This document shows, piece after piece, positions 1 through 40,475 of a stretch of 40,475 nucleotides of DNA. The DNA lies in the NCBI RefSeq assembly GCF_000383775.1, contig NZ_KB912586.1:135188-175662 (forward strand), read 5' to 3'. Source of the stretch: Saccharomonospora halophila 8. Lineage in GTDB: Bacteria > Actinomycetota > Actinomycetes > Mycobacteriales > Pseudonocardiaceae. The notes under the pieces were generated by a model that was not told where the DNA came from, searched no databases, and worked only from the letters and a program-made list of their open reading frames with translations. The first letter of the stretch is position 1, and each line of letters begins with the position of its first letter. The position numbers and the translations under genes are program-made.

Positions 1-208
1 CGGCGGCCGGCACCCGGCGGGCGGCGGCCAGCGCCTCACCCGGCCGCAGCAGCGCCTTGCTCGGCATGCACGCCCAGTAGGAGCACTGTCCACCGATCAG
101 TTCGTTTTCCACCACCACGGCGCTCAGTCCGTGCTCCCGGGCGTAGGCGGCCGCGTTCTCCCCGGTCGCCCCGCCTCCGAGCACGACCACGTCGTACTGC
201 TGCGCCAT
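1..208 (-). CDS. NAD(P)/FAD-dependent disulfide oxidoreductase, N-terminal fragment (runs off the left edge)
   Basis: The first 69 residues of a class I pyridine nucleotide-disulfide oxidoreductase (dihydrolipoamide dehydrogenase/mercuric reductase family) are visible. The protein opens with MAQQYDVVVLGGGATGENAA, the FAD-binding Rossmann motif GGGATG. It then has GGQCSYWACMPSKALLRP, whose CxxxxC pair (Cys42, Cys47) is the redox-active disulfide. The family transfers electrons between NAD(P)H and a disulfide through FAD. The ATG start at 208 is preceded by a GGGGAG ribosome site. The gene diverges from the DoxX operon across 286 bp. The substrate cannot be inferred because the C-terminal half is outside the window. 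Confidence 0.85.
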   Translation of the reverse strand, partial: MAQQYDVVVLGGGATGENAAAYAREHGLSAVVVENELIGGQCSYWACMPSKALLRPGEALAAARRVPAA

Positions 209-359
209 CTCGCTCCCCTCAATCGCCACCCCGCGTGCGTCGCGCGCGCATCCGGGACCACCGCGCACCCGTTCCGGTCGACGCTAGGCCCCGCTGCGAC
301 GACACGCACCTCACACGCACCCAGCGGTGCCCCGCGGACACGACTGCCCGCGGTTCGGG

Positions 360-418
360 CGTCCGCACGCCGACGATGCCCGGACGCGGGCACGCGGGAG
401 CCGAAAACCGTGCGGACG
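360..418. promoter_or_regulatory. 10-bp perfect inverted repeat between divergent genes
   Basis: The arms CGTCCGCACG (360-369) and CGTGCGGACG (409-418) are exact reverse complements separated by 39 nt. They lie in the 286-bp gap between the leftward oxidoreductase and the rightward DoxX operon, which otherwise shows nothing recognisable. Half-sites 49 bp apart could bind a regulator with looping. In DNA this GC-rich a 10-bp repeat could also arise by chance. Confidence 0.3.
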
Positions 419-494
419 TTCACTCCACCGTGGCATCCCGTTTGCGCCGGCACTCCGCGTCGACTTCCCTGAACGGCGTCGGGAGGGGCGTGAC

Positions 495-1028
495 ATGGCA
501 TCGGTGCCCGCCGCCGGCACGGCGGACGGTGGTTCGCGGACGACCCGTGGAGTCATGGCGTTCGTGCGGATCGGCGTCGCGTTCCTGTGGATCCAGAACG
601 CGGCGTGGAAGATCCCCCCGGACTTCGGCGAGCGCAGCGGCGGCGGCCTCTACCACTTCACCCGCTACGCCGTGGAGTATCCGGTCCTCGGACCGTTCGC
701 GTGGCTCGTGGAGCACGTCGTCCTGCCGAACTTCGTGCTGTTCGGTTGGCTCACGCTGCTCGTGGAGGCGGGCCTCGGCGCGTTCCTGCTGATCGGGTTG
801 GCGACCCGGTTGTGGGCCGTGCTGGGAATCGTCCAGTCCTCGGCCATCGCGCTGTCGGTACTGAATGCACCGAACGAGTGGCACTGGTCCTACTACCTGA
901 TGATCCTGGTGCATCTCGCGTTGTTCGCCACCGCCGCGGGGCGCGGCTTCGGTCTCGACGGTGTCCTCCGACCGATCATGGTCACCTCCCCGAATGCCGT
1001 CGCGCGTGGTCTGGCGAGGCTCGCATGA
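495..1028 (+). CDS. DoxX-family integral membrane protein
   Basis: This 177-residue protein has about four hydrophobic segments and the general pattern of the DoxX/DoxD family. An N-terminal helix contains FVRIGVAFLWIQNAAWKIPP, and a later WHWSYYLMILVHLALF segment follows. DoxD-type proteins are membrane subunits of thiosulfate:quinone oxidoreductases, and many DoxX relatives act with thiol or redox partners. The ATG at 495 is chosen because GGGAGGGG precedes it; upstream in-frame starts have no ribosome site and would add low-complexity sequence. The stop overlaps the next start (ATGA), so this is the first gene of a tightly coupled five-gene operon. Family placement is by pattern; no redox motif specific to a substrate is visible. 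Confidence 0.75.
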   Translation: MASVPAAGTADGGSRTTRGVMAFVRIGVAFLWIQNAAWKIPPDFGERSGGGLYHFTRYAVEYPVLGPFAWLVEHVVLPNFVLFGWLTLLVEAGLGAFLLIGLATRLWAVLGIVQSSAIALSVLNAPNEWHWSYYLMILVHLALFATAAGRGFGLDGVLRPIMVTSPNAVARGLARLA

Positions 1029-1399
1029 ACGGCGGAAGGCTCGACCGCGCCGCCGTCGCACTGGGTGTCGGCGGATTGCTGACCTTCGTGTTCACCTTCT
1101 CCGACGGCGCCTACCGCCCGTACGACTTCCTGCAGATACAGGGGGTCGGCCTCGTCGTGATCCTGGCGCTCAGCGCGCTGGGACTGCTCGGGGGCCTGCT
1201 GCGGAAACCGCTGCTCGTCCTCGCCTCCGGTGTCGCGTTCGCCGCGGCCGCGATCATCCAACTCGTGCAGGCCGGACGCTCACCGAACTGGCTCGAAGGC
1301 GACGGCTCGACCCTGTCCGTCCTGCTCGCGCTCGCGGCCGGGTTACTGGCCGTCGGGTTCGCTGCACGCCGAACCTCCCCGAACCGGAAGGAACAGTGA
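1025..1399 (+). CDS. Small integral membrane protein of unknown function
   Basis: This 124-residue protein appears to have four hydrophobic helices, with a short basic C-terminus (RRTSPNRKEQ). I do not recognise a family. It starts at an ATG overlapping the stop of the DoxX-like gene by 4 nt and ends 4 bp before the flavoprotein gene. Translational coupling and co-occurrence suggest it partners the DoxX-like protein in the membrane, perhaps as a small subunit of a redox complex. That role is inference from position only. Confidence 0.75.
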   Translation: MNGGRLDRAAVALGVGGLLTFVFTFSDGAYRPYDFLQIQGVGLVVILALSALGLLGGLLRKPLLVLASGVAFAAAAIIQLVQAGRSPNWLEGDGSTLSVLLALAAGLLAVGFAARRTSPNRKEQ

Positions 1400-1403
1400 A
1401 TCG

Positions 1404-2519
1404 ATGGACCTCACCTCCTGCCTCGACCCCGTGCTCGCCGCCGCCCGGGAAGCGGCGGCCGACGTGGACGCCACGGCACGGTTTCCCGACGAGGCCGTCA
1501 CCGAGCTTCGCCAGTCCGGCCTGCTCGGCCTCACTCTTCCGGAGAGCGCGGGCGGGCTCGGGCAGGGGCCGCGCGAGTTCGCCGAGGTGACCAGCGCGCT
1601 CGCCCGGGAGTGCGGGTCCACGGCGATGATCTATCTGATGCACGTCAGTGCCGCGATGCCGCTCGCCGCGGCGCCCCCGCCCGGCCTCGACGACCTCCTC
1701 CCGGAACTCGCCTCGGGCAAGACGCTCGCCTCGCTGGCGCTGTCCGAACCGGGCTCCCGTTCCCACTTCTGGGCACCGGTGTCGCAGGCCCACCGCGAGG
1801 GCGCGGAACTGCGGCTGCGCGCGACGAAGAGCTGGGTGACCACCGCCGGACACGCGGACGTCTACGTCGCGTCGACGCGGTCCCCGGACACCGACACGGT
1901 CGACTTCTTCGCGGTTCCCGCCGAGGCCCCGGGCGTCGACGTGACCGGCGAGTTCCGCGGGATGGGTCTGCGGGGCAACGCCTCGGCACCGATGTTCTTC
2001 GACGTCGAGGTGGCCGAGGGTCACCGGCTCGGCGGTGAGGGCGCCGGGTTCGACCTGATGATGCGGACGGTGCTGCCGTGGTTCAACCTCGGCAACGCCG
2101 CCGTCTCGGTCGGCCTGTGCGAGGCGGCCCTGCACACCGCGGTCGGGCACGTCGGCACGGCCACGCTCGAACACCGGAACGAGAGTCTGTCCGCGCTGCC
2201 CACCATCCGCGCACAACTGGCCCGGATGTCGCTCGACCTGGACAGCACCCGTGCCTACCTCGACCGCGCGGCCGGCCGTCTCGTCGACCCCCGCGACGAC
2301 ACCATGCTGCACGTCCTCGGGGTCAAGGCCGCCGCCAACGACGCGGCGCTGCGGATCACCGACGCGGCGATGCGGGTCTGCGGTGGTGCCGCGTTCTCCG
2401 AGCACCTGCGCATCGACCGCTACTTCCGCGACGCCCGCGCCGGGCACGTGATGGCCCCGACCGCGGACGCGCTCTACGACTTCTACGGCAAGGCCCTCAC
2501 CGGGCAACCGCTGTTCTGA
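1404..2519 (+). CDS. Acyl-CoA dehydrogenase-fold flavoprotein lacking the usual catalytic Glu motif
   Basis: This 371-residue protein spans the acyl-CoA dehydrogenase fold. It has an N-terminal helical domain with FPDEAVTELRQSGLLGLTLP, a middle beta domain around LALSEPGSRSHFW and KSWVTTAGHADVYV, and a C-terminal helical domain ending RIDRYFRDARAGHVMAPTAD. True dehydrogenases normally carry a GEGT-like catalytic Glu after RDAR. Here the stretch reads GHVMAPTAD, with no Glu. Flavin monooxygenases of the same fold (DszC/SfnC type) also lack this Glu, so oxygenase or atypical redox chemistry is possible. The ATG at 1404 begins 4 bp after the upstream gene; the next gene follows at 15 bp behind a strong GGAGGA site. 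Confidence 0.82.
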   Translation: MDLTSCLDPVLAAAREAAADVDATARFPDEAVTELRQSGLLGLTLPESAGGLGQGPREFAEVTSALARECGSTAMIYLMHVSAAMPLAAAPPPGLDDLLPELASGKTLASLALSEPGSRSHFWAPVSQAHREGAELRLRATKSWVTTAGHADVYVASTRSPDTDTVDFFAVPAEAPGVDVTGEFRGMGLRGNASAPMFFDVEVAEGHRLGGEGAGFDLMMRTVLPWFNLGNAAVSVGLCEAALHTAVGHVGTATLEHRNESLSALPTIRAQLARMSLDLDSTRAYLDRAAGRLVDPRDDTMLHVLGVKAAANDAALRITDAAMRVCGGAAFSEHLRIDRYFRDARAGHVMAPTADALYDFYGKALTGQPLF

Positions 2520-2534
2520 GGAGGAGGACGACCT

Positions 2535-3347
2535 GTGGACACACCACTGCTCGTCGGATCGGTCGCCTACACACCGAACGTGGTGACCATCTGGGAAGGA
2601 CTCCGGGACTACTTCGCGGAGGGTCCCGCCGAGATGGATTTCGTGCTGTTCTCCCACTACGGCAGGCAGGTCGAGGCCCTGCTGGACGGCACGATCGACA
2701 TCGCGTGGAACACCAACCTGGCATGGGTGCGCACCGTCGCCCGCACCGGCGGCGCCTGCCGCGCGCTGGCGATGCGCGACACGGACGCTGAGTTCCGCAC
2801 CGTGATCGTGGCCCGCACCGGCAGTGCGATCGAGGGGTTGCACGGACTCCGGGACCGGACACTCGCGCTCGGCTCGAAGGACTCGGCACAGGCCGCGATC
2901 CTGCCCGTCCATTTCCTCGACCAGGCCGGGGTCCGCGACGGCGAGGTGAAGCTGCTGCGCATCGACAGCGACGTGGGCAAGCACGGCGACACCGGGCGCA
3001 GCGAACTGGACGCGCTGCGCGCCGTGCTGGACGACCGGGCGGACGCCGCGGCCATCGGAATCAACACCTGGGAGGCGATCGGCCGCGAGGAATTGATGCC
3101 GGGGGCCTTCGAGGTGGTCTGGGAGTCACCGACGTACTCGCACTGCAACTTCACGGTGTTGCCACACGTGACCGAGGAGCGGGTACGCCCGTGGGTGGAG
3201 CAGCTGCTCGCGATGGACTGGAACGACCCGCGGCACCGGCCCATTCTGGAGATGGAGGGTCTGCGGCAGTGGGTCGAACCCCGGCTCGACGGGTACGACT
3301 CCCTGTTCGAGGCCGTCCGACGGCAGGGCATCCCGGAATGGTGGTGA
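2535..3347 (+). CDS. PhnD-like periplasmic-binding-fold protein without signal peptide
   Basis: This 270-residue protein resembles the substrate-binding proteins of phosphonate/phosphite (PhnD) or sulfonate ABC transporters. Typical patterns are LLVGSVAYTPNVVTIWEGLR at the N-terminus, LLDGTIDIAWNTNLAWV, then LRDRTLALGSKDSAQAAILP and DDRADAAAIGINTWEA. It has neither signal peptide nor lipobox, and no permease or ATPase gene is nearby. It therefore probably works in the cytoplasm, as an enzyme-like or ligand-sensing protein rather than a transporter part. The GTG start at 2535 follows GAGGAGGA with good spacing. Its end overlaps the radical SAM gene, so the two are co-translated. The ligand is unknown. 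Confidence 0.72.
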   Translation: MDTPLLVGSVAYTPNVVTIWEGLRDYFAEGPAEMDFVLFSHYGRQVEALLDGTIDIAWNTNLAWVRTVARTGGACRALAMRDTDAEFRTVIVARTGSAIEGLHGLRDRTLALGSKDSAQAAILPVHFLDQAGVRDGEVKLLRIDSDVGKHGDTGRSELDALRAVLDDRADAAAIGINTWEAIGREELMPGAFEVVWESPTYSHCNFTVLPHVTEERVRPWVEQLLAMDWNDPRHRPILEMEGLRQWVEPRLDGYDSLFEAVRRQGIPEWW

Positions 3348-4339
3348 GCCCCCTGGTCCTCGACCTGGTGCAACGCGTCTCCGCGGCGGCATCCGGGTCG
3401 ACGGTGGAAATTCCGCTGGGCAACCATCCCCCGGAAGGGGCGGACACCGTCCGGGCGTGGTGCGCCCGCACCGGCAACGAGCTGGTCGCGGTACGCGGCG
3501 ACGTGGCCGTGGTGCGCCGCGGCCGGGCACCCGACCCGTTCGCGGGACTCGCGCCGGAGCAGGTGCCCGGAACCCGGCTGTGGATGTACACCAACTTCGA
3601 CTGCAACCTGGCGTGTGACTACTGCTGCGCCCGTTCCGCACCGCGCACGCCGCGCCGCGCGCTGGGCCTCGACCGGGTACGCAGGCTCGCCGACGAGGCC
3701 GTCGACGCGGGCGTCGCCGAACTGCTGCTCACCGGCGGCGAGCCGATGCTGCTGCCGGACATCGACGAGCTCGTCGCCACGTGCACCACCGCGCTGCCCA
3801 CGACCCTGCTCACCAACGGGATGTTGTTCCGGGGGCGGCGGCTGGACGCGCTGCGCCGGATGGACCGGGACCGACTGGCGCTGCAGATCAGCCTGGACTC
3901 CGCCGATCCCGAACGGCACGACGCCCACCGCGGCCGGGGCTCGTGGGAACGCGCCGTGGCGGGGATCCGTCTCGCCCGTGCGGAAGGATTCCGGGTCCGG
4001 GTGGCCGCGACACTGCAACCCGAGCAGGCGCACGAAGGGGAACCGTTCCGCGAATTCCTCGACTCCCTGGACATCGCCCGCCACGACCAGGTGATCCGCC
4101 AGGTCGCCCGCCGTGGGCTCGCCGACACCGGCGTGGAGCTCACCGTCGACTCGCTGGTGCCCGAGGTCACGGTCACCAGCGACGGTGTCTACTGGCACCC
4201 GGTGGGCGCCGACCACGCCGACCAGCTGGTCACCCGCGACCTCTTCCCGTTGGCGACGGCCATCGCCGAGGTCCGCGGACGCTTCGCCGAGGACCGGGCA
4301 CGCGCCACGGCCGCGGCGCAGTGGTTCCCCTGCGCCTGA
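3338..4339 (+). CDS. Radical SAM enzyme with degenerate TusA-like N-terminal domain
   Basis: The radical SAM cluster motif is CNLACDYC (Cys89, Cys93, Cys96 of 333 residues), within WMYTNFDCNLACDYCCARS. The glycine-rich SAM loop LLTGGEPML and the core strands TTLLTNGM and LALQISLDSADPERHD follow, as in SPASM/MoaA-type enzymes. Residues 4-62 resemble the C-terminal two thirds of a TusA-like sulfur carrier, including TVRAWCARTGNELVAV. The first strand and CPxP Cys are absent, with SPL in the corresponding place. No multi-Cys SPASM tail is seen; the protein ends in WFPCA. The start may be ATG 3338 or the in-frame GTG 3344, which would give a GTGA overlap with the upstream stop. A substrate linked to sulfur is possible but unproven. 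Confidence 0.8.
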   Translation: MVVSPLVLDLVQRVSAAASGSTVEIPLGNHPPEGADTVRAWCARTGNELVAVRGDVAVVRRGRAPDPFAGLAPEQVPGTRLWMYTNFDCNLACDYCCARSAPRTPRRALGLDRVRRLADEAVDAGVAELLLTGGEPMLLPDIDELVATCTTALPTTLLTNGMLFRGRRLDALRRMDRDRLALQISLDSADPERHDAHRGRGSWERAVAGIRLARAEGFRVRVAATLQPEQAHEGEPFREFLDSLDIARHDQVIRQVARRGLADTGVELTVDSLVPEVTVTSDGVYWHPVGADHADQLVTRDLFPLATAIAEVRGRFAEDRARATAAAQWFPCA

Positions 4340-4361
4340 GGAGTGCGCACTCGCGGACAGG

Positions 4362-5177
4362 CTAGCCCGATGTCGTGATCAGGTCGTCGACCGCCGCGGC
4401 GATCCGGTCCGGATGATCCTCCGGTGTGAAATGCCGGCCGCCGTCGATGCGTTCCAGGGTCGTACCGAGGTCGTCGGCCAGTCGCTGTCCGTAGGAGACC
4501 TTCTGGAACCGATCCGCCTCGCCCCACACGACGCGCGCGGGCAGGCCGAGTTCGGGCAGTCGGTCGACGACCGCGAGGGTGTCCTCGACGTGCAACGCCG
4601 ACACCTGGCGCACGAGACTCCGGGCCGCACCGTGGGCGGCGTAGTGGCGCCAGTGAACGCCGATCGACTCCCCCGCCCGCGCCCGGTCGTCGTGTCCGCG
4701 ACGCAGAAGTGCCACGAACATCGGATAGAGCGCCACGTCGGGCGCGAACCGCAGCCCGGGCGCGAGACGTTGCATCATCATCACACTCGGGATCGGCCAG
4801 GAGTCGTAGCCGATGCTGTTGGTCAGGACGAGCCCCGTGACCCGCTCGGGCGCACGCGCGGCGAGGATCTGCGCGACCCCGCCGCCGAGGTCCTGGCCGA
4901 CGAGCACGGGACGCTCGATGCCCAGGTGACGGAGCCAGCTGTCGAGGTACGCGGCCTGCCGGGCGACCGAGATGTCCCGGTCCCGGCCGGCGGGGATGCT
5001 CTGGCCGTAGCCCACCATCTCCCACGCCAGACACCGGGCGCCGGTGACCCTCGGCAGCACGTGCCGCCACAACTCCGGTGAGGTCGGAATACCGTGCACG
5101 AACACGACCGGGGTCCCCTCGCCGTGCTCCAACCACCGCATGGTGATCGTGTCCACCACGTCCGTCCGTTCCCGCAC
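4362..5177 (-). CDS. Alpha/beta-hydrolase with Asp nucleophile (haloalkane dehalogenase/epoxide hydrolase class)
   Basis: This 271-residue alpha/beta-hydrolase has an oxyanion motif VFVHGIPTSPELWR (near residue 26) and a nucleophile elbow VGQDLGGG with Asp96. A likely acid lies in WGEADRFQKV, and the C-terminal catalytic His in GGRHFTPEDHPDRI. An Asp nucleophile is typical of haloalkane or haloacetate dehalogenases and epoxide hydrolases, not esterases. The Trp that follows Asp in classic haloalkane dehalogenases is Leu here, so the substrate is uncertain. The start is GTG 5177, preceded by GGAGGTGGTCCG; a longer upstream frame to 5303 would run into the iron box and lacks a ribosome site. 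It is convergent with the radical SAM gene 22 bp away. Confidence 0.8.
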   Translation of the reverse strand: MRERTDVVDTITMRWLEHGEGTPVVFVHGIPTSPELWRHVLPRVTGARCLAWEMVGYGQSIPAGRDRDISVARQAAYLDSWLRHLGIERPVLVGQDLGGGVAQILAARAPERVTGLVLTNSIGYDSWPIPSVMMMQRLAPGLRFAPDVALYPMFVALLRRGHDDRARAGESIGVHWRHYAAHGAARSLVRQVSALHVEDTLAVVDRLPELGLPARVVWGEADRFQKVSYGQRLADDLGTTLERIDGGRHFTPEDHPDRIAAAVDDLITTSG

Positions 5178-5290
5178 CGGACCACCTCCACGCCGTGGGT
5201 GCCCCGACGAGGGCAGGTCTACGCATGGTCCGGCCGCAGCGGACACGTCCTGATCCGGTGGTCCACGCCGCTCCGGTCTTGACCACAAGG

Positions 5291-5309
5291 TTTGGTTAGG
5301 CAATCCTAA
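5291..5309. promoter_or_regulatory. IdeR/DtxR-type iron box
   Basis: The 19 bp TTTGGTTAGGCAATCCTAA match 16 of 19 positions of the actinobacterial iron-box consensus TTAGGTTAGGCTAACCTAA. They lie four bases before the ATG of the siderophore-binding lipoprotein gene. Holo-IdeR/DtxR/DmdR binds such sites and blocks transcription when iron is plentiful, so the downstream gene should be iron-repressed. Confidence 0.85.
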
Positions 5310-5313
5310 TCAC

Positions 5314-6360
5314 ATGTCGCATGTTCCCACTTCACGGCGCCGCCCGGTGGTCTCCGCCCTGCTGGCCGCGTTCGCTCTCCTCACGGCCGCCTGTTCGAAC
5401 ACCCCGGAGGAGCGGGTGCGGGCGGAGCAGGCGGACCGTCCCACGGTGCGGCCGGAGCCCGGGGCACTCCCGGTGACCCTGGAACACCGCTACGGCTCGA
5501 CCACCATCGAACGGGCACCGCAGCGGGTGGTCACCGTCGGATACACCGACCAGGATGCGCTCATCGCTCTCGGGGTCGTCCCCGTGGCGACCACGCACTG
5601 GCTCGGCGACCATCCGGGCGCCCTCGGCCCCTGGGCTCAGGATGCCCTCGGCGAGGCGCCGACGCCCGAGGTCCTCCGCGACAGGAACGGCATCCGGTTC
5701 GAGAAGATCGCCGACCTCGACCCCGACCTCATCGTCGGGCTGTACTCGGCGATGTCGGCGGAGGACTACGCCAAACTCTCCCGGATCGCACCGACGGTGG
5801 CCCCACCGCGGGACCACGCCGACTACGGGATCCCCTGGCAGGAGCTCACCACGACGGTCGGCAAGGCGGTCGGCAAACCGGCCGAGGCGCGGCGGCTGGT
5901 CGCCGACGTCGAGGACCGTTTCGCGCGGAGCCGCCGGGAGCACCCCGAGTTCGACGGCGCGAGCGCGGTCGTGGCCGCTCCGCACGACGGCTACTTCGTC
6001 TACGGCCGCAGCGATCACCGGTCCCGGATCCTCACCGAGCTCGGCTTCTCGCTGCCTCCCGACCTCGACCGGGTCGTCGACAACGAATGGGGTGCGAACC
6101 TCAGTCGGGAGCGCGCCGACCTGCTCGACACCGACGTCATCGTCTGGCGGACCGGGGACGCGGGTGCACGGCTCCGGGAGGATCCGCTCTACAACGATCT
6201 GCCGGTGGCGCAGGAGAAACGGGAGGTCCTCGTCGACGAGACGGGCGATCACGGCGCCGCCTTCTCCCACGTGTCCGTGCTGAGCCTGCCGTACCTGCTC
6301 GACTGGCTCACACCCCGGCTGAGTGCCGCCGTCGACGGCGACCCGGCGACGATCGCGTGA
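5314..6360 (+). CDS. Iron-siderophore ABC transporter substrate-binding lipoprotein
   Basis: This 348-residue lipoprotein starts with a basic n-region, a hydrophobic stretch and lipobox LTAAC (about residue 27), so it should be anchored on the outer face of the membrane. The body is a class III (FecB/BtuF-like) binding protein. It has RAPQRVVTVGYTDQDALIAL near the N-terminus, KIADLDPDLIVG, and the linker-helix region ending before NEWGANLSRERADLL. It would deliver a ferric siderophore to an importer, but no permease or ATPase is adjacent. An iron box sits directly in front of the ATG. No ribosome site fits between them, so the mRNA may be leaderless. It is convergent with the cation exporter, sharing a hairpin. 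Confidence 0.9.
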   Translation: MSHVPTSRRRPVVSALLAAFALLTAACSNTPEERVRAEQADRPTVRPEPGALPVTLEHRYGSTTIERAPQRVVTVGYTDQDALIALGVVPVATTHWLGDHPGALGPWAQDALGEAPTPEVLRDRNGIRFEKIADLDPDLIVGLYSAMSAEDYAKLSRIAPTVAPPRDHADYGIPWQELTTTVGKAVGKPAEARRLVADVEDRFARSRREHPEFDGASAVVAAPHDGYFVYGRSDHRSRILTELGFSLPPDLDRVVDNEWGANLSRERADLLDTDVIVWRTGDAGARLREDPLYNDLPVAQEKREVLVDETGDHGAAFSHVSVLSLPYLLDWLTPRLSAAVDGDPATIA

Positions 6361-6403
6361 GGAACCGCCCCGCTGTCGGTGCGGGCGCACGGTCCCCAGC
6401 GGC

Positions 6404-6433
6404 AGCGGGACACCCGCCGTGGCGTGTCCTGCT
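6404..6433. terminator. Bidirectional terminator hairpin
   Basis: The arms AGCGGGACAC (6404-6413) and GTGTCCTGCT (6424-6433) form a 10-bp stem with one G-T wobble and a 10-nt loop. The hairpin sits between the convergent lipoprotein and CDF genes and touches the CDF stop codon. There is no T tract, as is common in high-GC actinomycete terminators. Confidence 0.55.
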
Positions 6434-7509
6434 CAGCGGTGGTGGGCGAGTTCGCGGTGGGCGGCCTCTGCGCCGGTGTCGGGCTCGGTGTGCACCACAG
6501 CGGCGCTGAGCCGGGGCACGGCGTGCACCAGGGCGTGTTCGACGGCGTGCGCGGTGGTGTGCGCCTGCTGCACCGTCCGGTCCGCGGGCACCGACACCGA
6601 CAGTTCCGCGCGCAGGCTGTGCCCGATCCAGCGCATCCGCACCGCGTCGACACCGGACACACCGTCCACCTCCACGGCGGCACGCTCGGCCGCCGACACG
6701 AGCGCGGGGTCGACCGCGTCCAGTAACCGGCCGCCGACCTCCCTGGCCGCGCCGTAGCCGACGAACGCGATCGCGACGGTGATGGCCAGCCCGATGAGCG
6801 GATCGGCCATCGGGAATCCCAACCCGACCCCGGCGGCGCCGCCGACCACGGCCAGCGAGGTGAAACCGTCGGCGCGGGCGTGCATCCCGTCGGCCACCAG
6901 CGCGGCCGAGCCGATCCGCCGACCCACCCGGACCCGCCAGCGGGCCACCAGTTCGTTGCCGGCGAAGCCGACCACCCCGGCGGCACCCACCGCCCAGAGA
7001 TAGGCGACCGGCTGCGGATCCGCCAGTCTGCGCACGGCCTCGTACCCGGCCAGCGCGGCGGAGGCCGCGATCAGCACCACCACGACGATCCCCGCCAGAT
7101 CCTCGGCACGCCCCAGCCCGTAGGTGAATCTGCGGGTCGCCACGCGCCGGCCCAGCAGCAGCGCGATGCCCACTGGCAGCGCGGTCAGCGCGTCGGCGAA
7201 GTTGTGGATGGTGTCCCCCAGCAGCGCGACGGAGGCGGTGACCGCCACGATGGCGGCCTGCGCGGCCGCCGTGACCATCAGCGCCACGAACGACCACACC
7301 AGCGTGCGGATCCCCAGCCGACTGGTCTCCAAGGCCGGGTCGAACCGGTCGGCCGTGTCGTGGCTGTGCGGGGTGACGGCGTGCCGCAGCCGGGCCCACA
7401 CTCCCGCCCCCGGCCCGTGGCCGTGGCCGTGGCCGTGGCCGTGGCCGTGGCCGTGGCCGTGGCCGTGGCCGTGGGGATGATCGTGGTCGTGGTCGTGCTG
7501 ATCAGCCAT
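6433..7509 (-). CDS. Cation diffusion facilitator (Zn2+/Co2+-type efflux transporter)
   Basis: This 358-residue CDF exporter begins MADQHDHDHDHPHG and continues into about ten His-Gly repeats, a cytosolic metal-binding tail. Transmembrane metal-site motifs are present: GDTIHNFADALTALPVGIAL on helix II and DGMHARADGFTSLAV on helix V, each with the HxxxD pair. A cytosolic C-terminal domain with HTTAHAVEHALVHAVPRL ends the protein. The family exchanges Zn2+ (or Co2+, Cd2+) for protons at the plasma membrane. ATG 7509 is chosen because the His-rich tail starts there. It diverges from an ArsR-type repressor across 79 bp, the usual arrangement for metal-inducible efflux. Confidence 0.93.
   Translation of the reverse strand: MADQHDHDHDHPHGHGHGHGHGHGHGHGHGHGPGAGVWARLRHAVTPHSHDTADRFDPALETSRLGIRTLVWSFVALMVTAAAQAAIVAVTASVALLGDTIHNFADALTALPVGIALLLGRRVATRRFTYGLGRAEDLAGIVVVVLIAASAALAGYEAVRRLADPQPVAYLWAVGAAGVVGFAGNELVARWRVRVGRRIGSAALVADGMHARADGFTSLAVVGGAAGVGLGFPMADPLIGLAITVAIAFVGYGAAREVGGRLLDAVDPALVSAAERAAVEVDGVSGVDAVRMRWIGHSLRAELSVSVPADRTVQQAHTTAHAVEHALVHAVPRLSAAVVHTEPDTGAEAAHRELAHHR
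7415..7474. repeat. Perfect hexanucleotide tandem repeat, (CCGTGG)x10
   Basis: Ten exact copies of CCGTGG encode the His-Gly repeat of the CDF protein on the minus strand. Because the unit is six bases, copy-number change by slippage keeps the reading frame and would only alter the length of the metal-binding tail. Confidence 0.95.
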
Positions 7510-7552
7510 GAAACCCTGCCCGCGTCTCTCTCCGGTCGGGGCGCCCGTCCAT

Positions 7553-7582
7553 TTGCGGCGCACCGCTGCGATCCGACAATAT
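7553..7582 (+). promoter_or_regulatory. Candidate promoter of the ArsR gene
   Basis: TTGCGG (7553-7558) and CAATAT (7577-7582) are spaced 18 bp. This places the expected transcription start at or next to ATG 7589, consistent with the absence of a ribosome site and a leaderless mRNA. The assignment is by eye. Confidence 0.4.
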
Positions 7583-7588
7583 GCAAAC

Positions 7589-7600
7589 ATGTGCGCACAT
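7589..7600. promoter_or_regulatory. Palindromic operator over the ArsR start codon
   Basis: ATGTGCGCACAT is a perfect 12-bp palindrome that includes the ArsR start codon and lies in the 79-bp divergent gap with the CDF gene. ArsR/SmtB repressors bind short AT-flanked palindromes of this size near their promoters, so this is the likely metal-relieved operator for both genes. Confidence 0.55.
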
Positions 7601-7948
7601 AACAACCGCTACGGGGCTCCGGCCGAGTACACCGACGAGCAGTACGGGGCGGCCGCGGAGGTGCTCGGCCTGCTGGCCGACCCCACCCGGTTGCGTCTGC
7701 TGCGACTGTTGGGCACCGAGCAGGACGTCACCACACTGACCGGGCAGGTGGGGGCCTCGCGCTCCTCGGTGTCCCAGCACCTCGGGCGACTGCGGCTGGC
7801 CGGCCTGGTCGAGGCACGGCGGGACGGGCGGCGCATGCTCTACCGCATCACCAGCGACCATCTCGCGAGCCTGGTCGACGAGGCGCTCGGCTACGCCCAC
7901 CACACCGTCCACGGCATCCCGCACCACCGGGACTCCGCACCACGCTGA
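7589..7948 (+). CDS. ArsR/SmtB-family metal-responsive repressor
   Basis: This 119-residue winged-helix repressor has the family core: VLGLLADPTRLRLLRLLGTE, recognition helix ASRSSVSQHLGRLRLAGLVE, and wing ARRDGRRMLYRI. The last helix, SDHLASLVDEALGYAHHTVH, with a His-rich tail (HGIPHH), resembles the alpha-5 zinc site of SmtB/CzrA-type sensors. One of the usual His positions is Tyr, so metal preference is uncertain. The family leaves DNA when metal binds. ATG 7589 is the best start: the conserved region begins soon after, a -10-like CAATAT ends seven bases upstream, and longer in-frame starts would overlap the CDF start. Pairing with the divergent CDF exporter indicates control of zinc or cobalt efflux. 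Confidence 0.9.
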   Translation: MCAHNNRYGAPAEYTDEQYGAAAEVLGLLADPTRLRLLRLLGTEQDVTTLTGQVGASRSSVSQHLGRLRLAGLVEARRDGRRMLYRITSDHLASLVDEALGYAHHTVHGIPHHRDSAPR

Positions 7949-8024
7949 CGCCACGTGCAGCGCCGGACCCGGACACCGGTTGCGCGGCAGGAGGTTGACG
8001 TCACGCCCGCCAGGAGACGAGTGT

Positions 8025-8768
8025 ATGCATTCCGACCACGACCGGCACCCTGGACCTCCTGCTGTGGGTCGTCGTCCCGTACGTGTCGATCGCGATCTTC
8101 GTCATCGGGCACGTGTGGCGCTACCGCTACGACAAGTTCGGCTGGACCACCCGCTCCTCCCAGCTCTACGAGAACCGGCTGCTGCGGCTTGGCAGCCACT
8201 GTTCCACTTCGGCATCCTGCTCGTCGCGGTCGGGCACGTCGGCGGCCTGCTCATCCCGAAGTCCTGGACCGCGGCGGTCGGCATCAGCGACACCGCCTAC
8301 CACGTCATGGCCGTCGCGGTCGGGGTCGTCGTCGGGTTCACCACCCTCGTCGGCGCCGCGATCCCGGTCTACCGGCGCCGCACCGTCGGGCCGGTGTTCT
8401 CGGCCACCACCCGCAACGACAAGGTCATGTACGTGCTGCTGCTCGGCACCATCGTGCTCGGCCTCGGCACGACCGTGTTCGGAAACCTCACGGAGAGCCC
8501 GCACGACTACCGCGAGACCGTGTCCCCGTGGTTCCGGTCGATCTTCTCCTTCCAGCCGGATCCGAAGCTGATGACCCGGGCCACCCTCGGCTTCCAGCTG
8601 CACGCCCTCGCCGCGTGGGCGCTATTCGCGTTCTGGCCGTCCAGCCGCCTGGTGCGCGTGTTCTCGATGCCGCTGGGCTACCTCATCCGGCCCTACGTCG
8701 TCTACCGCAGCCGCGACGCCGCCCGGGACAGCCGGATCGCACGGCGGGGCTGGGAACGGGTGCGATAA
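8025..8768 (+). pseudogene. narI: Decayed orphan narI (respiratory nitrate reductase gamma subunit)
   Basis: The reading frame from ATG 8025 (AGGAGA upstream) stays open to 8768, but residues up to about 57 are out of the NarI frame. The real N-terminal sequence (TTTGTLDLLLWVVVPYV, then HVWRYRYDKFGWTTRSSQLY) lies in another frame from about 8029 to 8196. The NarI frame resumes at PLFHFGILLVAVGHVGGLL. One extra base near 8028 and one missing C near 8196 explain this. NarI normally anchors NarGH in the membrane and carries two b hemes. The first two heme His are kept (FHFG and VGHV) and one in GFQLHAL, but the expected final His of LVHxx is Arg (RLVRVF). No narG, narH or narJ is present. Confidence 0.8.
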
Positions 8769-8866
8769 CCGGCGATCCGCGTCGCTGATATGGCGCCACC
8801 ATCATCGACACCCGTCGACGACCACCCGTGAGGACCATCGAACTCCGGTTCCCGAACGTCCACGTT

Positions 8867-10045
8867 TCACGACGGCAGCGCCTCGACCGCGTTGTTGATC
8901 CGGTCGATCATCACGTCCAGCACCGTTTCGGGCGTGGCGAAGTTCAACCGAACGAATCCCCGTCCCTGCGCACCGAACGAGGTTCCGTCGAACAGGAGAA
9001 CCCTGGCCTGTTCCCGGAAGTACGTCCACGGTGCATCGCCCACGCCGAGCTCCCGACAATCGAGCCATGCCAGGTACGTGGCGTCGGGCATCGCGAACCC
9101 GATCCGGGGCGAGAGATCCTGGCTCAAACGTTGCCGGTTACGGGCCAACCGGCCACGGATCTCGGTCAACCAGTCGTCCGAACCCGTCCAGGCCGCCTTG
9201 AGCGCCTCCACGGCGAGGACACCGACCTGACCGAAGAGCAGACCGTGCTGGGCATCCAGTGCCTTCCGGACAGCCCGTGCTCCCACATGGGCGACAGCAC
9301 ACCGGATCCCGGCGAGGTTGAACGCCTTGCTCCCGGAGGTCAACGTCACCGTCCGGTCCGCGACCTCGGCGCTCAACGAGGCGAACGGGATGTGTCGGTG
9401 TGGCTCGTACGTCAGCTCCGCGTGCACCTCGTCCGAGACCACGAGCAGACCGTGCCGACACGCGATCTCCGCCAAACGCTCGAGTTCCGTCCGCTCGTAG
9501 ACGTGTCCGGTCGGGTTGTGCGGGTTCACGAGGAACAGCACCCGGCATCCCTCGCGGAGGACTCTCGTCTCGATCTCGTCCAGGTCGGCGACCCACCGGT
9601 CACCCGCCCGCACCATCGGCACGGTCGTCGGGCGACGCCCGAGTCGGCTGATGACGTCGGTGAACGGCGGCGTCGCGGGCGTCTGCAGGAGCACCGCGTC
9701 TCCGGGCTGTGTGGCCACGTGCAGGGTCACACCGAGGGCGTGATTGATGTCGGTGAACAGGCGCACGTACTCCGCGACGGGTGAATGGCCGAAAAGCCGA
9801 CTGGTGCGCGCGGCGTAGATCTCGCCCAGTGGACCACCGTCACTCTGGTCGAACCACGCCGGATAACCCAGGTCGGTGGCCGAACGGCGGGAGAGCGCCT
9901 CCCGTACCGCCGGAGCCGGTGCGAAATCCATGTCCGCCACCCATGCCGACACCACTCCCTCGCCGACCCCGTGCCATTTCTCCCCGTCCCGTCGCGCCAG
10001 GTCCGGAATACCGGCCCAGCCGCTCTCCCGTTCACCGACAGCCAT
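8867..10045 (-). CDS. PatB/MalY-type PLP-dependent C-S lyase/aminotransferase
   Basis: This 392-residue fold-type I PLP enzyme has the MalY/PatB signature WVADMDFAPAPAVREAL near residue 35. It has FLVNPHNPTGHVY at 171-183, SDEVHAELTYEP at 204-215, and the Schiff-base lysine in SGSKAFNLAG (Lys240). Relatives cleave cystathionine or other Cys conjugates, giving pyruvate, ammonia and a thiol; a few aminotransfer or act in natural-product pathways. ATG 10045 is preceded by GGGGGTGGAG. It lies 115 bp downstream of the B12-type radical SAM gene on the same strand at the edge of the peptide cluster. A role in making or cleaving a non-standard amino acid is plausible but inferred; a housekeeping gene at the border is the alternative. 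Confidence 0.85.
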   Translation of the reverse strand: MAVGERESGWAGIPDLARRDGEKWHGVGEGVVSAWVADMDFAPAPAVREALSRRSATDLGYPAWFDQSDGGPLGEIYAARTSRLFGHSPVAEYVRLFTDINHALGVTLHVATQPGDAVLLQTPATPPFTDVISRLGRRPTTVPMVRAGDRWVADLDEIETRVLREGCRVLFLVNPHNPTGHVYERTELERLAEIACRHGLLVVSDEVHAELTYEPHRHIPFASLSAEVADRTVTLTSGSKAFNLAGIRCAVAHVGARAVRKALDAQHGLLFGQVGVLAVEALKAAWTGSDDWLTEIRGRLARNRQRLSQDLSPRIGFAMPDATYLAWLDCRELGVGDAPWTYFREQARVLLFDGTSFGAQGRGFVRLNFATPETVLDVMIDRINNAVEALPS

Positions 10046-10160
10046 GCTCCACCCCCGGACATCAACCTTTTCCGCACTCGTGCGGCGCTACCACGGAATC
10101 CCACCCGTCCACACGATCCCGGGCGCCACCGCGCATCCCCGAATCAACACGACGCAACGC

Positions 10161-12158
10161 TCAACCCGGCACTTCCCGCCCGCTCGTCGCGGGCGGGACC
10201 GAACCGAGTCCCGGGACCCGGTCTCCGGTTTCCGGTGACGTATCGTTACGCACACTCGACCACCGGTGTTCGGTCTCGCGGTGGATATGCCAGATGTCGT
10301 CCTCGCTCAGCGAGCGGGAGACGACGCCCGGAAACGCCTCCTCGAAATACGTGTAGGGTCGCCTGTTGTCCACTCGGGGTGAATGGTAATCGAGCTTGTC
10401 GTGCATGCCGTGCTTGCGCGTGATCGGCGTCGCCGGGTGATAGGTGAGGATGTTCGGACTGGCCAGGTCGATGAGACGATTGTCGATCAACTTACCGACC
10501 TCCTCGATCGTCTCGTCGATGCTGCCCCGGGTCTCGCCCTCCAGCCCGAACAGTACCGACGTACCGACCCGCAGGCCCTGATCCTTCACCAGAGACACGG
10601 CGTCACGCACCTTACCGGGCCAACTCCCGTCCCCGGTCTTACGGAGGTTCTTGTGCACATGCCCCATCACCTGCTCGGACATGCTCTCGACACCCACATA
10701 CACGTAGTTGCACCCTGCCTCCCGCATCCGGCGCAACACCTCCGCCGACTCCTGTCTGCGGTGGAGCGCGACCAGGGTGTCGACCGTCAACTGTGCCCCC
10801 CACTGGAGTCTTTTGAACCGGGCCATATCGGTCTCGTCCAGGAGTTCGCGATACCGTGCCGGCAGGGCCGCCCGCGCACACTCCCGGGCATCCCGGAGTT
10901 CGGTGCAGAACGAGATGATGTCGCTGAAGCGCCCACTCCAGAAGATCGAGTCGTCGAAGAATATTGATTCCGCACCGTAGCTGACGTACTCGCAGACCCG
11001 GTCCACTCCCCGGTGTACGGCGTCCCCCTTGAAGCGGTTCAATGTGTTCAGCAAGGACGATTCGGAGCAGAAATTGCACTGATAGGGACACGAGTTGGAC
11101 ATCATGAAGTGCGCGGTCCGGAGCGTTCGGCCGGTTTCCGGATCGGAAAAGATCGGAAAATGCGATCGGATGGCGAACGCCTCGTAGGGTGCGGGCAACG
11201 ACGCGAGATCCACCGAACTCCCGTCGAACGGGAACGCGTGCACGGTTCCGTCGGATCCCGAGGCGTCCGCCAGATAGATCGCCGACTTCCCTGCGGGCGG
11301 ACCGTCCCGGTGAAGCAGGTAACGCAACGCACCGACCGCCTCTTCCGCATCCACCCACCGTCCCGTCAGGTCCATGGACAGTGCCAGAGCCCGCATCAGT
11401 ACGTCCAGCGAGAAGTAGGCCTCGCCGGTGACCACGGCGTCGACCACCCGAGGTGCACGCCCGTCGGCCATGACGGCCAGCGTGCTGCTCGACCGTTGGA
11501 CGACCCTCGAACGGCCGGACACGACGCTGATCGTCTCGTCGACGTGCCGACCGCCCAGGACGACGAATGCCCGCGGCACCTCGGCCTTCACCAGCGTCGC
11601 GATCTCCAACGCGTACCGGTGAGCCGGTGACACGGCGCTGATGAGCACCACTCGCGGTCGCACCTCGCGGAGTAACTGGATCCACCGGGCTCTCGACATC
11701 TCGTCCCACACACGCGGATCGAACACCGTCTCGTCGGTGTTCGGATCCGTACGGTACGGCCGATAGCCGTCATCCTGAACACGCAGCCGGTATTCCTTCG
11801 ACGGATACCGTGTCCACTGTGGTGCAAGATCGTTGTAATGCCGCGCGTCGTTCAGCGGGCCGGCATCGGCGACCGCCCGATGCACGGCGACGCTCAACGC
11901 ACTGTACAAGCACATCGGATCACCGGGGTAGGTGATCTCTCCCTCTGTCTGCGTCATCACCGGAGCCAGGACGGACAGCACCGGGAAGTACCGCATCGAT
12001 TCACCTTCGACGGCGATCGTCTCGGCCAGTCGGTCCCTGCGCGATCGGAGTACTCCGGCCGAGTAAGCCGCGTCGCGAACCGTGTCGGCGTGCGTCGTGT
12101 CGTGCACACGCATCTCCGGCGTTTCGAAGCAGTTCTCGTCCGTCCCAAGCGCACCCAT
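10161..12158 (-). CDS. B12-binding-type radical SAM enzyme
   Basis: This is a 665-residue protein. The N-terminal part (about 60-260) resembles cobalamin-binding radical SAM proteins, with RPRVVLISAVSPAHRYALEIA, AFVVLGGRHVDE and DAVVTGEAY. No DxHxxG His ligand is seen, so binding would be base-off without lower His. The radical SAM motif is SCPYQCNFCSESS (Cys357, Cys361, Cys364), followed by AESIFFDDSIFW, NYVYVGVESMSEQVM and GTSVLFGLEGETRGS. Such enzymes often methylate unactivated carbons or build rings in natural products. ATG 12158 is chosen because GGGAGG precedes it; the longer start at 12185 has no such site. Its position among the cluster genes suggests precursor or peptide tailoring; the reaction is unknown. 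Confidence 0.85.
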   Translation of the reverse strand: MGALGTDENCFETPEMRVHDTTHADTVRDAAYSAGVLRSRRDRLAETIAVEGESMRYFPVLSVLAPVMTQTEGEITYPGDPMCLYSALSVAVHRAVADAGPLNDARHYNDLAPQWTRYPSKEYRLRVQDDGYRPYRTDPNTDETVFDPRVWDEMSRARWIQLLREVRPRVVLISAVSPAHRYALEIATLVKAEVPRAFVVLGGRHVDETISVVSGRSRVVQRSSSTLAVMADGRAPRVVDAVVTGEAYFSLDVLMRALALSMDLTGRWVDAEEAVGALRYLLHRDGPPAGKSAIYLADASGSDGTVHAFPFDGSSVDLASLPAPYEAFAIRSHFPIFSDPETGRTLRTAHFMMSNSCPYQCNFCSESSLLNTLNRFKGDAVHRGVDRVCEYVSYGAESIFFDDSIFWSGRFSDIISFCTELRDARECARAALPARYRELLDETDMARFKRLQWGAQLTVDTLVALHRRQESAEVLRRMREAGCNYVYVGVESMSEQVMGHVHKNLRKTGDGSWPGKVRDAVSLVKDQGLRVGTSVLFGLEGETRGSIDETIEEVGKLIDNRLIDLASPNILTYHPATPITRKHGMHDKLDYHSPRVDNRRPYTYFEEAFPGVVSRSLSEDDIWHIHRETEHRWSSVRNDTSPETGDRVPGLGSVPPATSGREVPG

Positions 12159-12421
12159 TGTTCCTCCCGCCTCGATTCGGAACATCCCGGCGAATCCGCA
12201 TCGGCTACCCCGGAAGAGCGTTCATGACCTTACGCCTCGTCGCTTCCGTTCTCGTCGGTCGCGTTTTCGTCGCGACCACGTATTTCGAGAGACATCGCCC
12301 TCGACTGGGACCTTATACGGACGTCATTCGGCGGGAAAGTGTTTCCGTGTTGCGCGGTGTACTCAACATCGGTGGCCTTCGACGAGTGTGCCGGTCAGCG
12401 ACCGGTCCCGCTACGGCGGTC

Positions 12422-12457
12422 GGCACTGCGGACGACACTGCGGACGGCACTGCGAAC
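12422..12457. repeat. Three tandem 12-bp repeats
   Basis: Units GGCACTGCGGAC, GACACTGCGGAC and GGCACTGCGAAC follow one another directly, with one mismatch each in units two and three. They lie about 265-300 bp upstream of the radical SAM start codon. Regularly spaced direct repeats can be activator sites, but no binding protein is implied by the sequence itself. Confidence 0.6.
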
Positions 12458-12461
12458 CGCG

Positions 12462-12487
12462 CGTCCCGGTGACCGGTGGCCGGGACG
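12462..12487. terminator. GC-rich hairpin downstream of the XRE/NB-ARC gene
   Basis: CGTCCCGG (12462-12469) and CCGGGACG (12480-12487) form a perfect 8-bp stem with a 10-nt loop. The hairpin lies 130 bp past the regulator's stop, in the direction of its transcription. No T tract follows. Confidence 0.4.
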
Positions 12488-12617
12488 GTCCTGGTGACTC
12501 TCCGGGTCTGCACGCGATTCGTACCGTTCACGCGACGACCGTGGGACAGGTGTGACGAATCGGCTCGTTACGGGCGGCCGACCGCCTCCGCCGTTCCGCC
12601 GAACGGGGGCCACGCGG

Positions 12618-13910
12618 TCACACCGTCGCGCCCAACAGTTTCACAGTGGCCACACATCCGCGGTCGTTCTCGCCGCGTGCCTTCTCGGCCGCGAAGGCAC
12701 CGGTCAACTCGTCGAGTGCGTACGCCCCACCATCGGAGTCACCGATGAGATGGACATCCGCCAGACGGTGCAGGGCCTCACGTGCGCGCCGATGCGGACA
12801 CTCGCTCAGAACGCGGGCGAGCGGGGGAACCGTATCGGGAGAACTCAGTCCCAGCACCCGAAAGATCCGTGCGCTCTGCCTGTCCAGATCGCGATAGGAG
12901 CGCTCCAGGGCGGTCCGCATGGACAGACTGGCGTCCTCGGCGTCGGACAGCAGATCGAGTCTCGTCTCCGGGTCCGCGAGGTCGCGGACGAGATGCTCGA
13001 CGCGTAACGAGGTCGACGCCAGGCGTGCGCCGACGATCCGGAGCGCGAGTGGGATGTGCGCACACTGTCGGGCCAGCCGTTGAAACGCTCCGGATTTCGC
13101 GTCGTAGTCGGCTTCTCCGAGGAACGACCTGAGTACCTCGCCCGACTCGCGGGCGAGCATCGGACGCAAAGTGAGCGATGTCGCCTTGTTCCGGACCGTC
13201 AGACCTGTCAGTCGACGTCGACTGGTCACCACGACCGCGCAGTCGTGGCCGCTCGGCAGCAACGGTTGTACCTGGCTCGAACTGGCCGCGTCGTCGAGTA
13301 TGATCAACATTCGGCGGCGCGCGGTCAGGGTACGCAGGAGACTCGCCCGCTGTTCCTGGCGTGAAGGGATGTTCTTCTCCCCGACCCCGAGCGCGACGAG
13401 GAACTCGCCGAGCACTTGTCCTGGGTCGAGTGGTCTCGCATTCGCGGAGTAACCCTGGAGGCCGGCGAACATGATCCCGTCGTCGAACCTGTCAGCGACC
13501 CGGTGCGCCCAACGGAGAGCCAACGCGGTCTTTCCCGTACCGGCGTTTCCCTCGACGGTCGCCAACATTCCTCGCCGGATCCGGTCGCAACCCTCGTACG
13601 ACGTGTCCAGGAACTCGATCTCGCGCTCGCGTCCGATGAAGCCGTCGGTTTCCCGCGGGAGCTGGGCCGGTGTCGGGGATTCGCTGTCCCGCTGGGCGAA
13701 CTCCCGAGCGAGGGTCGCGAACTCCGCGCCCGTGGCGAGCTCCCGGTCACACAACATCGCCATCGGGAGGGTGGGACGGACGAGACCGTTCTCTATCTTG
13801 CTCAACCAGCCCGGGCTGTAGCAGATCAGACCGGCCAGTCCGCGCAGGGACAGACCCCGCTCCTCCCTTCTTCGGCGGAGCACGGCACCGAACGTCACTT
13901 TGTTGTTCAC
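12618..13910 (-). CDS. XRE-type HTH / NB-ARC ATPase cluster regulator
   Basis: This 430-residue regulator starts with an XRE-like helix-turn-helix (VTFGAVLRRRREERGLSLRG, then YSPGWLSKIENGLVRP; residues 5-45). An NB-ARC/AfsR-type ATPase follows: FIGREREIEFL, Walker A GNAGTGKTAL at 121-130, Walker B RMLIILDDAAS, VVVTSRRRL and the GLPL-like HIPLALRIVG. The C-terminus ends soon after the winged-helix part, LDLLSDAEDASLSMRTALER, without a TPR array. Proteins of this class act as pathway-level activators in actinomycete secondary metabolism, with ATP state controlling assembly. GTG 13910 is chosen because AAGGAG lies eight bases upstream. A candidate operator and promoter precede it. The gene separates the NRPS operon from the radical SAM/PLP pair. 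Confidence 0.88.
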   Translation of the reverse strand: MNNKVTFGAVLRRRREERGLSLRGLAGLICYSPGWLSKIENGLVRPTLPMAMLCDRELATGAEFATLAREFAQRDSESPTPAQLPRETDGFIGREREIEFLDTSYEGCDRIRRGMLATVEGNAGTGKTALALRWAHRVADRFDDGIMFAGLQGYSANARPLDPGQVLGEFLVALGVGEKNIPSRQEQRASLLRTLTARRRMLIILDDAASSSQVQPLLPSGHDCAVVVTSRRRLTGLTVRNKATSLTLRPMLARESGEVLRSFLGEADYDAKSGAFQRLARQCAHIPLALRIVGARLASTSLRVEHLVRDLADPETRLDLLSDAEDASLSMRTALERSYRDLDRQSARIFRVLGLSSPDTVPPLARVLSECPHRRAREALHRLADVHLIGDSDGGAYALDELTGAFAAEKARGENDRGCVATVKLLGATV

Positions 13911-14047
13911 TCTGCGGACTCCTTGCCGAGGGACAAGAGGGACCACCGAAGGAACCGGGTGGCGAATACCGGGCGCACCCACGAACCGACCACTGGTGGC
14001 GGGGTGACTCCCACATCGGTCACCACTACCACGTTGATCATTTTCTC

Positions 14048-14098
14048 AGTATGACATGTACCACCCGTGTGTAACTGCACTGACCGGGTGATACCTGT
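14048..14098. promoter_or_regulatory. Imperfect 14-bp inverted repeat overlapping a promoter-like element of the regulator
   Basis: Arms ACATGTACCACCCG (14054-14067) and CGGGTGATACCTGT (14085-14098) match at 12 of 14 positions around a 17-nt spacer. On the minus strand, GTTACA (14075-14070) and CATACT (14053-14048) form a promoter-like pair with a 16-bp spacer. The first arm lies inside that spacer, as expected for an autoregulatory operator of the XRE/NB-ARC gene (start 13910). The rest of the 316-bp gap 13911-14226 shows nothing else. The structure could instead help terminate the NRPS operon, which ends at 14227. Confidence 0.45.
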
Positions 14099-14226
14099 CT
14101 ACGCTGTGTGGCGCCTACCACTGTCCGATACGGTCGTCGCGGCGATCCGTGAACGGCTTCCCGAGGAATATCACGCCGGTACGATCCGGGGCCGGGAGGC
14201 AGGCCGTTCAGCGCGGACGAGCGCGT

Positions 14227-15216
14227 CTAGGCGTCCAGGATGTACCCGTCGTCCTTACGGTACTCCCGGGAACAGCGGAGATCGGTGAGCACGAACATGC
14301 GTTGCAACCAACGGTCACGGCCATCGTAGCGAGGCGTGAACGCCGACCTCCCGTGCACCACCGCACGATTGTCCACGACGGCGAGATCACCCGATCGTAA
14401 TCGGATCGCACGGTAACAGTCCTCGAATGCCGCGGACAGCTCGGTCATCGCCTTCGCACCCGCCGCGGTCACCGGCTCGGTCGCGGCCTCGTCAACCCGC
14501 ATCGTAGGCCGGTCACGATCCCCGGACAGGATCGCGTGCCGTCCGGACCCGCCCCCAGCCGAACCGAACGACGGCGGTGCCTGGGTGACGAAGCTCGTCG
14601 TCGCCAACGTCTCGCGTGCCGAGACGGGCAGTCGGGCCACCACCCGATGCGCGCTCACAGTACACAGCTCGGCGATCTCGTCGTGGTCCGGTCGCACGCA
14701 GAGCAGCATCACGAAGTCCGGTCGATGCTCATGGAAGGCGTTCTCGGTGTGAAACGTGAGCCGTACCGAGCCGGAGTTCGCCTGCAACTCCTCCTTACCC
14801 GGCACGGGTACCACGTTCTGCACCAGTGCTCCGGACTTCTCCGCGCGGAAGGCCACCGGGCTACCGAGCCCGTGGGAGACGAGCATCAGCGTCGCGGCAG
14901 ACACGGTCGCCTCGCGCAGCACCGAATCCTTCTCGTTCGGAGTGTCCGGCAGGTTCGCCGCGTCCACGGGTAGATTACGCAGCAGAAGAACCCCGTCCCG
15001 GCCGGAATCACTCCGGAACTCCGCCAGCCTCGACCGTAATCCCGCGGGTGCGCTCGACCAGGCGTCTCGCACGGCCGCGACCCACTCCCTCGAGTCGATC
15101 AACCCGTCCGCCGCCGACACGAGTCGCCGCGCCAACCGCTCCATACTCGCTCGTTCGGGCTCAGTCAGCTCAACTGTCGGAATCGACATTTCATCCACGG
15201 AAAACATCTCCTCCAT
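14227..15216 (-). CDS. Fe(II)/2-oxoglutarate-dependent amino acid hydroxylase (AsnO/VioC/clavaminate synthase-like)
   Basis: This 329-residue non-haem iron oxygenase belongs to the clavaminate synthase-like family. The iron-binding HxE is in LTFHTENAFHEH (His156, Glu158), the distal His in VVDNRAVVHGR (His288), and an Arg for 2-oxoglutarate in RDRWLQRMFV. Family members hydroxylate the beta carbon of free Asn (AsnO), Arg (VioC) or Lys before NRPS loading. Two NRPS-C adenylation domains read as Asn-specific, so 3-hydroxyasparagine supply is the best hypothesis. ATG 15216 shares one base with the stop of the upstream thioesterase (TAATG). A GGAGGAG just inside could serve an in-frame GTG at 15198 instead. 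It is the last gene of the NRPS operon. Confidence 0.88.
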   Translation of the reverse strand: MEEMFSVDEMSIPTVELTEPERASMERLARRLVSAADGLIDSREWVAAVRDAWSSAPAGLRSRLAEFRSDSGRDGVLLLRNLPVDAANLPDTPNEKDSVLREATVSAATLMLVSHGLGSPVAFRAEKSGALVQNVVPVPGKEELQANSGSVRLTFHTENAFHEHRPDFVMLLCVRPDHDEIAELCTVSAHRVVARLPVSARETLATTSFVTQAPPSFGSAGGGSGRHAILSGDRDRPTMRVDEAATEPVTAAGAKAMTELSAAFEDCYRAIRLRSGDLAVVDNRAVVHGRSAFTPRYDGRDRWLQRMFVLTDLRCSREYRKDDGYILDA

Positions 15217-16040
15217 TACGATGGGCCGTCGGTACCGGTCCGACTCGTGTTCGGGACCCGGGGCGGGCCATGCCGATCACACACTTCCCGCACCAACCCG
15301 GTCATCGCCGTCAGGACGGCGTCCCGGTGCTCCCGCAGGTAGAAATGTCCGCCCTCGAATACCCGGTGGGCGTACAACTCGCCGCCGACCGTCAGCTCAC
15401 GCCAGCGGAGCGCACCGACCCCGTTTACCTCGGGGTCATCCAGACCACGGAACACCGCCAAAGGTGTCCGGAGGCGGACCGTTCTCCCGGGTTCGTAAGT
15501 CTCGATCAGCTTGTAGTCCGCCCGCATCGCCGGAAGCATGAGCTCGCGCATCTCGGTGCTCCGCAACACGGCCTCGCTGGTTTCGGAGAACCGTCGCAGT
15601 TCCGCGATCAAAGCCTCGTCGCCGTCGCGGTGCAGCACCCTCCCACCGCGGCAGTGCGGCGCCGGCTGTCCGGACGCCACGAGCAGATCGGGATACAGTC
15701 CCTCGGCCTCACACCGGCGTGCCACTTCGTACATCACGGCCGCGCCCATACTGTGGCCGAACAGCACCACCGACGAGGCGAAGTACGGGCGGAGGGCCGC
15801 GGTAACCGTATCGGCCATCACGGTCATGTCGTCGACGCACGGCTCTCCGAGACGATCCTCCCGTCCCGGGTACTGGATGACGCCGACCTCGAACTCCTCG
15901 GGAACGTGTGCGCCCCACTCCCGGTAGAAGCTCGCCGATCCTCCGGCATGCGGCAGGCACACGACGACGACCTCGCGATGGCGCCCGGGGTGAAAGAACC
16001 TCATCCAGGGTGACCCGCTCGCGCGGTCCGATTCGGACAT
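15216..16040 (-). CDS. Type II thioesterase
   Basis: This 274-residue alpha/beta-hydrolase is the NRPS/PKS-associated type II thioesterase. It has VVVCLPHAGGSASFYREW at the N-terminus, FEVGVIQYPGREDRLGEP, nucleophile GHSMGAA (Ser97), an acid in FRGLDDPEV (Asp201/202) and His232 in EGGHFYLREH. Such enzymes remove misprimed groups from carrier-protein phosphopantetheine arms and occasionally assist release. It is the only discrete editing thioesterase seen here, and no NRPS carries an integrated one. ATG 16040 has AAAGGGAAG upstream. It sits 29 bp after the preceding hydrolase and overlaps the hydroxylase start. Confidence 0.93.
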   Translation of the reverse strand: MSESDRASGSPWMRFFHPGRHREVVVVCLPHAGGSASFYREWGAHVPEEFEVGVIQYPGREDRLGEPCVDDMTVMADTVTAALRPYFASSVVLFGHSMGAAVMYEVARRCEAEGLYPDLLVASGQPAPHCRGGRVLHRDGDEALIAELRRFSETSEAVLRSTEMRELMLPAMRADYKLIETYEPGRTVRLRTPLAVFRGLDDPEVNGVGALRWRELTVGGELYAHRVFEGGHFYLREHRDAVLTAMTGLVREVCDRHGPPRVPNTSRTGTDGPS

Positions 16041-16069
16041 CGTGCTTCCCTTTCGCTCGGCTTGCCTGT

Positions 16070-17029
16070 TCATCGCCGTCGGCCGTCCATGGTCCGAGCA
16101 CCGCGAGTGGGGACCCCGGCCAACCACGTCACCATGCTTTCCGCGTAACCGGGGGCGAGGGCGCTCGCTCCGTTGCCCGCACCGGGGACACGGATCCGAT
16201 GATCCGCGGCCGGGAACACCTCGATCCGGAAGCTCTCGTGGTCCGCTTCCGCCAGGGACGCGGCGAAGGCGGCGGCACAGCGCTGAGCGGGCATGTGCAC
16301 GTCCTCCGCACCCCAGATCGCCAGCAGTGGGCACGACAGGCGGCGCACGAACGGCAGGACGTCGAAGTGCCAGATCGGCCGCACGAAGTCGAGTTCCTCC
16401 GGGGAGGTCCGGCAGTACTCGTACCAGGGTTGCCGCGTCATTGATTCCGGTTCCTCGGCGAGGATCCGCGATCCGGGCGTCGCCGCCGCGAGAGCAGCGG
16501 TGCGTCGCTCGTGGAGCTCCACCGCCCGGGCGACCTGTACCTCCGAGAAGCCGTCACCGCGCAGTCTTCTCACTATCTGGTGAATCGACTGCTCGCAGGG
16601 CGTGAGAGCCGAGGCCGAAACGAGGACCGCGAAGGCGATCTCGGCGGCCGCCGATGCCACGGTGATCGGCACGGTCCACCCACCCTGGCTGATCCCCCAC
16701 AGCCCGATGCGAGCCGCATCGATGTCCGGGCGCTGCGCCAGGAAACGCACAGCGGCGAGTGTCTCCGCGGCACGGTCGTCGAAGGTCTGCCGCTCCCACC
16801 GGCCCGTCGATCCGCCCACACCGGGTTTGTCGTAGGAGAGCACCGCGAAGCCCGCCCTCACGAACCGCTCCATGACGGGCTGCAGGGTTCCCTGGGCACC
16901 GTAGCGATCGACTCCGCCCGACCCGTGCACCATGACGATGGCGGGGTGTGGCTCCGCACTGCCGGACAGGAACACCGTCCCGGACAGCACCTCGTCCCGG
17001 AACGGGAAGGACACCTCGGAGGTGAGCAT
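16070..17029 (-). CDS. Serine alpha/beta-hydrolase in the NRPS operon
   Basis: This 319-residue alpha/beta-hydrolase has HPAIVMVHGSGGVDRYGA (oxyanion region), SYDKPGVGGSTGRW, nucleophile elbow GLWGISQGGWTVP (Ser114), an acid in AIWGAEDVHMP and His in FPAADHRIRVPG. It resembles peptidase- or BAAT-like hydrolases rather than typical NRPS thioesterases, and has no signal peptide. It begins 30 bp after NRPS-C, whose C-terminus lacks a thioesterase. Release or hydrolysis of the peptide, ester editing and self-protection are all possible; the sequence alone does not choose. ATG 17029 is preceded by AGGGGAAG at suitable spacing. Confidence 0.85.
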   Translation of the reverse strand: MLTSEVSFPFRDEVLSGTVFLSGSAEPHPAIVMVHGSGGVDRYGAQGTLQPVMERFVRAGFAVLSYDKPGVGGSTGRWERQTFDDRAAETLAAVRFLAQRPDIDAARIGLWGISQGGWTVPITVASAAAEIAFAVLVSASALTPCEQSIHQIVRRLRGDGFSEVQVARAVELHERRTAALAAATPGSRILAEEPESMTRQPWYEYCRTSPEELDFVRPIWHFDVLPFVRRLSCPLLAIWGAEDVHMPAQRCAAAFAASLAEADHESFRIEVFPAADHRIRVPGAGNGASALAPGYAESMVTWLAGVPTRGARTMDGRRR

Positions 17030-17059
17030 CTGATCGACTTCCCCTGTCGTCGTTGTCGT

Positions 17060-20000
17060 CTATCCGGAACGCTGCGCCAACATCGTCCGCACTTCGGCGA
17101 GATGGTGCTCGGCCAAGGCACGAACCGTTCGCCGATGGTGGATGTTCTCCGAGTAGGCCCACACGATCTGTAGCTCTCCGCCGTCGACCCCCGCGTCGAT
17201 CTCGAACTCGCGCGACCGCCGCCCGGTGGTCGGCCGAGCCGGGGAGACACCCCCCGGCGCAGGCCGGAACCTCGCGTGTGTCTCGCCCCCCGGACTCGTG
17301 CCCATGTAGTTGAACCGGATCTGTGGCGGTGGCAGGGCGCGCAGCCGTTCTCTCTGCTCGTTGCCGTCCAGATGACGCAACAGTCCGAAACCGATCCCAC
17401 CGTCCGGTACCCCGTTCACCGCACGGGACACCGCCGTGACGTCCTCGCGCGCCACGGGTACCGGGATCTCGACCGGGTACAGAGTCGTGAACCAGCCGAC
17501 CGTGCGGGACACATCGAGGTCGGCGAAAAGCTCCTCCCTACCGTGCCCTTCCAGCTCGACCACCATCCGGTCGTCGCCGGTCCTCCCCGTGACGACCAGT
17601 GCCAATGCGGCGAGAAGAATATCCCGCATGTCGGCGGGCGGGCGGTCCAGACTCGCACGCATCGTCACCGTTCGGACGCTGTTCGGCGTGTTCGCTCCCC
17701 CGTCACGGTCCGCCGGAACACGTATCTGTCCACCCCGCGCGAGCCAGTACGGGATCTGACGTTCGATCTCGGCGCCACGACCGTACCGATCCAGCCTCCG
17801 GGCCCATTCCCGGAACGACGATGTCTTCGAGGGCAACGCGACCGCCTGTCCCGCTTCGAGGTGCCGGTATGCCGTGTCCAGATCGGACACCAGCACCGGC
17901 CAGGAGACACCGTCCACCACGCTCCGGTGCGCCGCGAGGACCAGTCGGGCCGGGTCTGCGTCGTCGAACCGGAAGAGCCGGGCCCGCAGGGCCGGCCCCG
18001 TCACGATATCCGGGGACAGTTCCGCGGCGAGCCGGGACAGCATCCTGTCCTGCTTCGCGGCGGGAAGACCGCGCAGATCGCTCACTTCGAGAAGCCGGTG
18101 CTGCTCGGCCGCCACCAGGTGCGCGTGTCCGTCCCGGATCCGCAGCCGCAGAACGTCGTGATGCGTGACGATCTCCCGCAGCGCGCGTTCCAGCAGCGCC
18201 GGATCGACCGGTGCCGGATCCACGAGCAGATGAGCCGTCTGGGTGTACTCGTCGAGATCCGCTCCCTCGGCGATCAAGGCGCGGTGGATCGGGGGCAACG
18301 GCACCTCACCGGTCACGACGCCCTGTTCCGCGTTCGTGGTCGGTATGTCGTCGCGAAGCGCGGCCGCCAATCCCGCCACCGTGCCGTGCCGCAACATCAA
18401 TCGCGGTGACACGGGAACGCCGGCTTTGCGCGCCGCCGACACCGCGTGAATGGTCAGGACCGAGTCTCCGCCGAGTTCGACGAAGTCGTCCTGCACACCT
18501 ACCCGCTCCAGTCCCAGCACACTCGCCCAGATCTCGGTGAGGACGCGTTCGGTCTCGGTCCGTGGCGCGACGGTGTCCCGCGCACGGCGATCCACCACGC
18601 TCGGCGGTTCGGGCAGCCGCGCACGGTCGACCTTTCCCCCGGGCCCCACGGGGAGAGCGTCGAGTGGCACGAAAGCGCTGGGCACCATGTGGGTGGGAAG
18701 GGTCACGAGCAGGAAGGCGGACAGGTCGTCCTCGGCCTCGCCGACGACGTAAGCGATCAACCGCGAATGTCCCTCCGGACCGGGTGTCGCCACCACGACG
18801 GCGTCCTCGATCCGCGGGTGTTCCCGGAGCCGGGATTCGATCTCGCCCGGCTCGATCCGATGACCATGGATCTTGACCTGCTCATCGAGCCGCCCCTGGA
18901 ACGCGAGTTCCCCGTCGGCGCGGACGAAGCCGAGATCACCACTGCGGTAGAGGCGCGCTCCCGGTGGGCCGTACGGATCGGGAACGAACCGCTCCGCCGT
19001 GAGTCCCGGACGATCACGGTAACCGCGGGCGACACCCGCGCCGCCGATGTAGATCTCACCGGATACTCCGGCCGGCACCGGCCGCATGAACGCGTCGAAC
19101 ACGTACAGCCGGGTGTCCGCGATGGGCGTGCCGATCGGTACCGATCCGGTGGTCCCCGGTCCCACCTCGTGCACCGAGCAACCCACCACCGTCTCGGTCG
19201 GGCCGTACTCGTTCACGAACCGCGCCGACGGCGCCAGGGCCCGCCACGCCTCGACCGTGTCCTGCCTCAGTTCCTCGCCCCCGATGACGACGGTACTCAC
19301 CGAGGACACCGGCCCGGAACCGTCCAACTCGCTCCGGAGCAGTTCCAGATGCGTCGGTGTGGCTTTCAGCACGGTGAAATCCCCGTCCCCGCGGAGCCGT
19401 TCCGCCAGCGAGACCATGTCGGAGCCGTCGGGCAGCAGATCGATCTCCCTGCCGAGTACCAGAGGCAGGAACAGGTTCGTGACCGAGAGGTCGTAAGCCA
19501 CCGAACCGACCATCGGGGCCCCGCCGTCCGCTGCGGGGCCGTAGTACTCCGCGGCCCACGTCAGATAGTTCGCCAATCCACCGTGAGTGACCATCACTCC
19601 TTTGGGGCGCCCGGTCGAGCCGGACGTGTAGATGACGTACGCGAGACTCTCGGGTTCGACAGCGACGGAGGGACAGGTGTCCGGCCGACGGCCGATGGCC
19701 GTCCACTCGGCGTCGAGACAGACGACCGGGACCGTTCCGACCGCGGGCGATGAACCGAGGAGACCCTCGCGCGTGAGCACCATGGCCGCGCCGCTGTCGG
19801 TCAGGCAGAAGGTGACACGGTCGGCGGGGTGTGCCGGGTCGAGCGGAACATAGGCCGCTCCCGCCTTGAGTACTCCCAGTATCGCGACGACCAGGTCCGG
19901 CCCGCCGTCGAGACAGATGCCGACCGGGGTCTCCGGCCGTACGCCCAGCTCCATCAGATGACGGGCAAGCCGGTTCGCCGCCAGGTCGAGCTGTGCGTAG

Positions 20001-23000
20001 GTCATCCCTTCCGACCCGTTCCGCACGGCGACACCGTCCGGTCTCGTCCTCGCGTGCCCCGCCACGAGTTCGTGCACGGGCCGACATCCGCCGATCCCCT
20101 TCCCCACGACTTCCGTGCCCGTGAGCGGGCCGACCGTGTTCGGGACGGGAGAGACCCGGGCATCACCGTCGGGACCCGCGGCGATCGCTTCGAGTACGAG
20201 TCGGTACATCTCGGCCAGCGCGTGCCCGTGTTCCCGCCCGATCACGCGCGTCCGGAAGGTCAGATCGACGAGCCCGAGCCGGAAGACCGTGACCGACAGG
20301 GGGAACTCGTTCGGACTGTCGTCCACGGTTCCGTATACGTCGACGAGGTCCTCGTCGACCTCGCGAAAGTCGAGAAAGTTGAACATGACGTCGAGAAGTC
20401 GCCGATCACCGAATTGCCGTTGCATGGCGGGCAGCGGGAAACGGCGGTGTGACCACAATTCGGTTTCGGTTGCGAAGACCTCGCGCGCCAGGTCCCGCCA
20501 GGTACCACCGGCGAACCGAAAACGGAACGGGACAGTGTTGAGGAACATGCCCAGAACCCGCTCGGCGCCCGGGAGTTCCGGCCGCGCGTCGCAGACCAGA
20601 CCGGTGAAGAACTCGCGCTGAGGAGTCAGCATGCTCATGACCTTCAGGTGCGCCGTGTGCAACACACTCTTGAGCGGCACCTCAGCAGCGCGGGATACCG
20701 CGGTCAGCCCTTCGAGCAGATCGCGGAACGGGACCTCCAGCCTGTAGTAGCCCGGTCCGGGCGGACCCGCCCATGCCCGCGGGAGCTCCAGCTTCTCCGT
20801 ACCCTCGATCACGCGCGTCCAGTACTCCCGGTCGGCATCGGAGTCCAGGGACGCGCGTTCCGCGGCGACGAAATCCGCGTACCTGACCTCCGGGGCCGGG
20901 GCGAATTCGGGATCCCTCCCGTCACGGATCGCCGCGTAACAGTCCAACAGCTCCATCAGCAGCAGGTGATAGCTCCATCCTTCGAGGATCGGATGGCACT
21001 CCGTGATCGTCAGCGACCAACGGTCGTCCGCGTGGACGTGTGCGCACATCCGCAGGAGCGACGGGCTGGCGAGGTCGAACGGGGTGCGGCGTTCCTCGGC
21101 CCGGTGGGCCCCGATGCGGTCCTGCTGTTCCCGCTCATCCAGTCCGCGAAGGTCGTGGACCTTCACCCGCAATCGTGCCCGGTCGTGCACCAGCTGCAAA
21201 GGTTCACTGAAGGTGTCGAAATCGAACGACGTGCGCAGGACCTCGTGCCGGCCCACGACGACGTCGGCCGCCTCCCGCATCGCCTCGACGGAGAAGGGAC
21301 GGCCGTCCCGGATACCGTAGGTGGTCGTGTTGAGGTAAGGGTACGCGTCGGCGTCCGCGACCATCTCGTACACCATGCCGGCCTGGACCATCGACAGCGG
21401 GTACGCGTCCCGCACTCCCGCACCGACCCGCTCGGCATCGGACGGAGTCACCATGGCGAACGGCGCGACACCGGACGGTTCCGGGGACACCTCCGGGCGT
21501 TCGCCGACGACCTCGGCGAGTCCCGCGACCGTGGGCCGCTGGAAGATCTCCTGCATCGAGACTTCGAGACCGTCCTCCCGCAGCGCACCGACGACCGCCA
21601 CCGCGTGCAGGGAGTCCCCTCCCAGGTCGAAGAACGAGTCGTTCGCACCGACCTCGTCGAGCCGCAACACCGAGCGCCACACCCGGGCGATGCGCTCTTC
21701 GACGTCCCCGGACGGAGGCGTGTAGGTATCGGTGCTGAACTCGGCACGGCCGGGTACGGGCAACGCATCCTGATCGATCTTGCCGTTCGCGGTGAGCGGC
21801 ACGGCGTCCAGCCGGACCAGGACCGAAGGAACCATGTACGCCGGCACGACCCCGGTCAGGAACTTCTCGAGCTCCGCGATGTCGAGGTGGTATTCGTCCG
21901 CCGCGACGACATAACCGGCGAACACCCCGTCCCGCACAGCGACCACGGCGGCCTCGACTCCGGGATACCGCTTCAGCACCGCTTCGATCTCGGCAGGCTC
22001 GACACGGTAGCCACGGATATTCAGTTGGGTGTCCGTCCGTCCCAGGAACTCGAACTCGCCGGTCGCGAGCACCCGACACCGATCCCCCGTCCGGTAGAGC
22101 CGCGCCCCCGCCGGGCCGAACGGGTTCGGCACGAATCGCTCCGCGGTGAGCGCGGGTTGCCCCAGATAGCCGCGGGCGAGCTGCCCACCGCCGATGTACA
22201 ATTCACCGGCCACACCGACGGGCATCGGCGCGAGCGTCTCGTCCAGCACGTAAGCGCTCGTCCCCGGGATGGGGCGGCCCAGGGGCAGGATGCCACTTTC
22301 CTCCGTCCCGTCGACCGTGCGAGCGGCGTTCCCGACCGTCGTCTCGGTCGGGCCGTACTCGTTGACCACCCGGGTATGGCGCCACTCCGCCGCCAGCCCG
22401 GTCGAGAACGACTCGCCCCCCGCGACGACGGTGTCGGCGAGTTCGGCCCTCTCGTCCGGAGTCAACTGTTTGGTGAGCAGGTCGAGATGCCCCGGAGTGA
22501 GCTTCACGAAGTCGAACGGAGCGTGCCCGGCCAGTACGGTGCCGAGCTCTTCCGGGCCGAGGTCCGGTTCCGGGAGATACACCGGGCGACCGCACAGCAG
22601 CGGCGTGTACAGCGGAGTCACCGTGAGGTCGAAGGCCACCGAGGACAGCACCGGTGCGCCCGCGGAGGACTCTCGCGTGTCCCGGACATAGTCGTCGGCG
22701 GCCCACGACAGATAGTTCATCAGGCTCGCATGGGAGACGAGCACTCCCTTGGGACGTCCGGTACTGCCCGAGGTGTAGATGACGTAGGCCAGTGTCTCCG
22801 GTTCCGGGGCGTGGTCGAGCGCCCGCGCCGAACACCGGGGGATCGCCGCGTCGTCATCAACGACGACCACGGCGCATTCGCCGCACACGGCGTCGAGACG
22901 CGCGCGGAGCGCCGACTCGGTGATCAGGGTCCGGGCTCCGGAGTCGCCGACTACACTGCCGAGCCGATCGTCGGGATGCGCGGGATCCAGCGGAACGTAG

Positions 23001-24691
23001 GCCGCGCCCGCACGCCAGACCCCGAGCAGCACGGGCAGCAACCACCGTCCCCGACCGAGGCAGACGGCGACGAGACTCTCCGAACCGACCCCGCGTTCGG
23101 TCAGGTACCGCGCGATGCGGTTGGCGTCCTCGTCGAGTTCACGGTAGGAGAGCCCCACTCCGGTCGCTCCGACGGGCACCACGGCCGGGGCCTCCGGGGT
23201 CCGCCGGGCGTGGTCGGCGACCGCGTCGCTCACGGTCGTCCGGATCCGTGCGGCACGACCACCGTCGCCGCCCGCGAGCAGCCGGGACCGTTCGTCCGGT
23301 GCGAGCATCTCGAGTGTGGAGAGCGGCCTGTCCGGGTCGCCGGCGATCGCCGTCACCAACCGTTCGAAGTGACCCACCATTCGCTCGGCGGTGTCGTGGT
23401 CGAACAGTGCGGTGGCATAGTTGAGTCCGGAGCGCAGCGATCCATCGGCCTGCTCGGCCATCTGCAACGTCAGGTCGAACCGTGCCACCTTGCCGTTGAC
23501 GTCGACAGGGGCCCAGTCCACCCCGAGGTTCGCCGATCCGGTCGGCACGTGTTCGAGCAGATCGAACATGACCTGGAAGAGCGGGTCGTCGGATTGCCCG
23601 GGACTTCTGTGCCCACCGCCGGTCAGCGAACGCAGCGGCACTTCCTGGTTGTCGAGCGCGTCGAGCAGCCGTTCTCCTCCCTGCCCGCACAGTTGGGTGA
23701 AGACCGGATCACCGGTCCAGTTCGCCCGCAGCGGTAGTACGTTCTGCAGGTAACCGATCATCCGTTGCTCGTCCGCACGGGTACGTGCCGACACCGCGCT
23801 GCCCACGACGACGTCACGCTTCCCGCTGTAACGGGCCAACAGCACCTGGAACGCGGTCAACAGCACGACGAACAAGGTTGTCTCGCACCGGGTCGCGACC
23901 GCACGCAACGCCCGCGTCAGATCCGCGGAGACACGGAAGAGCACATCCTCCCCCGACCGGTCCCGTGCCGCGGACCGCGGTCGGTCGGTCGGAAGATCGA
24001 GCGGCACCGACCCGGCCAACATCTCCCGCCAGTAGCGCAGCCGACGATCGAGCACCTCACCGGAGCTGCGCTGTCGCTGCCGTACCGCATAGTCGGCATA
24101 CTGGGTGGGCAACGGTGCCGGATCGGCCGACGTTCGCGTGGTGTACGACCGGTAGAGCTGTGCGAGTTCGTCGACGAGCAGGTCACAGGATGCGGCGTCA
24201 CAGGCGATGTGGTGCAGCACCAGGCTGAGCACATGGTCGTGCGCGCCACGACGAAGCAGACGTGCCCGGAAGGGATGCTGCCGACCGAGGTGGATCGGCG
24301 TGCCCAAATCCTGCCGCAACGGCTCCGTGGCGTCCGCGACCTCGACGATCGGCAGCCGAACCACCGGCGCCTCGTCGATGACCTGGACCGGCTCGCCGTC
24401 GGACAACTCGTACCGGGTACGCAATATCTCGTGCCGCTCGACGACTCGCTGCAACGCCGCACGCAGCGCGCCGGAGTCCAACGGGCCGGTTATCTCCAGC
24501 GCACAGGAGACCAGGTACTCGGGACTGTCCGGACGAAGCTGGCTGAGAAACCACATGCCCTGCTGACCGAAGGACAGGGGCACCGGTCCGGAGCGATCCG
24601 CGACCGGTTCCGTCGAGGTCCGCAGGTCTCGCGCCCGTCCGGCCAGCCGGGCCTGCACGAGGTCCTCCCGCAGCGCGTCGGTGTCAACCAT
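17060..24691 (-). CDS. NRPS-C, modules 5 and 6: C-A-T-C-A-T-E
   Basis: This is a 2543-residue NRPS. C5 (about 35-460) has HHIACDAAS. A5 (480-985) has FDLTVT and YGPTETTVG; the hand-read code DLTKVGEVGK fits Asn. T5 (995-1065) has LGGDSL. C6 (1085-1515) has the atypical motif CHPILEGWS. A6 (1530-2005) has YDLSVT and gives the same Asn code. T6 (2045-2110) has LGGDSV. The terminal domain (2120-2540) is E-type, with EGHGREELFADL, RTVGWFTTLYPV and RFNYMG, but its first motif reads AHRSVVDGVSW, so the second (catalytic) His is Arg. There is no thioesterase. ATG 24691 overlaps the NRPS-B stop (TGATG); GTG 24694 is an alternative, with GAGAGGA upstream serving either. Expected product: addition of two Asn-type residues and release by a separate enzyme. 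Confidence 0.93.
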   Translation of the reverse strand: MVDTDALREDLVQARLAGRARDLRTSTEPVADRSGPVPLSFGQQGMWFLSQLRPDSPEYLVSCALEITGPLDSGALRAALQRVVERHEILRTRYELSDGEPVQVIDEAPVVRLPIVEVADATEPLRQDLGTPIHLGRQHPFRARLLRRGAHDHVLSLVLHHIACDAASCDLLVDELAQLYRSYTTRTSADPAPLPTQYADYAVRQRQRSSGEVLDRRLRYWREMLAGSVPLDLPTDRPRSAARDRSGEDVLFRVSADLTRALRAVATRCETTLFVVLLTAFQVLLARYSGKRDVVVGSAVSARTRADEQRMIGYLQNVLPLRANWTGDPVFTQLCGQGGERLLDALDNQEVPLRSLTGGGHRSPGQSDDPLFQVMFDLLEHVPTGSANLGVDWAPVDVNGKVARFDLTLQMAEQADGSLRSGLNYATALFDHDTAERMVGHFERLVTAIAGDPDRPLSTLEMLAPDERSRLLAGGDGGRAARIRTTVSDAVADHARRTPEAPAVVPVGATGVGLSYRELDEDANRIARYLTERGVGSESLVAVCLGRGRWLLPVLLGVWRAGAAYVPLDPAHPDDRLGSVVGDSGARTLITESALRARLDAVCGECAVVVVDDDAAIPRCSARALDHAPEPETLAYVIYTSGSTGRPKGVLVSHASLMNYLSWAADDYVRDTRESSAGAPVLSSVAFDLTVTPLYTPLLCGRPVYLPEPDLGPEELGTVLAGHAPFDFVKLTPGHLDLLTKQLTPDERAELADTVVAGGESFSTGLAAEWRHTRVVNEYGPTETTVGNAARTVDGTEESGILPLGRPIPGTSAYVLDETLAPMPVGVAGELYIGGGQLARGYLGQPALTAERFVPNPFGPAGARLYRTGDRCRVLATGEFEFLGRTDTQLNIRGYRVEPAEIEAVLKRYPGVEAAVVAVRDGVFAGYVVAADEYHLDIAELEKFLTGVVPAYMVPSVLVRLDAVPLTANGKIDQDALPVPGRAEFSTDTYTPPSGDVEERIARVWRSVLRLDEVGANDSFFDLGGDSLHAVAVVGALREDGLEVSMQEIFQRPTVAGLAEVVGERPEVSPEPSGVAPFAMVTPSDAERVGAGVRDAYPLSMVQAGMVYEMVADADAYPYLNTTTYGIRDGRPFSVEAMREAADVVVGRHEVLRTSFDFDTFSEPLQLVHDRARLRVKVHDLRGLDEREQQDRIGAHRAEERRTPFDLASPSLLRMCAHVHADDRWSLTITECHPILEGWSYHLLLMELLDCYAAIRDGRDPEFAPAPEVRYADFVAAERASLDSDADREYWTRVIEGTEKLELPRAWAGPPGPGYYRLEVPFRDLLEGLTAVSRAAEVPLKSVLHTAHLKVMSMLTPQREFFTGLVCDARPELPGAERVLGMFLNTVPFRFRFAGGTWRDLAREVFATETELWSHRRFPLPAMQRQFGDRRLLDVMFNFLDFREVDEDLVDVYGTVDDSPNEFPLSVTVFRLGLVDLTFRTRVIGREHGHALAEMYRLVLEAIAAGPDGDARVSPVPNTVGPLTGTEVVGKGIGGCRPVHELVAGHARTRPDGVAVRNGSEGMTYAQLDLAANRLARHLMELGVRPETPVGICLDGGPDLVVAILGVLKAGAAYVPLDPAHPADRVTFCLTDSGAAMVLTREGLLGSSPAVGTVPVVCLDAEWTAIGRRPDTCPSVAVEPESLAYVIYTSGSTGRPKGVMVTHGGLANYLTWAAEYYGPAADGGAPMVGSVAYDLSVTNLFLPLVLGREIDLLPDGSDMVSLAERLRGDGDFTVLKATPTHLELLRSELDGSGPVSSVSTVVIGGEELRQDTVEAWRALAPSARFVNEYGPTETVVGCSVHEVGPGTTGSVPIGTPIADTRLYVFDAFMRPVPAGVSGEIYIGGAGVARGYRDRPGLTAERFVPDPYGPPGARLYRSGDLGFVRADGELAFQGRLDEQVKIHGHRIEPGEIESRLREHPRIEDAVVVATPGPEGHSRLIAYVVGEAEDDLSAFLLVTLPTHMVPSAFVPLDALPVGPGGKVDRARLPEPPSVVDRRARDTVAPRTETERVLTEIWASVLGLERVGVQDDFVELGGDSVLTIHAVSAARKAGVPVSPRLMLRHGTVAGLAAALRDDIPTTNAEQGVVTGEVPLPPIHRALIAEGADLDEYTQTAHLLVDPAPVDPALLERALREIVTHHDVLRLRIRDGHAHLVAAEQHRLLEVSDLRGLPAAKQDRMLSRLAAELSPDIVTGPALRARLFRFDDADPARLVLAAHRSVVDGVSWPVLVSDLDTAYRHLEAGQAVALPSKTSSFREWARRLDRYGRGAEIERQIPYWLARGGQIRVPADRDGGANTPNSVRTVTMRASLDRPPADMRDILLAALALVVTGRTGDDRMVVELEGHGREELFADLDVSRTVGWFTTLYPVEIPVPVAREDVTAVSRAVNGVPDGGIGFGLLRHLDGNEQRERLRALPPPQIRFNYMGTSPGGETHARFRPAPGGVSPARPTTGRRSREFEIDAGVDGGELQIVWAYSENIHHRRTVRALAEHHLAEVRTMLAQRSG

Positions 24692-27600
24692 CACTGCACG
24701 TCCTCTCGCCGCGTCGCGGCTCTCCGGATCTCCTCGTCCGGGAGACCCTCGATCTCCGCACGGATCCGCTCTTCGATCACCGGAACGAGTTCGGCGACGG
24801 TCGATCTGTCGAAGATCTCCCGGATCGGCAACTCGACACCGAACTCCTCCTGGATCCGGGAGACCACCCGGGCCACCAGCAGCGAATGACCACCCGCACG
24901 GAAGAAATCGTTGTGCACACCGACCTCCGTGCCCAGCACTTCGCTCCAGATCCCGGTGAGCACTTGCTCCGCAGCGGTGCGCGGCGCCACGAACCCCTGC
25001 TCCCGCACCAAGGTGGGCATGTCGGGAGCGGTGAGAGCCTGCCGGTCGACCTTCCCGCTCGGCGTACGGGGAATCTCCGACAACGGACTGAGCACCGAAG
25101 GGACCATGTACCCGGGGAGCCGGTCCTCCAGGTGTCTCCAGAGCTCGTTGACCGAGGCTCCGTCTCGGAGGACGACGTACCCGACGATCCGCTTGTCACC
25201 GGACGGTGCCTGCCAGACATGGAGAGTCGCGTCGCGCACGCCGGCGTGCGAGCGTAGTGTCTCCTCGATCTCCCCCAGTTCGACCCGGACCCCGCGGACC
25301 TTGAACTGGTGATCGGCACGGCCGAGAAAGTCGATCGAACCATCCGCCCGCAGACGGGCGTGATCGCCGGTGCGGTAGAGCCGTCCGGACGAGCCGAACG
25401 GGTCGGGCACGAAGGCCAGCGCCGTTCTCGCCGGATCGTCGTGGTACCCGCGTGCCAGTCCGAGACCACCGACATAGATCTCACCGACCGTTCCCGGTGG
25501 CACCGGGCGCATGTGTCCGTCGAGCACGTAGATTCGATTGTTCGCCAGCGGTCGACCGATCGTGACCGTTCCGGAGCCGGCTGCGTCGGCCGCTCCGACC
25601 GTGTGTCGGGTCGAGTCGATCGAGGCTTCGGTCACACCCCAGTGGTTGTGCAACGCCGGCCCCTCTGGTCCGACACGGTCCCGGTACGAGCGCACCAGCT
25701 CCGCGCTCAATGCCTCGCCACTCGTCCCGATCTCGCGGAGCACGCGCAACCCGCGCCTCCGGTCGGGCGTCAGCGCATCGACCACCAGGGACAACATGCT
25801 GGGAACGAAGAGGACGACCGAGACGTCGTGCTGCGCCGTCGCGTCGAGGATCGCGACCGGGTCCCGGTGAGCGCCGGGAGCCAGCACTGCCACGCGTCCG
25901 CCGACCATGAGCGGCCAGAAACATTCGACCGGGGTGTCGTCGAAGACGACCGTGGTCTTCTGCAGGACCGCTTCCCCGGGTTGGAGAGCGAGTGCGTCCT
26001 GCATGGCGACGAGGCGATTGACCCAACCGCGATGGGTCGCGGCGACACCCTTGGGCTTCCCCGTGGATCCCGAGGTGTAGTAGACGGCGGCCAGGTGGTC
26101 CGCCATCACCTGGGAAGGCGGTCCCGCAGCGGCTTCGTCGTCGCCCACGGTCACGGCTGTGACCCCTTCCGGGACCGGCGTGCCGACGTCGGCGAGACAC
26201 GTCCGGGCGCCGACGTCGTTCAGTAATTGCCGCACTCTCGCCACGGGGAAGTCCGTTTCCAGCGGTACGAAACACCCACCCGCCTTGAGTACCCCGAGCA
26301 TCCCGATGACGAGTGCGGGAGAGCGATCCAACAGCACCCCCACCGGGATGTCCGGCCCGACCCCGAGCTTCCGCAGGCGTAACGCCAGGGCGTTGGCTCG
26401 GGCGTCCACCTCCGCATAGGTCAGCCGTGAGCCCTCGTACTCCACCGCGACGGCGTCCGGTGTCCGGTGTGCCTGCTCCTCGATCAGTTCGTGGATGCAC
26501 CGGTCGGTGACCTCGGTGGCGGTGTCGTTGAGTTCCACCACGACACGGTGACGCTCCGCGGGATCCATGAGGTCCAGCTCGGTCAGCGGCGTTCCGGTCG
26601 CGGCCCCGTCGAGCACACGGACGAACGCACGCGCCATCCGGGCGACGGTCTCCCGGTCGAACACGTCGGTGGCGTATTCGAAGGAGCCCTTGAGTGACCC
26701 ACCGGCGCGGTTCTCGAGATGCAGCGTGAGGTCGAACTTGGCGGTGTCCCAGTGTTCGAGCACCGCCTCGGAGGAGTCCTGCGCGCCCGGGGAGCGCTGG
26801 TCGACCAGTTCGAACATGACCTGGAACAACGGGGTCTTGGACAGGTCGCGCTCCGGCTGTAATTCCTCGACGAGCCGCTCGAACGGAAGCTCCTGGTGCG
26901 CGAACGCCTCCAGTGCCGTCTCCCGGGCGCGGGACACGGCGTCGGCGAACTCCCGTACATCGGTCATGTCGCAACGCAACACGAGGGTGTTCACGAAGAA
27001 CCCCACCAGCTCGTGCACCTCGGGCCGGAGCCGTCCGGCGACCGGGGTCCCGAGGGTGACGTCGTCGGTCCCGCAGAGACGTGCCAACACACAGCAGTAC
27101 GCCGCGAGGAAAGTCATGAACGGGGTCGCCCCGCGTTCGCGCCCGAGTTGCCGGACCGCCGCACTCAGTGGGGCATCGACGTCGAAGCGGTACACGGCTC
27201 CCTCGGAATCCCGCTGTTGCCCCCGTGGGCGGTCCATCGGGAGGGTCAGCGTGGTGATCCCGGCGAGTCGGTGTTTCCAGTACTCCAGCTCGCCGTCCAG
27301 TTCACCGTCGTCCAGTCGCCGGTTCTGCCACACGGCGTAGTCCGCGTACTGCACGGGAAGCTCGGGCAGTCGTGGTCGGCGGTTCTCGGCTCGCCCGGCC
27401 TCGAATTCGAGCAGATCACGTTCCAGGATCGCCGCGGAGAGGCCGTCGCAGGCGATGTGGTGTATCAGCACCACGAGTCGATCGTCGGACGTCAGGGTGG
27501 CACGCCAGACCGGTCCCCGCCCGAGGTCGATCCCTCGCGTGATCTCCGTACGGAGCACCTGCGCGAGCTCGTGTCCCGGCACATCCAGTTCGATGTGCGG

Positions 27601-29562
27601 CTGCTGGTCGACGACCTGCCGCAGCTCACCCTCCTCGGCGACGTACCGGGTCCGCAGGATCTCGTGTCTTCGGGCGAGGTCGCCCAGCGACTCCCGGAGA
27701 CGTCCGGGGTGGGGGCGCCCGGGAAGCCGGATGACCAGCGGTACCAGGTACTCGGTGTTGTCCGGGTCCAGCTGCTGCAGGAACCACAACCGACGTTGTC
27801 CCGGCGAGGGCGGCCTGCCCCCGCGCTGCTCGGTGCGAACGAGCCCGGCACCGTCGTGCTCCTCGTTCACCAGTCGAGCCTGGGCCTCGACGGTCGACGC
27901 GGCATAGAGCTCGGCCACCGGAATCGGATGGCCGGATTCCCTCAGGCGGGCCGCCAGGCGCGGGACGAGCAGCGAGTACCCCCCACGCTGGAAGAAGTCG
28001 TCCTTCGCGCCCACCCCGGAGACTCCGAGCAGGTCTTCCCAGATCCGACTGACGAACGTTTCGGCGGCGTCGCGCGGTGCGACGTGCTCGTCATCCCACC
28101 GTGGTTCCGGCAACGCGGTCCTGTCGACCTTGCCGTTGTCGTTCAGCGGGAACTCGTCCAGGAACTCGAAGTGGGACGGCACGTACTCGGCCGGTACCCG
28201 GCTTCGGAGGTGCTCTCGCAGCCCGCCTGCGGTGACGTCGTCGGCACCGACGACGTACCCGATCAGCCGGTCCCGGCTCGCCGCGGAGACCGCGTGCCGG
28301 ACGCCCGGGTGCTCCCGTAGCGCCCGTTCCACCTCGTCCGGCTCGATCCGGACTCCTCGAATGTTGAGCTGGTGGTCGATCCTCCCGAGGAACTCGAGTC
28401 GTCCGTCGGCCAGCACGCGGACGCGGTCGCCGGTGCGATACAGGCGCGCTCCGGCTGTCCCGTACGGGTCCGGTACGAAACGCTCGGCGGTGAGCCCGGG
28501 CATTCCGAGGTATCCACGAGCCACCCCCGGACCACCGACGTACAGCTCGCCCGGGACGCCGGCGGGAACGGGTTCCCCCTGCGCATCGAGAACCCGGGTC
28601 GTGATCTCGTCGATCGGTTCCCCGATGGGGACGACTCCCGTCCCATCGGCTTCATACCGCCCCTCGACGCAGCCGATCGAGCACTCGGTCGGCCCGTACA
28701 CGTTCCACAGCTCGATCGGACCGAGGGCCGTGCGGGCGTCCCGGGCCGTAGCTTCGTCGAGCTGGTCACCGGCAGAATAGACGAGTCGCAGTCTCGTGTG
28801 GCGCGTCCCGAGGGTCTCGCCCACGAGACGCAACATCGACGGAACCACCTGAAGCACGGTGACACCGCGTTCCAGGACCGTCCGCGCGACCGCTTCCGGG
28901 TCCCCGGCGGTGTCTCCGGAACCGACGACCACGGTCGCTCCCCCGAGCAGCGGGACGAAGATTTCCCAGGCACAGGCGTCGAACCCGACCGGTGTGCGCA
29001 GGAGCACGCGGTCGTCCGCGGTGATTCCGTGTCGTCGGATCGTGTCCACGACGCGATTGATGACACCCCGGTGCGGCACCACCACGCCTTTCGGCCGCGA
29101 GGTCGTCCCCGAGGTGTGACTGATGTACGCGGCATTGTCCGGACCGACCGTGGGGGGATCGGCGACGATCGATCCGTCAGGCACGGCGGAAGGCGGTGAC
29201 TCCGGACGCACGACGCCGAGCGCTCCGGTGTTCTGCACTATCAGCCGTCGTCGTTTCTCCGGAAGACCGGGATCCATCGGGACATAGGCGGCTCCCGTTC
29301 GGAGGACGGCCAACACGGTCGCCACCAGTTCCGGCCCGCTCGGAAGGCAGACGCCGACCGTCGATTCCGGACCTGCGCCCTGTGCACGGAGTGCACCCGC
29401 GAGCGTCTCGGCCTCGTCGGCGAGCTGACCGTAGGTCACGCTCCGCGTCTCCGATTCGATCGCGACCGCGTCGGGAGCCCGGTCCTTCACAGATTCGAAC
29501 AGGGTGTACAGACACGCACCCGAAAGCGCGGGCCGTCGAACCGGACTGGACGATACGGTCAT
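24691..29562 (-). CDS. NRPS-B, modules 3 (lacking its C) and 4: A-T-C-A-T
   Basis: This is a 1623-residue NRPS. It begins directly with A3 (25-500): FDACAWEI and YGPTECSIG; the hand-read code DAWQYAVIGK is closest to Gln-like codes but weakly so. The A3-motif HTSGTTSRPKG departs from YTSGSTG. T3 (500-565) has GGYSLL. C4 (575-1000) has HHIACDG. A4 (1010-1510) has FDDTPVECFW and the unusual NHWGVTEASID in place of YGPTE; code about DDVLGSHIDK, unassigned. T4 (1530-1600) has AGGHSLL. The C-terminal tail with acidic EGLPDEE may dock to NRPS-C. NRPS-A ends in a C domain, which should supply condensation for module 3 in trans. ATG 29562 is preferred over GTG 29571, with GGGTGGG upstream. Confidence 0.92.
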   Translation of the reverse strand: MTVSSSPVRRPALSGACLYTLFESVKDRAPDAVAIESETRSVTYGQLADEAETLAGALRAQGAGPESTVGVCLPSGPELVATVLAVLRTGAAYVPMDPGLPEKRRRLIVQNTGALGVVRPESPPSAVPDGSIVADPPTVGPDNAAYISHTSGTTSRPKGVVVPHRGVINRVVDTIRRHGITADDRVLLRTPVGFDACAWEIFVPLLGGATVVVGSGDTAGDPEAVARTVLERGVTVLQVVPSMLRLVGETLGTRHTRLRLVYSAGDQLDEATARDARTALGPIELWNVYGPTECSIGCVEGRYEADGTGVVPIGEPIDEITTRVLDAQGEPVPAGVPGELYVGGPGVARGYLGMPGLTAERFVPDPYGTAGARLYRTGDRVRVLADGRLEFLGRIDHQLNIRGVRIEPDEVERALREHPGVRHAVSAASRDRLIGYVVGADDVTAGGLREHLRSRVPAEYVPSHFEFLDEFPLNDNGKVDRTALPEPRWDDEHVAPRDAAETFVSRIWEDLLGVSGVGAKDDFFQRGGYSLLVPRLAARLRESGHPIPVAELYAASTVEAQARLVNEEHDGAGLVRTEQRGGRPPSPGQRRLWFLQQLDPDNTEYLVPLVIRLPGRPHPGRLRESLGDLARRHEILRTRYVAEEGELRQVVDQQPHIELDVPGHELAQVLRTEITRGIDLGRGPVWRATLTSDDRLVVLIHHIACDGLSAAILERDLLEFEAGRAENRRPRLPELPVQYADYAVWQNRRLDDGELDGELEYWKHRLAGITTLTLPMDRPRGQQRDSEGAVYRFDVDAPLSAAVRQLGRERGATPFMTFLAAYCCVLARLCGTDDVTLGTPVAGRLRPEVHELVGFFVNTLVLRCDMTDVREFADAVSRARETALEAFAHQELPFERLVEELQPERDLSKTPLFQVMFELVDQRSPGAQDSSEAVLEHWDTAKFDLTLHLENRAGGSLKGSFEYATDVFDRETVARMARAFVRVLDGAATGTPLTELDLMDPAERHRVVVELNDTATEVTDRCIHELIEEQAHRTPDAVAVEYEGSRLTYAEVDARANALALRLRKLGVGPDIPVGVLLDRSPALVIGMLGVLKAGGCFVPLETDFPVARVRQLLNDVGARTCLADVGTPVPEGVTAVTVGDDEAAAGPPSQVMADHLAAVYYTSGSTGKPKGVAATHRGWVNRLVAMQDALALQPGEAVLQKTTVVFDDTPVECFWPLMVGGRVAVLAPGAHRDPVAILDATAQHDVSVVLFVPSMLSLVVDALTPDRRRGLRVLREIGTSGEALSAELVRSYRDRVGPEGPALHNHWGVTEASIDSTRHTVGAADAAGSGTVTIGRPLANNRIYVLDGHMRPVPPGTVGEIYVGGLGLARGYHDDPARTALAFVPDPFGSSGRLYRTGDHARLRADGSIDFLGRADHQFKVRGVRVELGEIEETLRSHAGVRDATLHVWQAPSGDKRIVGYVVLRDGASVNELWRHLEDRLPGYMVPSVLSPLSEIPRTPSGKVDRQALTAPDMPTLVREQGFVAPRTAAEQVLTGIWSEVLGTEVGVHNDFFRAGGHSLLVARVVSRIQEEFGVELPIREIFDRSTVAELVPVIEERIRAEIEGLPDEEIRRAATRREDVQ

Positions 29563-29637
29563 GTTACCCACCCGTGAGCTCGCGGCTGATCGGTCGATTC
29601 CCCACCACGGAGAACAAGGACGTCCGTGTCATCTCCG

Positions 29638-29856
29638 TCAGTCGGTCCCGTTCTCCGCCATCCTTCGGCGCAGACTGAGCGGACGCATGTCGGTCCACAC
29701 TTCCTCGATATGGGCCAGGCAGACGTTCTTGGTCCCCTCGACACCGTCCTTGCGCCACCCCGCGGGCAGCTCCCTGTCGGCGAACCAGATCGAATACTGT
29801 TCCTCGTCGTTCAGCACGACGCAGTAGGTGCGGTCGTCGGAAGTCTCGTCGGACAT
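29638..29856 (-). CDS. MbtH-like NRPS accessory protein
   Basis: This 72-residue protein has the full MbtH signature: [38 protein letters not shown] and [10 protein letters not shown]. The first motif has Phe where Pro is usual after SxW. MbtH proteins bind adenylation domains and are often needed for their solubility and activity. It lies 76 bp after NRPS-A and 75 bp before NRPS-B in the same operon, so it likely serves all six A domains. ATG 29856 is preceded by AAAGGAA. One copy is visible. Confidence 0.97.
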
Positions 29857-29932
29857 CACAGATTCCTTTCCCTGCACGTGGACGGAGCGGGCGGCCCCCA
29901 CTCGGTCGTTCGCGTATTCACTTTCCCGTTGT

Positions 29933-32900
29933 TCAGGGACTGACGGGTATCACCGATGAGGGCTGGACGAACTCAGCCGTGGTATCCATGTGCTCGTCCG
30001 TCAGATCAAGAGTGCCCACAGGGTCATCCGGTTTTTCGCAGAGGTTTTCGAGCAGGCTGAGGTATCGGCGCAGGAACCGCTCGACCGTCGTCCGATCGAA
30101 CAGGTCCGTGGCATAGCAGGCCTGACCGACGAGCCGATCACTGTGATCGGCTATCCCGAGGGCCAGGTCGAACTTGGCCGCGCTGAAGGGAACGGGGTGT
30201 TCCCGCGCACGCAGCCCCGGCCACTGCTCCCGGGCACCGGAAAGAGTCGATTCGGTGGTCCCGAACATCAGCTGGAAGAGAGGGTTACGGCTCGGATCTC
30301 GAGGCGTCCTCAGCTCGCCGATCACCCGGTCGAAGGGCAACTCGCCGTGCGAATAGGCTTCCGCGGCGTCGTTTTTCGTTTTCGCGAGCAGTTCGCCGAA
30401 TCCGCACTCGGGGTCGATGTCCGAGCGGATCACGACGGTGTTGGCGAGAAAGCCGACCAGGGACTCCAACTCGGGTCTATCGCGCGCTGCCACGGGAACT
30501 CCGATCCCGATGTCGCGCCGGCCGGTGAGTTTCGCCACGAGAATCTCGAACGCGGTGAACAGTGTCATGAAGGCGGTGGTGCCGTATCTGGTCCCCACCC
30601 GCAGGACTCGGCTGCGCAACTCCCGCCCCGCCTGGAACCGGATCTCGGCGCCGCGGCCGCTCTGGAAGGGTGGACGCTCCCGGTCCGTCGGCAGTTCCAC
30701 GGGCTCGAAACCGGCGAGGCGCTCACGCCAGTAGTCGACGTCGCGGCGCAGTCGCGCCGTTTCCTGCTGTTCGTGTTGCCATCGCGCGTAGTCGGCGTAG
30801 CGAAGTGGCGGTGCCGTCAGCACCGCCGTGTCGCCGTCGTTGTACAGGGACGCCAGGTCCTGCCACAACAGTTCGTTCGACCATCCGTCGGTCGCGATGT
30901 GGTGCACCACCAACAGAAGAATGTGTTCGTCATCGGCGAGCCGGATCAACAGGAAACGTGCGACGGGAGCCGAATTCAACTCGAACGGCCGCAGGGCTTC
31001 CTCGTTGAGCACGTGCTCGGCGGAACGTCGCGCCCGGCCCTGTGCCCCATCGGAACAGTCGACGACCCGGAGATCCGGCTCCGCGGTAGGGTCGACGATC
31101 TGGTAAGGACCGTCGTCGTCCATCTCGTACCGTGTCCGCAGGATGTCGTGTCGCCGAACCAGTGCGCTGATCGCGCCGCGCAATCTCGAGGTGTCGAGCG
31201 ATCCACTCAGCCACCGCGCCACCGGCACGTTGTAATCGGGTCGCCCCGGCCACATCTGGTCGAGGAACCAGAGGCGCTGCTGCGCGAACGACAGTGGCGC
31301 ACCCACGTCCGGGCACGTCGTGACCGGTATCGTCGTCCCGTCCTGCGAGGGATCCCCCTTCCCGGTCGCCAGTGCGGCCTCCCCGGACGCACCGAGTTCG
31401 ACGGCGAGATCGGCCACCGTCGAGGCACGGAAGAGTTGCTTGATCGCAAGATCGATCTTGTATTCGGTCCGCAGCCGGCCGATGAGATGGACAGCGAGCA
31501 CCGAGTGCCCACCCGATCGAAAGAAGTCGTCGTCGATGCCCACCGTGTCCAACGCGAGCGTCTCGGCGAACAGCGAGCACAACACGCGTTCGGCCGTTGT
31601 CCGGGGGCCACGGGCCCCCGTGTCGACCACCGGTTCCGGCAGACGTCGAAGGTCGATCTTGCCGTTCGTGGTCAGCGGGAACGTCTCCAGTACGACGATT
31701 GCCGTCGGAACCATGTAGTCCGGCACGCGTCCCCGCAGGAACTCCCGCACACGCTCCCGTAGACTTTCCACGTCCTCGTCGGCACCGTCGGCACCGTCAG
31801 CCGGAACGATGTACGCCACGAGTGTCTTGCCAACCGACCGGTCGTCACGGGCAATGACGACCGTCTGTCCGACGTCGGCGCACCCCGTCAGGACCGACTC
31901 GATCTCGCCCGGCTCGATCCGGAATCCACGGATCTTGACCTGTCGGTCCACCCGGCCGAGGAACTCCAGCAACCCGTCAGCACGCAGGCGAAACAGGTCA
32001 CCGGTCCGATACATGCGGGACCCGGGCGGTCCGTAAGGATCGGGAACGAACCGTTCCGCGGTCAGTCCCGGCATACCTACGTACCCCCGCGCGAGACCGG
32101 AACCACCCAGGCACAGCTCCCCGACCATGCCGAAGCCGGCCAGTTGCCCGAACGTGTCGACGAGGTAAGCGCGGACGCCGTCCATCGCACCGCCGAGCGG
32201 TACCGAAGGTCCGTCGACCTCCCCCACGGTGTGACACAGCGCGAACGTCGTGGTCTCGGTCGGGCCGTAGACGTGGACGACAGTCCCCCCGCCGACCACC
32301 TCGGTGGCTTTCGCGAACGCGGTCGGCGACGCCGTCTCACCTCCGGCCCACACCTGCCGCACGGACGCCAGTGCCTCCGGGTGCTCCTGCACCATCAGGT
32401 TGAACAGTGCCGTCGTGAGGAAGACCGTGGTCACCCGGGCGTCGATCAACGTACGACTCAACGCCGCCCCGTCCACCGGAGCGGGCGGAACCACGACGAC
32501 CGTTCCACCGCGTGACAACGGTGTCCACACTTCGAACACCGAGGCGTCGAACGCCAGTGGTGAGTGCAACGCGACCCTGGCGAGATCCTCATCGGTCCAC
32601 CGGGTGTCCGTGACGAGTCCCGTGATGTCCCGGTGCGTGACCGCGACACCCTTGGGTCTGCCGGTGGAACCCGACGTGTACATCACATACGCCAGCCGAT
32701 CCGGGTCCGTCCCGGGAAGCATCCCGGTGCGCGACCCTCCCTCGCTGTGCACCGCGTCCCCGATACGGAACACGTCGGCCTCCGCCCCGAGACCGGAGAC
32801 GAACGCGCGTCGTTCCTCGGAGTCCACCAGCACGACACCCACCTCGCACTCGGCGAGCATGTCGCGCATCCGTGACGCGGGGAAACGAGGGTCGAGCGGC

Positions 32901-35900
32901 ACATAGGCGGCCCCGCTCTTGAGGATTCCGAGTAGCGCCGTGACCGCCTCGATTCCGCGATCCGACAACAGTGCGACACAACGTTCCGGCCCGCTCCCCT
33001 GTGCGAGCAGGCGGTGCGCGAGACGATCCGAGCGATCGTCGAGCTCCCGGTAGGTAAGGACGGCATCGCCGGCGATGACGGCCGAATCGTCCGGCCGCCG
33101 TGCCACCCGATCCCGGAACCGGTCGACGACGGTATCGCTGTCCCCCTCCGCAGCGGACCCGGAAACGAGCGCGGCACGTTCGCGTCCGTCGACGAGGAGA
33201 TCGAGCGACCGGATCGGATCGCCGGGCTTCGCCACGGCCTCCCGCAACAGCACCAGAAACCGATCGACGAGGAGACGGGCGGTCGCACGATCGAAGAGGT
33301 CCGTGGCGTACTCGAGTACGCCGTCGAGTCCCCGGTGGTGACCGTCGACGGACGGTCGGGGTATCAAGGTGAAGGCGAGATCGAAGTTCGCCGCCCTGGT
33401 GTCGGCGAACTCCCAGTTTCCGGACATCCCGTCCGGATCGATCACCGACCCCGGCGTGTTCAGCAGGCCGAGCGCGACCTGGAAGATCGGGTGACGCGAA
33501 GGACTCCGGGTCGGGTTCACCTTCTCGACCAGGAGATCGAACGGCACATCCTGGTTCGCATGGGTCGAGTCCCATTCCTGCCGCACGCGGCGGACGAGCT
33601 CGTGGAAATCCGGATCCTCCGACACCCTCGTCCGCAGCACCACCGTGTTGACGAAGAAGCCGATCAGGTCGTCGAGAACGCTCTCCGAGCGCCCCGCCAC
33701 CGGACTGCCGACGACGATGTCCTCCTCACCGCTGAGCCGATGCAGGAGCGCGGCCAATCCCGCGTGCAGCACCACGAACAGCGTCGTCCGGTGGCGACGA
33801 GCCAGCTCTTCGAGATTCCGGTGCACCTCCGCGGGGAGGCGGAACCGGACCAGATCACCATGGTGGGTAGCGACGGCCGGCCGTGGCCGGTCGGTCGGCA
33901 GGCGTAGCTCGTCCGGGATTCCGGCGAGTCTGTTCGTCCAGTAGCTCACCTGCTCCGTGAGGGTTCCGTCCGGGTCTCCCCCGGCGTCGAGAAGATCACG
34001 CTGCCAGGCGGCGTAGTCGCGATACTGCACCGGCAGCGGGGAGAACCCGGGCTCCGACCCGGCACGTCTCGCAGCGTAGGCCTCACCGAGATCCCGGCTC
34101 AACGGTGCGAGCGACCACCCGTCCGCACTGATGTGGTGCAGCACCAGCAGTAGCACCACCTGGTCCTCGGTACGGAATATCCGCGCCCTGAGCGGCGGGT
34201 CCCGCCGCAGATCGAACGGATGCCGCGCCGCAGCGGTGATCACTTCGTCGCGCTTCTCCCCGGGGATGTCCGCCACGGACAGACCGACGTCGCATTGATC
34301 GGCTTCCAGGATGAGCTGGCGCGGGGCACCGTCGGCAGAGGGGTACACGGTCCGCAGAACCTCGTGCCGGCGCATGACGTCGGTGATCGCGGTTCGGAGC
34401 GCGTCCACGTCGGGAAGGGAACGTAGCCGGAACAACACCGCGATGTGTTGAGCGGGATGCGCCTCGCTGTCCTCCATCTGATTGAGCAGCCACAGTCGAT
34501 GCTGGTCGTAGGAGAGCGGTACGGTCTCCGGGCGCACCCCGGCGACGAGGCTCCGGCGTGTGTGTGTCGCCGTCTTCGGCGGGGCGCTCAGACGGGGCGC
34601 GAGTCCGGCGACGGTCGGCGCGTCGAACAGGTCGCTGATCAACAATCGGATGCCGTAGGCTTCCTCGACCCGAGCGATCACCCTCGCCGCGAGCAGGGAG
34701 TGACCACCCAACTCGAAGAAGTCGTCGTCGACCCCGACCACGGGGAGCGCGAGGATCTCCGCGAACAGTCCGCACAGCCACGACTCGTCCGCGTTGCGCG
34801 GTGCACCGGATCCACCGGTGCGGACCGGGGCGGGCAGGGCCTGCCGGTCGAGTTTGCCGTTCGGCGTGAGCGGCAACCGATCGAGGACCACACAGTCCGA
34901 GGGAACCATGTGCTCGGGCAGGTGCCGCCGCAGTTCGGTGAGCAACCGCCGTCCCCAGCGAGCGGACTCGTCGTCGACAACGGGCTCTTCGGATCCGTGA
35001 CCGACGCGCACGCACGCCTCGTGCGGCACGACGTAGGCGACCAGGACCTTCTCCCCGCGCTCGTCCTCGCGTGTGACGACGGCGACGCGCGCGATGTCCG
35101 CCCGTCGGGCGAGATGGTTCTCGATCTCGCCGAGTTCGATCCGGACACCCCGGATCTTCACCTGGTCGTCCCGGCGCCCGACGAACTCGAGCAGGCCGTC
35201 CCGGCCCGTCCGCACGAGGTCGCCGGTCCGATACATCCTGGTGCCGTCACCGGCGAACGGGTCCGGCACGAACCGTTCCGCCGTCAGTCCCGGACGCGCG
35301 CGGTACGCCCGTGCGACCCCCACTCCACCCAGACACAGCTCCCCTGGATCGCCTCCGCTCACGGGGACCAACTCCTCGTCGACGACGTAGGCGCGGACCT
35401 GGTCCATCGGTGTGCCGATCGGTACGGAATCACCGACCGGATCCGGGACGACGTGGTACGTCGAGAAGATGGTCGCTTCCGTCGGGCCGTAGACGTTGAC
35501 CACGGACCGAGGACCACAGGCCCGTACCGCACGCTGGACCGTCGCCGCGGAGGCGGCCTCACCACCCATCCACACCTGGCAGTCCCCGGCGAAGGCATCC
35601 GGGTACTCGTCGACCACGACATTGAACAGCGATGTCGTCACGAACGTCGAGGTCACGTTGTCGTCCGCGATGATCCTGCGCAACGCCGCCGCGTCCGACG
35701 CGGAAGGCGGAGCGACGACGACACATCCGCCGCGCAGCAGCGGTACCCACATCTCGTAGACGGAGGCGTCGAAGTTCAGCGGCGAATGCAGCAGAACCCT
35801 GCCGTCGACACCCGACCAGCAGGGGTCGGTCGCGAAGGTGGCGAGGTCACCGTGCGTGATCTCCACGCCCTTGGGGACGCCGGTCGATCCCGATGTATAG

Positions 35901-36391
35901 ATCACGTAGGCGAGCTGTGCCGGCGATACGAGACGGCGGCCGCGGGCGCCGCTCGCGACTCCGGTCCCACTCGCGCGCGGGATCTCACCGTGAACGATCG
36001 CCCGCACCGTACGACCACACACACCACGCAGGTATTCGGCCCTGCTCTCGCGATCGACGAGCACGAGCCGGATGCCGCTCTCCTCGATGATCAGACGGAG
36101 GCGCTCGTCGGGCGACCGTATGTCCAACGGGACATACGCACATCCCGCCTTCACGACACCGAGGACGGACGCCACCGCATCACAACCGCGGTCCATCAAA
36201 ATCCCGACGGGTTCCTCGACCTCGGTGTAGTTCTCTTCGAGAAACCGGGAGACACGCGCGGAACGCCGGTCTAGCTCGGCGTAGGAGAGCTCGATTCCCG
36301 AGCATTCGACCGCCACCTCGTTCGGCCGCTCCCGTACACGTACGGAGAAGAGGTCGACCAGGGTTTCCGGTTCGCGTGCTTCCTCTGGCAA
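29933..36391 (-). CDS. NRPS-A, loading module 1, module 2 and orphan C3: A-T-C-A-T-C
   Basis: This is a 2152-residue NRPS. A1 (10-520) has FDASVYEMW and YGPTEATIF; hand-read code DAYFWGVIFK. T1 (535-605) has LGGHSLL. C2 (630-1050) has [10 protein letters not shown]2 (1085-1590) has FDASVFEVW and YGPTETTTF; code DAFFWGVTFK. T2 (1600-1670) has SGGHSVL. C3 (1700-2140) has HHIATDGWS. The two codes resemble those for branched aliphatic residues (Val/Ile-like), tentatively. It has no N-terminal C domain, so it starts synthesis with a free amino acid. It ends in C3, which must act with A3-T3 of NRPS-B. The start is taken as TTG 36391, with GGAGG six bases upstream; A-domain homology begins within 15 residues. 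An in-frame extension to 36799 is low-complexity and has no good start. Confidence 0.9.
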
Positions 36392-36912
36392 CGTCAACCT
36401 CCATCGGACCGAAAGACGCGTTCCTCCGGTTTCAAATCGGCGATCCGTCGATGCTCCGAGAGGATTGCCCGGATCACCGCGACGCCGAACTCGACGCGCC
36501 GTTCGAACCGGGCTGCAAGCGACGGATCGACCGTGCCACTGATCGTCCGTCCGAGCCCCGTCCGAGGCAAAGAGTTTCTCTGTTTCCTCTTCGGGGAAAC
36601 ACCGCGCACGGCGCCGCCCCGGGACCGGCGGGACCGGGACGCGAGCTCGGTATCGGGCTCGGCGCAGCACGAACCGGACACGAACGTGCTGGTGACCAAA
36701 GGGACCGCCGTTCGGCTTCGTCCATCCCGGCGACAATTCCGGGGTCGTCTGCCGGGTGTCGGTGTCCCGCTCCGGCCGCCTTCGACGACCACACCACACC
36801 GGATTACCGGCGTTTCCGTGTTTTTTCTGGACGACGCTTCACCGTTCTGGTTCGGTAGAATTCGCGGAACCGTGTCCGCGAGTTCAGTGTCACCGGCGCA
36901 TCGAGGGACGTG
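36392..36912. promoter_or_regulatory. 521-bp divergent promoter region, NRPS operon / exporter
   Basis: This gap separates the leftward NRPS operon from the rightward exporter. Open frames through it are low-complexity and lack homology, so I call it non-coding. It must hold the promoter for the approximately 22-kb NRPS operon, but I see no convincing minus-strand -35/-10 pair. The exporter end holds a -10-like element and an inverted repeat, listed separately. No iron box is present. Confidence 0.55.
36856..36881 (+). promoter_or_regulatory. Candidate -10 element and 7-bp inverted repeat of the exporter
   Basis: TAGAAT (36856-36861) is a good -10 match; no clear -35 is seen. It is followed by TCGCGGA (36862-36868) and TCCGCGA (36875-36881), a perfect inverted repeat with a 6-nt spacer. 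The repeat would cover the transcription start, a repressor-like position, about 30 bp upstream of ATG 36913. Confidence 0.4.
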
Positions 36913-38205
36913 ATGGCCCGACGATCAGCACTGATCGGCCTGTTGGCGGCCGAGGGTATCTCCATCATGGGGAGCCGGATGTCACTGATCGCCCTGCCCT
37001 GGCTCGTTCTCACCACGACCGGCAGTCCGGCGCTCACGGGCATCGTCGCCGCGGGTGAGACGGTGCCCTACGTGCTCGCCGGAGCGCTCGGCTCCCCCCT
37101 GGTGGACCGGTTCGGTGCACGGCGCGCGTCCCTGCTCGCCGACTGGCTGAGCGCGGCCGTGCTGGGTGCCGTGCCGTTCCTGTACCACCTCGGTCCTGCT
37201 CTGCTTCTCACGCTCGTCTTCGTGGTGGGAGGACTTCGTGGTCTGAGCGACCTCGCGAAGCGGGTGCTCCTGCCGCACACGGTCCGCGACGCCACCATGC
37301 CGATGACCCGTGCGACGGCCCTGTATGACGGTGTACACCGATTCAGCGCTCTGGTGGGGGGACCGGTCGCCGGTGTCCTGATCGCATGGTTCGGAGCCCC
37401 GGTGGTCATCGGGATCGATGCCGGATCGTTCGCCGTGTGCGCGGTTGTCGTGATGCTCACGATCCGACGGCGCCCCGATGACGGCGACGCTTCGTCGACA
37501 CGCGACCCGCACTCCCCTCCCGAGGATCGAGAGCCTTACTGGACGGCGCTTCGGCGTGGGTTCCGACACCTGAGGCGCGACCGGTTGATGCTGTCCGTCA
37601 TGGCCATCATGTTCCTGGTCAACCTGTTCGACACGGCGGCGCTGAGCGTCTACCTTCCGGTGTGGGCCGAGCAGATCGTCGGTTCTCCGCTCGCCCTGGG
37701 CCTGTGCAGCGGCGCTTTCGCGGCGGGCGCCCTGGTCGGCAATGTCGGGATCGTCGCCTTCACCAAGCGGATCCCGCGCTATGCGACCTTGGTGACCGGG
37801 TTGCTGATCGGCGGCGCACCTCGCTTTCTCGCGGTAGGAACGAGTGACTCGATGCTGCTGGTCACCCTCGTCATGTTCGTCGCCGGGCTCGGCTTGGCCG
37901 CGGTCAACCCGATCATCACGGCGGTGCTGTACGAGCGGACTCCGACGGACATGCAAGCGCGGGTGTTCGGCACCGTGACAGCGACCGCGTTCGCCGGAAT
38001 GCCGTTGGGCAGCCTGCTCGCGGCGTGGAGTATGCCGTCACTGGGCTTCACCGCGTCGCTGCTGCTCACAGCAGCCCTCTTCTTCGCCGCCACCGTCGCT
38101 CCGCTTCTCGACCGAAGGACGTGGAGGCAGGTCGGCAGCGAGCAGAGATCGACGAACGACGACCGGTCCCGCCCCGATGCGGCTCGGACGCCGACGCAAC
38201 GGTGA
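36913..38205 (+). CDS. MFS exporter, EntS/MFS_3-like
   Basis: This 430-residue protein has about 12 hydrophobic helices. It starts with a short basic end and IGLLAAEGISIMGSRMSLIA, carries the MFS motif-A region GSPLVDRFGARRASLLAD, and has a central cytosolic loop (about 190-220) separating the two halves. Similar EntS-type exporters secrete siderophores and nonribosomal peptides using the proton gradient. ATG 36913 is used because GAGGG lies five bases upstream; GTG 36910 just before it is also in frame. Divergence from NRPS-A suggests export of the peptide, which may also give self-resistance. Confidence 0.9.
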   Translation: MARRSALIGLLAAEGISIMGSRMSLIALPWLVLTTTGSPALTGIVAAGETVPYVLAGALGSPLVDRFGARRASLLADWLSAAVLGAVPFLYHLGPALLLTLVFVVGGLRGLSDLAKRVLLPHTVRDATMPMTRATALYDGVHRFSALVGGPVAGVLIAWFGAPVVIGIDAGSFAVCAVVVMLTIRRRPDDGDASSTRDPHSPPEDREPYWTALRRGFRHLRRDRLMLSVMAIMFLVNLFDTAALSVYLPVWAEQIVGSPLALGLCSGAFAAGALVGNVGIVAFTKRIPRYATLVTGLLIGGAPRFLAVGTSDSMLLVTLVMFVAGLGLAAVNPIITAVLYERTPTDMQARVFGTVTATAFAGMPLGSLLAAWSMPSLGFTASLLLTAALFFAATVAPLLDRRTWRQVGSEQRSTNDDRSRPDAARTPTQR

Positions 38206-38230
38206 CCGGGACGGTGCGGCGACCAGGAGC

Positions 38231-39406
38231 TCAACGGCAGAACTCGGCGGTGAACACCTCCGTCATGAGGTCGTCGTCGTGCCAGTTGTCGTTGGTGTTC
38301 ACCGACAGCACGTGGCGACCGTCGGCGGTCGACACGGTCCGCGTCACCGAACCGAGGATGTCGCCGTCGTGGCCCCACCGCGTTCCACAGGGCAACCGAT
38401 AGGTGCGCACCCCGAGCCCGTAGTGGTATCCCCGCCCGGTGTCGACCCCGGTGAGCAGTTCCCGCTGCTGTGGCACGGGCAGGATCCGCCCCGCGAAGAG
38501 CGCGCGGAAGAACCGGTTCAGGTCCCGGGTGGTGGAGATGATCTCGCCGGCCGCACCGGCGAGGGAGGGATTGAACTCGGTCGCGTCGTAGATGTCCGCA
38601 TCCGGGGCGTCGACGAACAACCGGGAGTACGCCAACGCATGAGGTTTCGGAAGCGTGGGCGAGAATCCGGGCACAACGGTCCCGTGCAACCGGAGGGGCC
38701 GGAGCACCCGGGTCCGGACCGCGTCGGCGTAGCTCTCCCCGGTCGCCGCCTCAATGATCATCCCTGCCAGCAGGTAGTTGGTGCTCGAGTAGCTCCACCC
38801 CGCGCCCGGGGCGAACAGGGGAGGGTGCGCCGTGGCGATTCCCACGAGCGATTCCGGTGTCCAGCTGTCGTACCGGTGCTCCAGAAACGCCGGACCGCGG
38901 TAGCGGTCGACAAATCCGCGGTCCTGGAGTATGTCGAAGACACCGCTGGTGTGGTTGAGGAGCTGGCGGATCGAGATTCTCCGGGCGTCGTAACCGGTGT
39001 CGTCGAGCGTTCCGGGTAGCCACGCCTCGACACTGTCCTGAAGGCTCAGGCGTCCTTCCGCCTCGAGTTTGAGCACCGTGACGGCGGTGAAGGTCTTGGT
39101 GACACTGCCGATCCGGAAATGCTCCGCCGGGACCCGCGGGCGGTTCCGGTCCAGCTCGGCCACGCCGGCCGAGCCCTGCCACGACCGCCGCCCCAGGTCG
39201 GCCCTGGCGATGACACCGGGCGTGCCCTGTGCGACGAGGTTCTCCAATGCGGCGCCGGTGGCTGCATGGCCCGGATCGCCGGACCAAGACGGACGGTGCT
39301 GGCGGGTGGTCCCGGCGGACGTCGGCACCGACGTCATGGCGACCACGACCGTCACAACGAGACCGACAGTTGTCCGAAGCCCATGGATGACCCAAGAATG
39401 GTTCAT
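38231..39406 (-). CDS. R61-like secreted serine peptidase (DD-carboxypeptidase / beta-lactamase family)
   Basis: This 391-residue serine peptidase begins with a likely Sec signal (MNHSWVIHGLRTTVGLVVTV, cleavage near TSA-GTT). The catalytic fold has SxxK in RIGSVTKTF (Ser101, Lys104), PGAGWSYSSTNYLLAG (Tyr206), and WGHDGDI (His346) as the third motif. The overall pattern matches the Streptomyces R61 DD-carboxypeptidase, but the YSN Asn is Ser208. R61-type enzymes trim cell-wall peptides outside the cell. Cytosolic relatives (SurE type) cyclise nonribosomal peptides ending in a D-residue, relevant because NRPS-C ends in an E-type domain. The signal peptide argues for secretion. ATG 39406 fits the signal best; ATG 39442 is an alternative. 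It is convergent with the exporter. Confidence 0.88.
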   Translation of the reverse strand: MNHSWVIHGLRTTVGLVVTVVVAMTSVPTSAGTTRQHRPSWSGDPGHAATGAALENLVAQGTPGVIARADLGRRSWQGSAGVAELDRNRPRVPAEHFRIGSVTKTFTAVTVLKLEAEGRLSLQDSVEAWLPGTLDDTGYDARRISIRQLLNHTSGVFDILQDRGFVDRYRGPAFLEHRYDSWTPESLVGIATAHPPLFAPGAGWSYSSTNYLLAGMIIEAATGESYADAVRTRVLRPLRLHGTVVPGFSPTLPKPHALAYSRLFVDAPDADIYDATEFNPSLAGAAGEIISTTRDLNRFFRALFAGRILPVPQQRELLTGVDTGRGYHYGLGVRTYRLPCGTRWGHDGDILGSVTRTVSTADGRHVLSVNTNDNWHDDDLMTEVFTAEFCR

Positions 39407-39609
39407 GCCGGTGACGGTACGGAGAACCGGCGACTCGGCCATCGGGGAACACCCTGACCACGCCCCTGGTATCCACCGGACGCCGAGCGTGATCTCGCAG
39501 TGCGGGGAACGGGCGACGACAGAGCTCATTACTTTGTCCGCTCACTTCCACTCGGCCGGCGTCGCAGTGGTTGGCCTTCCGCGAACCCGACCCTTTGAGA
39601 AAGGATGAT

Positions 39610-39630
39610 CGACCCGGTCTGCACCGGTCG
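39610..39630 (-). terminator. Hairpin downstream of the TetR gene
   Basis: CGACCCGGT (39610-39618) and ACCGGTCG (39623-39630) form an 8-bp stem with one bulged C and the tetraloop CTGC. It lies 15 bp past the TetR stop on the minus strand, and a short CCTTT follows. This suggests the TetR and serine peptidase genes are separate transcription units. Confidence 0.45.
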
Positions 39631-39645
39631 GACGTCACGACTCGC

Positions 39646-40284
39646 TCAGGGCCTCAGGTACCGCTCCAGCAGGAGGGTGAGTTCCTGATCGAGCGCGTCG
39701 TAGGAGTCCTCCGGGACGAGCACCGGCCCGGTGAGGGTGAACGACCACGCGGTGAGCAGCACCGACCGCGCGAGCATCGCCGGCTCACCCGCGCGGACGG
39801 AGCCGTCCCGCCGGCCCCGGCGCAGCCCGTCCTCGATCATCGCGAGCTGGGCGTCCGCGGTCGCTCCGGTGCGGTGCAGCAGGTACGGGACCAAAAACTC
39901 CGGGTCGACCTCGACGATCTTGCGCACGAGCGGGTGCATCCGCAGCGTGGTGACCAGGTGCGTCACCGCGGACACGACGGCCTCCCGCCCGGTGCCTCCC
40001 ACGTCCGGCGCCTGCGCGGCCAGCGCCGAGAACTCGCGGGTGACCAGGGCCGCCACCACGGCGCGGACGTGGGGCCAGCGGCGGTAGAGGGAGGCGCGGG
40101 AAATGCCGGCGCGCCGGGCGATGTCGGCCATGCTCATCCGCCGCATCCCGACGGCCAGCAACAGGTCGTAGGCCGCGTCCAGCAGGGACTCCTCGGGGAT
40201 CGCGTTCGCGGCGCGGGGCACCCCGGCCTCCCCCGGCGACTCGCCCGGCCCGGCACCGATCTCGTTGTGTCGCTGCGACACCAT
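39646..40284 (-). CDS. TetR-family transcriptional regulator
   Basis: This 212-residue TetR protein has the N-terminal helix-turn-helix ESLLDAAYDLLLAVGMRRMS followed by MADIARRAGISRASLYRRWP (about residues 32-71). A variable ligand-binding domain follows, containing VTHLVTTLRMHPLVRKIVEV and ending in LLLERYLRP. The family generally represses adjacent or divergent genes until a small ligand binds. ATG 40284 has no ribosome site; TTACACTTTGACAT precedes it directly, so translation may be leaderless or start at a downstream in-frame codon. It diverges from the truncated gene at the right edge across 40 bp, which is the probable target. Confidence 0.9.
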   Translation of the reverse strand: MVSQRHNEIGAGPGESPGEAGVPRAANAIPEESLLDAAYDLLLAVGMRRMSMADIARRAGISRASLYRRWPHVRAVVAALVTREFSALAAQAPDVGGTGREAVVSAVTHLVTTLRMHPLVRKIVEVDPEFLVPYLLHRTGATADAQLAMIEDGLRRGRRDGSVRAGEPAMLARSVLLTAWSFTLTGPVLVPEDSYDALDQELTLLLERYLRP

Positions 40285-40285
40285 A

Positions 40286-40300
40286 TGTCAAAGTGTAACA
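40286..40300. promoter_or_regulatory. Candidate TetR operator
   Basis: TGTCAAAGTGTAACA is an imperfect palindrome (outer TGT/ACA arms, 10 of 15 positions symmetric) in the 40-bp gap between the TetR gene and the divergent gene. Position and size fit an operator controlling both. Confidence 0.4.
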
Positions 40301-40324
40301 GCGACCAGTTGGAGGTGCCCGAGA

Positions 40325-40475
40325 GTGACCGAGTACGACCTGCCCGCCGTCGGCCGCCACCCGTATCTGTGGGGCGACGTCGACGCACCCGGCCACCTCC
40401 CGGAGGCCGCCGCCGACGCGATGACCGCCCTCGGGGCCGTCCCGCCCGGACCACCCGTGGACCCGGCCGACGCCC
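40325..40475 (+). CDS. N-terminal fragment of an unidentified protein (runs off the right edge)
   Basis: The GTG at 40325 has GGAGG nine bases upstream and opens a frame to the window end: VTEYDLPAVGRHPYLWGDVD, then APGHLPEAAADAMTALG and a proline-rich stretch. The WGDxxxPGxLP pattern slightly recalls the N-terminus of FAD-linked alkyl-DHAP-synthase-like oxidases, but 50 residues are too few to decide. It diverges from the TetR gene and is its likely target. Confidence 0.6.
   Translation, partial: MTEYDLPAVGRHPYLWGDVDAPGHLPEAAADAMTALGAVPPGPPVDPADA

What the first reader, a model, noticed from the sequence alone, without database searches (positions are those of the whole stretch)
495..4339. 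Unassigned DoxX / flavoprotein / PhnD-like / radical SAM operon
Five genes are coupled by overlaps or gaps of 4-15 bp. A DoxX-like membrane protein, a small membrane protein, an acyl-CoA-dehydrogenase-fold protein without the catalytic Glu, a binding-fold protein with no signal peptide or ABC partners, and a radical SAM enzyme with a TusA-like remnant are an unusual set. DoxX and TusA likeness hint at sulfur or thiol chemistry, and a disulfide oxidoreductase diverges from it. I know no described system with this composition.
Basis: partly seen in the sequence, partly recalled or inferred. Interest (0 to 1): 0.7.

Follow-up and report, generated by a model that had tools for sequence, protein, structure and literature searches.

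The report
Radical-SAM operon linked to thiosugar capping
This five-gene set is a real, widely conserved bacterial module of unknown function, also found in mycobacteria, and its genes often sit near genes that put an unusual sulfur-containing sugar on the cell surface, which suggests a job that can now be tested.

Summary
In detail: five intact, tightly coupled genes (495-4339). It is not chance clustering. Four of the five pass NCBIfam cut-offs for families named after M. tuberculosis Rv1678 (C-terminal part), Rv1679, Rv1680 and Rv1681. In 60 of 60 well-flanked loci, from at least four phyla, the binding-fold gene lies within 1.5 kb of the radical SAM gene. The papers I could see gave no function. 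The new result is linkage: the module often lies near methylthioxylose (MTX)-type genes. TIGR04282 relatives occur in 9 of 10 module-bearing class genomes against 121 of 286 others, and within 20 kb of the module in 5 of 8 assessable ones. A sister module has a TusA-AurF-like (diiron) fusion instead of the radical SAM enzyme; one copy adjoins a selenoprotein gene. The binding-fold protein keeps a PhnD-like fold with a conserved His-Asp/His-Cys set, so it may be a cytoplasmic enzyme. Best reading: an accessory that makes or varies the 5-position heteroatom of an MTX-type pentofuranose. The linkage is well supported; the chemistry is inferred. MTX-type genes were not found in this window's incomplete genome; four of five kinds were found, partly broken, in its nearest relative.

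The parts
495..1028 (+). DoxX/DoxD-like membrane protein, N-terminal half of the Rv1678 type (fused to the next gene in mycobacteria)
   Evidence: PF04173 28.3 bits over cut-off 22.7; fused 302-307 aa form seen in L056; W38-K39 invariant and P41-P42, F44-G45 nearly so in 55 sequences
1025..1399 (+). small membrane protein, Rv1678 C-terminal family
   Evidence: NF049986 104.9 bits, cut-off 50
1404..2519 (+). FadE16 (Rv1679-type) acyl-CoA-dehydrogenase-fold flavoprotein lacking the catalytic Glu
   Evidence: NF049984 650.9 bits, cut-off 600; MAPT in place of the Glu; not found over the cut-off in 3 genomes that keep the rest
2535..3347 (+). Rv1680-type cytoplasmic PhnD-fold protein with conserved H150, D152, H203, C204
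   Evidence: NF049985 500.4 bits, cut-off 400; model pLDDT 93.5; nearest solved folds PhnD1, PtxB, ArrX, AioX; motif shift against transporter types
3338..4339 (+). Rv1681-type radical SAM enzyme with N-terminal TusA-like domain (about residues 1-60) and conserved C-terminal Cys (the calls used the GTG at 3341)
   Evidence: NF049973 535 bits, cut-off 380; C88/C92/C95 invariant in 69 of 69; hhalign to TusA set 97.3%

Best explanation
The five genes are one functional module, the Rv1678-Rv1681 type. It most likely acts as an accessory of an MTX-type pathway, which puts a 5-deoxy-5-heteroatom pentofuranose on an envelope glycan by way of a polyprenyl-phosphate donor. Shown here: the module's conservation; its repeated neighbourhood with MTA-phosphorylase-like, NAD-epimerase-like, CofC-like TIGR04282, MtxS-like GT2 and MtxT-like membrane genes; the folds; the derived His-Asp/His-Cys set of the binding-fold protein; the TusA-like domain. 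Inferred: a small sulfur- or selenium-type oxyanion or a derived species is bound and processed by the Rv1680-type protein, often with FadE16 as flavin redox partner. The TusA-radical SAM enzyme uses it, by 5'-deoxyadenosyl radical chemistry, to make or alter the 5'-substituent of a deoxyadenosine or pentose. The phosphorylase, TIGR04282 protein, epimerase and glycosyltransferases then turn this into the lipid-linked sugar. DoxX/Rv1678 would be the membrane redox or transport partner.
For: Same-genome co-occurrence: in 296 class genomes the radical SAM and binding-fold families are found in the same 10. TIGR04282 relatives (model A4) are in 9 of these 10 against 121 of 286 others, Fisher p 0.006. 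They lie within 20 kb of the module in 5 of 8 assessable genomes; simple null P 1.8e-9. L113 and L091 hold relatives of MTA phosphorylase, GT2, TIGR04282, the MtxT-like membrane protein and the epimerase with the module in one block, the small membrane gene being assigned by position. 18 of 72 radical-SAM loci examined have TIGR04282 and 13 have GT2 in the fetched flanks, across Actinomycetota, Acidobacteriota, Gemmatimonadota, Verrucomicrobiota and Ktedonobacterales. In M. gastri the neighbour genes lie between a UbiA-family gene (MenA-like) and an AMP-binding-enzyme gene (MenE-like), the order recalled for Rv0533c-Rv0542c, about 14-20 kb from the module. MtxS = Rv0539 and MtxT = Rv0541c are from a figure legend of PMC8780516. 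The phosphorylase of L095 scores 299.7 bits against an MTA phosphorylase cut-off of 306.
Against: The window's own assembly (83% complete) shows no TIGR04282, MtxT-like or epimerase relative and only a weak GT2; S. iraqiensis shows only the epimerase. 121 of 130 TIGR04282-bearing class genomes lack the module, so the MTX-type pathway does not need it. MTX can in principle be made from ordinary MTA, so no missing step is proven. The MtxT-like proteins have no Pfam hit (2 scanned) and are named by position and mutual similarity. The sister TusA-AurF-like modules are not beside MTX-type genes in the four loci read, and all four genomes carry SelD, which favours a selenium reading. FadE16 is dispensable in three genomes. 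No chemistry was tested.
Confidence: 0.4

Rival explanations
1. A selenium (or sulfur/selenium) oxyanion module: the Rv1680-type protein traps selenite or a like oxyanion and the TusA-fused enzyme passes Se or S into a small molecule or cofactor, independently of MTX.
For: Among NCBIfam families the closest after its own is TIGR04553 'putative selenate' binding protein (94 bits, cut-off 250). In L083 a TIGR04553 protein (307 bits, over cut-off) with ABC genes shares an operon with a related radical SAM enzyme and DoxX/Rv1678. In L089 a similar protein lies beside a SelB, SelD (place agrees), and SelA- and FdhA-like genes named by eye. In L087 the sister module is followed by a class-V aminotransferase (NifS type by recall), a molybdopterin oxidoreductase with one in-frame TGA, and SelA. 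SelD over cut-off in 6 of 10 module genomes vs 75 of 286 others (p 0.028), and in 10 of 14 with either module type vs 71 of 282 (p 6e-4).
Against: 4 of 10 module genomes have no SelD over the cut-off; the linkage to MTX-type genes is left unexplained; the selenate name of TIGR04553 is itself hypothetical; the P values are post hoc and ignore phylogeny.
Confidence: 0.22
2. A tailoring step on the finished or lipid-linked thiosugar, for example FadE16 as a group-D-type flavin monooxygenase making the sulfoxide MSX from MTX.
For: FadE16 lacks the dehydrogenase Glu and scores with SfnB, DszC and HsaA besides dehydrogenases, all far below cut-offs; MSX exists beside MTX in M. tuberculosis LAM (PMC8531672, passages).
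Against: FadE16 is not found over the cut-off in three genomes that keep the radical SAM and binding-fold genes; a FadE16-like gene also occurs in sister modules not beside MTX-type genes; sulfoxide can form without an enzyme (general chemistry).
Confidence: 0.12
3. A molybdenum cofactor or MoeX-type function, as the name moeX of Rv1681 suggests.
For: Radical SAM core resembles MoaA (71.9 bits; structural Z 17.6). A MoeA gene lies near the MTX-type genes of S. paurometabolica in L121, though not near its module.
Against: MoaA cut-off is 284 bits; many other radical SAM families score alike. Molybdenum-cofactor genes beside the module were not searched for.
Confidence: 0.03
4. A phosphonate or other phosphorus-oxyanion use pathway.
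For: PhnD-like fold; top solved matches bind phosphate, phosphite and methylphosphonate.
Against: The S-T-S-G loop of transporter types is replaced by S-A-Q-A and a His-Asp/His-Cys set appears. C-P lyase or phosphonate genes nearby were not searched for.
Confidence: 0.08

Closest known systems
Rv1678-Rv1681 (fadE16, moeX) genes of M. tuberculosis, as NCBIfam families NF049986, NF049984, NF049985, NF049973
   Same: Same families, all four models over cut-off; same order in mycobacterial loci L046, L054-L056, L059, L060, L062, L063
   Different: Rv1678 type is one fused gene in mycobacteria, two genes here; no assigned function in the papers seen; the M. tuberculosis genome itself was not compared
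MTX capping pathway of mycobacterial LAM (MtxS Rv0539, MtxT Rv0541c)
   Same: Frequent physical neighbour; enzymes handle a 5-methylthio pentofuranose, probably derived from MTA
   Different: None of the five genes is a described MTX enzyme in what I saw; TIGR04282 relatives occur without the module in 121 of 130 class genomes
Arsenosugar synthesis (ArsS radical SAM; NCBIfam names TIGR04282/TIGR04283 for it)
   Same: Radical SAM enzyme associated with the TIGR04282 family; adenosylation of arsenic by a radical SAM enzyme (review PMC12159101, passages)
   Different: The related L083 protein is not ArsS by score (49.5 vs 300 bits); arsenic genes beside the module were not searched for
PhnD1/PtxB/AioX/ArrX oxyanion-binding proteins
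   Same: Fold (Foldseek E 3e-24 to 4e-16)
   Different: No signal peptide by eye, no ABC partner, derived loop and conserved His-Cys
TusA-AurF-like sister module (L085-L088)
   Same: FadE16-like (42-48%) and Rv1680-like (39-42%) pair plus a TusA-like domain
   Different: AurF-like (diiron) domain instead of radical SAM, over the Pfam cut-off in 1 of 4 and under it in 3; one copy beside a selenoprotein gene

Membership tests
Rv1681 family radical SAM (NF049973) | score over 380 bits, CxxxCxxC | tested here: met
   535 bits; motif invariant in 69 of 69
Rv1680 family SBP-like (NF049985) | score over 400 bits | tested here: met
   500.4 bits
Rv1679 FadE16 (NF049984) | score over 600 bits | tested here: met
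   650.9 bits
Rv1678 C-terminal family (NF049986) | score over 50 bits | tested here: met
   104.9 bits
True acyl-CoA dehydrogenase | catalytic Glu at the YEGT position | tested here: not met
   Ala in MAPT, aligned to 5ol2
ABC phosphonate/selenate binding protein | signal peptide, ABC partners, TIGR04553 over 250 bits | tested here: not met
   94 bits; no ABC genes directly adjacent; no N-terminal signal by eye
MoaA (TIGR02666) | score over 284 bits | tested here: not met
   71.9 bits
Thiosulfate:quinone oxidoreductase DoxD (NF041179) | score over 300 bits | tested here: not met
   22.2 bits
TusA | profile similarity of the N-terminal domain | tested here: met
   hhalign 97.3%, E 2.4e-11; no Pfam hit for the window protein alone
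TusA | first (catalytic) Cys of the carrier | tested here: not met
   absent in the window protein; a Cys is there in the L083 and L084 relatives; the catalytic role is recalled
ArsS (TIGR04167) | score over 300 bits | tested here: inconclusive
   not among the 25 of 67 families shown for the window protein; 49.5 bits for the L083 relative
MTX pathway | MtxS, MtxT, MTA phosphorylase, epimerase genes in the same genome | tested here: inconclusive
   TIGR04282 relative in 9 of 10 module genomes, not in own 83% complete assembly; GT2, TIGR04282, MtxT-like and epimerase pieces in S. paurometabolica
MTX pathway | thiosugar product | not testable with these tools
   needs glycan analysis

The most novel reading that the evidence does not exclude
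The module is a new radical route to 5'-heteroatom nucleosides. The TusA-radical SAM enzyme joins its own 5'-deoxyadenosyl radical to a sulfur- or selenium-type species supplied by the enzyme-like PhnD-fold protein, as ArsS does for arsenic. The product enters the MTX-type machinery and yields surface thio- or selenosugars of a kind not yet described, in soil actinobacteria and in mycobacteria.
Probability: 0.17. Interest if true: 0.88.

Novelty: new variant of a known kind. Interest (0 to 1): 0.62.

Why it matters
Four gene families carried by mycobacteria and by bacteria of at least three other phyla (partly known from MAGs only) have had names but no job. The linkage gives them a concrete, testable place: the 5-substituted pentofuranose caps of envelope glycans, whose best-known case (MTX/MSX on LAM) is a diagnostic antigen for tuberculosis. 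It also points to a periplasmic-binding fold that may have become a cytoplasmic enzyme with a His-Asp/His-Cys set, and to a TusA-like domain fused in one branch to a radical SAM enzyme and in another to an AurF-like (diiron) domain.

Tried and rejected
Chance clustering: rejected. The divergent pyridine-nucleotide oxidoreductase as a module part: rejected, not recurrent. Known RNA upstream: one sub-threshold hit far from the operon in window 1-12000. MoeX/MoaA: rejected on score. In-frame TGA reported in four GT2 hits: considered as selenocysteine and dropped, because the predicted genes of L096-L098 end at 218-220 aa and the match ran past the stop; L099 was not looked at closely. Literature searches: Rv1681; Rv1676-Rv1680 pairs; selenodomain/TIGR04282/TIGR04283; moeX; MTX with LAM and Rv0541c; Rv0535-Rv0540 pairs; MTX names; arsenosugar/ArsS; fadE16/moeX pairs: no function for the module seen. 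What I saw: passages of PMC5499769, PMC3229680, PMC8780516, PMC8531672, PMC11127046, PMC5017210 and PMC12159101; other papers in search listings only. Angala 2017 and Chim 2010 are not held and are known second-hand. The gene finder for most neighbour loci is my own GC-frame heuristic; the clades are my own grouping. Names given by eye or recall: MenA, MenE, FabH, NifS, FdhA, GT-C/MtxT-like. Pfam agrees in part: UbiA family, AMP-binding enzyme, class-V aminotransferase, molybdopterin oxidoreductase, and no hit for two MtxT-like proteins. The order Rv0533c-Rv0542c is recalled. The fold list for the radical SAM model spans residues 64-332; the N-terminal domain was not searched alone. Promoter or DNA motif comparison was not done.
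Full report
WHAT IS THERE. The window lies in an assembly of 3.69 Mb in 116 contigs, 83% complete. Its closest relatives by the radical SAM protein are Saccharomonospora paurometabolica and S. iraqiensis (96 and 93% identity). Five intact genes run 495-4339 with 4-nt, 4-nt, 15-nt and 7-10-nt junctions. They are a DoxX/DoxD-like membrane protein, the Rv1678 C-terminal membrane family, Rv1679 FadE16, Rv1680 SBP-like and Rv1681 radical SAM. The last four are over NCBIfam cut-offs and the first is over the Pfam DoxD cut-off. In mycobacterial relatives the first two genes are one fused gene.

CONSERVATION. A scan with the radical SAM protein returned 78 loci. In 60 of them there are at least 3.5 kb on both sides. 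There the binding-fold gene is within 1.5 kb in 60 (within 100 nt in 57), FadE16 within 5 kb in 56 and DoxX within 5 kb in 50. An earlier count through my ORF extraction gave 57, 57, 52 and 47, and a 7-nt overlap as the commonest junction of binding-fold and radical SAM genes. In nine loci of Acidobacteriota, Verrucomicrobiota, Gemmatimonadota and an alphaproteobacterial MAG the binding-fold and FadE16 genes lie on the opposite strand to the radical SAM gene, yet close by. FadE16 is missing in L022, L048, L052 and L077 and in L014, which has a short flank. The genomes of L022, L048 and L014 have no FadE16 over the cut-off; L052 and L077 were not followed up. So binding-fold protein plus radical SAM enzyme is the constant pair. 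In 296 genomes of the class both families are found in the same 10: the radical SAM family over its cut-off in all 10, the binding-fold family over its cut-off in 9 and split over two frames in the tenth. Two more genomes (G166, G069) hold radical SAM relatives just under the cut-off.

THE PARTS. Radical SAM enzyme: C88/C92/C95 are invariant in 69 of 69; C96 (68), C41 (67) and C331 (66) are nearly so. Its N-terminal domain matches TusA-like domains as a profile. The window protein lacks the first Cys of TusA, but relatives in L083 and L084 have a Cys there. The structural model (pLDDT 86.9) resembles SkfB, BlsE, SuiB, viperin and MoaA at Z 17-19, which does not settle the reaction. Binding-fold protein: model pLDDT 93.5. 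Nearest solved folds are PhnD1 with phosphate, phosphite or methylphosphonate, PtxB, ArrX with arsenate, AioX with arsenite and HtxB with hypophosphite, all small-oxyanion binders. D152, H203 and C204 are invariant in 70 of 70 and H150 is kept in 69 of 70. The same residues are kept in the four sister proteins of L085-L088 but not in the transporter-type proteins of L083 and L089, which instead keep the S-T-S-G loop. I infer a changed ligand or a catalytic role. FadE16: MAPT replaces the Glu-bearing motif.

THE NEIGHBOURHOOD. Clustering of flanking genes across 20 clades of my own grouping showed recurrent TIGR04282 (DUF2064, CofC-like) and GT2 genes, then NAD-epimerases and two-component genes. 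A direct count in 72 of the 78 loci found TIGR04282 in 18, GT2 in 13, epimerase in 5 and the MtxT-like membrane protein in 5 within the fetched flanks. These include Acidobacteriota L067/L068, Gemmatimonadota L071 (next gene, divergent), Verrucomicrobiota L072 and Ktedonobacterales L075. L075 holds a more distant radical SAM relative (44%) without binding-fold or FadE16 genes on its short contig. Of five TIGR04282 proteins scored singly, two passed that family's cut-off (L071, L075); L022, L035 and L096 fell short, 115-125 against 134 bits.

THE MTX LINK. G019, G043 and G082 have the TIGR04282 gene 14.5, 4.1 and 18 kb away. In G200, G195 and G209 it lies on another contig, and in G007 the contig is too short to tell. 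In M. gastri the GT2, TIGR04282, MtxT-like, epimerase and MTA-phosphorylase-like genes lie between a UbiA-family gene and an AMP-binding-enzyme gene, which I take for MenA and MenE, as recalled for Rv0533c-Rv0542c. They are on what I infer to be the same contig as the module, 14-20 kb away (contig length 137,103 in both). MtxS (Rv0539) makes the polyprenyl-phosphate MTX donor and MtxT (Rv0541c) transfers MTX to LAM, according to a figure legend citing Angala 2017 (PMC8780516). MTX and its sulfoxide MSX were seen in the LAM preparations of PMC8531672 (passages). TIGR04282 relatives occur in 130 of 296 class genomes, and in 9 of the 10 with the module; Fisher p 0.006. A null of random placement (40 kb in 5 Mb) gives 1.8e-9 for 5 of 8 within 20 kb. 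Both numbers are post hoc and ignore relatedness. In a further 16 genomes with the module, chosen by hand, 15 have a TIGR04282 relative, but some of these hits are weak and may not be MTX-type, and four of the loci had one in the flank already.

AGAINST, FOR THIS WINDOW. The window's own assembly has no TIGR04282, MtxT-like or epimerase relative at the thresholds used and only a weak GT2. S. paurometabolica has GT2, TIGR04282 and MtxT-like pieces together in a stretch with 600 N and broken order, and an epimerase on another contig; MTA phosphorylase was looked for only in that stretch and not found. S. iraqiensis shows only the epimerase (GT2 was not searched there). Loss in assembly gaps is possible but not shown.

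THE SISTER MODULES. G046, G277, G163 and G275 (L085-L088) carry FadE16-like and Rv1680-like genes followed by a TusA-like domain fused to an AurF-like (diiron) domain. AurF is over the Pfam cut-off in L088 and under it in the other three; TusA is under it in all four. All four genomes have SelD. In L087 a class-V aminotransferase, a molybdopterin oxidoreductase with one in-frame TGA, and SelA follow. In L083 a related radical SAM enzyme and DoxX/Rv1678 share an operon with a TIGR04553 'putative selenate' binding protein and ABC genes. In L084 a related radical SAM enzyme follows DoxX, TusA and DsrE genes. SelD is over its cut-off in 6 of 10 core genomes against 75 of 286 others (p 0.028). This supports a sulfur/selenium oxyanion theme, but four core genomes lack SelD, so selenium by the SelD route is not obligatory.

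VERDICT. Real, conserved, functionally unassigned in the papers I could see, and genomically tied to MTX-type thiosugar genes. The proposed chemistry is inference. My probabilities: one conserved module, near certain; functional tie to the MTX-type pathway, about 0.7; the stated mechanism as a whole, 0.40; the adduct-forming radical chemistry of the novel case, 0.17.

Noticed in passing
window 14227-36316: NRPS genes (2544, 1599 and 2127 aa; the first scanned: three Condensation and two AMP-binding stretches; the others by eye) with an MbtH-like protein at 29638-29901 and a hydroxylase similar to GntD and clavaminate synthase (195 and 193 bits, below cut-offs): an unidentified peptide cluster.
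   Followed up: partly
window 10161-12158: A second radical SAM protein, B12-binding type, weakly like TIGR04434 and PhpK, about 6 kb from the operon.
   Followed up: no
window 6433-7948: His-rich cation diffusion facilitator divergent from an ArsR/SmtB-type metalloregulator.
   Followed up: partly
window 7980-8768: NarI-like subunit (TIGR00351 over its cut-off); no other nar gene was noticed among the neighbours, which were not all scanned.
   Followed up: no
L085:8743-9918, L086:8101-9330, L087:10911-12116, L088:8627-9817: TusA-like domain fused to an AurF-like diiron domain, next to FadE16-like and Rv1680-like genes in all four: an apparent oxygen-using counterpart of the radical SAM module, in SelD-bearing genomes.
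   Followed up: partly
L087:13421-16759: Molybdopterin oxidoreductase (formate dehydrogenase alpha type by recall) with a single in-frame TGA at ARI-U-HSATV, 1.3 kb after the sister module.
   Followed up: yes
L084:5921-12000: DoxX, TusA, DsrE and Rv1681-like radical SAM genes near a Tes/TrsS-like radical SAM gene and a methyltransferase like the DVU_1556 family (both below cut-offs).
   Followed up: no
L094, L097, L099: In these MTX-type clusters the TIGR04282 gene is followed by a methyltransferase-like gene (36.6 bits to NF045667 in L094; the others by eye) and in two by a membrane protein of unknown kind.
   Followed up: no
L121:8800-15400: S. paurometabolica scaffold with MTX-type genes split and out of order around runs of N, probably a scaffolding error; a MoeA gene is nearby.
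   Followed up: partly
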